Source: Balneola sp. (lineage in GTDB: Bacteria > Bacteroidota > Rhodothermia > Balneolales > Balneolaceae). Taken from it: a stretch of 64,000 nucleotides of DNA. Both the position numbers and the translations under genes were made by a program. This document shows positions 1 through 64,000 of this stretch, piece by piece. How positions within the stretch are numbered: position 1 is the stretch's first letter; every line of letters starts with the position of its first letter. The notes beneath the pieces were generated by a model, which had not been told where the DNA came from, did no database searches, and saw only the letters and a list, made by a program, of their open reading frames with translations. The stretch lies in NCBI GenBank assembly GCA_002696035.1, contig NZQV01000026.1:124001-188000 (forward strand), in the 5' to 3' direction.

Positions 1-84
1 GAAAGGCTTGGATAGACGGGCAGCTTCATCCGGGACGTGGATTCCGGCTCGCTCATCGACAGGAGAACGTAATTCTAATTTCAT
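1..84 (-). CDS. 5' fragment of an unrecognised gene, cut by the window edge
   Basis: The first 28 codons of a minus-strand reading frame start with ATG at 84 and run off the window edge without a stop (MKLELRSPVDERAG...). Too little is present to name a family. It lies in the same orientation as the SAM hydrolase and dnaN, about 70 bp downstream of the SAM hydrolase stop, so it could be the next gene of that transcription unit. Confidence 0.5.
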   Translation of the reverse strand, partial: MKLELRSPVDERAGIHVPDEAARLSKPF

Positions 85-131
85 AATGATCCATTTTTTG
101 GTGGGATACGCTTAGCGCTTCGATGTGTTAC

Positions 132-155
132 ATGCATTCATCAATAAGAATGCAT
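132..155 (-). terminator. Hairpin directly after the SAM hydrolase gene
   Basis: A perfect 8-bp inverted repeat (ATGCATTC / GAATGCAT, 8-base loop) begins at the base after the stop codon of the SAM hydroxide adenosyltransferase gene. No U-run follows on the minus strand, so it is a hairpin and only a weak terminator candidate. Confidence 0.3.
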
Positions 156-944
156 TTACTTCTGAAGCACGATGGAGATTTGTGCGCCTTTATCAACACT
201 AAGCATGCGGGCAGCATTTCCTTTGTTGATACCGATCTCAAGATTCCCTGAACTGCCAATGAATGCAGCCGGTTCGCCATCTTCCACATCTCCAAAGGTA
301 GTTACGATCTTATTCAGCATCGTATTGCCTACGTAAATTTTCACATTCTTCTTTTTGAGATGATCTTTGATGAGGTCTTGGGTGAGGTTGGTGATGAGAT
401 TTCCAAAACGGTCGATATGCAACACCCAGCCCTGCAGCCCATCTTTATCAGCGAGAGGAACGGCCCAGTGATAGGTTACAAGCTCATCAATGGGTTCTCC
501 GATTTCCTCTAGAGAAACCCCTTCACAAAGGTGAGCCGCAACCGGGGCAAAAATATCACGGCCATGAAAGGTATTTGAGACCCCTTTTCTCCAATAATCA
601 GGATTGTTCAGCTTGCAGGCTTCGTACTCAAATTCATTAAAAAACAAAGAGAAGATCCCATTATCAGGACCTACAAAATATTGGTCTTTGACCTTCAGGG
701 CTACAGGATTACGAGATGTTCCCACACCCGGATCAACCACTACCAAATGCACGGTTCCCGGAGGATAAAGAAAAGCGGTATTCCGGATCACCCACGCACC
801 AGCCATGATATCCTGCGGAGGAATTTCATGCGACACATCCACAAACCGGACATCCGGTGCAATTCCTAACATGACCGCTTTCATTGCGCTCACGTAATAA
901 TCCTGGGTACCAAAGTCAGTTGTGAGTGTTATTATTTGACTCAT
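156..944 (-). CDS. SAM hydroxide adenosyltransferase (DUF62 / SAM hydrolase family)
   Basis: A 262-residue protein of the DUF62 family, whose characterised members hydrolyse S-adenosylmethionine to adenosine and methionine. It starts with the family signature TLTTDFGTQDYYV. It carries VVVDPGVGTSR (D71, R78) and FHGRD (H127), which match the Asp-Arg-His triad used to activate water. VGPDNG and IDRFGNLITNL are further family motifs. Length is normal for the family. Its ATG overlaps the dnaN stop by one base (TGATG), so it is translationally coupled to dnaN. The halogenating relatives (fluorinase, chlorinase) lack this triad, so hydrolase activity is the better call. Confidence 0.93.
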   Translation of the reverse strand: MSQIITLTTDFGTQDYYVSAMKAVMLGIAPDVRFVDVSHEIPPQDIMAGAWVIRNTAFLYPPGTVHLVVVDPGVGTSRNPVALKVKDQYFVGPDNGIFSLFFNEFEYEACKLNNPDYWRKGVSNTFHGRDIFAPVAAHLCEGVSLEEIGEPIDELVTYHWAVPLADKDGLQGWVLHIDRFGNLITNLTQDLIKDHLKKKNVKIYVGNTMLNKIVTTFGDVEDGEPAAFIGSSGNLEIGINKGNAARMLSVDKGAQISIVLQK

Positions 945-2059
945 CAGGCATAGCTGTTGAGCATAACCGGCATCACCAGCATCAGAATATCTTCGTTCTC
1001 ATTTTCTTGGGATGGCTTTACGATACCGGCGCGGTTAGGAGAAGAAAACTCAAAAGTCACTTCTTCATCGTCAATATTGCTAAGGACGTCACCTAAATAT
1101 TTCGCATTGAACCCGATCTCCATTTCTTCATCAGGGTATTCGCATTCAATGGTTTCTTTAGCTTCGCTGCTCATGTCCAGATCTTCTGCACGAATGGTGA
1201 GCTTGTCGGAACCCAACTGAAGTCGAATTTGGCGCGTAGTTGTGCTTGAGAAAATAGCCACACGTTTTACCGTTGAAAGCATTTGATCTTTGCTGATCGT
1301 CAGGAACTTGTCGTTATCGCGAGGAATCACAGAATCGTAGTTGGGATATTGCTCGTTGATCAGGCGGGTAATAACGATGGTTCCGCCACTCTTGAACCGG
1401 GCATGGTCTTCCGTTACAGTAAGATCACAATCTTCTCCGTCAATTGTCTTCTGAATGAGGCTGAGAGCTTTATCAGGCACAATGAAATTCACATCGTTAT
1501 CAGCTTTGATCTCGCGGCTGGTGTATTTCACTAACCGGTGTCCGTCTGTTGCTACAAACTTGCTTTCGTCGGTCCCGATCTGGAAATAAACGCCCATCAT
1601 GGCCGGGCGAAGGTCATCACTGGAAACGGCAAATAATGTTTTATGAATGGCTTTATGCATCAGCTCTCCGGTAGTACTGATGGTGGTTCCTTCATCAAGA
1701 CTTGGAACTTCAGGAAACTCATCCGCATCTTCTCCAACCAGCTTGTAGGTACCTTTATCTGTGCGGAAATTGATATTCATCCGGTCATCAACATCAAAGA
1801 AAACAGGTATATTTGGAAGCTGACGCAGCGTTTCGAGTAAACGACGAGCAGGAATAGCTACCGCTCCGTCTTCTTCAATATCAGCATTTATATATTCAAT
1901 GATAGAGATCTCGAGGTCGGTGGCAGTCAGCTTCAATTTACCATCTTCACTCTCAAAAAGAATGGTTTCGAGGATAGGCAAAGTTGCCTTGGAAGGAACG
2001 GCTCCAATTACGGCCGAAAGTCCTTTGTTCAGTTCATTACTCGATACAGAAAATTTCAT
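944..2059 (-). CDS. dnaN: DNA polymerase III subunit beta (sliding clamp)
   Basis: A 371-residue sliding clamp with the three-domain beta-clamp layout of about 120 residues per domain. Recognisable segments are the N-terminal MKFSVSSNELNKGL, ATDGHRLVKY in the middle and the C-terminal LVMPVML, which in the family contributes to the partner-binding pocket. The clamp tethers DNA polymerase III to template. dnaA, its usual neighbour, is absent: the next gene upstream is a divergent PorV-like gene. The ATG at 2059 gives the normal N-terminus. It probably forms a two-gene unit with the SAM hydrolase downstream. Confidence 0.97.
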   Translation of the reverse strand: MKFSVSSNELNKGLSAVIGAVPSKATLPILETILFESEDGKLKLTATDLEISIIEYINADIEEDGAVAIPARRLLETLRQLPNIPVFFDVDDRMNINFRTDKGTYKLVGEDADEFPEVPSLDEGTTISTTGELMHKAIHKTLFAVSSDDLRPAMMGVYFQIGTDESKFVATDGHRLVKYTSREIKADNDVNFIVPDKALSLIQKTIDGEDCDLTVTEDHARFKSGGTIVITRLINEQYPNYDSVIPRDNDKFLTISKDQMLSTVKRVAIFSSTTTRQIRLQLGSDKLTIRAEDLDMSSEAKETIECEYPDEEMEIGFNAKYLGDVLSNIDDEEVTFEFSSPNRAGIVKPSQENENEDILMLVMPVMLNSYA

Positions 2060-2244
2060 ATACGCAAAATTTAAAGAGGTTTAAGGGCGATTTTAAAGCC
2101 ATAGTTGCCCTTTCATTACAGTGTTCTTATACTAAGAAATACTAACCCTCTCTGCAACCGCAGAAAGAGCAAAATTAACCCCCAACAAGTCTCTGATATT
2201 ATCGTTTTAGCGCTACAGTAATTTTTAATATATCACTGTTTAAT

Positions 2245-3318
2245 ATGATCCGCTATTCCACTGCGCTTGCGATATTTATCCTACTTCCTGTCCTCTCACT
2301 GGCACAATCTGCACAGGCAAAATATGGAAATGATTTCTTGTCTACAGGAAGTGGTGCCCGGGCACTTGGAATGGGAAGCGCTCATGTTGCCCTCACCAAT
2401 GACGTAACCGCAGCTTACTGGAATGTAGCCGGTCTTTCTGAGCTGCAGTCTCCACAAATAATGTACATGCACTCCGAGCGATTCAGCGGCATTGTGGGGT
2501 ATGATTATGGCGGGGGCGCCATGCCTTTAAAAGATGATAAAGGAGCCATTGCCATCAGTTTTTTCCGGCAGGGCGTGGATAATATTGCAAACACGCTTAA
2601 CGCATGGGATCGTGAGCGAGATCAACCCAAAGGGAATGTAGAAGATTACATTACCCGTTTCAGCGCCGCAGATATGGCCGTCTTTTTCTCCTACGCCAAT
2701 CAGCGGACGGAACAGCTTTCATATGGAGCTTCTGCCAAGATCATTCATCATAAATTGGGTCCTTTTGCACAGGCCTGGGGCTATAGTTTGGATGTGGGCG
2801 CAAAGTACAAATCTGATTTTGCCAACTTTGGAGTCGCGGTAAAAGATGTTACCACCATGCAGAAAATGTGGGATGTGGATGAATCAGCCTTTGGAGATTA
2901 CGAATCCCAATTCGACAGTCTTGGAGCTACCTTACCCACCGGGCAAAATGAATATGTATTGCCTTCCTTAAAATTGGGAGCTTCTAAGTTTTTTCCCATC
3001 AGTGATGATTTTTTAGTGACAGCTGCCGCCGATGTGGATCTTTTGTTTGAAAACCGCCAGGCGTATTACATCAATCTTGGGAGAATGAGTGTGGAACCGC
3101 ATGTAGGAGGAGAGGTTTCGTATAAAGATGTGATTGCACTCCGAGCCGGTGTCACTGATTTCATAACTGATCCTGTTTCCGGGTTTTCGGTATCACCGAC
3201 TTTGGGAATGGGATTGAACGTATCTTCTTTTGTTCTAGATTATGGCTTCGCCAGTTTTGCCGGGGCTTCCAGCGATCTCGGTTTTACGCACCGCATTTCT
3301 CTTCGCTTTGATTTTTAA
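2245..3318 (+). CDS. PorV/PorQ-family outer-membrane protein
   Basis: A 357-residue protein with an N-terminal signal peptide (hydrophobic residues about 5-20, ending near AQSAQA). The mature start, GSGARALGMGSAHVALTNDVTAAYWNVAGL, is characteristic of the PorV/PorQ (UPF0164-like) beta-barrel family related to FadL. PorV proper serves in type IX secretion, but this family has many paralogues, so a specific role cannot be assigned. The rest alternates polar and hydrophobic residues as expected for barrel strands and ends in an aromatic residue (RFDF), as barrel substrates of the Bam machinery do. It is monocistronic and divergent from dnaN. Confidence 0.75.
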   Translation: MIRYSTALAIFILLPVLSLAQSAQAKYGNDFLSTGSGARALGMGSAHVALTNDVTAAYWNVAGLSELQSPQIMYMHSERFSGIVGYDYGGGAMPLKDDKGAIAISFFRQGVDNIANTLNAWDRERDQPKGNVEDYITRFSAADMAVFFSYANQRTEQLSYGASAKIIHHKLGPFAQAWGYSLDVGAKYKSDFANFGVAVKDVTTMQKMWDVDESAFGDYESQFDSLGATLPTGQNEYVLPSLKLGASKFFPISDDFLVTAAADVDLLFENRQAYYINLGRMSVEPHVGGEVSYKDVIALRAGVTDFITDPVSGFSVSPTLGMGLNVSSFVLDYGFASFAGASSDLGFTHRISLRFDF

Positions 3319-3330
3319 AATCGGTGTTTT

Positions 3331-3390
3331 AGTGTGATGGTGTTACGGTGTTATGGTATATTGCAAAACTATAACACCGTAACACTTTAA
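3331..3390. repeat. Degenerate 8-bp tandem units forming a 15-bp inverted repeat
   Basis: The left arm is built of GTGTGATG, GTGTTACG, GTGTTATG and GTATATTG in tandem. GTGTTACGGTGTTAT (3340-3354) pairs perfectly with ATAACACCGTAACAC (3371-3385) across a 16-base spacer. It separates the PorV-like gene from miaA and may end transcription, but no clear U-run follows. Confidence 0.6.
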
Positions 3391-3402
3391 TACCATTTAT
3401 CT

Positions 3403-4308
3403 TTGCGTATCATCATTTTAGGCCCAACGGCATCCGGTAAAACTGAACTTTCCATACAACTTGCTGAGGAGTTACAAACTTCTATCATTTCTGCTGATTC
3501 CCGGCAGTGTTACAAGCATATTGATATTGGAACAGCCAAGCCCTCCAAAGAAGAATTAGAGCGCGTTCCTCACTACAATATTTCTACTCTTGAATTGGAA
3601 GAAGATGACAATGCTATGGAATTACAGAGGCGAGCCCGGAAATGGGAAAAGGAAATTTTGAAGGATTCAGATCATGTGATCTATGTGGGAGGGAGTACGC
3701 TTCATATCCAAAGTTTAATTCAGCCTTTTAATGAAATGCCGGAGGCGGATGAAACAAACATCGCGAAACTTGAACAGCGAATTGAACATGAAGGACTGGA
3801 ATCACTGTATGAGCTGTTAAGACAGATTGATCCGGATTACGCCAAAAAGATGGATGGAATGAATCGTCAACGCATCATTCGCGCACTGGATGTATGGATG
3901 CAAACCGGAAAGCCCTTCAGTAGTTTCCATCAGCAGGGAGAAATTCAACCCGATGATAACACCCTCGTTTTTGGGTTGAAGTGGCCACGCCAAAAGCTAT
4001 ACAACCGCATCAATCAACGAGTGGATAAGATGGTGGAAGCTGGACTGGTTGATGAGGTAAAATCAATTTTGAGCGATCATCCCAAAGATCTACAATCGTT
4101 GAATACGGTGGGATATCAGGAGATCATAAAATATCTGGATGGTGAATGGACCTTGGATAAAGCGATCGAAAAGATCAAGACGAGTACACGTCGCTATGCC
4201 AAAAGACAGATCACATGGTACAAGCGATGGGAATTTGTGCATTGGCTGGAGGTAGATGGGTTGAGTGTTCAGGAGATGAAGGAAGAGATTTTAAATAGAT
4301 TGAACTGA
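3403..4308 (+). CDS. miaA: tRNA dimethylallyltransferase
   Basis: A 301-residue enzyme that transfers dimethylallyl from DMAPP to A37 of tRNAs reading UNN codons. The P-loop GPTASGKT is at residues 7-14, the substrate motif SADSRQCYKHIDIGTAKP follows, and TRRYAKRQITWYKR near the C-terminus is a family signature. The start is TTG: an in-frame stop lies 12 bases upstream, and no ATG fits the conserved N-terminus. The TTG sits inside TATCTTTG, which matches the Bacteroidota -7 consensus TAnnTTTG, so either the match is fortuitous or initiation is unusual. Confidence 0.95.
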   Translation: MRIIILGPTASGKTELSIQLAEELQTSIISADSRQCYKHIDIGTAKPSKEELERVPHYNISTLELEEDDNAMELQRRARKWEKEILKDSDHVIYVGGSTLHIQSLIQPFNEMPEADETNIAKLEQRIEHEGLESLYELLRQIDPDYAKKMDGMNRQRIIRALDVWMQTGKPFSSFHQQGEIQPDDNTLVFGLKWPRQKLYNRINQRVDKMVEAGLVDEVKSILSDHPKDLQSLNTVGYQEIIKYLDGEWTLDKAIEKIKTSTRRYAKRQITWYKRWEFVHWLEVDGLSVQEMKEEILNRLN

Positions 4309-4329
4309 AGAGATAGATATAAATAGGAA

Positions 4330-4369
4330 GTCAGAACTCAGAAAAGAATTCTGAATCCTGAGGTCCGAC
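4330..4369. repeat. Imperfect inverted repeat between miaA and purS
   Basis: A 12-bp stem with two mismatches: GTCAGAACTCAG (4330-4341) faces CTGAGGTCCGAC (4358-4369) across a 16-base loop. It follows miaA and precedes the purS promoter. It could act as a terminator or RNA-stabilising hairpin; no U-run is present. Confidence 0.35.
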
Positions 4370-4414
4370 CCCTGTATTCTCAAAGAGAAGTTAGCAGCTG
4401 AGTTACAGAAAGCT

Positions 4415-4422
4415 TAACTTTG
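4415..4422 (+). promoter_or_regulatory. Candidate -7 box for the purS operon (TAACTTTG)
   Basis: An exact match to the Bacteroidota -7 consensus TAnnTTTG lies 25 bases upstream of the purS ATG, leaving room for a short leader. The matching -33 TTG element is not clear (only TTAG at 4391), so this rests on the -7 box and its position. Confidence 0.45.
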
Positions 4423-4447
4423 TTGCTCACCTAAACGAAGCCCATTT

Positions 4448-4693
4448 ATGTACAAAGCGAAAGTTAACGTAACGCTCCGTCCCTCTATTTTGGACCCTAA
4501 AGGAAAAGCCGCTCATCATGCCTTGCAAAACCTTGGATTAAAGGAAGTGCAACAGGTTCGCATCGGAAAATTCATTGAGCTTGATGTAGATGCCAAAGAT
4601 GCAGCAGAAGCTAAAAAAATTGTGGAATCAGCCTGTACCCAATTGCTGGCCAACGAAGTCATGGAAGATTTCGAAATAACCATTGAGTCGTAA
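4448..4693 (+). CDS. purS: Phosphoribosylformylglycinamidine synthase subunit PurS
   Basis: An 81-residue small subunit of the three-part FGAM synthase (PurS, PurQ, PurL) of purine biosynthesis. It bridges the glutaminase PurQ and the synthetase PurL. The sequence has the PurS pattern: VNVTLRPSILDPKG, then NLGLKEVQQVRIGKFIEL, then a C-terminal VMEDFEI. Length is normal. It is the first gene of a tight plus-strand run continuing through clpS, purQ, lptB and a rhodanese gene. purL is not in the window. Confidence 0.93.
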   Translation: MYKAKVNVTLRPSILDPKGKAAHHALQNLGLKEVQQVRIGKFIELDVDAKDAAEAKKIVESACTQLLANEVMEDFEITIES

Positions 4694-4696
4694 TCC

Positions 4697-5026
4697 ATGA
4701 TCTCCTTCTCTCATTATATCGATGTGCTCGAATTATCGGAGACGGAAACCGAAGAGATCACAGAAACTAAAACGGAAGAGAAAGTCGAAGATTCGGTTAA
4801 CACACCGTGGCGACTCATTCTCTTTGACGACGATATTCACACCTTCGAAGAGGTCATCTCCCAGTTGATGAAGGCCACCGGTTGTAGTCTTTCAAAAGCA
4901 GAAGACATCACCTGGAAAGTGCATAGCGAAGGCAAAGCAACAGTCCACGAAGGCGAATTTGAGGAATGCCTTCGCATCGACGGCGTACTTAAAGAAATTC
5001 AACTTGTTACTGAAATAAAAGGATAA
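4697..5026 (+). CDS. clpS: ATP-dependent Clp protease adaptor ClpS
   Basis: A 109-residue ClpS-family adaptor, which presents N-degron substrates to ClpA/ClpC-type unfoldases. The core PWRLILFDDDIHTFEEVISQ is the family N-degron pocket region, followed by CSLSKAEDITWKVHSEGKA. About 35 acidic residues precede the core, longer than the usual short flexible tail. It starts 3 bases after purS and ends 4 bases before purQ, so it is embedded in the purine operon. That placement is unusual, since clpS usually lies beside clpA or alone. Confidence 0.88.
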   Translation: MISFSHYIDVLELSETETEEITETKTEEKVEDSVNTPWRLILFDDDIHTFEEVISQLMKATGCSLSKAEDITWKVHSEGKATVHEGEFEECLRIDGVLKEIQLVTEIKG

Positions 5027-5030
5027 AACC

Positions 5031-5729
5031 ATGGCCACTTTTGGCGTACTAGTATTTCCCGGATCCAACTGCGATCACGATGCCTACCATGCCCTGAAGC
5101 ACGTGATGAACTCTGACGTAAAATTTCTATGGCATAAAGACACCGATCTCTCCGGTATTGATTTTTTGATCGTTCCCGGTGGGTTTTCTTATGGTGATTA
5201 CCTCCGCTCCGGAGCTATAGCCCGTTTTTCTCCTATAATGCAGGAGGTTGTGAAATTCGCCGAAAAAGGCGGTCCTGTTATGGGCATCTGCAACGGTTTT
5301 CAAATTTTACTGGAAGCCGGACTCATTCCCGGTGCCATGATGCACAACGAGAAACTAAAGTTCGTTTGCAAGAATGTGTACATCCGAACGGAATCTACCG
5401 ATAGTATTTTTACTTCCGGACTTGAAAAAGGACAAATACTGGATGTACCTGTTTCTCACGGAGAAGGAAATTATTTTATCGAAGAGGATGGGTTAAAATC
5501 CCTTCAGGACAATGACCAGATTCTCTTCCGTTACTGTGATGCAAAGGGTGAACTCACTGCAGAAGCAAACTTCAACGGCTCCATAGACCACATAGCAGGC
5601 ATCTGTAACGAAGGCCGCAATGTATTGGGAATGATGCCTCACCCCGAGCGGGCCATGGAAAAACTACTTGGCTCAGAAGACGGAAAGCCGATATTTGAAT
5701 CGATTCTCAATTCACTTTCTGTTACTTAA
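5031..5729 (+). CDS. purQ: Phosphoribosylformylglycinamidine synthase subunit PurQ
   Basis: A 232-residue class I glutamine amidotransferase that supplies ammonia to PurL. The N-terminus FGVLVFPGSNCDHDA and PGGFSYGDYLRSGAIA are PurQ signatures. The catalytic cysteine is C87 in GICNGFQ, with H204 and E206 in MPHPERA completing the triad. Length is normal for stand-alone PurQ. It lies 4 bases after clpS and 9 bases before lptB. Confidence 0.96.
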   Translation: MATFGVLVFPGSNCDHDAYHALKHVMNSDVKFLWHKDTDLSGIDFLIVPGGFSYGDYLRSGAIARFSPIMQEVVKFAEKGGPVMGICNGFQILLEAGLIPGAMMHNEKLKFVCKNVYIRTESTDSIFTSGLEKGQILDVPVSHGEGNYFIEEDGLKSLQDNDQILFRYCDAKGELTAEANFNGSIDHIAGICNEGRNVLGMMPHPERAMEKLLGSEDGKPIFESILNSLSVT

Positions 5730-5738
5730 ATCACTTCT

Positions 5739-6500
5739 ATGACCACAGATCCACAATCAGAACTTATGCTGCACAGCGAGGGCTTGGTAAAGCGCTATCG
5801 CAAGCGTACGGTTGTGGATGAGGTTTCCATTAACGTGAAACAGGGAGAAGTGGTAGGGCTGCTTGGTCCCAATGGCGCAGGTAAGACTACCACCTTTTTT
5901 ATGATGGTGGGCCTTGTTCGCCCCAATGCCGGAGAGATCTACCTGAACGACAAGAATCTTACCCGTGAGCCCATGTACAAACGTGCACGCATGGGCATCG
6001 GATATCTGGCGCAGGAAGCCAGTGTATTTCGGAATTTAACCGTTCGTGAAAACCTTGAATCTGTGCTCCAATTTCTTTCCGTACCCAAGAAAGAGATCGA
6101 CCTTAAAGTTGAAAAGCTTATCGAAGAATTTGGCTTGCACAAAGTGGTGAATAATAAAGGATACAGTCTCTCTGGAGGGGAACGGCGCCGGTGTGAAATT
6201 GCACGCGCACTTGTAACCGATCCTAAATTTATTTTACTGGATGAGCCTTTTGCAGGAGTTGACCCCATTGCAGTAGAAGATATTCAGGAAATTGTATCCG
6301 GTCTTCGTCATCAAAATATTGGGATCTTGATCACCGATCACAATGTTCACGAAACCCTTGCCATTACAGACCGGGCGTATTTAATGTTCGAAGGGAAGAT
6401 ACTCATGGAAGGCTCAGCCGATGTTTTAGCGGAAGATGAAAAAGCTAAAAAGCTTTATCTTGGCAAACAGTTTAAATTAGATCGTTACACTTCAGAATAA
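5739..6500 (+). CDS. lptB: LPS export ABC transporter ATP-binding protein LptB
   Basis: A 253-residue ATPase of the LptBFG complex, which extracts lipopolysaccharide from the inner membrane. Walker A is GPNGAGKT (residues 43-50), the signature motif is LSGGERRR, and Walker B is [13 protein letters not shown]. The stretch [23 protein letters not shown] is diagnostic of LptB among ABC ATPases. About 12 extra residues precede the usual start. It is co-directional with purQ and the rhodanese gene at short spacing; lptF, lptG, lptA and lptC are not nearby. Confidence 0.93.
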
Positions 6501-6505
6501 GACCT

Positions 6506-6826
6506 ATGGAATTCATCACTGTTCAGGAATTAAAAGAGCGAAAAGAAAACGGGGATTCTTTTTTTCTGCTGGATGTGCGGGATTATCACGAATATTTAGT
6601 TTCAAATCTGGATGGCTACCACATTCCTTATCATGAGTTGGAAGATCGTCTGGATGAGATCAAAGACTATAGATCAACCGAGCTGATTGTGATGTGCCGG
6701 TCAGGGAATACCAGTCAGGACGCCTGCCGTACTCTCTTAAATGCGGGTTTCCAAAACGTTATCAGCCTTCAAGGTGGTATGAAGCGATGGGCTAAAGAGA
6801 TCGATACTTCCCTGCCTGTAATCTAA
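6506..6826 (+). CDS. Rhodanese-like domain protein
   Basis: A 106-residue single-domain rhodanese, a cytoplasmic sulfur-carrying fold. It has FFLLDVRDYHEYLVSNLDGYHIPYHEL, the active-site loop CRSGNTS with the persulfide cysteine C64, and the C-terminal FQNVISLQGGMKRW. No signal peptide is visible. It is the last gene of the purS-lptB run and is convergent with rho. The sulfur acceptor cannot be inferred. Confidence 0.9.
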   Translation: MEFITVQELKERKENGDSFFLLDVRDYHEYLVSNLDGYHIPYHELEDRLDEIKDYRSTELIVMCRSGNTSQDACRTLLNAGFQNVISLQGGMKRWAKEIDTSLPVI

Positions 6827-6869
6827 TCTCTTTTTATCCAGGTATAAAACTTCTTTCTTCAATATAAGA

Positions 6870-8081
6870 TCAAGCCAGAGCTGCAATTTGGTTCAGCAAC
6901 TCCTGATTGCTATCGGTATTCTTCAGTACTTTCAGAAGCCCTAACATAGACTCTTTAGGTGATTTTTTGAGCAGATAGCGGCGTACCATGTTTCGTTCTT
7001 CAAGAGAATCAGTGATGAACTTCGCCTCGTTTCGTGTTCCGGATGCCTGAATATTAATAGCAGGATAGATACGATCGTTCGATAACTCCCTGTCTAGAAC
7101 CAACTCCATGTTTCCGGTACCTTTGAATTCCTCAAAAATCAGATCATCCATGCGCGAGTTGGTTTCAACCAAACAGGTAGCAATGATGGTCAGGGAACCG
7201 CCGCCTTCAATTTTTCGAGCTGAACCAAATATCTTCTTCGGTATTTCAAGGGCCCGGATGTCCAACCCACCTGAAAGCGTTCGTCCGCTGTTACTTTGAA
7301 TGGCATTGTAAGCCCGACCTAAACGAGTAAGAGAGTCTATCAAAAGAACAGAATCTTCGCCCATTTCAGCTTTACGTTTGGCATAACCCAAAGCCATTTC
7401 AGTAATCCGAATGTGACTGTCGGTATTCTTGTCATTGGAAGATGCGAAAACCTCTGCATTGGTCGTACGTATGAAGTCGGTCACCTCTTCCGGCCGCTCA
7501 TCCACCAAAAGCACGCTTACGTGGATATCATCGTAGTTATCATTGAGCGACTTTGCGATTTTTTTGAGTAGCACTGTTTTACCGGTACGCGGTGGAGCTA
7601 CGATCAAAGCGCGCTGTCCTTTACCAATTGGAGAAACCAGATCAATTACACGCATTTCCACATCATCCGGTTGATGACCTAACTTGATCCAGTCAACAGG
7701 CATGATCGGGATCTGACGCTCGAACCGGCTCGATTTTTTCCAGGCTTCTACAGGTTTGCCGTTCACATAATCTACTGAAGCTACGTGCTTGTGACCTTTG
7801 TTGTCTTCTTCAAATTCACCTTCTAAAACCAAACCGGGACGCAGGTCAAGTGCTTTAACTTCATCGGGCTTCAGGAATGGATCCTGGGGCTGATAGGTAA
7901 ATTCGTAATCAAGTTTCCGGATAAAGCCCCATCCCTTGGCATTAATTTCCAAAACACCCGCATATTGCCCGGCTATGCCCTGATTGTTTTTCCAGTAAAA
8001 TTTAGGGATAAATACATTACCGCCTTTATTACGGTTGTTATTTCCCTTTTTATTGTTGCGCTTATTTTTTTTGCGTGCCAT
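6870..8081 (-). CDS. rho: Transcription termination factor Rho
   Basis: A 403-residue hexameric RNA helicase that ends transcription. The RNA-binding cold-shock-like domain is at about 40-105 (GWGFIRK). The ATPase domain has Walker A PPRTGKT (163-169), and VLLVDERPEEVTDF and LIDSLTRLGRAYN are conserved. The usual N-terminal helical Rho_N domain is missing: before the RNA-binding domain there is only a basic Lys/Asn-rich tail of about 22 residues. Such N-terminal variation is known in Rho. The ATG at 8081 is the only reasonable start. Confidence 0.96.
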   Translation of the reverse strand: MARKKNKRNNKKGNNNRNKGGNVFIPKFYWKNNQGIAGQYAGVLEINAKGWGFIRKLDYEFTYQPQDPFLKPDEVKALDLRPGLVLEGEFEEDNKGHKHVASVDYVNGKPVEAWKKSSRFERQIPIMPVDWIKLGHQPDDVEMRVIDLVSPIGKGQRALIVAPPRTGKTVLLKKIAKSLNDNYDDIHVSVLLVDERPEEVTDFIRTTNAEVFASSNDKNTDSHIRITEMALGYAKRKAEMGEDSVLLIDSLTRLGRAYNAIQSNSGRTLSGGLDIRALEIPKKIFGSARKIEGGGSLTIIATCLVETNSRMDDLIFEEFKGTGNMELVLDRELSNDRIYPAINIQASGTRNEAKFITDSLEERNMVRRYLLKKSPKESMLGLLKVLKNTDSNQELLNQIAALA

Positions 8082-8254
8082 AAGTTTGTGAATACGTTTT
8101 CAAATAAAACCTTCTCCCGATTTCGAAAAGTGGCGTAATTAAATGTCGTTATTACTTAAGAGGAAGGCGAGAAAAAAGTGGTACAGAGAACAGAGCTCTG
8201 TACCATTGAATAATGTGGATAAGAAAAGATACGAATGTTTTTCCTGATACCAAA

Positions 8255-9586
8255 TTAACGAACAGTGGTACTTTCATTAATAAAGCCATAACAGCTCATT
8301 AAAGAACTATCAATTTTGATAGACTGCCCGTCTTCAAGGCCAAGTGTAAAGAACTTATCCTCTGTATTCGGAGTTACTTCTTCGTATTGATTAAGCTGAC
8401 TGTTAACGGTATTTGAGACAGATGAATCTATTGACTTAGCTTTGTTCAGATAATCAATAACCAACCAGTAAACCACCTTGTCTTCCGCCTGCAACTTACG
8501 GTCCTCAGTACATTGTGTAACAGCTGCGCCATATACGGTAGCCATCTTAATGTATGAATTACCGTGATTTGGATCGATATTGATTGCATTTTGCACATAC
8601 CGCTTAGCCTGAGTTAATCGGCCCATGCTGATATTAGCATCAGCCAGATCCAGGTAAATATCTCTTTTTACGGCCTCTTCTTCAGCTCTTTCAATTGATT
8701 CTTTGAAGTATCTATCTGCTTCAGCATAATTCGCATTACTTTGTGCAAGTTCAGCTAAGGCCATGGCGCTTTCAAAAGATGGGTCGAGCTCGTTTATCTT
8801 CAATCTGGCTTCTTTCAATTTTGCTCTTTCGCCAAGATCGTCATAGGCCTCTGCAAGAGCTCTCCAGGCATCAATGTCTGCCGGATTCTCTTCTACAATG
8901 GGCGCAAAGTATTCGACCTGTTCTTCTGGAGATCCAAGTAACTCCTGTTGCTGCTCCTCAATAAAACTTAAAGCTTCGCCTTCTGCATGAGGTTTGGCAT
9001 TATCGATAAGTGCCTGAGCTCTTTCTTTCTCACCTTTACTTACGAGATTGTTCAGGGCTTGACGGAGATAGTATCCATCACCCATAGAAACGGCTCTTTC
9101 AGGATTCATTTCAAACAGCTTCTCGTAATCCTGATATGCTTTCTGAAGGCCATCTTCAATGTAGTTGTAGTTGGTTTGGTAGAACCGGCCACGCTTAAAA
9201 ATAATATCAAACTTTTCTTCAGGTGTATTACCAAATAGCTCCAGTTGCTCATTAATTAACGTAAGTGCTGTATCAATATAAGCAGTGCGAGCCTCATCAC
9301 TTTCTTTTGAACGGCCAACTTCGGTGTAGATGGTTACCAGACGGTTATATTGCGTATCAAGCTTAAACTGGGGATTACCTTCAAGTTTCTCAGGCTTGGC
9401 ACACATCATCCATTTTCCATATTTCAGGGCAAACTCGTAATCACCGTTTTTATAGTTTGAATAAAATAATGAATAAGCAGCCAGTGGAGAAAGTCCATCA
9501 GGAGGAGTCTCATTACAGTTCGCTTGTGCATTTGTTAGGGAAGAGCTGACAAAAAGTATCCCTATAAGAAGTATTAATTGCTTCAT
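8255..9586 (-). CDS. Secreted TPR-repeat protein, function unknown
   Basis: A 443-residue protein with a signal peptide (hydrophobic residues 3-18, cleavage near TNAQA) and a helical body of tetratricopeptide-type repeats. The clearest are at about 230-345, for example NPADIDAWRALAEAYDDLGE and GRLTQAKRYVQNAINIDPNH. Such proteins act as periplasmic or surface protein-binding scaffolds; the partner is unknown. It is the last gene of the minus-strand glycogen/envelope cluster, 67 bp after the barrel gene. There is no obvious enzyme domain. Confidence 0.7.
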   Translation of the reverse strand: MKQLILLIGILFVSSSLTNAQANCNETPPDGLSPLAAYSLFYSNYKNGDYEFALKYGKWMMCAKPEKLEGNPQFKLDTQYNRLVTIYTEVGRSKESDEARTAYIDTALTLINEQLELFGNTPEEKFDIIFKRGRFYQTNYNYIEDGLQKAYQDYEKLFEMNPERAVSMGDGYYLRQALNNLVSKGEKERAQALIDNAKPHAEGEALSFIEEQQQELLGSPEEQVEYFAPIVEENPADIDAWRALAEAYDDLGERAKLKEARLKINELDPSFESAMALAELAQSNANYAEADRYFKESIERAEEEAVKRDIYLDLADANISMGRLTQAKRYVQNAINIDPNHGNSYIKMATVYGAAVTQCTEDRKLQAEDKVVYWLVIDYLNKAKSIDSSVSNTVNSQLNQYEEVTPNTEDKFFTLGLEDGQSIKIDSSLMSCYGFINESTTVR

Positions 9587-9653
9587 CGGTCTTGATCTTG
9601 TTTATACCATTAATTACTAAACTAAGTCAATAGTTCAATTATTATGTAGTAGG

Positions 9654-10955
9654 TTATTGTAGTTTTCTTCGAACAAACATTAATTCAGATAAATTAACAG
9701 TCAATGCAAATGACCAAATTTGTTCTTTGATAAGGTTTTGATTTGTTGTGCCTCTCATGCCATAACGTACGCTCAAATCTACAGAAGAATTGGAACGTGG
9801 AGAAATTATTCCTAAACCGGCAGAAAACCAAAGAGTGTTAATATTTTCTCCTTCTATTTTTAAATGTCCGGTATCATAGGTTACACCGCCACTGTATCTG
9901 AAATTAGATAAAAAAGCAGTTGAGTTGGTTCTGTAAGGATGATATTCTGCTCCGAAACCAGCTCTTAGCCTGTCTTTCATTACTGCCGAGGCATCAGATT
10001 GATCGAAATCGGACTCGTAACTGCTCCATTCTGCAAATGAGCCTTCTGCAGAGAAATTAACTAAGGTACTTGGATAATAGGTAAATCCACCTTTAACATC
10101 TAAAGGTAGTGTTACCTCGCCTTTTAAAGGATCTCTGAGTTCCACTTGTTGATCCCTGCCACTTACTCTTTTAGTAACTATTCTTGTTTCTTCCGCTTCT
10201 ATTGTTACCGGCAATGTTGCGGTTGCTCCAAATGTAATCCGGTCTCTTGTGTTTAATAAATTCCTAAAGGTTAAAAGAGCGCCAAAGCGATGACTTAAAG
10301 CAGAGCCCGTTACCCTGGCATTAAGCAAACTTCTGGTGTATCCTGACTGATCAAAAAACACATCCTGAGAATTATTCTGGGTCAAAAATACGAATGAGGG
10401 AGCGTACCCTAATGCAATATTTGGTGTTGCATTCCACCCCAGTCCCAGCTCCAGTTTATTAATACCGCCAGTTCCTCTGATATCTGCCGCATAACCTATA
10501 GTGTTAGTAGCGGAGCTCACTGTAGAGTCAACCGTTAAAAACCTGTAATCGGTTCTTGTTACTGAGTACATGGATGCAGAGATTCCTAATTTTTCACGAT
10601 AAAGTGGCAGGGTTACCTGAAAATAACCCGGCTCAAACATTGCATTTGTATTATCGGTCGCACCTGTGCTAGACTCAAATTGTGAAAGATTAAATCCGGA
10701 TGAGGCTGTTGTAAAAGTATTGGTTCCCCATATGGCAGGGTTTTGCAGAGAATTTGACTGCGTATTGTATAATGAGACACCAATGGTTCCCATCCCCAAT
10801 TCCCTGGAATTATTGTAATCGGTCGGGAACCCCATTCCAAATAAAGAATAGAACGATCCGCTGCTAGCCATACTCGTTTCCTGAACCTGGGCAAAAACAC
10901 CCTCAGTGGTTACCACACAAAAAGTTATTATAAAAAGTACTTTAATGAATTTCAT
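9654..10955 (-). CDS. Outer-membrane beta-barrel protein (FadL/PorV-like)
   Basis: A 433-residue protein with a signal peptide (MKFIKVLFIITFCVV..., cleavage near VFAQ). Its mature start, SSGSFYSLFGMGFPTDYNNSRELGMG, resembles FadL/PorV-type barrels. The body alternates aromatic/hydrophobic and polar residues, as in outer-membrane strands. I chose the ATG at 10955, which begins at the signal peptide, over an in-frame TTG at 10964 that overlaps the upstream stop. It is tightly coupled to the DUF4270-like lipoprotein gene, so the two probably act together in the envelope. The substrate is unknown. Confidence 0.7.
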   Translation of the reverse strand: MKFIKVLFIITFCVVTTEGVFAQVQETSMASSGSFYSLFGMGFPTDYNNSRELGMGTIGVSLYNTQSNSLQNPAIWGTNTFTTASSGFNLSQFESSTGATDNTNAMFEPGYFQVTLPLYREKLGISASMYSVTRTDYRFLTVDSTVSSATNTIGYAADIRGTGGINKLELGLGWNATPNIALGYAPSFVFLTQNNSQDVFFDQSGYTRSLLNARVTGSALSHRFGALLTFRNLLNTRDRITFGATATLPVTIEAEETRIVTKRVSGRDQQVELRDPLKGEVTLPLDVKGGFTYYPSTLVNFSAEGSFAEWSSYESDFDQSDASAVMKDRLRAGFGAEYHPYRTNSTAFLSNFRYSGGVTYDTGHLKIEGENINTLWFSAGLGIISPRSNSSVDLSVRYGMRGTTNQNLIKEQIWSFALTVNLSELMFVRRKLQ

Positions 10956-10960
10956 TCCGA

Positions 10961-12172
10961 TCAATCAACTAATGATGTGATAATTATTTTTGGGCGCACA
11001 TTCTCTGGAGCTGTAATTCCAAAGAATAACGAGGATCGAATTGCTCCGGAAGCAGAACCGGCCCCTACTATGAGTTCCTCACGGTCTTCGTTGCCATATA
11101 AAACGTTATTCACATAATCGGTGATATTAATTTTATAATATGACTCATCCGGGGCAGACGTCCCGCTAAAATCAACCTGTCCGAATTGGTATTCATAAAC
11201 CGGATCTATGGGTTCAAGCACGTCTAAATTCAGTACGTTTAACCCAAGTCTCTGGTGATTTTCGGGCAGCGAACTTTCCAGTTCATCCTTGGCTTCATAA
11301 AAAACTAAATCAGCGCGAATGATATTACTGGTTTGAATTTCCTGGCGCAGAGCATCAACAGGTAAAGCAACTTTCAGCATCCCCTCCAGGGTAGTGTGGA
11401 TGGGGAAAGTGTTTGGAGCATTTAAAGCGCCACCCCTTTCCAGCACGTAGCCATAATCTCGGAAAGAGACATCAACAGTATCTGTGGTATCACTTTCCAT
11501 ACCGTTAATCAGGATAAAAGCAGAGCCATCTGACCGGGCAAAGGATATTTTTGAATTTCCCTGATCAGCCACTAGCGCTAACCCGCCAAATCCATAGTTG
11601 TAGGAAGAGTCTGCGTCAACACCTGTTCTGTTGTACCACTCTTTATACTTATCGATCCAGGTATCTGACAGATCAACTATAGCCTGCTTCTGTCCCGGCT
11701 GAAGCGAAAACTGCCCAACCTGATCGCCTACCGATATTTCATCATCTATGGTAAGTGCACTTCCACGCCATGTTGATGTAATCTCATGCACAGTGAAATT
11801 TGAAACTGACAGCGTATCGCCATAAACCTCCAGGCTATCCAGTTGCAATCTGAGTTTGAGATCAAATGTATCATCCACGTCTATTGAGTCGGGAATAGAT
11901 GGGGTACGGTTTGGCTTAACAAGGCCTCTAATAGTCAGATCCCCAAAAAGAGCATCCGAATACTGACCCATAGGCACAAAACCGAGCCGGCCTGAATATG
12001 CATTATAGTTTAAGGCTTCCGCCTGTTCAACACTTAGGGTATCAAAGGTAAGCTCCGGTTTATTCACATATTCACTGCCAACGCTGCCGGGGTCTTCACA
12101 CCCCACAAAAAGTACAGTTAGGGCAAAAAGTGAAATGCATAAGGAGAATAGTCCCTTATTAGGTATGGTCAT
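10961..12172 (-). CDS. DUF4270-like lipoprotein
   Basis: A 403-residue secreted protein with a hydrophobic leader and lipobox-like VLFVGC (lipidated Cys near residue 25), followed by EDPGSVGSEYV. The beta-rich body and the C-terminal pattern ITDYVNNVLYGN...VRPKIIITSLVD fit the DUF4270 family of Bacteroidota surface proteins, whose function is unknown. It lies between the GT5-like gene and the FadL-like barrel gene. DUF4270 next to a shortened starch-synthase-like gene is, from memory, a recurring Bacteroidota arrangement. The family name rests on recognition, not a search. Confidence 0.6.
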   Translation of the reverse strand: MTIPNKGLFSLCISLFALTVLFVGCEDPGSVGSEYVNKPELTFDTLSVEQAEALNYNAYSGRLGFVPMGQYSDALFGDLTIRGLVKPNRTPSIPDSIDVDDTFDLKLRLQLDSLEVYGDTLSVSNFTVHEITSTWRGSALTIDDEISVGDQVGQFSLQPGQKQAIVDLSDTWIDKYKEWYNRTGVDADSSYNYGFGGLALVADQGNSKISFARSDGSAFILINGMESDTTDTVDVSFRDYGYVLERGGALNAPNTFPIHTTLEGMLKVALPVDALRQEIQTSNIIRADLVFYEAKDELESSLPENHQRLGLNVLNLDVLEPIDPVYEYQFGQVDFSGTSAPDESYYKINITDYVNNVLYGNEDREELIVGAGSASGAIRSSLFFGITAPENVRPKIIITSLVD

Positions 12173-12202
12173 TAAATAAATTATTTAGAAGTTCTCTATC
12201 TG

Positions 12203-13006
12203 TTATTCTGCGTCAGAAATAGTTCTGTAATATTCGGCGAACTTATCAGAAACATCTTCGGGAGATCCCTGAATCTGAGTTGGCTCAATACCTAATTCAT
12301 CAAATACATCATCAAATTCGTCTTTCAGGTAATTACCTGTAACAACGTGATCGCTGTATTTGAGGCCAAGTTTCAGTAGATCTACTTTTCCTTCTTCTGT
12401 AAGATTGTCGATATCGGTATCAGCCGGTAAGCCAAGAAGTTCCAACACTCGAGAGGAATCTGAATCACCTTCGTTAATGGGGTGATGCAGATTATACACG
12501 ATCTTCGTGTTTTGGAAAATTTTCTCATCCTTATACAGCGTTTTCACTAAAAGTGGAGTTAAACCTGCAGGCCAGTCATGGCAGTGAATGATATCCGGCT
12601 CCCAACCGAGTTTAATAACTGTTTCGAGCACGCCTTTATTGTAGAAGGCAAGGCGCTCATCGTTATCCTCATAAAATTCCTCAGAGTCGGGTTTTCTGAA
12701 GAGTCCTTTTCTCTTGAAATACGTATCATTATCTAAAAAATAAACCTGCAGCTTCGCATTCGGGATGCTTGCCACTTTAATTTTCATGGTCTCCACTTTG
12801 TCGCCTACTTCCACTTCAATTCCTGAAAGTCGGATGACTTCATGAAGACGATTTCTGCGATCATTTATAGTACCGTATTTAGGTAGCAGAATTCGAATCT
12901 CAAAGCCCTTATCCTGCAAGGATGCCGGTAAAAACCGAAGTAAATCGGCCGTATAGGTCATTCGGGCAAAGGGAGAAATTTCTGCGGCAACGTAAAGAAT
13001 TTTCAT
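12203..13006 (-). CDS. Glycogen/starch synthase-like protein, N-terminal GT5 domain only
   Basis: A 267-residue protein matching only the N-terminal half of GlgA (about 480 residues). It has MKILYVAAEISPFA, LPKYGTINDRRNRLHEVIRLSG, and DIIHCHDWPAGLTPLLVKT, but no C-terminal GT-B domain. At residues 15-19, where E. coli GlgA has the ADP-glucose-binding KTGGL, it reads RMTYT. It is therefore unlikely to be an active glycosyltransferase by itself. Similar short proteins occur across Bacteroidota, so it is probably a conserved family and not decay. Its place after glgB, malQ and comA suggests a regulatory or scaffolding link to glycogen or envelope. Confidence 0.8.
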   Translation of the reverse strand: MKILYVAAEISPFARMTYTADLLRFLPASLQDKGFEIRILLPKYGTINDRRNRLHEVIRLSGIEVEVGDKVETMKIKVASIPNAKLQVYFLDNDTYFKRKGLFRKPDSEEFYEDNDERLAFYNKGVLETVIKLGWEPDIIHCHDWPAGLTPLLVKTLYKDEKIFQNTKIVYNLHHPINEGDSDSSRVLELLGLPADTDIDNLTEEGKVDLLKLGLKYSDHVVTGNYLKDEFDDVFDELGIEPTQIQGSPEDVSDKFAEYYRTISDAE

Positions 13007-13025
13007 AAATATATACTCTCAGTAA

Positions 13026-13856
13026 TTACTGTTTATCTTTATTTGGTAGGCTATTATTGGTATCACTCATAACCTTATTAAGGTCCTGATCATCATCGAG
13101 GGAGTAAAAATCGAGCAGGGTATCTCCACGCAGGCCTAAGCGCAGGGTTTCAACAGAAATAACATCTGCCGGCTGAATGTTCCCCAGGTTTACATTACTT
13201 CCGAATTTTCGGATAAACCAAACCTGTTGCTCTTTTTGAGGAGCTTCAAAAATCAGTTTTTCTTTTGGGATTTGATCGGTGATCTCTTCGATCAAGCCGG
13301 ATCGTACTTCACCATTTGGCCGAAACACCCCAACGGTTCCACTTTCACGTGCTTCGCAGATCACTTTTTGGGCACCGGCCTTCAACTCTTCTTCAATTAC
13401 TTTAACCCATTTATATGGAGGGATAATATCATTGGGGTTCTTACTTCCAACCTCGGAGTAAACCGTAAATTCCTGGCTTAGCTCCCGTATAATGGCCTGC
13501 TTTCTTTCATCAGAAAGCCAGATCGTTCCGTTTGAAACTTCTACATGGCTGATGTTGTAGTTCTTCATAAGCTCTACATAAGCATCCAACTGGTCGCGAA
13601 GTACATAAGCTTCAAACAAAGTACCTCCAAAATAGACGGGAATACCTGCACTTTGATAGGCTTCAATCTTTTCAGTGAGGTTTTGAGTGACGTAAGACGT
13701 TCCCCAACCAAGTTTTACAATGTCCATATAATTGGAGCACGACTCTACAAAGTCTTCAGCCTGGCGAACACTATATCCTTTATCCAGGATAAGGGTAATT
13801 CCGTCGTTTCTGGGTTTTTCTGTTCGTTTGGGTAAGTGATTTAGTGAAAATGCCAT
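13026..13856 (-). CDS. comA: Phosphosulfolactate synthase (ComA family)
   Basis: A 276-residue TIM-barrel protein of the ComA family, which joins sulfite to phosphoenolpyruvate to give phosphosulfolactate. This is the first step to sulfolactate in coenzyme M synthesis and in some bacteria. Family segments are DIVKLGWGTSYVTQNL, YFGGTLFEAYVL, VYSEVGSKNPNDI, VICEARESGTVGVF and NVNLGNIQPADVISVETLRLGLRGDT. It lies 70 bp after malQ and 20 bp before the GT5-like gene. A bacterial role in sulfolactate or sulfonated compounds is inference; ComB and ComC are not in the window. Confidence 0.87.
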   Translation of the reverse strand: MAFSLNHLPKRTEKPRNDGITLILDKGYSVRQAEDFVESCSNYMDIVKLGWGTSYVTQNLTEKIEAYQSAGIPVYFGGTLFEAYVLRDQLDAYVELMKNYNISHVEVSNGTIWLSDERKQAIIRELSQEFTVYSEVGSKNPNDIIPPYKWVKVIEEELKAGAQKVICEARESGTVGVFRPNGEVRSGLIEEITDQIPKEKLIFEAPQKEQQVWFIRKFGSNVNLGNIQPADVISVETLRLGLRGDTLLDFYSLDDDQDLNKVMSDTNNSLPNKDKQ

Positions 13857-13926
13857 ATGAGTGATTTGAGATATCTAAGCCTGAAATATACAAAAACACG
13901 GTTTCTATATAAAATCAGGCATTTAA

Positions 13927-15432
13927 TTACGAATTCCGATTAATTTTGCGATTGCTCAACTCTACCAGATGTTGAATTTGTTCCTCATCTACAGCTTCCA
14001 GCATATCAGATGTATAACGCCACAGCCAGTTTCCTGACGAGGTTCCGGGAATATTCATTCGGTGAGTACTGTCAAGATTCATGTAATCCTGAAGCGGGAA
14101 GATAGCCTGATCTGCCACCGAAAGCATACCCAAACGAATAAATTCCCAGTTCATCTGCTCTCCACTTGTGCGCGTATAAATCCGGGCACGGTGTTTCTCT
14201 TCTTCTTTGGTGGTGTTGTACCAACCCACCGTGGTATCATTGTCGTGTGTTCCGGAATAGACCACACTGTTTTGGGTATAATTGTGCGGAAGAAAACTGT
14301 TGGTTGAATCTGAGTCGAAAGCAAACTGAATGATTCTCATTCCGGGGAAATTAAATTTATCACGAAGTTTGCGAACGCCTTCGGTCATAAAACCCAGATC
14401 TTCAGCAATGATGGGCAGCTCTCCACATTTATCAAGAATAGTGTTGAATAGCTTTTCGCCAGGGCCTTCCACCCATTGGCCCACTTCTGCTGTTTTCTGT
14501 CCGGCTTCAACTTCCCAGTAGGCATCAAACCCGCGAAAATGATCTACACGGATGGAATCACACATTTCAAACATGTGCTTGAAACGATCTACCCACCAGG
14601 CATAATCGTCTTTTTCAAGTTCATCCCATTTATATAAAGGATTTCCCCAAAGCTGTCCTGTTTTACTAAAATAATCAGGAGGTACGCCCGCAACAAGCTG
14701 ACGGTTTCCGGCTTCATCCACCTCAAAATACTTTGGATTAGCCCATACATCGGCGCTGTTATGATCTACAAAAATAGGAATATCGCCGACAACCCTGATA
14801 CCGCGTTCGTTGGCATATTCCTTTAAAGACATCCACTGGTTATAAAATTCAAACTGAAGCCAATATTGCAGGTCAATTTCATCGCTGAATTTCTTCCGGT
14901 ATTCCTTTAGCGCCTTGGGTTTACGCTTGGTCAGGTCTTCGTCCCAGGTATTCCAGGGCTGCTTATCATAATGAAGCAAGCACGCCATGAAAAGCACATA
15001 ATCTTCCAGCCAGTGTTCGTTTTGTTTTTTAAAAGCCTCGAAAGCCTGCTTTTCTTTCTTCTTCAGATTGTTATAAAAGCGTTCTGAAGCACGTTTGAAT
15101 ACGCGGTCTTTATTCTCAAAAGCCGCTTCATAATCTGCACTAACGCCGGATGGAAGCTGAATTTCAGCAATTTCTTTATCTGTTAGCAATCCCTTTTTAT
15201 GAAGGATATCCGGGCTTATCAAATACACATTGCCTGCAAAAGCCGAGTAGCTCGCGTAGGGCGAATTCCCATAGCCGGTAGGCGTAAGTGGCAAGATCTG
15301 CCAAATGGTTTGATCTGTTCTTTCTAAAAAATCTATAAAAGTTCGGGCCTCAAATCCAAAATCTCCCATTCCATATTTTCCAGGGAATGATGTTGGATGA
15401 ACTAAGCAGCCGCTTGAACGTGTAAACCTCAT
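13927..15432 (-). CDS. malQ: 4-alpha-glucanotransferase (amylomaltase)
   Basis: A 501-residue GH77 enzyme that transfers alpha-1,4-glucan segments between chains and releases glucose. The N-terminus RSSGCLVHPTSFPGKYGMGDFG, IWQILPLTPTGYGNSPYAS, IRVDHFRGFDAYWEV (catalytic Asp), IAEDLGFMTEGV (acid/base Glu) and YSGTHDNDTTVGW are all family motifs. Length is typical of bacterial DPE1-type MalQ. It starts 7 bp after glgB, so the two form one operon. With glgB it remodels glycogen or maltodextrins. Confidence 0.96.
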   Translation of the reverse strand: MRFTRSSGCLVHPTSFPGKYGMGDFGFEARTFIDFLERTDQTIWQILPLTPTGYGNSPYASYSAFAGNVYLISPDILHKKGLLTDKEIAEIQLPSGVSADYEAAFENKDRVFKRASERFYNNLKKKEKQAFEAFKKQNEHWLEDYVLFMACLLHYDKQPWNTWDEDLTKRKPKALKEYRKKFSDEIDLQYWLQFEFYNQWMSLKEYANERGIRVVGDIPIFVDHNSADVWANPKYFEVDEAGNRQLVAGVPPDYFSKTGQLWGNPLYKWDELEKDDYAWWVDRFKHMFEMCDSIRVDHFRGFDAYWEVEAGQKTAEVGQWVEGPGEKLFNTILDKCGELPIIAEDLGFMTEGVRKLRDKFNFPGMRIIQFAFDSDSTNSFLPHNYTQNSVVYSGTHDNDTTVGWYNTTKEEEKHRARIYTRTSGEQMNWEFIRLGMLSVADQAIFPLQDYMNLDSTHRMNIPGTSSGNWLWRYTSDMLEAVDEEQIQHLVELSNRKINRNS

Positions 15433-15439
15433 CTACAGT

Positions 15440-17641
15440 CTAACTCTTAGGTTTTAAAATTACACCCGCCAAAGGAGGGATCGTTAATGAAATATTTGCT
15501 TTCTGGTTATGCCATTCGCCCCATTCTGCATGTAAACTTTTATCCCCGGCATTACTTCCACCATAAAATTCCGAGTCACTGTTGATCAGTACCTCATATT
15601 CGCCGGCATGGGGCACCCCGACCTTATATCCATAATGTACGGTTGGGGTGAAGTTGAGAATAACCACAACATAATCTTCAGGATCTTTTGCGCGCCGTAT
15701 AAACGAGATCACACTGTTGTCAGCATCGCTGATGTCGATCCACTCAAAGCCCCGCCAGTCAAAATCGACTTCATGCATGGCCTTTTCGTCTTTATTGATC
15801 CGGTTCAGATCCTTGACCAAAAGTTGCATGCCCTGATGCTTTTCCCACTCCAGTAAGTGCCAATCCAGGGAACGTGCTTCACTCCATTCTGACCACTGCC
15901 CAAATTCACACCCCATAAACAGTAGGTTTTTACCGGGGTGAGCGTACATGTATAAATACAATAAGCGCAGATTTGCAAATTTCTGCCAGTCATCGCCGGG
16001 CATCTTAGAAAGCATCGACTCTTTCATGTGAACCACTTCATCGTGAGAGAAGGGTAAAATAAAATGCTCGGAAAAGGCATAGATCAACGAAAAGGTAAGC
16101 TGATCCTGATGGTATTTTCTGAATAATGGGTCTTTTTCGATGTACGTGAGCGTGTCATTCATCCAGCCCATATTCCATTTGAAATCGAAGCCAAGCCCGC
16201 CTGTTTCAGTTGGACGTGAAACTCCGCCCCATGAAGTGGACTCCTCCGCAAATGTGATCACACCGGGAAAGTGGTGGTGCACAGAATCGTTGAACGCTCT
16301 CAAAAAATCGATCGCTTCAATATTTTCACGCCCACCGTATTTATTGGGGATCCACTCCCCCTCTTCCCGGGAATAGTCGAGGTACAACATGGAGGCCACG
16401 GCATCTACGCGGAGGCCATCGATGTGAAATTTGTCGCACCAAAAAATGGCATTCGAGATAAGGAAGTTTTTGACTTCGGTTCGTCCATAGTTAAAAATAC
16501 AGGTTCCCCAATCGGTGTGTTCTCCTTTGCGGGGATCGTCGTGCTCAAAAAGACCGGTTCCATCAAAACGCCGGAGTCCGTGTTCATCTTTTGCAAAATG
16601 CGCCGGAACCCAATCTACCAATACGCCAATATCATTCTGGTGGCATTTATCTACGAAATACATAAAATCTTCGGGCGTACCAAAACGGCTGGTGGGCGCG
16701 TAATATCCGGTGATCTGATATCCCCACGATGGATCATACGGATGTTCAGCGATCGGCATCAGTTCAACATGCGAGTATCCCAGATCTTTCAAATAGGGAA
16801 CCAATTGGTCGGCGGTTTCGCGGTAATTCAAAAAGCCGGGGTCTTCGCCTACTTTACGCTTCCATGACCCCAAATGCATTTCATAAATAGAAATAGGCTG
16901 GTTATAACTTTGTTTTTCCTGGCGACTTTTTAACCACTCTTCATCGCCCCATTCGTAGCTCTCCAGGTCTTTAACAATAGATGCCGTATCTGGACGAACT
17001 TCAGAATAAAAGGCAAAAGGATCGGCTTTTTTCAGTGGGGGATCCTGAACCGGCGACTTGATCTCATACTTATATACATCGCCTTCCGTAACATGGGGAA
17101 TAAAGATCTCCCAAATTCCCTGATCGTGAAATTTCCGCATTCGGTTAACACGTCCATCCCAGTTATTAAAAACACCGATCACGCTTACCCGTGACGCTGA
17201 TGGCGCTGTAACCACAAAATGAGTCCCTTCTACACCATTCACTGTACGTTGATGAGCGCCCATGAATTCATAGGCCTGATGATGGCTTCCCTCTCCCCAA
17301 AGCTGCAGGTCAAAATCGCTGATCAGCGAGTCAAATTGATATGCATCAACTATCTTGAACGGCTCTCCTTTATGCGGAGTGATCTCAAGTTCGTATGAAA
17401 ACTTTTTCTTTCGTCTGGAAAAAACACGTTCAAAAAGACCCTCGTCAGAAATAGGTTCCAGATCGTATGACTTTTTCCCGATCACGACTTTAACTGATTT
17501 AGCCTCAGGACGGAATGCCCGAATGACTAATTTTTCTTTCCCGCCAACATCTTCATTGTGAAGACCCAGCACAGAAAACGGATCACCATGTGACCCGTCT
17601 GAAATGGAAGCAATTATTTCTTTTGAAAGTGTTGAACCCAT
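15440..17641 (-). CDS. glgB: 1,4-alpha-glucan branching enzyme
   Basis: A 733-residue GH13 enzyme that makes alpha-1,6 branches in glycogen. Two N-terminal carbohydrate-binding modules (about 20-230) precede the barrel. The nucleophile is D413 in DGLRVDAVASML and the acid/base is E466 in TFAEES; the SHDEVVH region follows. The frame extends to a GTG at 17668, but that codon lies in a TATCTTTG promoter-like box, so I use the ATG at 17641. It leads the minus-strand cluster. glgA, glgC and glgP are not nearby, so glycogen genes must also lie elsewhere. Confidence 0.96.
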   Translation of the reverse strand: MGSTLSKEIIASISDGSHGDPFSVLGLHNEDVGGKEKLVIRAFRPEAKSVKVVIGKKSYDLEPISDEGLFERVFSRRKKKFSYELEITPHKGEPFKIVDAYQFDSLISDFDLQLWGEGSHHQAYEFMGAHQRTVNGVEGTHFVVTAPSASRVSVIGVFNNWDGRVNRMRKFHDQGIWEIFIPHVTEGDVYKYEIKSPVQDPPLKKADPFAFYSEVRPDTASIVKDLESYEWGDEEWLKSRQEKQSYNQPISIYEMHLGSWKRKVGEDPGFLNYRETADQLVPYLKDLGYSHVELMPIAEHPYDPSWGYQITGYYAPTSRFGTPEDFMYFVDKCHQNDIGVLVDWVPAHFAKDEHGLRRFDGTGLFEHDDPRKGEHTDWGTCIFNYGRTEVKNFLISNAIFWCDKFHIDGLRVDAVASMLYLDYSREEGEWIPNKYGGRENIEAIDFLRAFNDSVHHHFPGVITFAEESTSWGGVSRPTETGGLGFDFKWNMGWMNDTLTYIEKDPLFRKYHQDQLTFSLIYAFSEHFILPFSHDEVVHMKESMLSKMPGDDWQKFANLRLLYLYMYAHPGKNLLFMGCEFGQWSEWSEARSLDWHLLEWEKHQGMQLLVKDLNRINKDEKAMHEVDFDWRGFEWIDISDADNSVISFIRRAKDPEDYVVVILNFTPTVHYGYKVGVPHAGEYEVLINSDSEFYGGSNAGDKSLHAEWGEWHNQKANISLTIPPLAGVILKPKS

Positions 17642-17644
17642 CAC

Positions 17645-17675
17645 CAAAGTTAAATTTGTAAGGGCCACAAAGATA
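17645..17675 (-). promoter_or_regulatory. Two -7-like boxes upstream of glgB
   Basis: On the minus strand, TATCTTTG (17675-17668) and TAACTTTG (17652-17645) both match TAnnTTTG. The first is 26 bases upstream of the chosen ATG and leaves a short leader. The second abuts the ATG and would give an almost leaderless message. They support the downstream ATG as the start. Confidence 0.45.
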
Positions 17676-17744
17676 CTAAAACTTTAACAAATCTCTGTGC
17701 TCATTTAAAGTGCTTTCAATTGCTTGATTATATATTTTGATGCC

Positions 17745-18971
17745 ATGAATAACTCTGGATTTATTGCACGACGATACCTTTTTTCGCGCAAACATATATC
17801 TCTAATTTCCACTCTTACCTTCATCAGTATAACCGGTATAACCATTGGAACAGCGCTACTGATCGTGGTTTTGTCGGTATTTAACGGATTCTTTGATGTT
17901 ATTAAGGGATTCCTGCTTTCCCACGATCCTGACGTCAGAATTGAAGCAGCGAACTCCGCAACATTCGCACAAAATGAGGAAATGCTTGCCCAAATCCGTG
18001 CCCTGCCTGAAGTGCGCGTCCTTTCTCCTTATGTAGAAGGCAAAGCATTGATGGCGCTCGAGAATACTGAAAACGAAGTCGTAGAAGTTAAAGGAGTGAA
18101 CCGGGATCTTTTTTTTCAGCTGGTTGAGATCGAACAAAGTATTACCAATGGTGTATTTGATATTTCCGTTAAAGACCGAACCCCGGGGATTATTATTCAT
18201 CAGGACCTGCGAAACCGAACCCGCCTGAACCTAAAGGATGAAGTAACCCTGCTAAGTGCGGCCGGCATGAAGAATGCCCTCACCCAAATTACCGTCCCCC
18301 AAACCTATCGGTTTGAATTACGAGGCACCTACTTTCTGCAACAGATAGCCGGAACCCCTAAAGTATTTGTAGATATTGAAGCGGCCAAGCGCTTGTTCCG
18401 ATCCCGAAACTCCATCTCCGGCATCGACCTCAAACTAACCGACAATGAGGTTGCGGATAAAGTAAAAAAAGAGCTCTCTGCACAGCTAGGCCCAGATTTC
18501 AAGATCTCAACCTGGTACGACCTTCAGAAACCACTTTACGACGTAATGTATCTGGAAAAATGGGGCTCTTTTGTCATCCTTATCTTGATCGTGATCGTTG
18601 CCGTTCTCAACATCATTGGCTCCCTGACTATGATCGTCATCCAAAAGCAACGTGATATTGGGATCCTGATGTCGATGGGCTACAGTAAACAGGGCATCAA
18701 AAATATTTTTCGCAAACAGGGATTATACATTGGTCTGATCGGTTGTGGAATCGGAGGCGTACTGGGACTTTTACTCAGCTGGGCGCAGGCAAAATTTGGA
18801 CTGGTTAAACTTTCTTCTGCCTTTATTATTGAAGCCTATCCTGTCCTCATAAATCCGATGGATGTTGTCATTATTCTTTCTGCCAGTTTATTGCTTTGTG
18901 TGCTGGCAAGCTGGTATCCGGCTCACCGCGCTGCCCAGGTTCAGCCCGCTGATGCCGTCCGCTATGAATAA
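17745..18971 (+). CDS. ABC transporter permease of the FtsX/LolC-LolE type
   Basis: A 408-residue inner-membrane permease with the LolC/E layout. One helix lies near the N-terminus (SLISTLTFISITGITIGTAL region, preceded by ARRYLFSRKHI), then a large periplasmic domain (about 50-265), then three C-terminal helices with the FtsX signature (IIGSLTMIVIQKQRDIGILMSMGYS). LolCDE moves lipoproteins off the inner membrane. The cognate LolD ATPase is not adjacent, so Lol function is likely but other FtsX-family roles are possible. I chose ATG 17745 over an upstream TTG at 17724. It is divergent from glgB. Confidence 0.82.
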   Translation: MNNSGFIARRYLFSRKHISLISTLTFISITGITIGTALLIVVLSVFNGFFDVIKGFLLSHDPDVRIEAANSATFAQNEEMLAQIRALPEVRVLSPYVEGKALMALENTENEVVEVKGVNRDLFFQLVEIEQSITNGVFDISVKDRTPGIIIHQDLRNRTRLNLKDEVTLLSAAGMKNALTQITVPQTYRFELRGTYFLQQIAGTPKVFVDIEAAKRLFRSRNSISGIDLKLTDNEVADKVKKELSAQLGPDFKISTWYDLQKPLYDVMYLEKWGSFVILILIVIVAVLNIIGSLTMIVIQKQRDIGILMSMGYSKQGIKNIFRKQGLYIGLIGCGIGGVLGLLLSWAQAKFGLVKLSSAFIIEAYPVLINPMDVVIILSASLLLCVLASWYPAHRAAQVQPADAVRYE

Positions 18972-19060
18972 CTTTTTTTGATCTGCAGAATACATTCCGA
19001 AACGCTTAGTTAAATTCATACATTAGTACTCAAATTTACTGTTAAAACCATTCCGCTACT

Positions 19061-19981
19061 TTGATCCTTGAACCCGAAATACTATCCAAACTCTCCTCCC
19101 TCGAGCTTCGTGCAAAGAAGATCGTTGAAGGGTTTATTTCCGGGTTACACAAAAGTCCTTTTCATGGATTTAGCGTTGAATTTGCCGAGCACCGACCCTA
19201 CAATCCCGGGGATGATTTCAAGCACATCGACTGGAAAGTGTATGCCAAGAAGGAACGTTTTTATGTGAAACAGTACGAAGAAGAAACCAACCTCCGCTCT
19301 TATGTGATGCTGGATACGAGCTCTTCTATGTTGTACAAGCATTTTGCCGAATGGTCTAAATTAAGATACAGTATACACTTTGCTGCCTCCCTTATGTACA
19401 TGATGCACCGGCAACGCGATGCAAGCGGATTGATCCCCTTCAATTCCAAGATCGATGCCTTTATTCCGGCGAAGTCTACCTATTCTCATTTGCGGCAGAT
19501 CTATACTGAATTGGAGCGGGAGCTTATTCGCGAAGACAATGGAGATCAAGAACGCCGTAAAACGGCCTCTGCAGACGCCATTCATGAAGTGGCCGAACGA
19601 CTTCATCACCGGAGCCTGGTGATCATCATTACCGACCTTTTTGAAAACGCTGGCGAACACGATGAACTCATTTCTGCTCTTAAGCATCTTCGCCACCGAA
19701 AGCACGAAGTAATACTCTTCAATGTCCTTGAAAAGAAGAGTGAGCGCGACCTCGACTTCCCCGACCGCCGGTTTGTATTTGAGGATATGGAGATGGGGGA
19801 TGAAGTAGAAGTACTGCCCGCTCAGGTGCGTGAAGACTATCAACAGAAAGTGGAAGAATACACCAAGAAATTCCAAATGGCCTGCAGCGAATTCGAGATC
19901 GACTTTGAACAAATGGATACCCAAAGTGCCTTTGACAAATCACTACTTGCCTATTTAACGAAGAGAAGACGACTGGGGTAG
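19061..19981 (+). CDS. DUF58 domain protein (vWA-like)
   Basis: A 306-residue cytoplasmic protein of the DUF58 family, usually found beside MoxR ATPases. The signature SPFHGFSVEFAEHRPYNPGDDFKHIDWKVYAK is at about 32-65. A von Willebrand A-like fold follows with the MIDAS-type LDTSSSM and LVIIITDLFEN. The start is TTG at 19061, as no ATG lies upstream in frame. moxR and the membrane vWA genes that normally accompany it are absent here, so its partner lies elsewhere. Role in the cell is not established. Confidence 0.88.
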   Translation: MILEPEILSKLSSLELRAKKIVEGFISGLHKSPFHGFSVEFAEHRPYNPGDDFKHIDWKVYAKKERFYVKQYEEETNLRSYVMLDTSSSMLYKHFAEWSKLRYSIHFAASLMYMMHRQRDASGLIPFNSKIDAFIPAKSTYSHLRQIYTELERELIREDNGDQERRKTASADAIHEVAERLHHRSLVIIITDLFENAGEHDELISALKHLRHRKHEVILFNVLEKKSERDLDFPDRRFVFEDMEMGDEVEVLPAQVREDYQQKVEEYTKKFQMACSEFEIDFEQMDTQSAFDKSLLAYLTKRRRLG

Positions 19982-20011
19982 TTTCCAGTCCCATTCCTTA
20001 AAAGGATAAAA

Positions 20012-20587
20012 ATGTATGAGCGATTAAAAAAAAGTTTGGAGGAACATGTCTCATTAACCAATGATGAGTGGGAGCTTTGTAAAAATAGTTTCCGGCCAAA
20101 GCGTATGCTCAAGCGGCAGTTTTTACTTCAGGAGGGAGATATATGTCGCGAGCTGGCTTTTATTGAGAAGGGAGCTCTCTATTCTTACACCGTTGATTCA
20201 TCCGGCAACAAACACGTCATTCGCTTTGCTTTCGATGGCTGGTGGATGGCCAATCTGCATAGCTTTTTCACCGGAAAACCAACGCGATTAAATATTGAGG
20301 TGCTGGAAGACAGTGAACTGCTTGTACTCGATCGAAAAAATCATGATGTCCTTTTGGAAGAAATTCCGGCTTACGAACGCTACCATCGCATTATTGTACA
20401 GAACGCATATGTAGCTCTGCAGCTGCGTGTAGAAAATGCTTTGGGACTGACTGCCGAAGAAAAATATGCCCGTCTGATCGAACAAAATCCAGAATTCATG
20501 AACCGCGTACCGCTGAATTTGGTGGCTTCTTATCTGGGGATGAGTCCCGAAACACTGAGCCGGGTTAGGGGTAATTTTGGTGGTTGA
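20012..20587 (+). CDS. Crp/Fnr-family transcriptional regulator
   Basis: A 191-residue regulator with an N-terminal cyclic-nucleotide-binding-like beta-roll (about 25-115, QFLLQEGDICRELAFIEKGAL) and a short C-terminal winged helix ending LVASYLGMSPETLSRVR. The domain is typical of the compact Bacteroidota members. There is no N-terminal Cys cluster for an Fnr-type Fe-S centre, so the signal is unknown. A good start is supported by AAAGGAT just before the ATG. An FNR-like palindrome lies 20 bp after the stop and in front of a redox gene group, its likely target. Confidence 0.9.
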   Translation: MYERLKKSLEEHVSLTNDEWELCKNSFRPKRMLKRQFLLQEGDICRELAFIEKGALYSYTVDSSGNKHVIRFAFDGWWMANLHSFFTGKPTRLNIEVLEDSELLVLDRKNHDVLLEEIPAYERYHRIIVQNAYVALQLRVENALGLTAEEKYARLIEQNPEFMNRVPLNLVASYLGMSPETLSRVRGNFGG

Positions 20588-20606
20588 GTTGTTACTTCTC
20601 AGATCC

Positions 20607-20630
20607 TGTTCTTGACATATATCAAGAACA
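20607..20630. promoter_or_regulatory. FNR/CRP-like palindrome (TTGAC-ATAT-ATCAA)
   Basis: A perfect 9-bp inverted repeat, TGTTCTTGA / TCAAGAACA with 6 bases between. Its centre TTGAC-N4-ATCAA differs by one base from the classical FNR site TTGAT-N4-ATCAA. It lies 20 bp after the Crp/Fnr gene and about 85 bp before the NAD-binding protein gene. TTTCTT follows, so the same hairpin might also terminate the regulator's message. Confidence 0.55.
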
Positions 20631-20714
20631 TTTCTTATCACATATCAATGGGAAGACAGCAATGATGAGTTAAGTTTGTGCTCACTTTTAAAAACCGCAA
20701 ACAGAACCGTCATT

Positions 20715-21239
20715 ATGCCCATTACCCAACAAACGATTGCCATCATCGGAGACCATGGAAAGATGGGCTCTGCTATTGCAAAAGGAATTGTAGGAGGAAA
20801 TTATCGCCTGCTCCTTTTTGGTGAAAAATCGGAACATTTAAACTCTTTAGCAGAGACCCTCTATGCAGAGCATCCGAAAGCAGAGATAAAGGTCATTGAC
20901 TGTGCTTATGAGTGTAGCTGGGAAGCCGATATCATTATCCTCGATATTCCTAAAGCCTACGAAAAAAAGATTGCCGAAAAGATTCACGATGTAGCCACTC
21001 AAAAAATTATCGTGCGCATTGCCGGCCAATTTCATGAAGATAGCCCAAACGCTGACGACAGATTACAAAGCCGGTTACCCCATTCCAAAAACGTGACGGT
21101 ATTTAAACACAAAACAAAGCCGAGGGTTATTATTTCCGGCGATGATCAAGAAGCGTTGCAAAGTATCTCAGAGCTGTTGAAAACAGCAGATTTTAATGTC
21201 TCTATAACTTTAAAACCTTTGAAAACCGGCACGTATTAG
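20715..21239 (+). CDS. NAD(P)-binding protein (prephenate dehydrogenase / F420-oxidoreductase-like)
   Basis: A 174-residue Rossmann-fold protein. The dinucleotide-binding motif is IAIIGDHGKMGSAIAKGI near the N-terminus (GxxGxMG). DIIILDIPKAYEKKIAEKI follows, like the second half of the fold in NADP-dependent F420-type reductases. There is no C-terminal dimerisation domain, and the substrate cannot be named. The ATG at 20715 directly precedes the Rossmann motif; an upstream in-frame ATG at 20676 would add 13 non-conserved residues. It is the first gene after the FNR-like palindrome. Confidence 0.7.
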   Translation: MPITQQTIAIIGDHGKMGSAIAKGIVGGNYRLLLFGEKSEHLNSLAETLYAEHPKAEIKVIDCAYECSWEADIIILDIPKAYEKKIAEKIHDVATQKIIVRIAGQFHEDSPNADDRLQSRLPHSKNVTVFKHKTKPRVIISGDDQEALQSISELLKTADFNVSITLKPLKTGTY

Positions 21240-21329
21240 AGTATGAAATTGTTAAAAATACAGCGAACTATCAGGATACAATCACTCTCATCAAGCTTAA
21301 CATTCAATATTTAAAAACTTAGCAAAACC

Positions 21330-22187
21330 ATGATACTTATAACCGGAGCGAATGGACACTTAGGAACTCAAACCATAGACTTTTTACTGGACAAAAATCC
21401 CGATGCCAATATTACCGGGCTGGTCCGAAGCGAGGAAAAAGGAGCCGAGCTAAAGGAAAAGGGTGTTGAGATCAGAATAGGAGATTACACCGATTATGCC
21501 TCCATCGAAAAAGCCCTTCAGGGAATTGATACCCTGCTTTTGATTTCATCCAGCACGCTGGAAGGACGAACCAAACAGCATAAAAATGTGATTGAAGCGG
21601 CTAAAAAAACAGGTGTAAACCAGATCTTTTATACCAGCATTGTCCAGGCTGACAAAGAGTTAAGTCCGCTTTCACCGGATCATGCCGAAACTGAGAAACA
21701 CATAAAGGAATCCGGTATTGCTTACACCTTGTATCGCAATGCTTTCTATATGGAATTTCTGCCTTTATTCCTTGGAAATGCGCTGGAATCCGGAGAATGG
21801 GCGTTTCCCTCAAATGGCAACGCTATCAATCTGGCGCTGCGCTCTGAGATGGCAGAAGCCTTAGCGAACGGACTGGCTGACCCCGAAAAACACCGCAACA
21901 GCATCTATGAAATTACTTCCGGCAAGGCTTATACCCTTGAGGAAATCGCTGATATGCTGAGCGAAGCTTCTGGAACGGAAATCTCCTATAACGATGTCTC
22001 TGTTTCAGAATTTCAAAACACCCTGGAAGAGATCGGACTGCCGGAAGAGCAAATTGCCATGAGCGTGATGACAGCCACCACTTTCGTAAATGGAGCACTC
22101 GATTTCACTTTTGATGACCTGGAGAAGCTGCTCGGACGCAAACCTACCGGCCTTGATGCTTTTATCAAAAACTTCGCCGACCAATAA
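21330..22187 (+). CDS. NmrA/QorB-like NAD(P)H-dependent oxidoreductase (atypical SDR)
   Basis: A 285-residue atypical short-chain dehydrogenase of the NmrA/QorB (YtfG) type. MILITGANGHLGTQTIDFLL gives the GxxGxxG nucleotide motif. DTLLLISS, FYTSIVQAD, and HAETEKHIKESGIAYTLYRNAFYMEFLP are characteristic of the QorB group, which reduces quinones with NADPH. Length is normal. It sits in a plus-strand group with a VOC protein and a pirin; all three suit quinone or aldehyde detoxification, but the substrate is inference. Confidence 0.82.
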   Translation: MILITGANGHLGTQTIDFLLDKNPDANITGLVRSEEKGAELKEKGVEIRIGDYTDYASIEKALQGIDTLLLISSSTLEGRTKQHKNVIEAAKKTGVNQIFYTSIVQADKELSPLSPDHAETEKHIKESGIAYTLYRNAFYMEFLPLFLGNALESGEWAFPSNGNAINLALRSEMAEALANGLADPEKHRNSIYEITSGKAYTLEEIADMLSEASGTEISYNDVSVSEFQNTLEEIGLPEEQIAMSVMTATTFVNGALDFTFDDLEKLLGRKPTGLDAFIKNFADQ

Positions 22188-22210
22188 TCTTCCTTCAAAA
22201 AAAACAGATC

Positions 22211-22702
22211 ATGAAAGAAAACTACACTGCACCACCCAAAACATCGATCGGACATATTCATTTAAAAGTATCGGACCTGGACCGGGCCCTCGAATTCTAT
22301 CGCGACCTTATGGGATTTGAGCTGACTACCATGTACGGTGATCAGGCCGCATTTCTATCGGCCGGCGGATATCACCATCACATTGGGTTGAATACCTGGC
22401 ACAGCAAAGGCGGATCGCCGGCTCCCCAAGGTAGTCCGGGACTATATCACACAGCTTTTTTATATCCTTCCCGAAAAGATTTAGCGGTGATTTTGCAGCG
22501 GCTGATCGATGCGGGTTATCCCATCAGCGGAGCCAGTGATCACGGCGTTTCGGAAGCCATTTATTTGAATGATCCGGATGGAAATGGCGTAGAGCTGTAT
22601 CGAGATCGCCCCAGAGAGGAATGGGAATATTCGGCAGACGGTTCCGTAAAAATGGTCACCGAGCCGTTGGATTTGGAAGGCTTGTTAGAAGAACTCAACT
22701 GA
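22211..22702 (+). CDS. VOC-superfamily protein (CatE / extradiol dioxygenase-like)
   Basis: A 163-residue protein with one clear glyoxalase/bleomycin-resistance/dioxygenase module: IGHIHLKVSDLDRALEFYRDLMGFEL at the start, YHTAFLYPSRKDLA in the middle, and NDPDGNGVELYRDRPREEW near the end. His and Glu in these segments are the usual metal ligands. It resembles the N-terminal half of CatE-type catechol-2,3-dioxygenases, which are twice as long. It starts 23 bp after the QorB-like gene, so they are probably cotranscribed. Confidence 0.83.
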   Translation: MKENYTAPPKTSIGHIHLKVSDLDRALEFYRDLMGFELTTMYGDQAAFLSAGGYHHHIGLNTWHSKGGSPAPQGSPGLYHTAFLYPSRKDLAVILQRLIDAGYPISGASDHGVSEAIYLNDPDGNGVELYRDRPREEWEYSADGSVKMVTEPLDLEGLLEELN

Positions 22703-22764
22703 CATCCATCTGACAGATAGCCCGTCTGATGGATTTGTCTGATCATGAATAATAGCCTTAGTCA

Positions 22765-22800
22765 AAACGGTCAGACGGACTTTAAACCGTCTGACCGTTT
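22765..22800 (+). terminator. Strong hairpin after the VOC gene
   Basis: A perfect 14-bp stem (AAACGGTCAGACGG / CCGTCTGACCGTTT) with an 8-base loop, 62 bp after the VOC stop and before the pirin gene. The T-run is short (TTTCTC), so termination is plausible but may be partial. Confidence 0.55.
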
Positions 22801-22852
22801 CTCAGATTCTAAAAATGAACTCCTGTCAAATTCCATTTTAAACTAAACAACA

Positions 22853-23593
22853 ATGATTCACACCTCCAAAGCTGACACCCGCAGAAAAGTAAGCCGTGGC
22901 CCGTTCACATCCCGGTTTTTGCCGCTCGGACGGTTACTTCCCGACTGGAACGATCACGGACTTGCCCAAATTGGTCGCCTTGAACATGCCACCCTTGAGG
23001 CCGGCGCCCTGGTACCAATGCACATGCATCAAAACGAAGAGATTCTTTCTTATCTCCGAAAAGGCACCATGCATCACAAAGACAGTGATGAAAATGACCT
23101 GGGCATTCACAACAAGCAATTTATGCTGATGAATGCCGGGAGTGGAATTTATCATGAAGAAGGCGTTCGCGAGGGTGATGAAACCGTGGAAATGCTGCAG
23201 ATCTTCATCCGCCCTAAAACGGACGGACTAGAACCCAAGATCCAATTTTACGAACCGGAAGAAACATTCAGCCGTAATCAGTGGCGACTGCTGGCCGGAT
23301 TTGAACGTTCAGAAGCACCCATGAAATTTAGAAGTGAAGTGCTTTTTTATGATGTCCACCTTGAAAAAGACCATGCTTTACAAACTCCAGACCTAAATGG
23401 GAATACAGGCTTATTGTACATATTCAATGGAAATATTACCATAAAAAATACTGGGGAAACTGTTGAAAAAGGAGATTCAATTGTCATCAAAGATGTACAG
23501 CTGAATCTAAAAAGTAGCAGAGATTCTGACTTGGTATTTTTTGATTTAGATGAGGTAGCGCCTTTCAGCCGGAACGGGTTGTTTGCAAAATAA
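22853..23593 (+). CDS. Pirin-family protein
   Basis: A 246-residue bicupin of the pirin family. The N-terminal cupin carries the metal-binding pattern HMHQNEEILSYLRKGTMHHKDS, with HxH, Glu and a later His as in pirins with quercetinase activity. GIYHEEGV and EMLQIFIRP follow. Bacterial pirins have been linked to quercetin oxidation and to redox sensing; its role here is unknown. A promoter may lie after the hairpin at 22765-22800. A clear terminator follows the gene. Confidence 0.9.
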   Translation: MIHTSKADTRRKVSRGPFTSRFLPLGRLLPDWNDHGLAQIGRLEHATLEAGALVPMHMHQNEEILSYLRKGTMHHKDSDENDLGIHNKQFMLMNAGSGIYHEEGVREGDETVEMLQIFIRPKTDGLEPKIQFYEPEETFSRNQWRLLAGFERSEAPMKFRSEVLFYDVHLEKDHALQTPDLNGNTGLLYIFNGNITIKNTGETVEKGDSIVIKDVQLNLKSSRDSDLVFFDLDEVAPFSRNGLFAK

Positions 23594-23616
23594 AACGGTC
23601 AGCTTAAAGAATGAAG

Positions 23617-23648
23617 AAAACCTGTGAGTATTTGTTCACAGGTTTTTT
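23617..23648 (+). terminator. Rho-independent terminator of the pirin gene
   Basis: An 11-bp stem AAAACCTGTGA / TCACAGGTTTT with an 8-base loop runs directly into six T residues, 23 bp after the pirin stop. Confidence 0.85.
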
Positions 23649-23703
23649 GTATTGAGGTATTAGGTTTTGCCGGATCACTCTCGGACCGAGTTGTCCGAAC
23701 AGG

Positions 23704-23729
23704 CATTCCCAACCGGGAGGTTGGGAATG
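23704..23729. repeat. Palindromic intergenic element
   Basis: A perfect 11-bp inverted repeat, CATTCCCAACC / GGTTGGGAATG, with GGGA as loop. It has no U-run and lies between two terminators that face each other (pirin and tRNA-Arg). It has the look of a dispersed REP-type element, but only one copy is in this window. Confidence 0.5.
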
Positions 23730-23756
23730 AGGTTAAAATGATTCCTGCTCTTAAAA

Positions 23757-23793
23757 ACAAAAAAAGCCTTGTAAATCAATGACTTACAAGGCT
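23757..23793 (-). terminator. Rho-independent terminator of tRNA-Arg
   Basis: On the minus strand a 10-bp stem, AGCCTTGTAA paired with TTACAAGGCT, closes a 9-base loop and is followed by a long T-run (the A-rich stretch 23757-23765 on the plus strand). It begins 7 bp after the tRNA. Confidence 0.85.
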
Positions 23794-23799
23794 CAATAG

Positions 23800-23873
23800 T
23801 ACGCCCGGGAGGATTCGAACCCCCAACCTTCTGATCCGAAGTCAGACGCTCTATCCAGTTGAGCTACGGGCGC
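23800..23873 (-). tRNA. tRNA-Arg (anticodon TCG)
   Basis: A 74-base cloverleaf on the minus strand. The acceptor 5' strand GCGCCCG pairs with CGGGCGT (G1-T72 wobble) with discriminator A73. The D arm is AGCTCAACTGGATAGAGC. The anticodon stem TCTGA/TCAGA encloses CTTCGGA, giving anticodon TCG, which reads CGA and related Arg codons. The T arm has GGTTCGAATCC. The CCA end is not encoded. It is followed by a strong terminator. Confidence 0.95.
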
Positions 23874-23995
23874 AGATGAACATCGAACATATAACAAGGA
23901 CATTGAATGCTGAACTTGCTTGTTGTTCGAATTTCAAAAGGGCATCAAATATAAGAAGAGTTGGGTTCAGAAACATCAAAAATCGTGAGTAGATT

Positions 23996-24997
23996 TTAGA
24001 GGATCAACATAGCATCACCAAAAGAGTAGAAGCGATATTTTTCAGCTATTGCATGTTCGTACACTCGCTTCATTTCATCAAACCCTATCAAGGCAGAGAC
24101 TAACATAAGCAGCGTGCTTTTGGGAAGGTGGAAATTCGTGATCAACGCATCTGTGGCTTTGAATTCATAACCCGGGGTGATAAAAATATCGGTCTCTCTA
24201 CTTTGTGGAGTGAATTTCCGGGATGCATCTGAGGCCGTCTCTAAAACCCGAATACTTGTAGTCCCTACAGCTGTCACGTGCCCGGCGGCATTTAATTCAT
24301 CACACGTGTTTTGGGAAAGCTGAAACCACTCGCTGTGCATAGTATGCTCTTCGATCTTTTCCGTTTTCACAGGGGCAAAGGTTCCAAGCCCTACGTGCAA
24401 AGTCACTTCCGTTTTGCTTACTCCGGAATTCATCAGTTTCTGCAGTAGATCATCGGTAAAGTGAAGGCCCGCCGTGGGAGCAGCTTTACTGCCGAGGTCT
24501 TTTGCATATACGGTTTGGTACTCATCCGACAGCGATTCATCCTGCTCTATATAGGGAGGAAATGGCGTATGCTTGAACGGCTCTAACTTGGGATCATCCA
24601 GATCGCAGGAGAGAACCAGCGTCCTGAGGCCATCTTCCGCAATATTCGTTACTTTGGCTGAAATGCCCTCGGCAAGCTCAACTTCTTTTCCCTGTTTGAA
24701 TTTCTTGCCAGGACGAACTAGTGCTTCAACCGTGTTATTGTTACTTACCGAGGTCACAAATAGTTCTTTTTTTCCCTCATCAAACAGCAACCGGCACTTT
24801 TCTACTTTGCTATTGTTCACCACAAGCGTGGTATCCCAGGGCAGATAATCTCCAAGGTTATAGAAATGATCATCCCTTATAGTTTTCGTTTCACGATCGT
24901 ACACCAAAAGCCGGGCATGGTCCCTTGGGTGGGCGGGAGACTGAGCTATTAATTCTTCAGGAAGATGGTAATCAAAATCAGATAAGCTAAATTTCAT
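23996..24997 (-). CDS. queA: S-adenosylmethionine:tRNA ribosyltransferase-isomerase
   Basis: A 333-residue enzyme that transfers the ribosyl part of SAM to preQ1 in tRNA, giving epoxyqueuosine. Signatures are FDYHLPEELIAQSPAHPRDHARLLVYDR at the start, AAPTAGLHFTDDLL, HVGLGTFAPVKTE and FHLPKSTLLMLVSAL. Length is slightly short but normal. It follows the lipoprotein gene by 14 bp and ends the xseB-dxs-lipoprotein-queA run. Confidence 0.96.
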   Translation of the reverse strand: MKFSLSDFDYHLPEELIAQSPAHPRDHARLLVYDRETKTIRDDHFYNLGDYLPWDTTLVVNNSKVEKCRLLFDEGKKELFVTSVSNNNTVEALVRPGKKFKQGKEVELAEGISAKVTNIAEDGLRTLVLSCDLDDPKLEPFKHTPFPPYIEQDESLSDEYQTVYAKDLGSKAAPTAGLHFTDDLLQKLMNSGVSKTEVTLHVGLGTFAPVKTEKIEEHTMHSEWFQLSQNTCDELNAAGHVTAVGTTSIRVLETASDASRKFTPQSRETDIFITPGYEFKATDALITNFHLPKSTLLMLVSALIGFDEMKRVYEHAIAEKYRFYSFGDAMLIL

Positions 24998-25011
24998 TAC
25001 AGGGCAGGGAT

Positions 25012-25665
25012 CTAATCAAGTGAAATTTGGAAATAATTTTCTTCATTCGGCTCAACTTTGACTCTTTCTACAGCTCTGACTCGACTATCTTTTATCACAA
25101 TTATCTCCAGACTGTCCGTTATTTCAAAACTATCCCCACCTGTAAAGTTGAACTCTTGGCCTATAGCCATCTGCCGGACATCGAGTGTAAATTCTCCGGC
25201 ATAATTTGTTGTTGTGAATGGTAACGTGCCAATGAGTGCGGAATCCGGCTTATTCACTAAAAACAGGCTTGCTCCCAGGTATTCCAGCTCCGACGAAACT
25301 TCGTATCCAAAAATACCATTACTCAGCAAGGAGTCAGGAATTAAAATACTTTGCCGGCCAGCCTTTAATGTGTCCTCAAAAAAGGTAGAAAGCACTGAAT
25401 CTGCCTGAAGTCTAAATATAGATGCTTCATACACTCCATCTACTGTGGTATTGAAACCGATAGTCACGCTATCGCCAATCACTTCACTTCGAAAGCCTCC
25501 GGGTTCAAGATTATTCCGGAAGTGGATCTGGGCTGCAAATACCGGCTCGCCGTTCTCAACCACTTCTCCATTTACGTTATAATACACCGGAACCTCATCC
25601 TGGCCGAGGCATCCACCAATTATTAAAGAGCTCAACAGAAATAGAATTAAATATACTTTATTCAA
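25012..25665 (-). CDS. Lipoprotein of unknown function
   Basis: A 217-residue protein with a lipoprotein leader (MNKVYLILFLLSSLIIGGC, lipidated Cys 19) and a beta-rich body. The first 60 residues (NVNGEVVENGEPVFAAQIHFRNN) look like a carboxypeptidase-regulatory or transthyretin-like fold, as common in Bacteroidota surface lipoproteins. It is wedged between dxs (2 bp) and queA (14 bp). I do not recognise the family, and nothing in the sequence links it to either neighbour's pathway. Confidence 0.75.
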   Translation of the reverse strand: MNKVYLILFLLSSLIIGGCLGQDEVPVYYNVNGEVVENGEPVFAAQIHFRNNLEPGGFRSEVIGDSVTIGFNTTVDGVYEASIFRLQADSVLSTFFEDTLKAGRQSILIPDSLLSNGIFGYEVSSELEYLGASLFLVNKPDSALIGTLPFTTTNYAGEFTLDVRQMAIGQEFNFTGGDSFEITDSLEIIVIKDSRVRAVERVKVEPNEENYFQISLD

Positions 25666-25667
25666 AA

Positions 25668-27584
25668 TTATACCTTTGTAAGAATTCGTTTTTTCACTGT
25701 TTCGATGATCCCGGCACCGTCAATACCGATCTCTTTGTACAGTTCTTCCTGAGTGCCGTGTTCTACTATACGATCTGGGATGCCCATTATTTTAAGCGTT
25801 GGCCGATCAGGTTTTTCAGAAATGTATTCAGCTACCGCGCTTCCCAATCCCCCCATTTTAGCACCATCTTCCAATGTGATTATATGGTCGTACTTTGCAC
25901 AAACTTCATCGATCAGATCGGTATCCAGAGGTTTGGCAAACCGCATATCATAATGGCCTATTTCAATGCCTTCTTTTGCTAACTTTTCAGCTGCTTCAGT
26001 AGCATATTTACCGATCGGTCCAAAACTTAAGACGGCTACTTCTTCGCCTTCTCTGAGCTGAATACCTTTCCCAATTTCCATAGATTGAAATTCTTCTCGA
26101 ACTTCCATTCCGGTAGCTCTTCCCCGGGGATAGCGAATAGCCCATGCTGCCTCATCATATTTTGACGCTGTGTACATCATATCCCGCAGGTCTTGCTCAT
26201 TAAGAGGCGAAGAAATGATCATATTCGGGATGGCACGCATAAAGGAGGTATCGTATGCACCGTGATGGGTTGGACCATCTGCACCAACTAATCCGGCCCG
26301 GTCAATACAAAATACAACCGGCAGATTTTGAATGGCTACATCGTGCACCAGTTGATCGTATCCTCGCTGAAGGAAGGAAGAATAAATGGCACAAAATGCT
26401 TTCTTTCCTTCAGCGGCCAGTCCTGCCGCAAAGGTAACGGCGTGCTGTTCTGCGATACCCACATCAAAAGCACGTTCCGGAAATTTGTTCATCATTGGCC
26501 ACAGGCTAGATCCACTCGGCATGGCGGGCGTCATGCTTACAATACGCTCATCTTTTTCCGCCAGTTCAACCAATGCATCTCCAAAAACATCCTGATATTT
26601 CGGAATGGGGTTGGGTTTGGATGGTGCCGAAATAGCTTTTCCCGTGATCTTATCAAACGGACTACTGGAGGCATGCCATTTGGTTTGTTCTCTTTCTGCC
26701 GGAGCAAAACCTTTGCCCTTCACTGTTACTACATGGAGTAGCTTAGGACCTTTAACTTCCTTCAGATCCTCCAGGATATGACGAAGGCCATCCACATCAT
26801 GTCCATCGGTGGGGCCGTAATATTTAAATCCCAGTGCACGAAACAAGGAGCCCGGAGTGATGGCAGCTGTAATTGCATTTTCCAGCCGAGATGCCACTTT
26901 ACGCATCTTTTCACCGGCTGACTTAAAATGCCCGAGCATATCATAAATATCATCCCGCATTTTGTTGAAGGTCTTGCTGGTGGTAATGTCGGCCAAATAC
27001 TCTTTTAACGCCCCAACATTGGGATCTATCGACATGTTATTGTCGTTCAGGATCACGAGGATATCGCTGTTCATGGCACCAGCATTGTTCATAGCTTCAA
27101 ATGCCAAACCGGCTGTCATCGCTCCATCACCAATTATGGCGACTACTTTTTTGTCTGATTGATCCAGATCGCGGGCAACAGCCATTCCCAAAGCTGCAGA
27201 AATGGAGGTACTGGAATGTCCTACACCAAACGTATCATATTCACTTTCACTGCGTTTTGGAAAGCCCGAAAGCCCCCCATATTGCCGGTTGGTATGAAAT
27301 TGCTCTCGCCGTCCGGTTAGAATTTTATGACCATATGCCTGATGGCCCACATCCCAAACAACCAGGTCTTTGGGCGTATCATACACATAATGAAGAGCAG
27401 TTGTAAGTTCAACCACACCAAGACTTGCTCCAAAATGCCCGCCATGCACCGATATCATATCGATGATGTACTGACGAAGTTCATCACTTACCTCTTGTAG
27501 CTGCTCGGGGTCCACATTCTTGAGATCGGCCGGAGAATTGATCTTGCCAAGAAGAGGCCCTGGGGTTGGATTATTGCTCTCCAT
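25668..27584 (-). CDS. dxs: 1-deoxy-D-xylulose-5-phosphate synthase
   Basis: A 638-residue thiamine-diphosphate enzyme, the first step of the MEP isoprenoid pathway (pyruvate + glyceraldehyde 3-phosphate to DXP). The TPP/Mg motif is IGDGAMTAGLAFEAMNNAG...LNDNNMSI. VWDVGHQAYGHKILTGR has the conserved His, and DVGIAEQHAVTFAAGLA carries the catalytic Glu. The C-terminal transketolase domain is complete. It starts 16 bp after xseB, the common xseB-dxs order. Confidence 0.97.
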   Translation of the reverse strand: MESNNPTPGPLLGKINSPADLKNVDPEQLQEVSDELRQYIIDMISVHGGHFGASLGVVELTTALHYVYDTPKDLVVWDVGHQAYGHKILTGRREQFHTNRQYGGLSGFPKRSESEYDTFGVGHSSTSISAALGMAVARDLDQSDKKVVAIIGDGAMTAGLAFEAMNNAGAMNSDILVILNDNNMSIDPNVGALKEYLADITTSKTFNKMRDDIYDMLGHFKSAGEKMRKVASRLENAITAAITPGSLFRALGFKYYGPTDGHDVDGLRHILEDLKEVKGPKLLHVVTVKGKGFAPAEREQTKWHASSSPFDKITGKAISAPSKPNPIPKYQDVFGDALVELAEKDERIVSMTPAMPSGSSLWPMMNKFPERAFDVGIAEQHAVTFAAGLAAEGKKAFCAIYSSFLQRGYDQLVHDVAIQNLPVVFCIDRAGLVGADGPTHHGAYDTSFMRAIPNMIISSPLNEQDLRDMMYTASKYDEAAWAIRYPRGRATGMEVREEFQSMEIGKGIQLREGEEVAVLSFGPIGKYATEAAEKLAKEGIEIGHYDMRFAKPLDTDLIDEVCAKYDHIITLEDGAKMGGLGSAVAEYISEKPDRPTLKIMGIPDRIVEHGTQEELYKEIGIDGAGIIETVKKRILTKV

Positions 27585-27599
27585 AAATATAATTGGTTA

Positions 27600-27803
27600 T
27601 TACGACGCTGCCTCGTCATTTACTTGTTCGATACGAAGTTCGGCTTGTTCCAGGATTTCAGTACAAAATTTCGACATCCTGACGCCTTCTTCATATAATT
27701 TCACAGAATCTTCTAAAGTGATCTCCTGATCTTCAAGTTGTTCTACAATGGATTCTAGTTTGTTTAAAGCCTCTTCGAAGCTTAGTCGTTCCTGATCTGC
27801 CAT
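27600..27803 (-). CDS. xseB: Exodeoxyribonuclease VII small subunit
   Basis: A 67-residue helical protein matching XseB: LSFEEALNKLESIVEQLEDQEITLEDSVKLYEEGVRMSKFC. It partners XseA in single-strand DNA degradation; xseA is not in this window. It is the first gene of the run to dxs, lipoprotein and queA. Confidence 0.95.
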   Translation of the reverse strand: MADQERLSFEEALNKLESIVEQLEDQEITLEDSVKLYEEGVRMSKFCTEILEQAELRIEQVNDEAAS

Positions 27804-27993
27804 TAAATATATTCGGGATAATAATTTTCATCAAAATTTAGCCCTGAATAATACCGGTTTTATAAGTAAAAGGCACACAATCTACTGTGATTTAAAGATG
27901 TGCGTGATGTTCTGTGATCTCTTCTTTCTATAAATGCGTTGAAGCCAAGCAAGAACATCACAGGCTATCACGTACATCACACCAATCATAGCT

Positions 27994-30396
27994 TTACCAA
28001 TGAATTCTTTTGATGCTTTCTCCGTCAGATTCAAGAATGATTGCTTTTTCCAAACTCGTGAACAAAAGCTCTGCATTTGTTTGCCCGAGCCTGTTTACCG
28101 CCTCCCGGTGTGGGTGCCTGAACCTATTTCGCTCAGCTAAGGAAATGATCGCCACATCCGGAGTGGTTTGATGTAAGAATCCCAAACTTGAGCTCGTTCG
28201 GCTTCCGTGGTGCCCCACTTTCAACACATCGGTATCCAACAGATCTCCATATTGTGAAAGCACTCTTTTTTCTTGATGATCTCCAGCATCTCCGGTAAAC
28301 AGGAATTCTGTTTCGCCATAAACGACCTCTACTATCACCGAATGCTCATTGGGGTCTGAATTGTAGATATTTCCATCCGGACCTAAGATCAACATCAACA
28401 ACGCAGGGTCTATTGCCAGGGTATCTCCTGATGTTAAAGGTACTACAGGAATTTCTTTTTTCACCGCCAATTCCAGGTAGTTTTGATAAAGATTTGAATC
28501 ATATTTATAACCGGAATTATAGATCACATCTATGGGAAACTCTTCTATCAGGTCCACAATCCCGCCAATATGATCGGCGTGAGGATGACTTAAAATAACG
28601 GCATCTATTTTTTCAACTCCGGTAGCTTTTAGATGCGGAAGAATCGTAGATCTGCCACTGTTATATCCCAGGGACCAAATCCCAACATCCACCAGAATAT
28701 TTCTACCGGTCGGAGTATTTAATAAAGCCGCATCACCCTGACCAACATCAAAATAGGTAATGGTAAGTTTTGCGGGCTCTAACTGATTATAGAACTTCAA
28801 CGATAACATCAAAACAAGAGAAGCCAACACCGCCGTCAGCATTTTCCATCGAAGGGCTGAAATATGCCAGGAAGCAATTCCGCCGACAAGAAATATCCAA
28901 AATATAAAGATCAAGTTTGAACTGAGGGCAGATGTTGTCCATGCCCATTCCCAGGTTGCAGCGGTTGTCACAAAAGCATGCATCGCGTCTAAAAATAACA
29001 GAGATGGGTAGTTGAGGACAAACCCGGCAGCGGGCAAAACCATCGTAACAAACAAAGATGCTAAAGATAACGGTACCACGATTCCAAGAAGAGGAACAAA
29101 TAGGGCATTCGCCAGCGGACTCACCAGCGATATCTCTCCAAAATAGAATACCTGCAGTGGATACAATCCAAACTGAACCACTACCGATATGATCATCACC
29201 ATCAGTGGCTTGCCATACCATCGGGTGCGCAGCCAGTAAGGCAGCATTGTTTGCATGGACGGAAGTATCAACAGAATTATTAGTGCAGCAGAAAACGAAA
29301 GCTGAAAGCCAATATCATACAGGTCGGAGGGCTTGAAGATCAGCAAGACTATGGCCGCGGCTGCCATAAAATTAAGTGAGTTATTGAGACGATTGTACAA
29401 CTTACCGATGGTCAAAAATCCAGCCATTACGGATGCGCGCATAACCGAAGAAGGAAAACCGGTAATTCCTGCATAACAGACCAACAATATCAAAAGTGAT
29501 ATCAACCCCATGATCTTGCCGTGCTTTTTGGTCCAGAAGTATGGGATTATCAGCCAGAACGGAGCTACAATAAATCCCACATGCAAACCAGAAACAGCCA
29601 TAATGTGTGATAATCCTGCACGGGCAAAAGCTTGCTTTGACTCAGAATCCAGATCCTGTTTGAACCCGATCAGCAGCGCTTTCGCAATAGGCGCGGTTTC
29701 CTGGGTGAAATTTTGATCTACCAGATTCAACGCCTGTTCTCTCCACCAGATCCATTCCGCAATTTTAGTATTTGGCATGAGCCGATGTAATGCCTCCGCT
29801 TTTATTTGTGCAGAAATGCCCTGAGAATCCAGATATGCTTTGTAATCAAATTCTTCGGGGTTTCTCTTTTCTGAGACAGGGATAACCATTCCTATCAATG
29901 AGACCATGTCCCCCAAATTTGCCTCAGCCGAGATCTCGTCCGCCAGTACTCTCGCTTTATATTTTTGGGTTGAAGTGATCCCTGAAAACACGGTTGAATC
30001 AACCTCCACATCCCAACGTTCTTTGCCGGCGGTAGTGTGTGAAATAGATACTATTTGTCCATGAACTTCCACAGTTTCCCAATCGGAGATCGATAAGAGA
30101 TGCTCCGTTTTTGAGCTCGAATACTGTTCTTCCAATCCTGCTCTCATCATCCCAAAACAAAATATAAGAACCAGAAATAACACCGTGCTTACTCTCGACC
30201 ACCGGGGAGAAATGGTATACCTGTTTCCCCATTCAACCAAGAAGAACAGCACCAAAGTGAAGGCAAAAAATGCTGCGGCCGTATAAACAGAAAAGCTGTA
30301 AAAATGAAAAAGCAGAATACCTGCGATCAGTGTTAATGCGATCCTGACTGCAGGGTATCTGCTAAATGGAAATTGGTATGAATCTCGTCGCTCCAT
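27994..30396 (-). CDS. comEC: DNA internalisation competence protein ComEC/Rec2
   Basis: An 800-residue membrane channel for single-stranded DNA uptake. N-terminal helices and a DUF4131-type domain (about 10-180) precede the Competence domain with many helices (about 240-520; GLSHIMAVSGLHVGF is the family signature). The C-terminal metallo-beta-lactamase domain has DVGQGDAALL, LSHPHADHIGG, FTGDAGDHQE and KVGHHGSRTS, with metal ligands intact. Length is typical. No other competence genes are nearby. It ends 190 bp before xseB and is probably its own unit. Confidence 0.95.
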   Translation of the reverse strand: MERRDSYQFPFSRYPAVRIALTLIAGILLFHFYSFSVYTAAAFFAFTLVLFFLVEWGNRYTISPRWSRVSTVLFLVLIFCFGMMRAGLEEQYSSSKTEHLLSISDWETVEVHGQIVSISHTTAGKERWDVEVDSTVFSGITSTQKYKARVLADEISAEANLGDMVSLIGMVIPVSEKRNPEEFDYKAYLDSQGISAQIKAEALHRLMPNTKIAEWIWWREQALNLVDQNFTQETAPIAKALLIGFKQDLDSESKQAFARAGLSHIMAVSGLHVGFIVAPFWLIIPYFWTKKHGKIMGLISLLILLVCYAGITGFPSSVMRASVMAGFLTIGKLYNRLNNSLNFMAAAAIVLLIFKPSDLYDIGFQLSFSAALIILLILPSMQTMLPYWLRTRWYGKPLMVMIISVVVQFGLYPLQVFYFGEISLVSPLANALFVPLLGIVVPLSLASLFVTMVLPAAGFVLNYPSLLFLDAMHAFVTTAATWEWAWTTSALSSNLIFIFWIFLVGGIASWHISALRWKMLTAVLASLVLMLSLKFYNQLEPAKLTITYFDVGQGDAALLNTPTGRNILVDVGIWSLGYNSGRSTILPHLKATGVEKIDAVILSHPHADHIGGIVDLIEEFPIDVIYNSGYKYDSNLYQNYLELAVKKEIPVVPLTSGDTLAIDPALLMLILGPDGNIYNSDPNEHSVIVEVVYGETEFLFTGDAGDHQEKRVLSQYGDLLDTDVLKVGHHGSRTSSSLGFLHQTTPDVAIISLAERNRFRHPHREAVNRLGQTNAELLFTSLEKAIILESDGESIKRIHW

Positions 30397-30436
30397 AGTA
30401 GTAAGAGCGACGAAAACTCAATTCCTTACAAAAAAA

Positions 30437-31570
30437 TTATTTTTCTACCGGAACCAGGCGATAGAGGCCGTTTCCTTCGGACGTAAGGTAGATATAACCG
30501 TCGCGACCTTGCTCAATAGCGCGGATGCGTGTGGTTCCTTCTACCAGTTTGGTTTCGTTCACGATCTCATTTCCTTCTACATCCAGATGTGCGATATAGG
30601 AGAACTTGAGTGATCCTACCAATAGGTCGCCTTCCCAACCCGGGTACTTATCGCTGCTTATGAATTCCATTCCCGATGGTGCTATGGACGGATCCCAGTA
30701 AGTTACAGGCTGCTCCATCCCGGCCATTGCGGTGTCTTCAGCAAATTCAGTTCCATTATAGTTGATTCCATAACTGATAACCGGCCAGCCATAGTTATTT
30801 CCCGGTGCTATGATATTCACTTCATCGCCGCCACGAGGACCGTGTTCGTGCGCCCAAACCACTCCGGATTCAGGATTCAACGCCATTCCCTGGGGATTAC
30901 GATGTCCATAAGACCACATTGCATCGAGCCCCTCTTTTCCAACAAATGGATTGTCTTCAGGAACACTTCCGTCATCATTCAGGCGATAGATCTTTCCGCC
31001 ATCCATGGTAATATCCTGTGGAAGAACATCCCGGTTTCCGCGATCTCCTACAGAGAAAAACAAGTATCCTTCGTCATCAAATACAATGCGAGATCCGTAA
31101 TGCTGTCCACGGTTAGAATTTGGAGTGGCTTTATAGATGGATTCCACAGAGGTAAGTTCATCATTCTCCAATTTGGCACGAATGATCTTGGTGTTACTGC
31201 CTTCACCCTCTCCCTCGTTAGAAGCGTAGGAAAAATAGATCCAGCCGTTTTCTTCATAGTTGGGATGAAGGGTTACATCCATAAACCCACCCTGGCCGTT
31301 TACAACCAGATCAGAAGGAATTCCTTCGGTAATTTCGGCTGCAATTTCTCCATCACTGATTCTGTATAACGTACCTGATTTTTCTGTTACTAAAATGTCG
31401 CCATTGGGCAGAAAATCAATTCCCCAACCAATGGTAATACCATCTGCTACTTGTTCCGCTTTTACTTCAAGAGGCTGCTCACTGTTGCCAGACTGGGCAT
31501 TGCAACCCACTGCTACCAGCGCGACAATCGCCACCATCCAAATTCGTTCTGCTATCGGTCTCATTCTCAT
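30437..31570 (-). CDS. PQQ-dependent sugar dehydrogenase-like lipoprotein
   Basis: A 377-residue protein with a lipoprotein leader (lipidated Cys in VALVAVGCNAQ, about residue 23). It has the glucose/sorbosone dehydrogenase beta-propeller: WGIDFLPNGDILVTEKSGTLYRI, GGFMDVTLHPNY, YGHRNPQGMALNP, WAHEHGPRGGDEVN and NNYGWPVISYG. Family members oxidise aldose sugars with PQQ, or are soluble aldose sugar dehydrogenases. No PQQ synthesis genes are near. It is probably periplasmic and membrane-attached. It follows the thioredoxin-fold gene by 23 bp, so the two are likely cotranscribed. Confidence 0.87.
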   Translation of the reverse strand: MRMRPIAERIWMVAIVALVAVGCNAQSGNSEQPLEVKAEQVADGITIGWGIDFLPNGDILVTEKSGTLYRISDGEIAAEITEGIPSDLVVNGQGGFMDVTLHPNYEENGWIYFSYASNEGEGEGSNTKIIRAKLENDELTSVESIYKATPNSNRGQHYGSRIVFDDEGYLFFSVGDRGNRDVLPQDITMDGGKIYRLNDDGSVPEDNPFVGKEGLDAMWSYGHRNPQGMALNPESGVVWAHEHGPRGGDEVNIIAPGNNYGWPVISYGINYNGTEFAEDTAMAGMEQPVTYWDPSIAPSGMEFISSDKYPGWEGDLLVGSLKFSYIAHLDVEGNEIVNETKLVEGTTRIRAIEQGRDGYIYLTSEGNGLYRLVPVEK

Positions 31571-31593
31571 ATTACGTCCTTTATTTATTGGTT

Positions 31594-32052
31594 TTATTGA
31601 TATAAAAACTGTCTGAATTCGTCCACGCCCATATAACCGGTTTTTTTCTTGATAACGTTTCCTTCTTCATCCAGAATCAGAGAAGTGGGAAATACATAGG
31701 CCCCTTTGCTTTGGGCAAATTCTTTTGAACTTATCTGCTTTCCACTAAAAGTGATCATTTCCTCGGAATTTCCATCAAGCCTGACGGGAATATAGTTGGC
31801 ATCCAAAACCTGACGAACTGTGGAATCCGGAAAAACTTCACGATCCATAGCCCGGCAATATTTACAGCCGATCTCAAACACATCCACAAAAATAAGTTTC
31901 TCGGATGTAGCCGCCATTTGCTGGGCTTCATGAATGGGGATCCAGTCCGGGGAATTGTCATTCACAGTAGGCTGTACATTACTTAAAGAGTAGTACAGGA
32001 AAATTCCAAGAAATGCACCAACAACGGCAATAATGATGAATTTTTTCTGCAT
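31594..32052 (-). CDS. Membrane-anchored thioredoxin-fold protein
   Basis: A 152-residue protein with one N-terminal membrane anchor (residues 4-22) and a periplasmic thioredoxin-like domain. The redox motif is C63-K-Y-C66 in VDVFEIGCKYCRAMD, as in the thioredoxin_7/DUF255-like group, with the cis-proline segment FPTSLILDEEG. It is likely a periplasmic disulfide or thiol oxidoreductase. It precedes the sugar dehydrogenase gene in the same direction. Confidence 0.85.
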   Translation of the reverse strand: MQKKFIIIAVVGAFLGIFLYYSLSNVQPTVNDNSPDWIPIHEAQQMAATSEKLIFVDVFEIGCKYCRAMDREVFPDSTVRQVLDANYIPVRLDGNSEEMITFSGKQISSKEFAQSKGAYVFPTSLILDEEGNVIKKKTGYMGVDEFRQFLYQ

Positions 32053-32195
32053 ATCAACATTTGGTTTTACGTTCAGCCTTCAAAATACGAAAAGTTGGCG
32101 TCAGGTTGGAATGAACGAATTTAAAAGCGGTTAAAGTTCAAAAGCTGTAATCAGAAATCTTTAACTTCCTGAAAACTTCACTATCACTTCTATTC

Positions 32196-32408
32196 ATGAA
32201 AGAAATTGATTCCTACAGACTCGGAAAAGTTCAGGTTACTATCAGTGAAACTGAAAAGCCAAATCGATTGAAAGTAGCCTGTTTTGATGGCGAATATCAG
32301 TCGGAATTTACCGTGAGCGAATACGAGTTCAAAAATTACCGAAGACTGATGAATCAGCGGATCACCCAAGCGTATAAAAATGCAGGTGAATCTGAAGAAG
32401 AGAAATGA
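32196..32408 (+). CDS. Small protein of unknown function
   Basis: A 70-residue protein: a charged N-terminal half that looks beta-stranded (YRLGKVQVTISETEKPNRLKVACF) and a helical, charged C-terminus. There is no signal peptide or membrane segment. It is a plausible free-standing gene with its own upstream region of about 140 bp from the divergent thioredoxin-fold gene. I do not recognise a family. Confidence 0.55.
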   Translation: MKEIDSYRLGKVQVTISETEKPNRLKVACFDGEYQSEFTVSEYEFKNYRRLMNQRITQAYKNAGESEEEK

Positions 32409-32459
32409 TCAAAAAGTAGGAAACGGCACTACTAAAAACAGTGACTGATGGGCATAAAA

Positions 32460-32497
32460 AAGGCCGACCTTATCCGGGTCAGCTGCTTTGTTTTTTG
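32460..32497 (+). terminator. Candidate terminator with an imperfect stem
   Basis: An A-run and GGCCGACC face GGTCAGC and a T-rich tail (TTTGTTTTTT) with mismatches in the stem. It lies about 50 bp after the small gene at 32196. A possible weak bidirectional terminator. Confidence 0.4.
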
Positions 32498-32624
32498 AGT
32501 AACTGTTTTCAATATACGGCGGGTACGGTGCCTCTACCAAATCTAATTTCTTTTGTATAACTAATAGAAAGTAATGTGATTTTATTCTTAGTTTAAGTGA
32601 GGTTAATAACGAATTTTCATCCTA

Positions 32625-32632
32625 TAATTTTG
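32625..32632 (+). promoter_or_regulatory. Candidate -7 box (TAATTTTG) before the HTH gene
   Basis: An exact TAnnTTTG match whose last base is 8 bases before the ATG at 32640. That spacing implies a very short or absent leader. No convincing -33 TTG is seen. Confidence 0.35.
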
Positions 32633-32639
32633 ATACGTA

Positions 32640-33056
32640 ATGCCTAAGACTATTGGAGATCTTACCCTGTATTCGGTGGATGATCTGCACGAACAGCTCG
32701 GGATTTCAAAAATGACGCTCCGAACCTACTTGCGCGAAGGACGCATTCGCGGGCGGAAATTAGGAGTGAGCTGGTACGTGACCGAAGAAGCCATTCGCGA
32801 GTATTTTGATGAACCCCAGCCCGAATCCGCTTCAACCCAAAAAAAGAAGAAAAGCGGGAAGAAGTACCGGTATATTGTGCAGGGCATCAACGACCTGGTG
32901 AGTGAAACCGAGGAGTGTGATACCATCGAGCAAGTGATCACCACGCTGAACGAACAAGCCATCATCAGTTTGTTCCAGGTGCGGATCGTTGATCGCGAAA
33001 CCGACGAAATAACCGAAATTATTAAAGCCAGAGATTTTTTAGACGAACATGCTTGA
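32640..33056 (+). CDS. Excisionase/MerR-type HTH DNA-binding protein
   Basis: A 138-residue protein. The N-terminal winged helix has the HTH_17/excisionase pattern: LYSVDDLHEQLGISKMTLRTYLREGRIRGRKLGVSWYVTEEAIREYF. A lysine-rich linker (KKKKSGKK, about 70) follows, then a small C-terminal alpha/beta domain (about 77-138) that I do not recognise. No integrase is near, so a role in phage excision is unlikely; it is probably a chromosomal regulator. The stop overlaps the next gene by 8 bases. Confidence 0.75.
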   Translation: MPKTIGDLTLYSVDDLHEQLGISKMTLRTYLREGRIRGRKLGVSWYVTEEAIREYFDEPQPESASTQKKKKSGKKYRYIVQGINDLVSETEECDTIEQVITTLNEQAIISLFQVRIVDRETDEITEIIKARDFLDEHA

Positions 33057-33333
33057 ATTGAAAGACACCGGATTGGAAGAATTCTCATTTGGAGAGGAAG
33101 CCGACGACCAATTTTATGTATTAGTGAACAAGAAGATCAGTCCGGATGGGATTGATGTAGAAAAATTAAGCAAAGCTGACCCCATGAAGTTCAACCAGGT
33201 TCTTAGTGATATGGGCTGCATCCTGATGCTGAATGGCATAGAAGTGGCAGAACTCTGTATGCGCGGAGAACTGGACAACGACAACCTGCATGAGAGTATG
33301 TTTGATTTGGCGAAGGATGAAGGGTTTTTTTAA
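33049..33333 (+). CDS. Small acidic protein coupled to the HTH gene
   Basis: A 94-residue acidic protein with no signal peptide. Its start overlaps the end of the HTH gene by 8 bases, so the two are translationally coupled and may work together. Family not recognised. Two cysteines (MGCILML and AELCMRG) do not form a metal-site pattern. Confidence 0.65.
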   Translation: MLELKDTGLEEFSFGEEADDQFYVLVNKKISPDGIDVEKLSKADPMKFNQVLSDMGCILMLNGIEVAELCMRGELDNDNLHESMFDLAKDEGFF

Positions 33334-33337
33334 TAGC

Positions 33338-34444
33338 ATGACTTTCAAGATCCTTATTTCCGCCCTTTTGACATTTCTAATCTTTGGTTGTTCATCCAAT
33401 GAAGAAATTGAAAGTAACCATGATTTTTACAACTATCTTCAGAGATTAAAAGCTTTAAATATTGAATCAACCACAGTTTTTGATGATGAAAACCTTTCTT
33501 TTAACACCCCTTTAAGATCCCTTGTTGATGAAGATGGCAACTTAATTGTTGTAAACCATACAGACTGGACCCTTCACTATGTTAAAGAGAATGGAGAGCT
33601 AATTGACAAGAAAGGTGGGTTAGGTCGGGGACCCGGAGAGTTTATAGGAATAAATGATCTAACACTTGGTTGCGATAACACCCTGTTTGCTTTAGATAAA
33701 AGACTCCAGAAATTATCTTCCTACTCTTTTAAAGAAAACAGATTAGAGCACCTGGGAGATAAACTACTACCTAATTATTCTCCGCTCAGCATGCAGTCTT
33801 TTTATGATTGTGGTAATAAAGGAAAGTTTGGGATTTTTAAGCTTTTTCTTTCCAGTGACGACAATTTTAATTCTCTAACCGTTTATAAGCTGAATGATAG
33901 CCTTCAGCTTAAGGAAAAAGTGATTGAATTAACATCTGATGAAATGATAAAAACTGGTAATGAAGTAAAAGACAATGCGATTGGCTTTAAAAATTATTGG
34001 CATTTCAAAGAAGACAAACTCTACTACACGTATTCAGATTCCCTTGATGTCAATATTTTAGAACTAACAGATAGTAAACGACAAAGCATTTCAGCTCAGA
34101 AAGTTCCCACTTTTGAGTTTAGTGAACAATTGAGATCAGAATTTAAAGAATATTTTGGCCCCAATATTTCCGCAATGGATGGTTTAGAAAATGAAATAGA
34201 AAACAGGCAAGTTTTGCCTTTCTTTTATAGCTATACAGCCAACGATAAATTTTCGTTCTTTACTATTTCAAATTTAGGGTCAAAGCCGGGAATTATTTTG
34301 AGATTAAATCATGAAACCCAAGAATTGAAAACAATAGATTCCCCCAGCATTTTTCAACTTTTTGATGTACATGAAAATAAATTATTTGGAATTCAAAATG
34401 TTGATGGAGATCAAAGTTTAGTTCGAATTACGCTTTCTGAATAA
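33338..34444 (+). CDS. Lipoprotein with a 6-bladed beta-propeller-like fold
   Basis: A 368-residue protein starting with a lipoprotein leader (MTFKILISALLTFLIFGC, lipidated Cys 18). The body has RSLVDEDGNLIVVNHTDWTLHYVKENGELIDKKGGLGRGPGEF, a pattern of the Bacteroidota 6-bladed beta-propeller (NHL-like) lipoproteins. The ATG at 33338 lies 4 bases after the upstream stop; a longer upstream frame only shadows that gene. Its composition is visibly more AT-rich than its neighbours, which suggests later arrival or weak expression. No function can be assigned. Confidence 0.72.
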   Translation: MTFKILISALLTFLIFGCSSNEEIESNHDFYNYLQRLKALNIESTTVFDDENLSFNTPLRSLVDEDGNLIVVNHTDWTLHYVKENGELIDKKGGLGRGPGEFIGINDLTLGCDNTLFALDKRLQKLSSYSFKENRLEHLGDKLLPNYSPLSMQSFYDCGNKGKFGIFKLFLSSDDNFNSLTVYKLNDSLQLKEKVIELTSDEMIKTGNEVKDNAIGFKNYWHFKEDKLYYTYSDSLDVNILELTDSKRQSISAQKVPTFEFSEQLRSEFKEYFGPNISAMDGLENEIENRQVLPFFYSYTANDKFSFFTISNLGSKPGIILRLNHETQELKTIDSPSIFQLFDVHENKLFGIQNVDGDQSLVRITLSE

Positions 34445-34510
34445 GCTGTCATGATTTTGACAATATCTGGGTAATTCAAACAAATCGACTCAGCAAGCCA
34501 ATCTACGTAG

Positions 34511-34535
34511 CACGGCTCGCTGAGCCGTGTATTTT
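34511..34535 (+). terminator. Hairpin between the propeller lipoprotein and NUDIX genes
   Basis: A perfect 8-bp stem CACGGCTC / GAGCCGTG with a GCT loop, followed by TATTTT. It separates convergent genes, so it may serve both strands. Confidence 0.6.
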
Positions 34536-34544
34536 AGAATAAGC

Positions 34545-35117
34545 TTATTTCCCCAGCTCAAAAGGCTCATTCTGCTTCCACCACTCCCACGCCCGTAACA
34601 AACAGATCACCGTTTTGCCGTCATTGATCTCTCCGGTATGCACCATATCCACGGCTTCTGAGAAGGGAATTCGGTGACGGGTCACGAATTCATCTTCATC
34701 CACTTGTTGAGGAACAGATTCCAGGTTCCAGGCCACATAAATATGGATCACTTCATCAGAATAGCCGATGCCGGGGTAGAAATGTCCCACGTACGCAAAA
34801 TCGTTGGTAGCAACCCCGGCTTCTTCCTGTAATTCGCGCAGGGCGGTTTGGTCTTCGGGTTCTCTGGAATCAATTTTACCGGCAGGGACTTCCCAAAAGA
34901 TCTGACTCATGGGATATCGAAACTGGCGGAGCATCATCAGGTCCCCGTTTCCAAAAACAGGAACCACTGCACAAGCACCGGGATGTTTGATCCATTCACG
35001 GGAGGAAACGGAGCCATCGGGAAGTTTTGCTTCATCATAAAAAACATGGAGCAATTTCCCTTTAAAAACTTCTTTGGAATTAAGCTTACGTTCTACCAAT
35101 AATTTATGGTCGTTCAT
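34545..35117 (-). CDS. NUDIX hydrolase (ADP-ribose pyrophosphatase type)
   Basis: A 190-residue NUDIX protein. The NUDIX box matches Gx5Ex7REUxEExGU: G-KIDSR-E-PEDQTAL-RELQEEAGV. The N-terminal half (KELLHVFYDEAKLPDGSVSSREWIKHPGACAVVPVFGNG) resembles ADP-ribose pyrophosphatase NudF. It probably splits ADP-ribose to AMP and ribose 5-phosphate, though other nucleoside diphosphate derivatives cannot be ruled out. It is divergent from the phosphatidyltransferase gene. Confidence 0.9.
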   Translation of the reverse strand: MNDHKLLVERKLNSKEVFKGKLLHVFYDEAKLPDGSVSSREWIKHPGACAVVPVFGNGDLMMLRQFRYPMSQIFWEVPAGKIDSREPEDQTALRELQEEAGVATNDFAYVGHFYPGIGYSDEVIHIYVAWNLESVPQQVDEDEFVTRHRIPFSEAVDMVHTGEINDGKTVICLLRAWEWWKQNEPFELGK

Positions 35118-35179
35118 GGTGGTTTTAGAGACTTAATGACTGTAAATTTGAAGCTCAATATCGCAAATAAAAACAAGGT

Positions 35180-35773
35180 TTGGCTACAAACACAAAAAAT
35201 ATCGATGGGAGAAAGGTGAAGGTCACGGGCCGGTTTTTTACCTGGTCGAATATGATCTCTTTTTCCAGGATCTTCATAGCCATTCCCGTTGTGTACCTGC
35301 ATTATGTCAACGATTTTCAGATCACTAACACCATGGCCGTCCTTATCTTTTATGGGGTGATCTCTGATTACCTGGATGGATACATTGCCCGCAAGACCAA
35401 CACCATTTCGGAAATGGGGAAGATGATGGACCCTGTGGCCGACAAGCTCTGCGCACTCATTCTTTTCATTTATACCGTCTGGATCGGATGGATCCCGCTT
35501 TGGTTTTTGCTGTTTGCCATGGCTCGCGATATCAGTATTATGGCCGGATCCTACTTCATCAAAAAGAAATACAACAAGGTGGCTATGGCCATTATGACCG
35601 GTAAAATTTCGGTAAACGTGCTGGCACTTTACTGGATCGCCGTGTTCTTTTTCCCGGAAGCCACCAATGTTCACATGTTTTTAATGGCCAGCTCCGTAAC
35701 TTTGATGGCCATTTCCTGGATCGATTACTTTAACCGCTACCGCCTGATCATGAGCGGAGCAGAATTCAACTAA
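35180..35773 (+). CDS. pgsA: CDP-alcohol phosphatidyltransferase
   Basis: A 197-residue membrane enzyme with the CDP-alcohol phosphotransferase motif DGx2ARx8Gx3Dx3D (LDGYIARKTNTISEMGKMMDPVAD) at about 65-90 and several membrane helices. It most resembles PgsA, which makes phosphatidylglycerophosphate from CDP-diacylglycerol and glycerol 3-phosphate. Other members of the family use different alcohols, so the symbol is provisional. The start is TTG at 35180, with no suitable ATG. ftsY follows 8 bp later. Confidence 0.82.
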   Translation: MATNTKNIDGRKVKVTGRFFTWSNMISFSRIFIAIPVVYLHYVNDFQITNTMAVLIFYGVISDYLDGYIARKTNTISEMGKMMDPVADKLCALILFIYTVWIGWIPLWFLLFAMARDISIMAGSYFIKKKYNKVAMAIMTGKISVNVLALYWIAVFFFPEATNVHMFLMASSVTLMAISWIDYFNRYRLIMSGAEFN

Positions 35774-35781
35774 ATACTTTT

Positions 35782-36735
35782 ATGGGATTTCTAGAAAAAT
35801 TAGGCTTAAAGAAGAAAGAAAAGCTCGATAAAGGCGTCGAAAAAAGCCGTGATGGCCTTCTCAATAAAATTGGCAAAGCCTTTGTCGGTAAAGACTCTGT
35901 GGATGATGCCATTCTGGATGACCTGGAAGAAATTCTGATCACTTCGGATGTGGGCGTCTCAACCACTATCGAGATCATCAAACGGATTGAGTCGCGTGTA
36001 GCCAAAGACAAATATGTGACCCAGGATGAACTTCAGGCCATGCTTCGGGAAGAGATCGTTAACCTGCTGGAAGATAATGCCCCCGACAAACCGGCTGAGT
36101 TTGAAGCAGAATTTCCTGTAAAGCCGCACATTGTGTTAGTGGTTGGGGTGAATGGCGTGGGGAAAACCACCACTATTGGAAAGCTCGCACATCTCTATAA
36201 AAAAGCAGGCAAAAAAGTAATTCTCGGTGCTGCCGATACCTTCCGTGCCGCGGCTGTAGATCAGCTTAAGATCTGGAGTGAACGAGCCGACGTGCCCATC
36301 ATTCAGCAGGGGCAAAATGCCGACCCGGCTTCCGTGGCGTACGACACCGTTGCAGCCGCAAAAGCCCGCGGAAGTGACGTAGCCTTAATTGATACCGCCG
36401 GGCGACTTCACAATAAAAAAGCGCTGATGGAAGAGCTTGGGAAAATCAAACGCGTGATGGGTAAAGTAGTGGAAGATGCTCCTCATGAAGTGATCCTGGT
36501 TTTGGATGCATCAACCGGGCAAAATGCCTTGCAACAAGCACGGGCTTTTACTGCAACTGTGGATATAACCGGGCTTGCGCTAACCAAATTAGATGGAACT
36601 GCCAAAGGCGGGATCGTGATCGGAGTCTCTCATGAATTGAGTGTTCCGGTCAAATACATTGGCGTAGGTGAACAGATCGAAGACCTGCAGGTATTCGACC
36701 GGGCCGATTTTGTAAACGCATTATTTGGCGAGTAA
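35782..36735 (+). CDS. ftsY: Signal recognition particle receptor FtsY
   Basis: A 317-residue SRP GTPase that docks ribosome-SRP complexes at the membrane. A short basic N-terminus leads to the N domain (about 20-90). The G domain has VVGVNGVGKTTTIGKLA, DTFRAAAVDQL, IDTAGRLHNKKALMEEL and LTKLDGTAKGG. It lacks the long acidic A domain of enterobacterial FtsY, as usual in this group. It is likely cotranscribed with the phosphatidyltransferase gene. Confidence 0.97.
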   Translation: MGFLEKLGLKKKEKLDKGVEKSRDGLLNKIGKAFVGKDSVDDAILDDLEEILITSDVGVSTTIEIIKRIESRVAKDKYVTQDELQAMLREEIVNLLEDNAPDKPAEFEAEFPVKPHIVLVVGVNGVGKTTTIGKLAHLYKKAGKKVILGAADTFRAAAVDQLKIWSERADVPIIQQGQNADPASVAYDTVAAAKARGSDVALIDTAGRLHNKKALMEELGKIKRVMGKVVEDAPHEVILVLDASTGQNALQQARAFTATVDITGLALTKLDGTAKGGIVIGVSHELSVPVKYIGVGEQIEDLQVFDRADFVNALFGE

Positions 36736-36761
36736 CTTTTTAGTTGGCTTAGGTATTTAAT

Positions 36762-36902
36762 TTATCCCAAACCTCCTCCGCTGCCGCCACTTTTACCTCC
36801 GTCATCTTCACCGTCTCCGGAGGTATCGTCGTCTGGATCCACATCATTGTTTTTGTAGTGTTGAAGTGATAGAATATCGGCTTGAGCTAACGTATCTTTC
36901 AT
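36762..36902 (-). CDS. 46-residue acidic, glycine-rich peptide, unrecognised
   Basis: A short complete minus-strand frame starts with ATG at 36902 and ends with TAA at 36762. The N-terminal half is MKDTLAQADILSLQHYKNND. The middle is Asp-rich (VDPDDDTSGDGEDD) and the end is Gly/Ser-rich (GGKSGGSGGGLG). There is no signal peptide or cysteine. The composition is biased but not random, and the frame spans most of the gap between ftsY and the TPR-CHAT gene. It lies back to back with the TPR-CHAT gene with 74 bp between the starts, so they may share regulation. Function unknown. Confidence 0.5.
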   Translation of the reverse strand: MKDTLAQADILSLQHYKNNDVDPDDDTSGDGEDDGGKSGGSGGGLG

Positions 36903-36976
36903 ATCTAAGTGATTGAATTAAGGTTCAAAATAAAAAACGCTATATTGATTTTAATTGCAACCACAACCATAGCTTT

Positions 36977-39904
36977 ATGAGATTAGTTTTACTTGTCCTG
37001 TTCATAGGTAGCTCCTCTTTTTTCGGGAACGTGAATGGACAGAACACTAATCCTGACTCTTTGTTCGATGTAGCAAAAAAACACTATGATCTGGCCAATT
37101 ATGATCAAGCTATCAAAATATTTGACGAGTCCGGGCAGGTTTTCCTTCAACAAGGCGATTCGGTTAACTGGGTACATGCCAACCTGAGTAAAGGGGATGC
37201 TCTTTTAAACAGTGGAAATGTCAGGCAGGCGCTGGATCTTTTCTTATTTCTTGATGAACAAACCCCATCTGCTGTTTCCAACTCTATTCTTGCCCGCATA
37301 CAGTATTTCATTGGCTGGAGCTACCGGGAACTGGAGCAGTATGAAGAATCAAAAAAATATTACCTCGAAGGCATAGAGTTCGCCAATGCTGCAAATGACT
37401 CCCTGCTAACCGGCCGCATGAATAACAATATTTCTTATCCCTATTTGTACACCGGAGATTACTACACCGCTCTTAGTTTCCAGAAAAAGGCGATGGATAT
37501 TTACGAATCGCTTGGAAATAAAAGAAGCCTTTCTAATGTGATGAACGGCACTTTTTTGGTATTAACTGAATTGGGATTACACCGGCAGGCTCAGAATTAT
37601 ATCCGTCAAAGTTTAGCGCTTCGGGAAGAGATCGGGAACCCCCACATGCTTGACATTGCCTACCATAATATGGCTGTAAACTTCAAGGAACTTGGCAGAA
37701 CCGACAGTGCTATCATCTACTATCAAAGATCACTGGAACTTTCCCGGCAGCTGCAGAACCCCTTCGACATTACCCAAACGCTGATCAATATTGGCCGGCT
37801 TTATCATGATTCTGGTGACCTCGATAACGCCTTGTCTTATTTCAATGAGGCACTGGAGGTCAATTATCAAACCGAACGCCCCGTTTCAATTGCCAATAAC
37901 CTAACAGAGCTGGCGCTGGTTGCCCGTCAAAAAGATGATTACGATAATGCCGAAAATTTTTATCGTGAAGCGCTCAACTGGCTGGGTGAAACAAATTCAC
38001 CACAAACCCGCTCTGCCATTTACCTGGATCTTGCTGAGCTTGAACTATCGCGAAACAATTTTTCTGATACCCGCAACTACATAGATCAGGCAAAAAAGCT
38101 ATCCGACAGTAAAGAATTCCTTTACCTCACGGCCCGGTCACATGCTTTACTGGGTAAATTACATCAGGCGAAGGGGGATTTTTCAGAAAGCCTCAACGAA
38201 TACCGGAAAGTCTATAGCATGTACGCTGACCAGAATTACACAGCCCAGATAGAGCCGGCTATGAACCTTGCCCGCGCTCATTATTTATCTGATTCAGACA
38301 GCGCCTTCTACTATGCCGATGAAGCTTTTGCGCTCATTGATTCGGGCAGAACAACTGTCGCCGGACTCACTTTTAGATCTGGTTTTTATCGTGAGCATGC
38401 AGGCTTTTATAATGAGGTAGCCTCTTGGTACATCACCCAGAAAAATGATGCAGAAAAGGCTTTTGAGCTGGTAGAAGCTGCAAAAGCCCGGGTTTTGATG
38501 GATGAACTCGCTGAAGCGCAAGAGAATGTGTACACTGCTCTGGATGAATCCACACTCATCAAAAAGCAGCAAAAAGCAAAACAGATCGACCGGGTATATC
38601 AACAAATGGAACAGGCACAATCGGAGGAAGAAGTTCAGGCTTTAAAGCGTGAATTGACCGACCTTGAGTTTGAATATCAGTCTTTTTTGAATGAGATTCA
38701 CTCCGCTAATAAACAGTTAAAGAATTTCACGTATCCTCAACCTATCGAACTTGCTCAAATTCAGCGGCTACTGAATTCTGAAACGGCCATTCTGGAATAC
38801 ACCTTTACTGAAAATGGGGTTATCCAGCTTGTTATCACCCAAAATAATATCCGGGGGACCTACATCCATTCGTTTGAAGGCATGGATGCCAAAGCATTTA
38901 TTACCGAAGAGGTCCGGTCTTTCAGAACATCTATTATTGAAGGGGAGGAGATCACCGAAATCCAGGAAAAGGGTACGGCTTTATATGAAACGTTGATCTC
39001 TTCGGTTCTCAGTTCAAACAACAATTCCTTATCCAATATTGTTATTGTTCCTGATGGGCCGTTGAGCTTTCTGCCATTTGAGGCACTTTTTAACGGAACT
39101 ACTTATTTGGTTGAAGACCACCTGATCAAATATCTGCCTTCAGCTTCAATTTATCCATATATACAATCCCCTCACCGCATAACAACAAAGGGGCTGCTGG
39201 CACTTGCCGGCTCTGGCTTTGAAAGCGAACAGAGTGTTACTTCCCCAAACCTTTCACAGGCCTCTTTTGCATCCCTGCCTTCCACCTTATTAGAGGTTGA
39301 TTCCATTGCAACCAATTTTGAGTCTTCTACCATTTTGAAAAATGAAGAAGTTACTGAAGCGAGCCTCAAATCTCATGACCTTAGTAATTTTCAATTCCTC
39401 CACTTTGCAACTCACGCAAATGTGGATGAAGTAAATCCCTCCCGCAGTGGACTCTTGCTCTCTAAAAAAGCAGATGTGGAATCTTTGTTTGGAGAAGATG
39501 GTCACCTGAACAGCCGCGAGATCTCAAATCTTCAATTGAATGCAGATCTTGTAACCTTGAGTGCCTGTAATACCGGAATGGGACCATTAGTAACAGGAGA
39601 AGGATTGATCGGGCTTCAGCGTTCTTTTATTTCTGCCGGAGCTTCTTCTGTGATGGTTAGCCTCTGGTCTGTTTTTGACCGAAGCACCTCGAAATTCATG
39701 TCCATTTTTTACCGCAGTTTATTGACACACCGTGAAGATGAATACGGACTGTGGAATCAAACAATGGATTGGTTCGGGTTCTACGAACACCCCATGATAG
39801 ATTACAAGACCAAGGCTATTCGTGATGCCAAGATCTCTCTTATCAACCATCCCTACTACAACCACCCTGTGCACTGGGCTCCTTTCATTTTGATCGGGAA
39901 ATAA
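36977..39904 (+). CDS. Secreted TPR-CHAT domain protein (caspase-like peptidase)
   Basis: A 975-residue protein with a signal peptide (residues 1-21, MRLVLLVLFIGSSSFFGNVN). TPR repeats fill about 25-490, for example YQRSLELSRQLQNPFDITQT and LSYFNEALEVNYQTER. A charged helical, probably coiled-coil linker follows (about 500-590), then a CHAT domain (about 600-975). CHAT is a caspase-related cysteine peptidase fold. The catalytic pair is present: H813 in HFATHAN and C864 in LSACNTG. It is likely active in the periplasm or at the surface. It is divergent from the 46-residue peptide gene and ends in a terminator. No CRISPR or gRAMP genes are near, so it is not Csx29. Confidence 0.88.
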   Translation: MRLVLLVLFIGSSSFFGNVNGQNTNPDSLFDVAKKHYDLANYDQAIKIFDESGQVFLQQGDSVNWVHANLSKGDALLNSGNVRQALDLFLFLDEQTPSAVSNSILARIQYFIGWSYRELEQYEESKKYYLEGIEFANAANDSLLTGRMNNNISYPYLYTGDYYTALSFQKKAMDIYESLGNKRSLSNVMNGTFLVLTELGLHRQAQNYIRQSLALREEIGNPHMLDIAYHNMAVNFKELGRTDSAIIYYQRSLELSRQLQNPFDITQTLINIGRLYHDSGDLDNALSYFNEALEVNYQTERPVSIANNLTELALVARQKDDYDNAENFYREALNWLGETNSPQTRSAIYLDLAELELSRNNFSDTRNYIDQAKKLSDSKEFLYLTARSHALLGKLHQAKGDFSESLNEYRKVYSMYADQNYTAQIEPAMNLARAHYLSDSDSAFYYADEAFALIDSGRTTVAGLTFRSGFYREHAGFYNEVASWYITQKNDAEKAFELVEAAKARVLMDELAEAQENVYTALDESTLIKKQQKAKQIDRVYQQMEQAQSEEEVQALKRELTDLEFEYQSFLNEIHSANKQLKNFTYPQPIELAQIQRLLNSETAILEYTFTENGVIQLVITQNNIRGTYIHSFEGMDAKAFITEEVRSFRTSIIEGEEITEIQEKGTALYETLISSVLSSNNNSLSNIVIVPDGPLSFLPFEALFNGTTYLVEDHLIKYLPSASIYPYIQSPHRITTKGLLALAGSGFESEQSVTSPNLSQASFASLPSTLLEVDSIATNFESSTILKNEEVTEASLKSHDLSNFQFLHFATHANVDEVNPSRSGLLLSKKADVESLFGEDGHLNSREISNLQLNADLVTLSACNTGMGPLVTGEGLIGLQRSFISAGASSVMVSLWSVFDRSTSKFMSIFYRSLLTHREDEYGLWNQTMDWFGFYEHPMIDYKTKAIRDAKISLINHPYYNHPVHWAPFILIGK

Positions 39905-39938
39905 AAAACGCTCCGGCGCAAAGCACTCGGAGCGTTTT
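39905..39938 (+). terminator. Terminator after the TPR-CHAT gene
   Basis: An 11-bp stem AAAACGCTCCG / CGGAGCGTTTT with a 12-base loop starts right at the stop codon. The arm ends in TTTT, so the T-run is short; it may serve both strands. Confidence 0.7.
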
Positions 39939-39999
39939 AAAGATATTGGCACAAAAACACCGTTCAACGTTGGATGTCCCTTGCTCGGCGTTCGATGTT

Positions 40000-41631
40000 C
40001 TACCTGGCCTGTACCTGCGTTTTTTCGATAAAAGCCTGATTATCCACCACGGGTCGATCCGGAGAGTTTGCCAATAATGCGGTCAGGTTATATACCAATT
40101 GCGTTCGTTTCTTGAGTGGACCAAAAGTGATCTTTTCAATATGATCTTGCGGGCGGTGATAATCCTCATGCGTTCCGTTGAACAGGAATACGAAAGGCAC
40201 ACCTAGCCGGCCAAAGTTCCAGTGATCACTGCGGCGGTAGAATTGGTTTGGATCTTCAAGGTCATTGTATCGGTCGCTAAGGGTAAGATTTGGCCCCATC
40301 AGATTTGCCATTTGAGTGAGGCTATCCATTTGAGAAGAAATAATTTCACCCCCGATTATATACACGTAATTACTGTCGGCGATATGCTCTTCATCAACCC
40401 GGCCGATCATATCCATGTTAATGTTTGCCACGGTATTTTCTATTGAAAAGATGGGGTGATCGGAATAGTATCTTGACCCCAGCAACCCTTTTTCCTCGCC
40501 GGATACATTCATGAACAACACGCTGCGCTTGGTGCCAAATCCAGCTTCTTTAGCTTTCATCATTGCGCCGGCTGCACTAAGAGCCGCAACCGTGCCACTT
40601 CCATCATCATCGGCTCCGTTGTAAATTCTGTCGCCGGTTGAATCCGGACGTCCAATTCCAACATGATCGTAATGAGAGGTCAACACCACTACTTCGTTTT
40701 TCAGCTGGGGATCGGTTCCTTCCAAAAAGGCTACCACGTTTTGTGTGCGAACAATTTCTTCCTTTACATCGGGATCATGACTTAGCACAAAGTTCAATTC
40801 ACGTGCTTCAAAGGCATTGGGCTCGGTAATAAGACTTTCCTGCATTTCTGCCAGTGATTTAAGAGAATCTAACCCAAGCATTTTAGCTGCAAGTTCTGGA
40901 TGGGCTCGGTTGAAGGCAGATGAGACTCCCCCACTATCAGTCTGCCGGTATTTCAGAGACAAACCGCCGCCCTGACCGAAACTGCCTTTCCGGCTTTCAA
41001 CTTCCTGCTCAAAATCTTCGGTATCGGTTCCCACCACAATGATGGCACCAATTGCCTGCTCCGGCCCTAATACTGACTGCAGATACCGCATGTTGGTATG
41101 ATCCTGATCGTACATCACCAGCAACCATTTTCCACTCACATCTTCGGGAAACTGATTGATCCCTTCTTCCTCATTCACCACTCCTGCTCCGGCAAAAACG
41201 ACTTCACCAGAAATTGGGTCACTTCCTCCAAACAGCGTCACAAAGTTACCGCCCTCACTGCTGTTGTGAATGCTCATGTCTACAACAGAATCGGAATCTG
41301 AGGTCCTCAGTTCATACCGGATCTCATCTACAGATTGCTGAACGAGATCGTAGTATTGGAAATAGCTGTTATCGTCGCCCACTGCTTTCAGGCCCATTTC
41401 TTTGTACCGCTTCGCCAAGAAACGAGCTGCTTTCTCTTCACCGATGGTTCCGGTTTCACGGCCTTGCAGGGAATCGTGTGCCAAAACAGCCAGATCCTGA
41501 TATAATCCCTCTTCCGTTATCTCCTGCGAAAAAGTATAGGTATTTTGGGGAGGCTGATTGTTCCCTTTGTTAAACACACTACAAGCTGATAAAGAGACAG
41601 CCAATATGAACAGTAAACTTCTTTGTATCAT
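40000..41631 (-). CDS. M28-family peptidase with PA domain, lipoprotein
   Basis: A 543-residue zinc peptidase with a lipoprotein leader (MIQRSLLFILAVSLSAC, Cys 17). The M28 catalytic parts are LTSHYDHVGIG (H320, D322), NGADDDGSGTVAAL (bridging Asp), VSGEEKGLLGSRYY (catalytic Glu and ligand Glu) and NMDMIGR (ligand Asp). An inserted protease-associated domain (about 130-260) carries GGSDPISGEVVFAGAGV. It is likely an aminopeptidase or glutaminyl-cyclase-type exopeptidase at the cell surface. It runs opposite to the TPR-CHAT gene and is 23 bp after scpA in the same direction. Confidence 0.92.
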   Translation of the reverse strand: MIQRSLLFILAVSLSACSVFNKGNNQPPQNTYTFSQEITEEGLYQDLAVLAHDSLQGRETGTIGEEKAARFLAKRYKEMGLKAVGDDNSYFQYYDLVQQSVDEIRYELRTSDSDSVVDMSIHNSSEGGNFVTLFGGSDPISGEVVFAGAGVVNEEEGINQFPEDVSGKWLLVMYDQDHTNMRYLQSVLGPEQAIGAIIVVGTDTEDFEQEVESRKGSFGQGGGLSLKYRQTDSGGVSSAFNRAHPELAAKMLGLDSLKSLAEMQESLITEPNAFEARELNFVLSHDPDVKEEIVRTQNVVAFLEGTDPQLKNEVVVLTSHYDHVGIGRPDSTGDRIYNGADDDGSGTVAALSAAGAMMKAKEAGFGTKRSVLFMNVSGEEKGLLGSRYYSDHPIFSIENTVANINMDMIGRVDEEHIADSNYVYIIGGEIISSQMDSLTQMANLMGPNLTLSDRYNDLEDPNQFYRRSDHWNFGRLGVPFVFLFNGTHEDYHRPQDHIEKITFGPLKKRTQLVYNLTALLANSPDRPVVDNQAFIEKTQVQAR

Positions 41632-41654
41632 GAATATATAATTTTTGATTTGGG

Positions 41655-42395
41655 TTAAGCTCCTATGATCTCATCTACCGGCTTAAGGTCGATAAAAAAA
41701 CTGGTGGGGTCATCTTGTAAGTACAAGTTGATCTGCTGCTCTTTGATCATCTCCAGCACGGCTAAAAAAGTGACCACTACATAAATTTTATTTTTAAGCG
41801 TTGAACAGACTTCCATAAACGTTTGCCGGCCATGTTCCTGCAATCGGTTCAGCACAAATTCTGCCTGCTCCTCAACGGTAGTGCTCACTTTCTCCACGTG
41901 ATGCACCACATTATTGCGTTCAATATCCTGCAGAACTTTCTTGAATGCACCTATCAGATCAAACATGGTTACATCCTGCAAAGCTTCCCCTGTGGCTTGT
42001 TGCTCTACGATATCGGCCTCGTGGTAACCCCGCATGTATTTTTTGCGCGCTTCATCATCCATGTCGGCCATTTTTGCTGAAGCCTCTTTATATCGCTTGT
42101 ATTCCAGCAGCTTTTGCACGAGTTCGTATCGGGGATCGCTTTCGTCCAGCTCCTCATCGTCTGCATCTTCTCTTGGCAGCATCATTCTTGCCTTAATGGA
42201 CATCAGCATACTCGCCATCAGGATAAATTCACTGGCTACATCCAGATCCAGCTCTTCAAGTACATGTATATATTCCAAAAACTGCTTTGTGATGTAGGAG
42301 ATGGGAATGTCGTAAATGTCTAACTCGTCTCTTTTTATGAAGAAAAGAAGCAGGTCGAGCGGACCTTCAAAATTATTTAGCTGAACTCGATACAT
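41655..42395 (-). CDS. scpA: Segregation and condensation protein A
   Basis: A 246-residue kleisin that links SMC heads in chromosome condensation. The N-terminus FEGPLDLLLFFIKRDELDIYDIPISYITKQFLEYI is the family signature. EFILMASMLMSIKARMMLPR and the C-terminal winged helix (about 170-246, VVVTFLAVLEMIKEQQINLYL) follow. Length is normal. scpB is not in the window. Confidence 0.95.
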   Translation of the reverse strand: MYRVQLNNFEGPLDLLLFFIKRDELDIYDIPISYITKQFLEYIHVLEELDLDVASEFILMASMLMSIKARMMLPREDADDEELDESDPRYELVQKLLEYKRYKEASAKMADMDDEARKKYMRGYHEADIVEQQATGEALQDVTMFDLIGAFKKVLQDIERNNVVHHVEKVSTTVEEQAEFVLNRLQEHGRQTFMEVCSTLKNKIYVVVTFLAVLEMIKEQQINLYLQDDPTSFFIDLKPVDEIIGA

Positions 42396-42475
42396 ACACT
42401 TAAATTACATTGATAAAAACTCAATTTCTTTGTTTTCTTTTCGTTGCCGAATGTTATTTTAATGCCTCTTTCAAC

Positions 42476-43033
42476 ATGGGCAAATACAAGGACATGGATT
42501 ATTCAAAATTTGTAGATGCAGTACAAGACGATGACGCTACTGTTATCACCAAGCAAGTGAATGTGATCACCCCTGTTCTTATCAAATTTCTTACCGTTAG
42601 GTTGAATGCAGACCTTCAGGATGCCCAGGATTGCGCACAAAATACACTACTTATTGCGATAGAAAAAATCCGCGGAGACGAATTATCGCACCCAGATGCC
42701 CTCATAAACTACCTCTTTACTACTGCAAAACATGAGTATTTCAAGGTGCTCTCCAAAGACCGCGAATACAATTATGAAGAGCCTCCGGAACACCATTCTA
42801 GCCCCGCAGATCAGCTGCACAGGTTAGTGGATGAAGAGAAAATGAGCATCCTAAAACAGTGCATAGCCACGCTGAAGACCGATTACAGAAAATTTATAGA
42901 ATATTGGTTTCAGAACCCGGCTTATGAAACTTCAGTAGTCGCAGATCATTTCGGAATGTCCGTCAACAATGCCTGGACTAAAAAACACCGGGTCATAAAT
43001 GCACTTCAAAAATGCTTCGAAAAAAAATTTTAA
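42476..43033 (+). CDS. ECF-like RNA polymerase sigma factor
   Basis: A 185-residue sigma factor with both ECF regions. The region 2 part is VITPVLIKFLTVRLNADLQDAQDCAQNTLLIAIEKI...PDALINYLFTTAKHEYFKVL. The region 4 part is LKQCIATLKTDYRKFIEYWF...VADHFGMSVNNAWTKKHRVINAL. The ATG at 42476 gives a sensible start; an in-frame TTG at 42410 would add 22 hydrophobic non-family residues. The membrane TPR protein downstream is the probable anti-sigma factor. It lies 2.6 kb from the TPR-CHAT gene in the same direction. Confidence 0.85.
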   Translation: MGKYKDMDYSKFVDAVQDDDATVITKQVNVITPVLIKFLTVRLNADLQDAQDCAQNTLLIAIEKIRGDELSHPDALINYLFTTAKHEYFKVLSKDREYNYEEPPEHHSSPADQLHRLVDEEKMSILKQCIATLKTDYRKFIEYWFQNPAYETSVVADHFGMSVNNAWTKKHRVINALQKCFEKKF

Positions 43034-43080
43034 AAAAAAAGTGTAAGGAATTCCATTTTCATCGCTCTAACTATAGAGAT

Positions 43081-43104
43081 TCAGAATGTATGTATACATT
43101 CTGA
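43081..43104. promoter_or_regulatory. 10-bp palindrome between the sigma factor and TPR genes
   Basis: A perfect inverted repeat TCAGAATGTA / TACATTCTGA with a TGTA spacer, 47 bp after the sigma-factor stop and 28 bp before the TPR gene's ATG. TTTTAT follows. It could be an operator or a partial terminator that uncouples the two genes. Confidence 0.5.
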
Positions 43105-43131
43105 TTTTATAGCAAATTGAAAAACACGCCC

Positions 43132-43932
43132 ATGGGGAACTCGAGAGAAATAGAAATTCGTAAACAAATTGACGCCTACATAAAGGGGAACTTATCTGAG
43201 GAAGAAATTCAGAACCTCTGGAATGAGTTTGCTAAACACCCAGAACTCCTGGATGCTCTTGAGATCGAAGTCAACGTGAAAGCCATCATAGAACAAGAAT
43301 CTCAGAAACAGGCAACATCATCTTCACCAATACACAAGTTGCCGAAATGGACGTGGCATGCTGCTGCCGCTGCTGTTATTGCCATCATAGCACTGGTTCA
43401 GATCTTCAGGGTTCAGACGCCTACCAATATGGATCAGTTTGTGGTACAACGCATTGGCCCTGAACAGGTTGAGACTTCCGATGGGATCCGGGCTAAAGAA
43501 ATGCAGATCACAGAAGCTGACTCTCTGCTAAACCTCGGCTTTGAAGCCATCATTTCCGGAAACGAAGAACGAGCTTTGGAGTTGTTTGATCGGGTCATTA
43601 ACAATCACGGAGAAGAGCCTTATGGTTCTAAAGCGTATCTGAACAAGGGAATTGTGCTTTACAATGAAGCCGATTACGGGAACGCTATTCTTGCCTTTGA
43701 AGAGGCCCTAAACCGAGTTGAAGACAGTCGCATGATATCCGAAAAAGCTTATTGGTATCTGGGCAATGCTTATATAAATATCGGAGAACTTGAGAAAGCT
43801 CAGGATGCTGTTTTCAGTGCCTACCAAATGGACGGAGTTTTCAGGAACCCGGCTTTTAGGTTGCTAAAAAAACTGAGCGACGACCTAGGCACTACCGACT
43901 ATGAAGAATTCCGCACCCCTGAACTGGATTAG
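43132..43932 (+). CDS. Membrane TPR protein, probable anti-sigma factor
   Basis: A 266-residue bitopic protein. The N-terminal cytoplasmic part has RKQIDAYIKGNLSEEEIQNLWNEFAKHPELLDALE, the pattern of anti-sigma (zinc-finger-less HC2/FecR-like) domains. One membrane helix (HAAAAAVIAIIALVQIF) is at about 70-90. The outer part carries TPR-like repeats (about 140-245), such as YGSKAYLNKGIVLYNEADYGNAILAFEEAL. It follows the sigma-factor gene by about 100 bp. By position and topology it may hold the sigma factor and sense a signal through the TPRs. ATG at 43132; a TTG at 43117 is also possible. Confidence 0.72.
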   Translation: MGNSREIEIRKQIDAYIKGNLSEEEIQNLWNEFAKHPELLDALEIEVNVKAIIEQESQKQATSSSPIHKLPKWTWHAAAAAVIAIIALVQIFRVQTPTNMDQFVVQRIGPEQVETSDGIRAKEMQITEADSLLNLGFEAIISGNEERALELFDRVINNHGEEPYGSKAYLNKGIVLYNEADYGNAILAFEEALNRVEDSRMISEKAYWYLGNAYINIGELEKAQDAVFSAYQMDGVFRNPAFRLLKKLSDDLGTTDYEEFRTPELD

Positions 43933-43973
43933 CGGGAAGTTCAATTCGTCAGAATAACGGGAACTAAAACCGC

Positions 43974-44007
43974 TTTGGCACACATTTTGATAGGGTGATA
44001 TCAAAAT
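43974..44007 (+). promoter_or_regulatory. Sigma-54-like sequence overlapping a 9-bp inverted repeat
   Basis: TTTGGCAC is followed after 5 bases by TTGAT, close to the -24/-12 consensus TGGCAC-N5-TTGCW but with A in place of the key -12 C. It overlaps an inverted repeat ATTTTGATA / TATCAAAAT (loop GGGTGA). It lies about 30-60 bp upstream of the FmdB-like gene. Confidence 0.3.
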
Positions 44008-44035
44008 CCTTAAACCAATAAGCATTCTACCCATT

Positions 44036-44329
44036 ATGCCTACATACGAATACAAACGCGAAGACGGAAGTACGTTTGAGATCATCCAGAAAATGAATGA
44101 TGACCCGCTGACAACCTGTCCCGATACCGGGCAAAAAGTGAGACGTGTTATTTCCGGCGGCGGCGGCGTTGTTTATAAAGGCGACGGCTGGTACGTGACC
44201 GACTATAAGAACGGCGGACGGAAATCAGCTTCTACTCCACCTGCAGAAAACACATCCAACAACTCCACAGAACCAAAAAAGGAACCTTCGGCTTCAAGTA
44301 CTTCCAAAGAGACTAAAACTGCTGAATAA
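44036..44329 (+). CDS. FmdB-family protein with lost zinc-ribbon cysteines
   Basis: A 97-residue protein clearly related to the FmdB zinc-ribbon family: MPTYEYKREDGSTFEIIQKMNDDPLTTCP...GQKVRRVISGGGGVVYKGDGWYVTDYKNGG. Family members normally have two CxxC pairs. Here the first pair is replaced (YKREDGS) and the second keeps only one Cys (TCPDTG), so zinc binding is unlikely. The C-terminal third is a disordered Ser/Thr/Lys/Glu tail. Function of the family is not well defined. Confidence 0.8.
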   Translation: MPTYEYKREDGSTFEIIQKMNDDPLTTCPDTGQKVRRVISGGGGVVYKGDGWYVTDYKNGGRKSASTPPAENTSNNSTEPKKEPSASSTSKETKTAE

Positions 44330-44402
44330 TTCTTTCTATCGGTTCTAAAAATCCACGCTATTTGGTGGACATTCTTACACGGATATTGGATATTGACTTT
44401 AT

Positions 44403-44975
44403 ATGGAACACAGCAAAGCATATCAGGAAGCGCTAGATCAGTTTGTACTTCTTTGGGGTGAGATGGCCTCGGCCTGGGGCATCAATAAAACCATGTCTCA
44501 GATTCACGCCTTGCTTTATGCGGAATCGGAGCCACTTGATACCGACTCCATCATGGCCACACTCAGTATCAGTCGCGGAAATGCGAATATGAATCTGCGG
44601 CGCCTCATGGATTGGGAACTCATCCATAAAAAGACGTTTCCCGGAGACCGAAAGGACTACTTTACCGCAGAAACCGATGTGTGGAAGATCGTTTCTACTA
44701 TTATACGAGAACGACAGCAGCGGGAGATCGCACCCATCCGAAACAATCTGGAAAAATGTATTTCAACTTTAGAGGCTGGCGGACTCGAAGATGAGGAAAG
44801 CAAGGAATTCAAGGTTCGTATAGAGAACTATATGGAATTTCTTGAGATGTTCGAGCGCTTTACGGATGCATTGCTGCCCTACATCAACAAAAAGAACCTG
44901 GGCTTCCTTAAGCAACTGGTAAAGTTGGTAGAAGTAAAAGAATCGCTGACCGGTAAAAAATCAAAAAATGACTAA
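44403..44975 (+). CDS. GbsR/MarR-family transcriptional regulator
   Basis: A 190-residue regulator with the GbsR-type winged helix in its first 100 residues: FVLLWGEMASAWGINKTMSQIHALLYAESEPLDTDSIMATLSISRGNANMNLRRLMDWELI. A helical dimerisation part follows. GbsR controls glycine-betaine synthesis in Bacillus; this relative's target is unknown, and osmoadaptation is only a possibility. Its end overlaps yraN by 8 bases. Confidence 0.88.
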   Translation: MEHSKAYQEALDQFVLLWGEMASAWGINKTMSQIHALLYAESEPLDTDSIMATLSISRGNANMNLRRLMDWELIHKKTFPGDRKDYFTAETDVWKIVSTIIRERQQREIAPIRNNLEKCISTLEAGGLEDEESKEFKVRIENYMEFLEMFERFTDALLPYINKKNLGFLKQLVKLVEVKESLTGKKSKND

Positions 44976-45333
44976 AAGGACTAAGCGGGATATTGGCAAC
45001 GAGGGAGAAGACCTGGCCTGTGCGTATCTTGAATCAAAAGGGTGGAGAATTCTTGAACGGAACTATTTCTTTGAACACGCTGAAGTGGATATTGTTGCCT
45101 ATGACGATACTGCCATTGTGTTCGTGGAAGTGAAATTTCGATCGTCCACCGAATTCGGCCACCCCATTGAGTATGTGACGGAAGAGAAGGTTAAAAATGT
45201 ATTCAAAGCCTCTGAAGCCTGGATGTATGAACGCAAGATGGACGGCTCGCCCATGCGGTTTGATATCATTGGGATCGTACAAAAAAATAACGAAGCCCCC
45301 GAGTTCAAACATATTGAAGATGCCTTCAGGTAG
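44968..45333 (+). CDS. YraN family (UPF0102) endonuclease-like protein
   Basis: A 121-residue protein of the UPF0102/YraN family, a small restriction-endonuclease-like fold: GNEGEDLACAYLESKGWRILERNYFFEHAEVDIVAYDDTAIVFVEVKFRSS. The conserved acidic and EVK residues are intact. It is usually near rnhB in bacteria, but here it is coupled to the GbsR-type gene. Confidence 0.92.
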   Translation: MTKRTKRDIGNEGEDLACAYLESKGWRILERNYFFEHAEVDIVAYDDTAIVFVEVKFRSSTEFGHPIEYVTEEKVKNVFKASEAWMYERKMDGSPMRFDIIGIVQKNNEAPEFKHIEDAFR

Positions 45334-45365
45334 CCCACCTTTAGCCTGCCGTAAAAGCCGAAACC

Positions 45366-45373
45366 TAATTTTG
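45366..45373 (+). promoter_or_regulatory. Candidate -7 box (TAATTTTG) for the S9 peptidase gene
   Basis: An exact TAnnTTTG match 60 bases before the ATG at 45433. A TTTAG stretch at 45340-45344 sits at about the right distance for the -33 element. Confidence 0.4.
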
Positions 45374-45432
45374 CATCTTTTCTCATTCAAACTGGTTATC
45401 CTCTTTTCAAATAAATAACTGATCGTATTTTC

Positions 45433-47508
45433 ATGCAAAAACTGATCTCTTTCTTACTCGTTCTCTTCATATTTGGGATGGATGTGACTGCTCAGCAATT
45501 CCCTGACCGGCTCACTTTAAAAGACATTTTCCACGAGCCTTTTATTCCCGGAACCCGTCCCTCGTTCTCTCATTTCTCTCCTGATGACAAAACCGTCTAT
45601 TTCAACTGGAGTGATTCAGCTACCTCAGACACCGATCTTTTTCAGGTAGGACTAAGTGGAAAGAACAAGCAAAAAGCCCCCAGGGACGTTGTCCGTAATT
45701 ATGAATTATCTCCGGACAGGCAACATGTGCTTTTCACCAAGAAAGGCGATTTAATGTTAGCCGATGCCAATTTCGAGAACGAGCGTATCGTTGTTGCCTC
45801 CAAAGACTACGATTACAACCCGAAATGGAATGCCAGCGGGACCCGGTTTGCCTTCGCCAAAGATGGAGATATCTGGGTTTCCGGTGTGAAAGAAGCCTTC
45901 ATCAAACAGATCACTGAGCGTGAAGAAGAACGACCGGGGTATAGTGTTGAGGGCTGGGCTGGAAATCGCCTGATCTTAAGTCAAACCGACCGGTCAGACT
46001 ACAAGGAATATTTCTTTCCGGAATATGCCGGAACATATGTTGATCCCGGAGAGACACAGCGTGGCATCCCAACCCGTATTGTTTCCGTGGCAGATGTAGA
46101 CTCAGGCAATGTGGAGATCATCTACACTAAAAAAGGATATCTCAGTACAGAGATCTCTGGAAATGGAAAATATCTGGCGCTAGATCTCATGGATCCGCCT
46201 ATGAAGAACCGTGAGATCCTGGTATATGATGTGCAAAAACTATCCTCAACCAGGGTCTTTGAAGATCAAACAGAGGGCTGGCTTTATAACACCAATATGG
46301 AATTCGCTCCAACAGGGGATAAGCTGATGTTTCAAAGCGAGCAGGATGGGTGGAATCATATTTATACCATTAATCCGGATGGCTCTAATTTCCAGCAACA
46401 TACTTTTGGTGAATATGATATTCCCTGGGCCAGCTGGGTCGATAGTAACACGATTGCAATGGCAACTTCAGAAATGGACCCCGGCGAGCGGCAATTATAC
46501 AAGCTGTATTTAGATAATAACCGGCGTATTAAATTAACCTCGGATGAAGGCTACCGTCAGGATTTTCACCTGAGCCACGACCGCCGATATATTGTGTACG
46601 AAAAAACCTTCTTCAATGAGCCTTTTGACCTATTCATGGTAGATACAAAGATTCCACAGCGGGAAGTCCGCCTGACCAATACCGTTCCCGATTCTTTCTA
46701 TGAATACGACTGGCAACAAGAAGAATACGTTCGCTTTAAAGCACGGGATGGAGAAACTAAATTATCGATGTCGGTACTTCGTCCGAAAAAACGGAATCCT
46801 GACGGGAACCCGGTGGTCGTTTTTGTACACGGCGCCGGCTCCCTCCAAAATGTGTATAAAGGATGGTCTAACAGTTATTGGCGTGAATATATGTTCCATC
46901 AGTATTTGACCACGCTGGGATATTATGTGATTGAAGTAGATTATCGCCACAGTACCGGATATGGCCGCGATTTCCGCGAAGACGTAACCAACTGGATGGG
47001 CAAGTATGAAACTCGGGACATCGTAGACGGACTAGGTTTTCTGGCTGATAACTACGACAAAGCTGACACCTCCCGTGTGGGTATCTATGGAGGAAGTTAT
47101 GGAGGGTTTATGTCGCTATATGCTGTTGGAACAGCTCCCGAACATTTTGACGCCGCAGCAGCCCTTCGTTCCGTAACCAAATGGGAAAATTATTTCTACA
47201 CCAACCCGTGGTACACGCTTCCTCGGCTTGGCGATCCCGAAGAAAATCCAGAACATTACAAGCGCAGTAATCCTCTTACCTATGCAGACTCACTGCAACG
47301 CCCGGTACTTTTGCTCCATGGATTGATAGATAATAATGTAGGCTTTCAGGATGCAGTGCAGTACATTGAGCGACTCATTCAAACAGGGAACGAAGATTTC
47401 GAATTAATGATCTACCCAACTGAACGACATAGTTTCCGGGATGAAGACGCCTGGTACGATGAGTATCGGCGTATTCTTCAATTTTTTGAGAAGCACTTGA
47501 AGGACTGA
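45433..47508 (+). CDS. S9-family peptidase (prolyl oligopeptidase / DPP IV-like)
   Basis: A 691-residue secreted serine peptidase. The signal peptide is about 1-21 (cleavage near VTAQQ). A beta-propeller (about 30-440, with WDB-like segments such as YNPKWNASGTRFAFAKDGDIW) precedes the alpha/beta-hydrolase domain. The catalytic triad is S555 (GIYGGSYGG), D633 (GLIDNNVG) and H666 (ERHSF). It is likely a periplasmic exopeptidase or oligopeptidase. Length is typical. The next gene follows 51 bp later. Confidence 0.94.
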   Translation: MQKLISFLLVLFIFGMDVTAQQFPDRLTLKDIFHEPFIPGTRPSFSHFSPDDKTVYFNWSDSATSDTDLFQVGLSGKNKQKAPRDVVRNYELSPDRQHVLFTKKGDLMLADANFENERIVVASKDYDYNPKWNASGTRFAFAKDGDIWVSGVKEAFIKQITEREEERPGYSVEGWAGNRLILSQTDRSDYKEYFFPEYAGTYVDPGETQRGIPTRIVSVADVDSGNVEIIYTKKGYLSTEISGNGKYLALDLMDPPMKNREILVYDVQKLSSTRVFEDQTEGWLYNTNMEFAPTGDKLMFQSEQDGWNHIYTINPDGSNFQQHTFGEYDIPWASWVDSNTIAMATSEMDPGERQLYKLYLDNNRRIKLTSDEGYRQDFHLSHDRRYIVYEKTFFNEPFDLFMVDTKIPQREVRLTNTVPDSFYEYDWQQEEYVRFKARDGETKLSMSVLRPKKRNPDGNPVVVFVHGAGSLQNVYKGWSNSYWREYMFHQYLTTLGYYVIEVDYRHSTGYGRDFREDVTNWMGKYETRDIVDGLGFLADNYDKADTSRVGIYGGSYGGFMSLYAVGTAPEHFDAAAALRSVTKWENYFYTNPWYTLPRLGDPEENPEHYKRSNPLTYADSLQRPVLLLHGLIDNNVGFQDAVQYIERLIQTGNEDFELMIYPTERHSFRDEDAWYDEYRRILQFFEKHLKD

Positions 47509-47559
47509 TCGTGGAGAGATCATTATTGGCCGATCACCCCGAATTACCACCTGATTAGT

Positions 47560-48621
47560 ATGAAATACATTAAGAAAATTATGCTTTGGATGACCGTATT
47601 GCTAATGCTTGGCGCCGCCTTCGTGGTTTCGGTGGGTTGGATCGTTTCCAAGCCCGGATACAAAGGGCCCACTTCAAAACACTTCAATGGATCCACTTTT
47701 GAAAATCCCAAAGAAGTACCCTCAAAGAGCTTTTTTGATGTAATGAAATGGTACTTCCAGCGCGATCAGGGAGAGTGGACAAAAATTCCTGAAAGTGAAG
47801 TCACCTTTGCTCCAAAACCTGCCGATGCCGTAACAAGTGGCCTGGTGGTGACCTATGTCAATCATTCAACATTTCTTATACAAACTGCCGGCGTTAACAT
47901 TCTCGTTGATCCCGTTTGGAGTGATCGCGTGAGCCCGGTTAGTTTTGCGGGCCCCAAACGATTTCGACCGGCAGGGGTGAAGTTTGAAGACCTTCCGCCC
48001 ATTAATTTAGTTCTGATCAGCCACAACCACTATGATCATCTTGACCTTGAAACCCTCAAGAAACTGGAATCCGAATTTGATCCTCGTTTTGTTGTCCCCC
48101 TTGGTGTTGATGTTCTTTTAAATCAGGAAGGGATCGATGATACCTATCCACTTGACTGGTGGGCATCGCAACCCATTGACAGCGACATCACCATTCACGC
48201 AGTTCAGGCTCAGCACTTTTCAGCCCGTGGCCTCTTTGATCGCGATAAAACCCTTTGGGCGGGCTATATCATCGAGACCCCGGCCGGTAATATCTATTTC
48301 GCCGGAGATTCCGGGTATGGAGACTTTTTCAAAAAAATTGGGAAAAAATATGAGATCAAAGTCGGACTGATCCCGATCGGGGCCTACAAACCTCGTTGGT
48401 TTATGAGTCCGATGCATGTCGACCCGGAAGAGGCCATTCAAGTTCATAAAGATGTAGGGGCAGAGATCAGTTTTGGCATGCACTTCGGCACCTTTCCTTT
48501 AGCTGATGACGGCATGAATGACCCCGCAAATGACTTCTCCAAAGCCCTTCAAAAACCAGAAAACAGAGGGGTTAATTTTAAGCTTCTGGAAGAAGGGGAT
48601 TCCTTTGAGCTAAAGGAGTGA
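47560..48621 (+). CDS. MBL-fold metallohydrolase (NAPE-PLD/UlaG-like)
   Basis: A 353-residue protein anchored by an N-terminal membrane segment (residues 9-30). The metallo-beta-lactamase fold has LISHNHYDHLDLETLKKL, FAGDSGYGDFF and FGMHFGTFPLA, the pattern of the NAPE-PLD-like group that cleaves phosphodiester bonds in N-acyl phospholipids. It may act on lipids at the envelope, but the substrate is not shown by sequence. It is probably cotranscribed with the S9 peptidase gene. Confidence 0.86.
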   Translation: MKYIKKIMLWMTVLLMLGAAFVVSVGWIVSKPGYKGPTSKHFNGSTFENPKEVPSKSFFDVMKWYFQRDQGEWTKIPESEVTFAPKPADAVTSGLVVTYVNHSTFLIQTAGVNILVDPVWSDRVSPVSFAGPKRFRPAGVKFEDLPPINLVLISHNHYDHLDLETLKKLESEFDPRFVVPLGVDVLLNQEGIDDTYPLDWWASQPIDSDITIHAVQAQHFSARGLFDRDKTLWAGYIIETPAGNIYFAGDSGYGDFFKKIGKKYEIKVGLIPIGAYKPRWFMSPMHVDPEEAIQVHKDVGAEISFGMHFGTFPLADDGMNDPANDFSKALQKPENRGVNFKLLEEGDSFELKE

Positions 48622-48767
48622 TTTTTTAAAATACTGAAGAACACTTTTCACATAGCAACTATATCCGCTCCGACGCAGAGCGATCCAAATTCGCCATCAA
48701 TATTAGCTTCACGCTATGCAAAAAAGTCCTTTTCTGATATCATTATTACAAATAGAACCGGCAACAT

Positions 48768-48992
48768 CTAGCAAAATACTCGATTTATCATTTTCTTTAC
48801 CCTCGTAGCTAGTCCCTTTTCCTTTTCTACATTCTTTAAGTTTGGTATAATTTTGTGATAACAACTCTGGCATACCTGCTTATCAGATCCATCCACCGTA
48901 GCAGTTTTAAGGTCAACGATAAACCTGCCCACAGGCCTTAAACTTCCTTGTTCAGCATTACAATAGTGACAGGTTCTTTTCTCAGCTTCCAT
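48768..48992 (-). CDS. Small zinc-ribbon protein
   Basis: A 74-residue protein with two CxxC pairs (CHYC at about 8-11 and CQSC at about 41-44), enough for one zinc site, and a basic C-terminus (KKMINRVFC). Family not recognised. It is the last gene of the minus-strand sensory locus by position, but it has about 140 bp of its own upstream region. Confidence 0.65.
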   Translation of the reverse strand: MEAEKRTCHYCNAEQGSLRPVGRFIVDLKTATVDGSDKQVCQSCYHKIIPNLKNVEKEKGLATRVKKMINRVFC

Positions 48993-49136
48993 TTTTTAAC
49001 CGACACATTTTAGGATTATTTTATTAACGTTATCTACTTGGTCATTTCTTTATCACCCACAACAAGGTGTCAGATGTACAAAACAGAAGTCACTAATTAA
49101 AATCAGTTATGAGTAACAACTGTTTCATAATGGCAC

Positions 49137-49496
49137 CTATTTTTTAGATGGACTTGATAGAAGTTGTTGTAAATCTGAAAGCTTATCTTTGCAGACGAAG
49201 CCATGCACATTTAATTTCTTTGCTTTCCTTCTGAATGTGGGCGTATCGTAACTGGTTACGATGATCACTTTGGCATCCGCATCCAACGCATAAATTTCTT
49301 TTGTAACGTCGAATCCACTCGTGCTTTTGAGTTCAATATCCATCAGTACCCAGTTGGGTTTATGACTTAGATAGCTTGAAATTGCTTCTTCTCCGCTTTT
49401 GCACTCAACACATTCGAGCTCGGTATCAGAGAAAGAAATTAAGTTCTTCAACATCCGGCGCATGTCGGTATGATCATCTACGATCATTATTTTCAT
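49137..49496 (-). CDS. Stand-alone response-regulator receiver (CheY-like)
   Basis: A 119-residue receiver domain with no output domain. Acidic pocket residues are D7 and D8 (MIVDDHTD), the phosphoacceptor is D53 (LMDIEL), T81 is in VTSYD and K103 in VCKDK. The ATG at 49496 begins the receiver fold; the open frame upstream spans a promoter-like element instead. It lies in the sensor-kinase locus and may compete for phosphate or bind a partner. Confidence 0.88.
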   Translation of the reverse strand: MKIMIVDDHTDMRRMLKNLISFSDTELECVECKSGEEAISSYLSHKPNWVLMDIELKSTSGFDVTKEIYALDADAKVIIVTSYDTPTFRRKAKKLNVHGFVCKDKLSDLQQLLSSPSKK

Positions 49497-49565
49497 TGTT
49501 TGAAGTTTAATTAGATAAAAGGAGGATATGCCTCTAAAAGCCACCTGAAAGGTGAACCTTAACAG

Positions 49566-49624
49566 CTTCTTATTCAATAGGTAGAGGTGCTCAATCGTAT
49601 GGGTACTATTACCTACATGAAATT
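49566..49624 (-). promoter_or_regulatory. Copy 1 of a duplicated regulatory element
   Basis: Minus-strand reading: CATGTAGGTA, four bases, TACCCATACG, ATTGAG, then CCTATTGAATAAG. The core is TAGGTA-N4-TACCCA (49615-49600). It lies about 70-130 bp upstream of the stand-alone receiver gene and is very similar to copy 2 at 51736-51794. Confidence 0.65.
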
Positions 49625-49640
49625 TACCAGACAATATTCT

Positions 49641-49676
49641 AAAAAAAAGAGATACCCTGTCTCCAGGCTATCTCTT
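49641..49676 (-). terminator. Rho-independent terminator of the PKD lipoprotein gene
   Basis: A 13-position stem with one C-C mismatch (AAGAGATACCCTG facing CAGGCTATCTCTT, loop TCTC). On the minus strand it ends in eight T residues. It lies 36 bp after the stop of the PKD lipoprotein gene. Confidence 0.85.
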
Positions 49677-49712
49677 CTATGATTTAACTTAGCACTATGT
49701 TTTGGGATCAGT

Positions 49713-51623
49713 TTATCTTGCCCGTCCCTGGCTTTTCGCTACTTGTACCTCGAAAACTTTGGGATCATCAGTAGTGTTATTGTATGTATCACTAGCAGTT
49801 ACCGAAATTGAATACGTTCGTCCTTTTGCTTTACCACTTCTTTCAGATCGGACATACACATCTACCGAACCATCAGAATTGGTAACGATGTCATAGTCAG
49901 AATCTGTGTTTCCATCACCACGACCATTGGAAGATTCACTGCTAGTGACATCTACATTTATTGTCGGGTTTTCGTCAACATCATCCGTTGCTGAAATACT
50001 TGCAACTAATACCATTTTATGATTTGGCGGCCACAGATTTTCTACTTGCTGGTTGACATCCAAATCAGGAGCTGTAGTATCCTCTATAATTATCGTTGCT
50101 GTATCAGTATCTGAAAGCCCATCCTGATCAGTGACTGTTAATGTGACTGTATGCTCACCGATAGGCAAACCGACATTTGTGGTTACACCATTTACAATTT
50201 CACCATTAACTTCCCATGAGTAAGATAATTCGTCGCCTTCATCTGGGTCGTATGAATTAGATCCATCTAAGGTCACCAAATTATTTGTGGTCCCTGTAGC
50301 CTCAACATTCTCATATTCACCGGCATCAGCAACAGGTGCAGTATTAGTTACAATTGGGGGAGGAGGTGTTCCTCCAAATGATTCGGTTGTTTCCAGTCGG
50401 AATTTTCCGCCTGCCAGTCCGCCACCATCAAAAATTACGAAGGTAAGCTTATGTGTACCATCTAAAGTAACACTATACTCTCCCGGAGTAGAAACTGCTG
50501 GTTGATATCCTACAAGCTGAGGGTTATTACCATTTCCATCCGCAAGATACACCCATGAACAGTTGTCAGCCAAAAGTTGTACCACAAAATCACCATTGCC
50601 AGTTACTTCTGTTTCGTACTTACTCCAGTTATGCCCACCTGGACCTTGTGAATCCATATCATTATACGAGTTGATCCATGCTGCATCAAAAGTTGAATTA
50701 TCCCAGTCATGCGGGCTTCCATCATCCTTAGTTACTTCAAAGGCATTATGTTGATTAACCCAGTTCGCAGTTAGTCCAAAATCATTACTTTGATAACAAA
50801 CATTAGAACTCCAATTCGGATCAGCGGTGGAAGGGTAAATAGGATCCCATGTCTGAACAGAGGAATCACTTACATATACTTTGACTTCTGGCGTTGCATT
50901 TTTAATGGCGAATACAGAAAAGGTGTTGAGACCACCAAATGTGATACCGTCAATATCAGCCGCCGCTGTTTCGGTCATATTCGGAAATTCTGACAGCGCT
51001 ATTAGATTAGAGCCTACTTCTACATTTAAGTTGCCCGAATATACACCGCCGTTCCCACTGCGCAGGACAATTGAAACACCGCCACTGTTACCGGTTTGAG
51101 CAACCTCGACCAGAATAGAATCTTCCAGTGTAAGTTCAAGATTCAGTTCCGAACCCGCACCTATATTAGGGCTTGGAGCAAATGACCTATAAACAGTACC
51201 GATACCTGTTCCATACATCACCGCATTCTCCGCAGCAGCTCCACCGGTTTTATACAACCTTAGAGTACCTGCATCGGTATCTACCGTGGAATATGTAGCT
51301 CCACCGAGGCTACCACTTGCCGCATCACGTAAATAAATCTCTCGTGCCCCTCCGAGTATCGTTGAACTCTCGTGATATTCAAATTTTGAATTGTGACCGG
51401 AACCAATAAAAGTACCAGCGCCTGAATTAAAATCGTCTATAATAATGTCACTTGAAACCTGCATATTCGACATTATGTCATCACCCTCATAGGAAGCAAG
51501 TTTCATCTCTTCCTCTTCTGCAACAGAAGATACTGAGTTATCCTTACAAGCCGTTAACGAAAGGCCTGTAACAAGCATTAAAACAAGGAATACCCTTGTT
51601 GTGTTTAATTGAATTAGTTTCAT
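49713..51623 (-). CDS. Secreted PKD-domain lipoprotein
   Basis: A 636-residue protein with a lipoprotein leader (lipidated Cys in TGLSLTAC, about residue 26) and a glycine/serine-rich beta body. A PKD domain lies at about 426-515 (APVADAGEYENVEATG...TVTLTVTDQDG). The last 120 residues form another extracellular module with the LWPPNHKM signature. PKD modules usually mediate surface binding or adhesion. Its function here is unknown. It shares an upstream element with the stand-alone receiver gene, so the two are probably expressed together. Confidence 0.82.
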   Translation of the reverse strand: MKLIQLNTTRVFLVLMLVTGLSLTACKDNSVSSVAEEEEMKLASYEGDDIMSNMQVSSDIIIDDFNSGAGTFIGSGHNSKFEYHESSTILGGAREIYLRDAASGSLGGATYSTVDTDAGTLRLYKTGGAAAENAVMYGTGIGTVYRSFAPSPNIGAGSELNLELTLEDSILVEVAQTGNSGGVSIVLRSGNGGVYSGNLNVEVGSNLIALSEFPNMTETAAADIDGITFGGLNTFSVFAIKNATPEVKVYVSDSSVQTWDPIYPSTADPNWSSNVCYQSNDFGLTANWVNQHNAFEVTKDDGSPHDWDNSTFDAAWINSYNDMDSQGPGGHNWSKYETEVTGNGDFVVQLLADNCSWVYLADGNGNNPQLVGYQPAVSTPGEYSVTLDGTHKLTFVIFDGGGLAGGKFRLETTESFGGTPPPPIVTNTAPVADAGEYENVEATGTTNNLVTLDGSNSYDPDEGDELSYSWEVNGEIVNGVTTNVGLPIGEHTVTLTVTDQDGLSDTDTATIIIEDTTAPDLDVNQQVENLWPPNHKMVLVASISATDDVDENPTINVDVTSSESSNGRGDGNTDSDYDIVTNSDGSVDVYVRSERSGKAKGRTYSISVTASDTYNNTTDDPKVFEVQVAKSQGRAR

Positions 51624-51735
51624 AGTAGTCCCATATATTTATATTTGCCAGCCAACCATAATTTAGCTTAACAACGTGTTTAAGTTAATTGAAAAGCAGG
51701 TTTATACCCTGTGGGACCTATCTTAGCTCTTTAAG

Positions 51736-51794
51736 AGAACTTTTTCTATAGGGAGAGTTACTCAATCGTGTAGGTAACAGTACCTAGATGAATT
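51736..51794 (-). promoter_or_regulatory. Copy 2 of a duplicated regulatory element
   Basis: Minus-strand reading: CATCTAGGTA, four bases, TACCTACACG, ATTGAG, then CCTATAGAAAAAG. The core is a perfect palindrome TAGGTA-N4-TACCTA (51786-51771). It lies about 110-170 bp upstream of the PKD lipoprotein gene and just after the response-regulator gene. Confidence 0.7.
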
Positions 51795-51807
51795 TAGTCA
51801 ACAGCCT

Positions 51808-52455
51808 TCAAATACGTTCGCTGTGTTCCATGGCATATTTAAGAAGAGCATGAGCGCCACTAAGGTCGAGCTTATTACACATGTTATTGCGATGATTTTG
51901 AATTGTCTTTATGCTCACATTCAAGACACTCGCAATTTCCTGACTGGTCTTCATTTCCGATACTAATTTAAGGACCTCTTTTTCCGTTGGCGTTAGTTGA
52001 TTAAAACCATCTTTATCGGTAGCTCCCGTACTAAGGTCAGTATTCCGGCGGACTAAGAAATCTGATATTGCCGGGCTTAAATAATATTTACCATTCATCA
52101 CCGCCTTCAGACAATTCATAATTTCAGATACGGTGTTTTCTTTCAGCACATACCCCTTCACTCCAATATCCATCGCCTTGTTGAAGAGCGTTTCATCTTT
52201 AAACATGGTCAGGAAAATGATATTGATATTAATTCCCTCCTTGTGAACTTTTTTCGCCACTTCAAAACCGGTCATGCCCGGCATTTCGATATCAAGAATG
52301 GCTACATCGGGCTCCTTATCACGAATAATTGAAAGAGCATCTTTTCCATTATCGGCTTCAATAATGTTGTATAGGTTCTGCTGCTCAATCACCTGTTGCA
52401 GTCCGTTTCGGATTAAAGCATGATCGTCAGCTATCAAAACAGTTTCTATGTCCAT
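51808..52455 (-). CDS. NarL/FixJ-type response regulator
   Basis: A 215-residue response regulator. The receiver (1-120) has acidic D10 and D11, phosphoacceptor D55 (AILDIEMPG) and VLKENT. The LuxR-type HTH (about 150-205) reads QLTPTEKEVLKLVSEMKTSQEIASVLNVSIKTIQNHRNNMCNKL. It is 2 bp after the sensor kinase gene and is its obvious partner. Such regulators bind short inverted repeats, and the duplicated palindrome nearby is the likely target. Confidence 0.94.
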   Translation of the reverse strand: MDIETVLIADDHALIRNGLQQVIEQQNLYNIIEADNGKDALSIIRDKEPDVAILDIEMPGMTGFEVAKKVHKEGININIIFLTMFKDETLFNKAMDIGVKGYVLKENTVSEIMNCLKAVMNGKYYLSPAISDFLVRRNTDLSTGATDKDGFNQLTPTEKEVLKLVSEMKTSQEIASVLNVSIKTIQNHRNNMCNKLDLSGAHALLKYAMEHSERI

Positions 52456-52457
52456 TT

Positions 52458-55400
52458 TTACGATATAGGAATTACAATGTTAATGGTGGTTCCCTCTGCG
52501 GGTTTTGAGACAAAGGTGATTAAGCCACCCAAAGTTTCAATTCGTTCATACATACCCGAAAAACCAAGTCCTTGTTTTAATGATTCATCCTTTACATCAA
52601 ACCCTTTTCCGTCATCCCAAATTGTTACTTTTATATTGGCAGATGCTCTCATCATCATTACTGAGGCTTCTTCAGCAAAAGAATGTTTCTGAATGTTGTT
52701 GGTGGCTTCCTGTATAACCCTGTACAAATTGATCTCCTTACTCTGAGGGATCAATCCATCTATATTGGCAATGTGGTAACTCCATTCAATTTTTGAAGTT
52801 CGCTGAAGCTGATCGCACAAATTTTCGATCGCTTCTGTCAACCCAAATTTCTCTAAGTGAATGGGACGTAGTCCGTGAGATATTGAGCGGACTTCGCCGA
52901 TGGAAATTATTGCGCTTTCCATAATTTCTTGTAGCTGATGGGTGACCTCATCCGGTTCTGTAACCTTTTGTTGAGCCATTTCAGCTCTGTTTTTCATTAC
53001 CAGTATCTGCTGACCAAGTCCATCATGTAACTCCGATGCAATACGACGTCGTTCCTGTTCCTGCGAATCTATCAGTCGTTCGGCAAATCGTTTTTTCCGT
53101 TCGTTTTCACGTTTAAGTTGATTCACTCTTAGATAATATATGCCGGGGCCAGTACTCCCAAAAAGAATAAATACCAACGCATAAAACCAGGAAGTTTGCC
53201 AGAATGGAGGGGCTACTGAAATTCCCAGGCTTGCAAACTCTGTACTCCATGGACCACTGTTATTGCTGGCGGCTACTTTAAACGTGTATTCTCCTGGGGG
53301 TATCTTGGTGTACAATGCCGTTCGATTCTGTTCCACTTCAAACCACTGGTCATTTAGACCTTCCAGCGTATAACGAAATGTGATTTTATCAGGATCTCTA
53401 AAACTAAGTGCTGTGTAATCAATCTGAAGGAATGCGTTGTTATATTCCAGGCTAATTTCATCTTCGTCTGACAGATCGTTATCGCCGTTTTTTACACTTT
53501 CTATGTATACCTTTGGCGGTCTGCGTTCTTCTCCCGGGTTTTCAGTAGACACCACTGCAACCCCGCTTATTGTTGGGAAATATAGTTTTCCATCTCCGTT
53601 ATTGATCACATTTGGTTCAAATCCACCATTCGTTTCTGAAGAAAGCATACCATCATTCATTCCATATACAAACCCGTTAACCCTGGAAATCTTTCCTTCA
53701 GCAAATTCATTCAGCTCACTTTTATGAACCCTGAATATTCCCCGGTTACTGCCCATCCAAAAGTAACCATCCTTATCTTCTTCAATGTGTGATACAATAT
53801 TATCATGCAGTCCATCCTCTTTTTTGATAGCTGTTGTAGCCCCATCCTTTATCCGAAAAATTCCATTTCCATACGTCCCGATCCACATCACCCCTTCTTC
53901 ATCCTGATGAATAGCTCGTACATATGGTTTGTTAGATCTGTCATTTATACCCTGTTCTTTAATCAGATCTACCGGTACCGCAGTGCCATTTACGATCTTA
54001 TTCAACCCTCCTGAAGTCCCCACCCATATAACGCCATCCCGGTCTTCAAAAACGGCACGCGTGTCGTTATAACTGAGCCCATTGTTTGTTGAATAGCGGA
54101 AATAGGATTCTCCATCATATTTGTAGAGTCCGTTTAAAGCACCGATCCAGATATTTCCTTTAGAATCTTCGGAAATGGTAAAAATATCTCTGCCGGTAAA
54201 TCCATCGTTTTTATCTATTGTAACTCCGGTCTCCGATAAAGAATTACTCCGATACAATATTCGTGACCCAAACCAGATCCGATCTTTTGAATCCTGAAAA
54301 ACAGACCATATACATTGATTTGGCAGTTCTGCACTTATGGAAGGTTGACTTACTTTTTTTGATGATGGCTCATATTCATAAACTCCGCCACAGTTGGTTG
54401 CAAATAAATACCGGCCATCATTAAGGGTAGTTAACGACAGCATTTTATCGTTTTTTAAACCATTCTCCAGCCCAATGGTAGTAATATCTGAGGGCCTGAG
54501 CTTGAACAATCCATCTCCCAGCGACCCGATCCAATAATTGCCTTCAGTATCTTCTAAAACACGGTTCAGCTGAATACCCTCAGAAGACTCTGCTAATTGT
54601 ACTGGCGTAAATCCGCCACCATTCCAAACACTGATTCCTAAATAGCTTGTCACCCACAAATTCTGCTTCGAGTCTACATAAAAATTCCAGGCATACCTCG
54701 ATGCAAGCCCATCTTCTGTAGAATATAATTTCAGTTCATCATCTTTGTAATGAAAAACTCCCTCTCCCGTGGTTCCAAAAAAATATTCGCCTGAGTTTTT
54801 CGGCAATTCTACAAAGTCCATAATATTATTCTCTATGGTTGAGTCCAGGTTAGCCACCTGAACTAAAGTATCCCCGAGAGTACGGAAGATCTCAAATTCA
54901 TGCGCCAACCAGACTCCTTCTGCATTCTCTACTGCTTTGTCTGCCAGGACAGAATCCTGTACTGTTTCAACAGCTATAAGCGAGTCCTCCACAATTTTGA
55001 AAGGTTTACCTGCTGCCATAAGCCATATAGTGCCAAAATCGTCTTCTTTAACCGTAGATGGGGAATACACAAAAGAGTCATCTTCAATCAAAAATGAAGT
55101 AAATTCTCCATTCTTAAATTTCAGAAAGCCATCTTCTGTTCCCAGCCACAAAGCTCCTCTGCTATCTTCAAACATATGAAGGACCCGGTCAGATCTCATC
55201 CCTTCAGTATTAGATCGATCGTAGGTAGTGAAGGAAATGCCATCAAAACGCACAAGCCCCCCAAATGTGGCCAGCCATATATAGCCGTCTTCTGTTTGGA
55301 TAATATCATTTATGGTACTTTGCGGCAGCCCATCTACCATACTAAACTGAGTGATGGCATAATTTTTGGGATCTATAAGGTCAATTTCTGTGGATGCGCT

Positions 55401-55526
55401 TGAAGAAAGGCTTCCGTCGTTGTGTTGCGCCTGCAGATTACAGCTATTGAAGAATGAACCGCCGCTTATGCACAGAAATAGCACAAGACATTTGCCCAAT
55501 ATTTTTTCCGATGTGTAACCAATCAT
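52458..55526 (-). CDS. Propeller/Y_Y_Y sensor histidine kinase
   Basis: A 1022-residue sensor. A signal peptide or first membrane segment (about 10-30) precedes a long periplasmic sensor made of two-component propeller repeats (about 45-690; for example EDSRGALWLGTEDGFLKF). A Y_Y_Y domain (about 690-780, LSFRDPDKITFRYTLEGL) and a membrane helix (about 785-808) follow. The HisKA_3 box has H834 in ELHDGLGQ, and the HATPase has QEATNNIQKHS and DDGKGFD. This architecture is common for polysaccharide sensing in Bacteroidota, but no polysaccharide-utilisation genes are near, so the ligand is unknown. Confidence 0.94.
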   Translation of the reverse strand: MIGYTSEKILGKCLVLFLCISGGSFFNSCNLQAQHNDGSLSSSASTEIDLIDPKNYAITQFSMVDGLPQSTINDIIQTEDGYIWLATFGGLVRFDGISFTTYDRSNTEGMRSDRVLHMFEDSRGALWLGTEDGFLKFKNGEFTSFLIEDDSFVYSPSTVKEDDFGTIWLMAAGKPFKIVEDSLIAVETVQDSVLADKAVENAEGVWLAHEFEIFRTLGDTLVQVANLDSTIENNIMDFVELPKNSGEYFFGTTGEGVFHYKDDELKLYSTEDGLASRYAWNFYVDSKQNLWVTSYLGISVWNGGGFTPVQLAESSEGIQLNRVLEDTEGNYWIGSLGDGLFKLRPSDITTIGLENGLKNDKMLSLTTLNDGRYLFATNCGGVYEYEPSSKKVSQPSISAELPNQCIWSVFQDSKDRIWFGSRILYRSNSLSETGVTIDKNDGFTGRDIFTISEDSKGNIWIGALNGLYKYDGESYFRYSTNNGLSYNDTRAVFEDRDGVIWVGTSGGLNKIVNGTAVPVDLIKEQGINDRSNKPYVRAIHQDEEGVMWIGTYGNGIFRIKDGATTAIKKEDGLHDNIVSHIEEDKDGYFWMGSNRGIFRVHKSELNEFAEGKISRVNGFVYGMNDGMLSSETNGGFEPNVINNGDGKLYFPTISGVAVVSTENPGEERRPPKVYIESVKNGDNDLSDEDEISLEYNNAFLQIDYTALSFRDPDKITFRYTLEGLNDQWFEVEQNRTALYTKIPPGEYTFKVAASNNSGPWSTEFASLGISVAPPFWQTSWFYALVFILFGSTGPGIYYLRVNQLKRENERKKRFAERLIDSQEQERRRIASELHDGLGQQILVMKNRAEMAQQKVTEPDEVTHQLQEIMESAIISIGEVRSISHGLRPIHLEKFGLTEAIENLCDQLQRTSKIEWSYHIANIDGLIPQSKEINLYRVIQEATNNIQKHSFAEEASVMMMRASANIKVTIWDDGKGFDVKDESLKQGLGFSGMYERIETLGGLITFVSKPAEGTTINIVIPIS

Positions 55527-55801
55527 ATTTTAGCCAACTAAGAGAGCGACTAAAATACGAAGCTTTTTAAGATCTGCAACTCCTTGTATTCAACATTAAT
55601 TTCTGGAAGTTTTTTTATTTAAAAGCCGTTAAAAGGATAGAATCCCGTTACTACAAATACGTTCGATGCCTCTTTTCCCCAACATATATTCATTGAATTT
55701 TTTCTTATCTTAATGGTTGCTTAATAAACTGGTTAAATTCAGCTTTAGGAACCACTCGGCATCTTTTGATGTTTGCTTGTTCCTCAGCAAAACCCACATA
55801 T

Positions 55802-56911
55802 ATGGAAGTATTAGACATATTAGACATTGAGTCCGAAGTTTCCCTCCCTAAACGCTATTCCGAACTTTCTGTTGAAGAAATGGAAGCGCGTGTTATGGAG
55901 ATCAAAGCCAAATTTGGTAAGCGGCTTTTCATTCCCGGACATCATTACCAAAAGGATGAAGTCATTAAGTTTGCCGATGCCCGTGGCGATTCCCTGAAAC
56001 TTGCTCAGATCTGCAAAACCAAACCGGATGCTGAATTTATTCCTTTTTGCGGCGTTCACTTTATGGCCGAAACCGCAGATATGCTTACCCGTCCCGATCA
56101 AAAGGTGATACTTCCCGATATGCGGGCCGGTTGCTCCATGGCCGATATGGCTGATATTGACCAGACTGAAGCCGGATGGGAGGTGATGCAGGAGATCTGG
56201 GGTGATACTATTTTGCCGCTTACGTATGTGAATTCTACCGCTGCCATCAAAGGATTTGTGGGCAAACATGGCGGTGCTACCGTAACATCTTCCAACGCTA
56301 AAAAAATGCTTGAATGGGCGTTCACACAAAAAGAGCGCATCCTGTTTTTACCGGATCAACACCTGGGACGAAATACCGCTTTTGACCTTGGTATTCCCCT
56401 CGAGCACATGGCCGTTTGGGCTCCTTTAGAAGGTAAGCTTGAGTACAAAGGTGACTTTGAAGACGTGAAAGTGATCCTGTGGAAAGGTCATTGCTCGGTG
56501 CATGAGAAATTCAACGTAAAACACATCGAGAATCTTCGCAAGCAAGAACCGGACATGAAGATCTTGGTTCACCCTGAATGCACCTACGATGTTGTGCAGG
56601 CTTCCGACCTGAATGGCTCAACCAGCTTCATCATTAATACTATTGAACAATCTGAGCCGGGTAGCAAGTGGGCTATCGGAACGGAAATGAATCTTGTAAA
56701 CCGGCTGGCTGAAGAAAATCCTGATAAGGAAATTGTTTCCCTGAATCCATTCATGTGCCCTTGTTTAACCATGAATCGCATTGACCTTCCGCATCTGTTG
56801 TGGTCTCTCGAAAAACTGGAACAGGGTGAAGTTGTCAACCAGATCACCGTCCCCGGTGAAGTGGCCGAAAATGCGGTGCTTGCCTTGAACAGAATGCTGG
56901 ACCGTTCGTAA
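55802..56911 (+). CDS. nadA: Quinolinate synthase A
   Basis: A 369-residue [4Fe-4S] enzyme that condenses iminoaspartate with dihydroxyacetone phosphate to quinolinate, for NAD synthesis. Motifs are [22 protein letters not shown] and PVLP-like [15 protein letters not shown]. Cluster cysteines lie in [16 protein letters not shown] and MCPCLTM. The frame extends to a TTG at 55766, but the ATG at 55802 gives a better start. nadB and nadC are not nearby. It is preceded by about 275 bp without genes. Confidence 0.96.
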
Positions 56912-57132
56912 TTAAGTCATTCCCGTGCAGACGGGAATCTAATTATTGCCCTAAAATCAATTGGTGAAATGTGCCAAGTAATTTTATTCGTGACGTAGCT
57001 CCGCCTCAAATTATTATTCCATTTTCCAAACCTGAATACAGGAACAACTGCCTATACTTCTCAGTACATCTTTTCGTTAGCTAACCCTTAATCCTTCCTT
57101 CAAAAATTAGTACATTCAGGAAACGCAGTTTA

Positions 57133-58842
57133 ATGATGAGATATACACCGCTTTTTTCCCTTTTACTTCTACTATGCATTCCGGCCATCGGTACCGCGCA
57201 AACTACCCAAAGTGAAGCCGACCGGTCGCTGTTACCTGAGATCAACCCACAGGATATTGAGATACGCAGTGAATTCCGTGCTCGCTTTCCCGGACTGAGA
57301 CGACAATCCATTTTGGGCTTTAATCCCGAACCTCGTGTTTTTCAGATCGATGCCAACCGCATGCCTTTTATTGAAAACAGGGATGAAGCCGTAGCTGATC
57401 TTTCGGTAACCGAACTCGACCGACCCGAACCGCCCCAACGATCTTTACTGACCACACCAACACGGCAAAACCTGTATGTCCGCGGTGGCTTTGGGAGCTT
57501 TTTATCGCCTGAGTTGGAAGCTTTTGGTTTTTATGAACTGAATGAAAAAAGCCTTCTTTCGTCTGATGTTAATTTCAGTGGCTCCAACGGACATCTTGAA
57601 AATCAGGAAAGTGGATTTCGCTTTCTGGATGCGAACATTTCCTATTACGAAAAAACCAATGAAGATTATCGCTTTAAGTTGGAAGGAGGTGTTGTCGCTG
57701 ATAAATATTCTAGCATTAGCCCGTATAGCGATCCCAATTCTCCAGAAAAAGAAAATTTAGGTGCATCAGTCAAAGGAACCGTTAAGAAAATGGAAAATGC
57801 TTTCACCGGTTTTGAGGCATCACTTGGGGGATCAATTTTTGAATCAGAGCTTTCTCTGGCTAATTCGCAGATCAATTCTTTTCTAAGAAGTGGTACTGTT
57901 TCTGAGAAAACCTATTTTGCCAGTTTTTCCAAATTCTGGGCTGGCCAGCGTATGTACGAAACTTTTGATGTGTCTGCTCAGTTTCAGGGTGGTAATTATG
58001 GGCAAGCTCCCCTTCAAAACTGGATTACTGCTGGAGCAGCACTTGAGTATGAACGACTACTTAATTTTACAACAAGGGTAACGGGTGAAGTCGGCTTTCA
58101 ATACGTTTCTGATCCATTCAGTAACAAATTTTATGTAACTCCTGAAGTTCAAATCAAACATAATTTTACGGACGCTTTTTCGGTCAGCGGTAGTGCCTTT
58201 ACCAAACCAAAAATGCAAACACAACAAGAGCATCTTCAATACAATAGGTTTTTAGGAGGCGGCACAGAATTACGGCACGCATATGTTGCCGGAGTAAAAG
58301 GAGAGGCAAATTACCAACTCTTTGAAGGGAACCGAATTTTTGCAGGAGCCAGTTATAACTTCACCCGCGATTATGCTTACTACCAGCGCAGAGATATTAG
58401 CGGCCCCACAAACACTGGATTCTACAACATCAACTACGCCAACGCCAACATCTTAGAGTTTTACACCGGGGCCAGTTATCAGCTTATTCCCGAGAAATTC
58501 TGGGCTGATGGGCGGGTGTATTTCAGAGCTCCGAATTTAAGTTCCGGCCAAACTATTCCTTATGAGGAAAAACTTGGAGTGAAGGGCGCTGTTTCCTACA
58601 AACCTATTCAGGCACTTACAATTAACGGTTGGACCGAATATATTGGCAAGCGTCAGTCTCCGGAGACAAATACCGAATTAAATGCTTATTTGTTGCTAAA
58701 TGCCGGGGCGGAATATCAGATCAATGATACCTTTGGTGTTTATGCCAAATTGTTGAATATTCTCGGACAAGACTACGAAATCTGGAATGGATATCAGGAA
58801 CGGCCTTTCCAGATATTCGGAGGGATAACCATAAAATTATAA
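57133..58842 (+). CDS. Outer-membrane beta-barrel protein, TonB-receptor-like, without a plug
   Basis: A 569-residue protein with a signal peptide (residues 1-21, cleavage near IGTAQ). A linker of about 90 residues leads to a beta barrel with alternating aromatic strands and a final KL. It resembles TonB-dependent receptors and related barrels, but I see no plug domain or TonB box. It is 5 bp before an HU-like gene and heads the operon with HU-SPOR, TolQ, TolR and TonB, so TonB energising or envelope maintenance is plausible. Confidence 0.7.
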   Translation: MMRYTPLFSLLLLLCIPAIGTAQTTQSEADRSLLPEINPQDIEIRSEFRARFPGLRRQSILGFNPEPRVFQIDANRMPFIENRDEAVADLSVTELDRPEPPQRSLLTTPTRQNLYVRGGFGSFLSPELEAFGFYELNEKSLLSSDVNFSGSNGHLENQESGFRFLDANISYYEKTNEDYRFKLEGGVVADKYSSISPYSDPNSPEKENLGASVKGTVKKMENAFTGFEASLGGSIFESELSLANSQINSFLRSGTVSEKTYFASFSKFWAGQRMYETFDVSAQFQGGNYGQAPLQNWITAGAALEYERLLNFTTRVTGEVGFQYVSDPFSNKFYVTPEVQIKHNFTDAFSVSGSAFTKPKMQTQQEHLQYNRFLGGGTELRHAYVAGVKGEANYQLFEGNRIFAGASYNFTRDYAYYQRRDISGPTNTGFYNINYANANILEFYTGASYQLIPEKFWADGRVYFRAPNLSSGQTIPYEEKLGVKGAVSYKPIQALTINGWTEYIGKRQSPETNTELNAYLLLNAGAEYQINDTFGVYAKLLNILGQDYEIWNGYQERPFQIFGGITIKL

Positions 58843-58847
58843 GGACT

Positions 58848-59045
58848 ATGACGGACGAATTTATCGAGACTTTGGGAATTGTACTTCGGGATCAGATCAT
58901 CATGAAAAATTCTGTTGAAATTAAGGGATTGGGGACATTCAAGCCGGTTCACCAAAACCAAAAACAGGAAAAACGAGCCGACGGCACCAACGTTATGATG
59001 CCTCCCAAAGACACCATCGAATTCACGCCGGAAAACAAGGGGTAA
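58848..59045 (+). CDS. HU-like small protein
   Basis: A 65-residue protein aligned by eye with HU: FIETLGIVLRDQIIMKNSVEIKGLGTFKPVHQNQKQEKRADGTNVMMPPKDTIEFTPE. The helix pair before the arm and the beta-arm pattern are recognisable, but it is shorter than HU (about 90). It may bind DNA or serve as a partner of the next protein, whose N-terminus is a similar domain. It is tightly linked to both neighbours (5 and 4 bp). Confidence 0.7.
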   Translation: MTDEFIETLGIVLRDQIIMKNSVEIKGLGTFKPVHQNQKQEKRADGTNVMMPPKDTIEFTPENKG

Positions 59046-59049
59046 CAAC

Positions 59050-60738
59050 ATGCATATCGATCATTCAAAATTAGTAGAACTGCTGGCCGATACCTTAGGA
59101 CAGGATGCGGAAAAGGTTGAGGAACAGCTTGCAGAACTGGTTGCTGAAATACAGGAAGCCATTGCGGAAGGTGATGCCTATGAAGTGGACGGACTGGGGG
59201 TCTTCAGTGGCTTTGGAAGTAACATCATCTTTATGCCTAATGATGACCTTTCCACCGAAATAAATTATAAGTATGCAGGCATGGAGGCTCTGGAATTGGA
59301 TGAGGGACCTTCAGAGGAGCCGGAAGAACAGGAAGACCAGACAACAGCGCCCGCTCCAGACGAAATTGCCGAAGAGGAGGAGGAAATTGCATCCGAAGAA
59401 GATCCTTTTAGTGGCCTATTGGGTGATATTGAGGATGAGGACAAAGAAGAGGAAGAAGATATAAGTCCCGCTTTTGAGCTCGACAAACCCGAAGAGCAGT
59501 CTGAAGATGAAGACGATGACCTGGAAGATCCTTTTGATATTGCAGGAAAAGACTTTAAAGACGAAAACAAGGAAGAGGACAAGACGGAACCGGTTGATGA
59601 TTCCTCTGAGGAAGACGCAGAGGAAGAATACAAGCCAGGTCCCGATAAATGGGGCATCGACACCTACAAAGATGATACTGCCGAAAAAACATTCTCCGGT
59701 TTGTTGGGTGACTCAGATTCTGGCACAGAAGAACCCGCCGGAACAGACGATGATTTCAGTTCTATATTTGAAGAGAGTGAATCCGAAAGTGACGATGAGG
59801 ATGACCTTATTTCAGCATTGAATCAGCAGCTCTCTGGGGAAGGTGAATCCGCTGAAGAAGAAGAAGAGGAAGAGTCTGAATCTCTGGATGAGTCTTTTGA
59901 ACTGGATGCCGATGCAACGGAGAAGGTAGAGAACGAGGAAGACGACGAAGTAGATCCTTTTGAAGCTTTAGCAGGTGATGAAGAGGAGGACGAGGAAGAG
60001 ATTCCCGAACCCTCAGATTCTGAAACTGAAGACAAAGAAGATGATGAAGTTGTTCCGGTTATAAAGAACATCAGCACGGAAGGCTCAATTGTCGATGAAG
60101 TTGAAAAGGAGGAGGAACCTGAAGACAAAGAGACCAAAAAAGAATCGAAATCAAAAACTCAGGATTCCAGGGAAACAGCTCCTCCCGTCATGCTTTGGGT
60201 GCTGCTGATCATCATAGTGATGGCAGGTGGCGTTTACGGACTTGGTTACTTTGGCGTGATGAATATCCCTGGCGTTACACCGATAACTCCTGAGGTGGCT
60301 GCAACACAACCGCCGGCTCAGCCCCAACAGGAACAGACAACTCCTCCGCAACAACAAGAAGCTGAAGAAGAACCCCAGGAAGTTACCCCTGATCCTCAAC
60401 CCGAGGAACAACCCGCCGAGCCTGAAGTATCACAAACAGAGAGTGCCCCGGCCGGACAAAATACTTACGGCCTGACCGGCGTACCGGTTGAGGCAGCGAA
60501 CAACGGCTATACCATTGTGGTATTCTCGCTGAGAAGCGAAAGCGGTGCAAAAGCCAAACAACGGGAATTGAGTCAGGAAGGCTATCGTGCTTTACTGGCT
60601 ACCATACCGTCACAACAATATGGACAGCTTTGGCGCGTAAGTTTAGGACAGTTCGAAACGCAACGCTCGGCTGCTATCGCTGCTGAAGACCTTGAAGCAC
60701 CTTATTCAGAAAACTATTTCATAACCGAAATTCAATAA
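59050..60738 (+). CDS. HU-CCDC81-type and SPOR-domain membrane protein
   Basis: A 562-residue bitopic protein. The N-terminus (about 1-85) is an HU-like domain (KLVELLADTLGQDAEKVEEQLAEL...YEVDGLGVFSGFGSNIIF). A long, very acidic low-complexity region (about 85-370) repeats DPFSGLLGD-type motifs. A membrane helix (about 377-400, MLWVLLIIIVMAGGVYGLGYF) leads to a Pro/Gln-rich periplasmic linker and a C-terminal SPOR domain (about 485-562). SPOR binds denuded septal peptidoglycan. The pairing of HU-like and SPOR domains is known in Bacteroidota but not well characterised. The TolQ gene follows. Confidence 0.88.
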   Translation: MHIDHSKLVELLADTLGQDAEKVEEQLAELVAEIQEAIAEGDAYEVDGLGVFSGFGSNIIFMPNDDLSTEINYKYAGMEALELDEGPSEEPEEQEDQTTAPAPDEIAEEEEEIASEEDPFSGLLGDIEDEDKEEEEDISPAFELDKPEEQSEDEDDDLEDPFDIAGKDFKDENKEEDKTEPVDDSSEEDAEEEYKPGPDKWGIDTYKDDTAEKTFSGLLGDSDSGTEEPAGTDDDFSSIFEESESESDDEDDLISALNQQLSGEGESAEEEEEEESESLDESFELDADATEKVENEEDDEVDPFEALAGDEEEDEEEIPEPSDSETEDKEDDEVVPVIKNISTEGSIVDEVEKEEEPEDKETKKESKSKTQDSRETAPPVMLWVLLIIIVMAGGVYGLGYFGVMNIPGVTPITPEVAATQPPAQPQQEQTTPPQQQEAEEEPQEVTPDPQPEEQPAEPEVSQTESAPAGQNTYGLTGVPVEAANNGYTIVVFSLRSESGAKAKQRELSQEGYRALLATIPSQQYGQLWRVSLGQFETQRSAAIAAEDLEAPYSENYFITEIQ

Positions 60739-60752
60739 AGATTATCATCTAC

Positions 60753-61460
60753 ATGCACGCATTGTTCATTCTATTCCAAGATACCATGGCTCAGGATTCT
60801 CTGATGGCCATGCAGGAGGAAGCTACTACTTTCTTTGACCTTTTAGTTGAAGGTGGAATCCTCATGATTCCCATTTTTATTCTGTTCGCAATTGCCTGTT
60901 ACGTTATTGCTGAACGATGGCTTGCCTTGAACCGCTCTCACGTTGACCCGGAGAAGTTCCTGCCCACAATCGAGAATATGCTGAAGTCTGGCAAGGGCGG
61001 AGCTTCCAATGCTATGAATTATTGCGATGAGTTTGATAAACCGATATCGCGCATCATTAAATCTGGCATAAAGCGACTTGGACGACCGTTGCGCGACATT
61101 GAAGATGCGATCGACAACGCCGGAAAGAAGGAGATCTTTTTCCTGGAAAAACGCATGAACTGGCTTGCAACCATCGCCGGTGTGGCTCCGCTTTTAGGAT
61201 TTACAGGAACGGTAACCGGGATGATCGAAGCTTTTATGGATATTCAATCGCTGCAAGGGAATGTAAACCCCAGCGTGCTTGCCGGTGGTATCTGGGAAGC
61301 ACTGATCACGACTGCAGCCGGACTTATTGTTGGTTTGATCGCCTATGGATTCTATAACTTCCTCTTGGGCAAGATCAACCGATCTATCTTTGAGCTGGAA
61401 AATGCTTCTGCCGATTTCCTCGACCTGCTCCAATCTCCCGCAAAAAAAGAGAATAACTAA
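60753..61460 (+). CDS. MotA/TolQ/ExbB proton channel protein
   Basis: A 235-residue inner-membrane protein with three helices (about 35-58, about 140-165 and about 180-205). The ExbB/TolQ signature is APLLGFTGTVTGMIEAF. It forms the proton channel that energises a TolA/TonB-type protein. Its two partners follow directly (2 and 4 bp). Distinguishing TolQ from ExbB by sequence alone is not safe, so no symbol is given. Confidence 0.93.
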   Translation: MHALFILFQDTMAQDSLMAMQEEATTFFDLLVEGGILMIPIFILFAIACYVIAERWLALNRSHVDPEKFLPTIENMLKSGKGGASNAMNYCDEFDKPISRIIKSGIKRLGRPLRDIEDAIDNAGKKEIFFLEKRMNWLATIAGVAPLLGFTGTVTGMIEAFMDIQSLQGNVNPSVLAGGIWEALITTAAGLIVGLIAYGFYNFLLGKINRSIFELENASADFLDLLQSPAKKENN

Positions 61461-61462
61461 TT

Positions 61463-61876
61463 ATGGCACGCGATTTCAGAAAAGGAGATAAAAGTTTAGT
61501 ACCGTTATCGCTGTTTTCGCAATCATCGCTGACGGATATTGTATTGTTGCTTCTGATCTTCTTCCTGCTTACTTCATCATTTGTGACGAATTTTGGTATT
61601 CGGGTTGAAGTTCCCCGCGCCGAAAGCAGCGCCTCCACTGATCCTAATTTCATTTCAGTAGCCGTTACCAAGGAGGGAGAGTTCTATGTAGATGGAGACA
61701 TAACTGCTCGTGGTTCTTTGGCAGCTGCCATTCGTGAAGCCCGAAATAATAAGCCCGATGCATCCGTTGTACTTCGTGCCGATAAAGACGCAAAAGTGGA
61801 CGATGCCGTCCGCGTTATGAACGTCAGTAAAGCATTGAATCTTAAAATTATAATGGCCACCGAACAGGGCTCATAG
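61463..61876 (+). CDS. ExbD/TolR-family protein
   Basis: A 137-residue protein with one N-terminal helix holding the conserved proton-pathway Asp (D25 in LTDIVLLLLIFFLLTSSFV) and a periplasmic domain. It pairs with the upstream MotA/TolQ/ExbB-type protein. The spacing to both neighbours is 2-4 bp. Confidence 0.92.
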   Translation: MARDFRKGDKSLVPLSLFSQSSLTDIVLLLLIFFLLTSSFVTNFGIRVEVPRAESSASTDPNFISVAVTKEGEFYVDGDITARGSLAAAIREARNNKPDASVVLRADKDAKVDDAVRVMNVSKALNLKIIMATEQGS

Positions 61877-61880
61877 CCGT

Positions 61881-62702
61881 ATGGCAAAATACTCCTTCAC
61901 CGATACCGACCGCAAAGCGCTTTATATTTCATTGGGGATCAATGCAGCAATTCTGATCTTTTCGCTGCTTTATACCCTCGATATGAATAACAACACACGG
62001 CCTTCTTACATTGAAGTAGAATTCGGGGAATACCAAACCGGGCAGCTTGCGGAGTTTTCGGAAGTACAGAATGAACAAGTAGCTCAACGCCCTGATCCTT
62101 CTGAAACTCAACCTGAAGAACCCGTTGAAGAAGCTCCCGAGCCTGAAGTTACCCCTCAGCAAGAAATTGAGGAAGAAACTAAGCCGGTTGACCTCGCCGA
62201 CCAGCAGGAAGAAATACAGGAAGACCCCGTAAATACACCAGAAACAGAACAAATAGATCCGAATCAAAAGGAAACTGAGCCCCAGGAAGAAGAAGTTGAA
62301 ATACCACCCGTGGCACAGGAAAACGAAACCGTAACTGAAGGTGCTGACGAAAGCGGTGATGAAGACGGGGCCCGTGGCGACATGAATTCGGATCAGGGCA
62401 TTGGGAATGATGAGGAAAAAACATCTCCTTACGAATTGAAGTGGGAGGGTGAAATTGACCGCTCGCCCATGGTACAACCTCTTCCTCAAAACTCAGCCAA
62501 TACAGAGGCTGTTATTACCGTTCGTTTTGAAGTTCGCCCCGATGGAACTGTTGGACGCGTAATACCCCTCAAAAAAATGAATCCTGAGCTGGAACGGGAA
62601 GTTATGAGCACGCTCCGAACCTGGCGCTTTTCTCGACTACCTAGCGGTGTCCCCCAGGAAACCCAATGGGGTACCATCACCTTCCGCTTTGTTTTTGATT
62701 AG
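61881..62702 (+). CDS. Energy transducer TonB
   Basis: A 273-residue protein with one N-terminal membrane helix (about 12-33), a Pro/Glu-rich spacer (about 50-170), and a C-terminal TonB-like domain (about 190-273: AVITVRFEVRPDGTVGRVIPLKKMNPELEREVMSTLRTWRFSRLP). It transmits proton-motive force to the outer membrane. It ends the operon. Whether it acts as TonB or as TolA is not settled by sequence. Confidence 0.9.
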   Translation: MAKYSFTDTDRKALYISLGINAAILIFSLLYTLDMNNNTRPSYIEVEFGEYQTGQLAEFSEVQNEQVAQRPDPSETQPEEPVEEAPEPEVTPQQEIEEETKPVDLADQQEEIQEDPVNTPETEQIDPNQKETEPQEEEVEIPPVAQENETVTEGADESGDEDGARGDMNSDQGIGNDEEKTSPYELKWEGEIDRSPMVQPLPQNSANTEAVITVRFEVRPDGTVGRVIPLKKMNPELEREVMSTLRTWRFSRLPSGVPQETQWGTITFRFVFD

Positions 62703-62848
62703 GTTCTCAAGTCTGATCTAAGACTTCGCCTGACCATTGGAACAAGCTTGACCTAACTATCAAGCACGCTGCATAAAAAACCAAGAAATGGTCTGACGAA
62801 TAAAACAAAAGGTGAAACAGGGTCCAAGGACTCTAAAAACCCCGAGCT

Positions 62849-63895
62849 CTAATCTTTAGGATTTTTTTTCTCTTCAGCAGAAGTTTTTGAATCCTCCGAT
62901 CCGTGTTTTATATCCTCATCCTTATCAGAATTAAAACCGGAGCGCACGTGCAGATCTCGCTGTGGGAATGGGATCTCGATATCATATTCAGCAAACTTAC
63001 GCACAATTGCCTGATTGAGTCGGTTTAGTACCTGATACCGTTGTTTTACATCCCGAATCCATACAAATAATTTCATGTCCCAGGAGGAGTCTCCAAAGTT
63101 ACGGAGCTGCACATCATGAGAGGGATGCTTCATCACATCTTCACTTTCCTCGGCTACTTCATTCAATGCCTTTAGCACTTTATCGAGATCGGAGGAATAG
63201 GATACGCCTACATCTACCCCCAAGCGGTAGGTAGGATCCCCATGCGAAAAGTTGATCACATCCTTCGACACAAACTCGGAGTTCGGTACAATGATAGAGA
63301 TATTATCTAAGGTCTTCACTTTGGTTGAACGGATGTTTATTTCTTCAACATCACCCTCAATATTATTCACCGAAACACGATCCCCAACACTAATCGGTCG
63401 CTCAAAAAGCACGATCAAACCTGAAATAAAATTCGAGGTTACGTTTTGAAGGCCAAAACCAATACCAACAGAGAGGAAACCGAAGATCACCGCGAGTCCC
63501 GTCATATTAATGCCCAGGAACTGGAATGAAATAAAGATCCCTATCACAACAATGATGTATTGCGACATCCGTGAAAGCGTATACCTCAAACCACCATCAT
63601 TTACGAAACGTGGCAAGATTCGCTTGTTAAGTACCCGCTTTACGAAAGAAGCCAGAAAGGAAAAACCGACCAACAGCAAAATAAAGATGATCAGCTTCAG
63701 AAATGTAACCGGCGTGTTCTGTATGGAAAACAGGTGAACCTGAAGCAGGTCCCAGATATACTGGAAAGTATCTGCCAGAGTATAATCGGATGGGTCGGGA
63801 AGCTGCATGGCCGAATCCGCAGATATTATACTGCCTCCACTATCGGGAGCTAATGAATCAATTTGAGTCGGCTGGGTTGTAGGGAGTTGTTTCAT
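62849..63895 (-). CDS. MscS-family mechanosensitive channel
   Basis: A 348-residue channel with an N-terminal helix pair, a third pore-lining helix and a cytoplasmic beta domain (about 190-320). The family pattern is IIVVIGIFISFQFLGINMTGLAVIFGFLSVGIGFGLQNVTSNFISGLIVLFERPISVGDRVSV. The last 40 residues are charged. It releases solutes on osmotic downshift. The frame extends to a GTG at 63937, but the ATG at 63895 fits better. Confidence 0.93.
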   Translation of the reverse strand: MKQLPTTQPTQIDSLAPDSGGSIISADSAMQLPDPSDYTLADTFQYIWDLLQVHLFSIQNTPVTFLKLIIFILLLVGFSFLASFVKRVLNKRILPRFVNDGGLRYTLSRMSQYIIVVIGIFISFQFLGINMTGLAVIFGFLSVGIGFGLQNVTSNFISGLIVLFERPISVGDRVSVNNIEGDVEEINIRSTKVKTLDNISIIVPNSEFVSKDVINFSHGDPTYRLGVDVGVSYSSDLDKVLKALNEVAEESEDVMKHPSHDVQLRNFGDSSWDMKLFVWIRDVKQRYQVLNRLNQAIVRKFAEYDIEIPFPQRDLHVRSGFNSDKDEDIKHGSEDSKTSAEEKKNPKD

Positions 63896-63956
63896 GTGTC
63901 TCACGAAATTAGAGTTAGTCTTCGGAAAATAACGCACCTAAGGTAATCATCAAAGA

Positions 63957-63996
63957 AACAAAAAAGGCCAACCGAATGGTCAGCCTTTATTTCCAG
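63957..63996 (-). terminator. Terminator at the window edge
   Basis: An AAAGGC-CA-ACC arm faces GGT-CA-GCCTTT with a GAAT loop, with an A-run on one side and TTTATTT on the other. It looks bidirectional and probably ends a minus-strand gene beyond the window. Confidence 0.6.
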
Positions 63997-64000
63997 GTAT

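Follow-up and report, generated by a model that had tools for sequence, protein, structure and literature searches.

A frame of 46 codons, back to back with a TPR-CHAT gene of Balneola sp., is almost certainly a genuine protein-coding gene that is conserved, in divergent orientation, beside one subfamily of exported, dyad-intact TPR-CHAT proteins in Balneolaceae and beside CHATs resembling them in further families of the class; both Balneolota and Rhodothermota show the arrangement. The proposal of the initial annotation, a gene dedicated to this CHAT as its partner, is well supported: its position is conserved, it carries a coding signal with purifying selection, and it occurs together with the CHAT clade and, where genomes were searched whole, as one copy solely beside this CHAT. 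These sequence comparisons make its product a strong candidate partner, dedicated to the exported TPR-CHAT enzyme. The window, i.e., the whole stretch of 64,000 nucleotides that was analysed, belongs to a genome of 27 contigs (3.97 Mb) and carries the following features:

36762-36902, minus strand: microprotein gene, 46 codons plus stop (frame read, conservation across relatives)
36903-36976, no strand: divergent intergenic region of 74 bp between both start codons (sequence; block conserved in other genera)
36932-36946, plus strand: AAAAAAC-NN-TATATT element, probable promoter element (conservation in other genera; sole exact match in the window)
36977-39904, plus strand: TPR-CHAT gene, exported putative protease of 975 aa (frame, Pfam, AlphaFold model)
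36977-37039, plus strand: N-terminal signal peptide, residues 1-21, then an invariant Gln22 (inspection and hydropathy)
38963-39901, plus strand: CHAT (caspase-like) domain, residues 663-975 (Pfam)
39413-39415, plus strand: predicted catalytic His813 codon (sequence and alignment)
39566-39568, plus strand: predicted catalytic Cys864 codon (sequence and alignment)

Re-reading of the sequence bore out a complete minus-strand frame starting 74 bp from the divergent CHAT start. Its translation, MKDTLAQADILSLQHYKNNDVDPDDDTSGDGEDDGGKSGGSGGGLG (46 aa), consists of a short hydrophobic/aromatic N-terminal part, an acidic middle and a Gly/Ser-rich tail, and by inspection and hydropathy it has no signal peptide. 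The family comprises signal-less, acidic/Gly/Pro-rich microproteins of 28-72 aa, probably unfolded or disordered, with a median net charge of -5 for the peptides beside 56 CHATs. They follow a common scheme: behind the start lie 5-20 residues, some of them hydrophobic or aromatic, in many cases a PD or PG step, and then a low-complexity stretch rich in D, E, G, P and S; little sequence is shared. The sequences turn over fast, and across families only the Gly/Pro/Asp-rich make-up recurs, without any one strongly conserved residue. No Pfam or NCBIfam family matched the peptide, no Rfam family matched its locus, and PADLOC had no specific model for the pair, matching the CHAT in its TPR region only and the peptide not at all.

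The divergent neighbour belongs to the TPR-CHAT class by its Pfam matches, with CHAT (PF12770) at 206.6 bits against a gathering cut-off of 24 (E 7e-61) and TPR_12 at 118.8 bits. The retained His and Cys and the signal peptide reported in the initial annotation hold: H813 and C864 were invariant in all 141 CHAT domains compared, and the typical export signal MRLVLLVLFIGSSSFFGNVNG is followed by Q22, invariant in a 20-protein alignment. The mismatch flagged there, a peptide without a signal beside an exported CHAT, proved to be constant, since all 56 peptide-positive CHATs keep the His and Cys and a hydrophobic N-terminal export signal, and their peptides, judged by inspection and hydropathy, lack one, that of L077 being the sole borderline case. 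In Foldseek, the AlphaFold model of the window CHAT (mean pLDDT 85, pTM 0.82) matched the separase-securin, separase-SCC1 and Csx29-Csx30 complexes of the PDB, a resemblance of predicted structure, and LGN, kinesin light chain and RapF, whose TPRs bind peptides, are similar in sequence to its TPR part.

Between the two start codons, the block AGGTT-N6-AAAAAACA-NN-ATATT is kept between genera, and the exact AAAAAACNNTATATT occurs once in the window, at 36932-36946. We regard the conserved AAAAAAC-NN-TATATT as a probable promoter element. The same element was not seen in the one region read upstream of the nearby ECF sigma gene.

The initial annotation had proposed looking for the frame beside CHAT genes of related genomes. 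A search with the peptide only gave matches adjoining CHAT orthologues in three members of its own genus. Small acidic divergent frames lay upstream of all 30 CHAT orthologues fetched first, and each of the 39 genes sampled from the Balneolaceae CHAT clade is immediately preceded by a divergent frame for a signal-less peptide rich in acidic residues, Gly and Pro. As a control, the DNA upstream of 141 CHAT genes was collected and each divergent frame in it scored against a profile for which only Balneolaceae peptides had served as training set. Scores of 12-58 bits were obtained beside 52 of the 141 CHATs; at L021, L080 and L094 the peptide is present beyond the stretch that was scanned or behind an over-long start, and at L232 a frame of 4.8 bits was accepted as a peptide by inspection. 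The best score at the other 85 was at most 3.9 bits. The peptide-positive loci total 56: 39 belong to Balneolaceae and two to a different family of Balneolales, and the remaining 15 are spread over six more families of the class (f6, f7, f8, f9, f12 and f14).

With its whole genus left out of the profile, the window's own peptide ranked second among about 4,200 scored background frames. When single clades were left out, against about 4,100 scored background frames, the frames scoring as good or better numbered 0-4 for Gracilimonas, 1-5 for the Balneola type, 3-7 for the g5/g10 type and 1-25 for the Fodinibius type, and the top-scoring "background" frames were unlisted family members in front of other CHAT genes. 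Whole-genome profile searches returned one convincing peptide copy, solely beside this CHAT, and no convincing copy away from the CHAT in 94 genomes; weak genome matches (L161-L164) were set aside, as they looked like chance once the DNA was read. A second peptide-like frame was observed downstream of the CHAT of L094 (8955-9074, minus strand, 11.5 bits), near the contig end, where it may accompany another CHAT gene lying past that end.

On the CHAT tree, the peptide label requires five changes, compared to a mean of 44 for shuffled labels, and three of the five are forced by well-supported branches. Two histories may be compatible with this tree, a single origin followed by losses, or two origins. 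The profile match across families reflects similar make-up and position, and homology of the peptides between distant families is putative.

The codon-position bias, which the initial annotation had named as a check, is evident in many independent pairs: in close pairs the substitutions fall mainly at third codon positions and indels keep the frame. The changes at codon positions 1, 2 and 3 were 4, 5 and 14 for L024/L031, 7, 0 and 11 for L030/L086, 5, 5 and 17 for L240/L242, and 5, 4 and 22 for L185/L186. In every close pair pS was well above pN (0.27-1.13 and 0.10-0.31, respectively, in the closest pairs); the pairs were aligned as protein, which biases toward low pN, and the third-position excess persists where lengths hardly differ. 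A Shine-Dalgarno-like AGGAG precedes many peptide starts, notably in the Fodinibius type, and no clear ribosome-binding site was seen before the window's own copy. Absence of the frame outside this genome, or stop codons in close relatives, would have spoken against the initial annotation; we looked for both and found neither. A structured RNA was rejected, as no Rfam family matched.

The usual gene order is PgsA-FtsY-(peptide)-CHAT-M28 peptidase-ScpA-ECF sigma-TPR anti-sigma. Synteny with ftsY alone was rejected as the tie, since ftsY-linked CHATs of another type (L040-L043, L051-L055) are without the peptide, and also because L020/L063 keep peptide and CHAT together with different upstream genes, a transporter pair, where the ftsY neighbourhood is interrupted. 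In L027, L033 and L083 a second CHAT lies between ftsY and the peptide-CHAT pair, and in several Fodinibius-type genomes an extra, longer CHAT lies between FtsY and the pair, the peptide fronting the 975-aa type only. Because the pair persists in L063 and the peptide fronts only the 975-aa CHAT, the peptide goes with the CHAT and not with ftsY. In the tandems of L044, L057, L058 and L083, a CHAT of ~1,030 aa without a peptide is directly followed by the 975-aa CHAT, and the peptide gene occupies the opposite strand between these two. In the loci read, no Cas genes were seen beside the window-type CHAT.

Further downstream, the window carries an ECF sigma factor (42410-43033) and a candidate membrane-anchored TPR anti-sigma factor (43117-43932), conserved downstream of the CHAT across Balneolaceae. 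Peptide-less CHAT paralogues of a distinct type, with 1,026-1,086 aa (L056, L190, L193, L194, L197 and L199), adjoin a homologue of this anti-sigma, and those of L193, L194 and L197 are also near an ECF sigma homologue. This gene order suggests that exported TPR-CHATs and sigma/anti-sigma pairs form one signalling module, in which the anti-sigma is perhaps the substrate. The CHAT model also has high-ranking Foldseek matches to the transmembrane anti-sigma factor DdvA (8rw5, 8rot), so TPR-CHAT-like folds and anti-sigma factors may be structurally linked.

Any mechanism has to accommodate the constant features, namely the CHAT dyad and signal, a short, acidic, signal-less peptide, its fast turnover and the divergent orientation. 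Because of these features, the matches of the CHAT model to separase-securin and Csx29, and the peptide-binding-like TPRs, we tentatively prefer, by analogy, a securin- or staphostatin-like cytosolic guard, in which the microprotein would act as pseudosubstrate inhibitor or chaperone and bind its own protease before export. The microprotein would remain in the cytosol and use its short hydrophobic/aromatic segment to bind newly made CHAT ahead of export or while it proceeds, its acidic flexible tail keeping the complex soluble and occupying the active site or the TPR groove. Such a fast-evolving guard would block early proteolysis and be shed as the protease crosses the membrane, the divergent layout and the conserved intergenic element keeping both genes in step. 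Below this reading we rank, in descending order, a ligand or substrate that is encountered once the envelope is breached, a regulatory role and an exported substrate.

The guard has precedents. As in separase-securin, a caspase-like protease domain follows a long stretch of helical repeats, by the Foldseek matches to separase complexes, and the partner is poorly conserved and, here probably, disordered; securin is described as a pseudosubstrate of separase (PMC6858450). Securin, however, is larger and shares a compartment with separase, whereas here the protease has an export signal, and the partner, which measures 28-72 aa, is a putative binder. The staphopain-staphostatin and SpeB-Spi pairs likewise join a secreted cysteine protease to a small adjacent gene, an arrangement conserved here at 56 loci, and staphostatin B, which is not exported, guards the cytoplasm. 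Those proteases belong to other clans, and their inhibitors are folded or propeptide-like and unrelated in sequence. Inhibitors of the staphostatin/Spi type are co-transcribed with the protease (PMC2873492), while here the genes are divergent and the product is probably disordered. That known guards are usually co-transcribed with their protease counts against the guard reading, as does the lack of a residue strongly conserved across families, unlike a classical active-site inhibitor. Simple electrostatic docking of the acidic peptide was rejected, since the whole-domain charges are negative (-33 for the TPR part and -13 for the CHAT part of the window protein); the charge correlation across CHAT-peptide pairs was weak, uncorrected for kinship.

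The same topology would also fit a cytosolic peptide that is the substrate or activating ligand of a CHAT lying in the periplasm or outside, the two meeting only after envelope damage or lysis by phage or toxin; binding or cutting of the peptide would then elicit a response, as with caspase-like proteases that release damage peptides. We consider this unlikely, and still more doubtful its fuller form, a compartment-breach sensor: a periplasmic or surface caspase-like protease would have a disordered cytosolic microprotein as its dedicated ligand or substrate and would meet it only on envelope failure. The opposite topology is constant (56 CHATs with export signal, peptides without), the peptide is short, flexible and fast-evolving, and a TPR-CHAT is known to cut its dedicated partner Csx30 (PMC10028731), but no cleavage-site residue is conserved across the peptide family. 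Csx29-Csx30 resembles the present pair as a TPR-CHAT protease of the same overall fold (Foldseek) with a dedicated partner; Csx29, in contrast, is cytosolic and CRISPR-bound where the window CHAT has an export signal, and Csx30, a large protein of two domains, inhibits a sigma factor. If the breach reading were true, cleavage would report lysis or damage, and the system would be a bacterial equivalent of damage-released peptides.

There is a low probability that the microprotein acts on regulation, for instance on expression out of the divergent region both genes share or on the ECF sigma/anti-sigma pair nearby, with the CHAT co-regulated. A block is conserved in the divergent intergenic region, in Balneolaceae the ECF sigma and TPR anti-sigma genes follow the CHAT at a distance of three to four genes, more distant CHAT paralogues adjoin homologous sigma/anti-sigma genes, and the type III-E CRISPR TPR-CHAT cuts an anti-sigma-like protein (PMC10028731). 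However, the sigma-linked CHAT paralogues are without the peptide, the intergenic element is missing from the one sigma gene upstream region read, and the peptide has no recognisable DNA-binding domain.

Nearest to the wording of the initial annotation is a peptide exported by an unrecognised route, which would be an ordinary periplasmic substrate or activator of the CHAT; we judge this improbable. Some members (L020, L036) have a GG motif, and in L063 a C39-peptidase ABC transporter and an HlyD-like gene (140-3438) adjoin the peptide, which had raised the idea of double-glycine/C39 export. Against it, no Sec-type signal was found in the peptides, and no C39-peptidase ABC transporter is present in the window's own genome or most relatives (above cut-off in 14 of the 58 genomes searched). 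The L063 genome has several C39 copies elsewhere, and its transporter beside the peptide is probably incidental. GG follows a hydrophobic segment in few members only; in the window's own peptide it sits in the tail, not in a leader before a core peptide. C39 export was rejected for the lack of the transporter in the window's own genome and most relatives. Likewise, RRNPP systems of the Rap-Phr type resemble this locus in a TPR protein with a small adjoining peptide gene and in the similarity to RapF, but there the propeptides bear export signals and the receptor is cytosolic, with no protease domain, so that the topology is reversed here.

Finally, a chance open frame or conserved non-coding DNA has a negligible probability: the frame has merely 46 codons, is of low complexity and its own ribosome-binding site is not clear, yet all 30 first-fetched and 39 of 39 clade orthologues carry the divergent peptide frame, 56 loci have it in all, the third-position excess and in-frame indels recur in many independent pairs, the held-out profiles rank it high and Rfam gave no match.

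Dedicated protein partners of proteases are known; the link of a disordered microprotein with an exported TPR-CHAT is, as far as we found, undescribed, since a search of open-licence papers returned no such pair, in agreement with the initial annotation. A real gene family was thus missing from the curated family libraries searched, and was detectable only through position, codon bias and composition together. Exported TPR-CHATs are common in these bacteria, and a described substrate or regulator was not found in the open-licence literature; the microprotein tied to this subfamily provides a concrete candidate partner for an exported TPR-CHAT.
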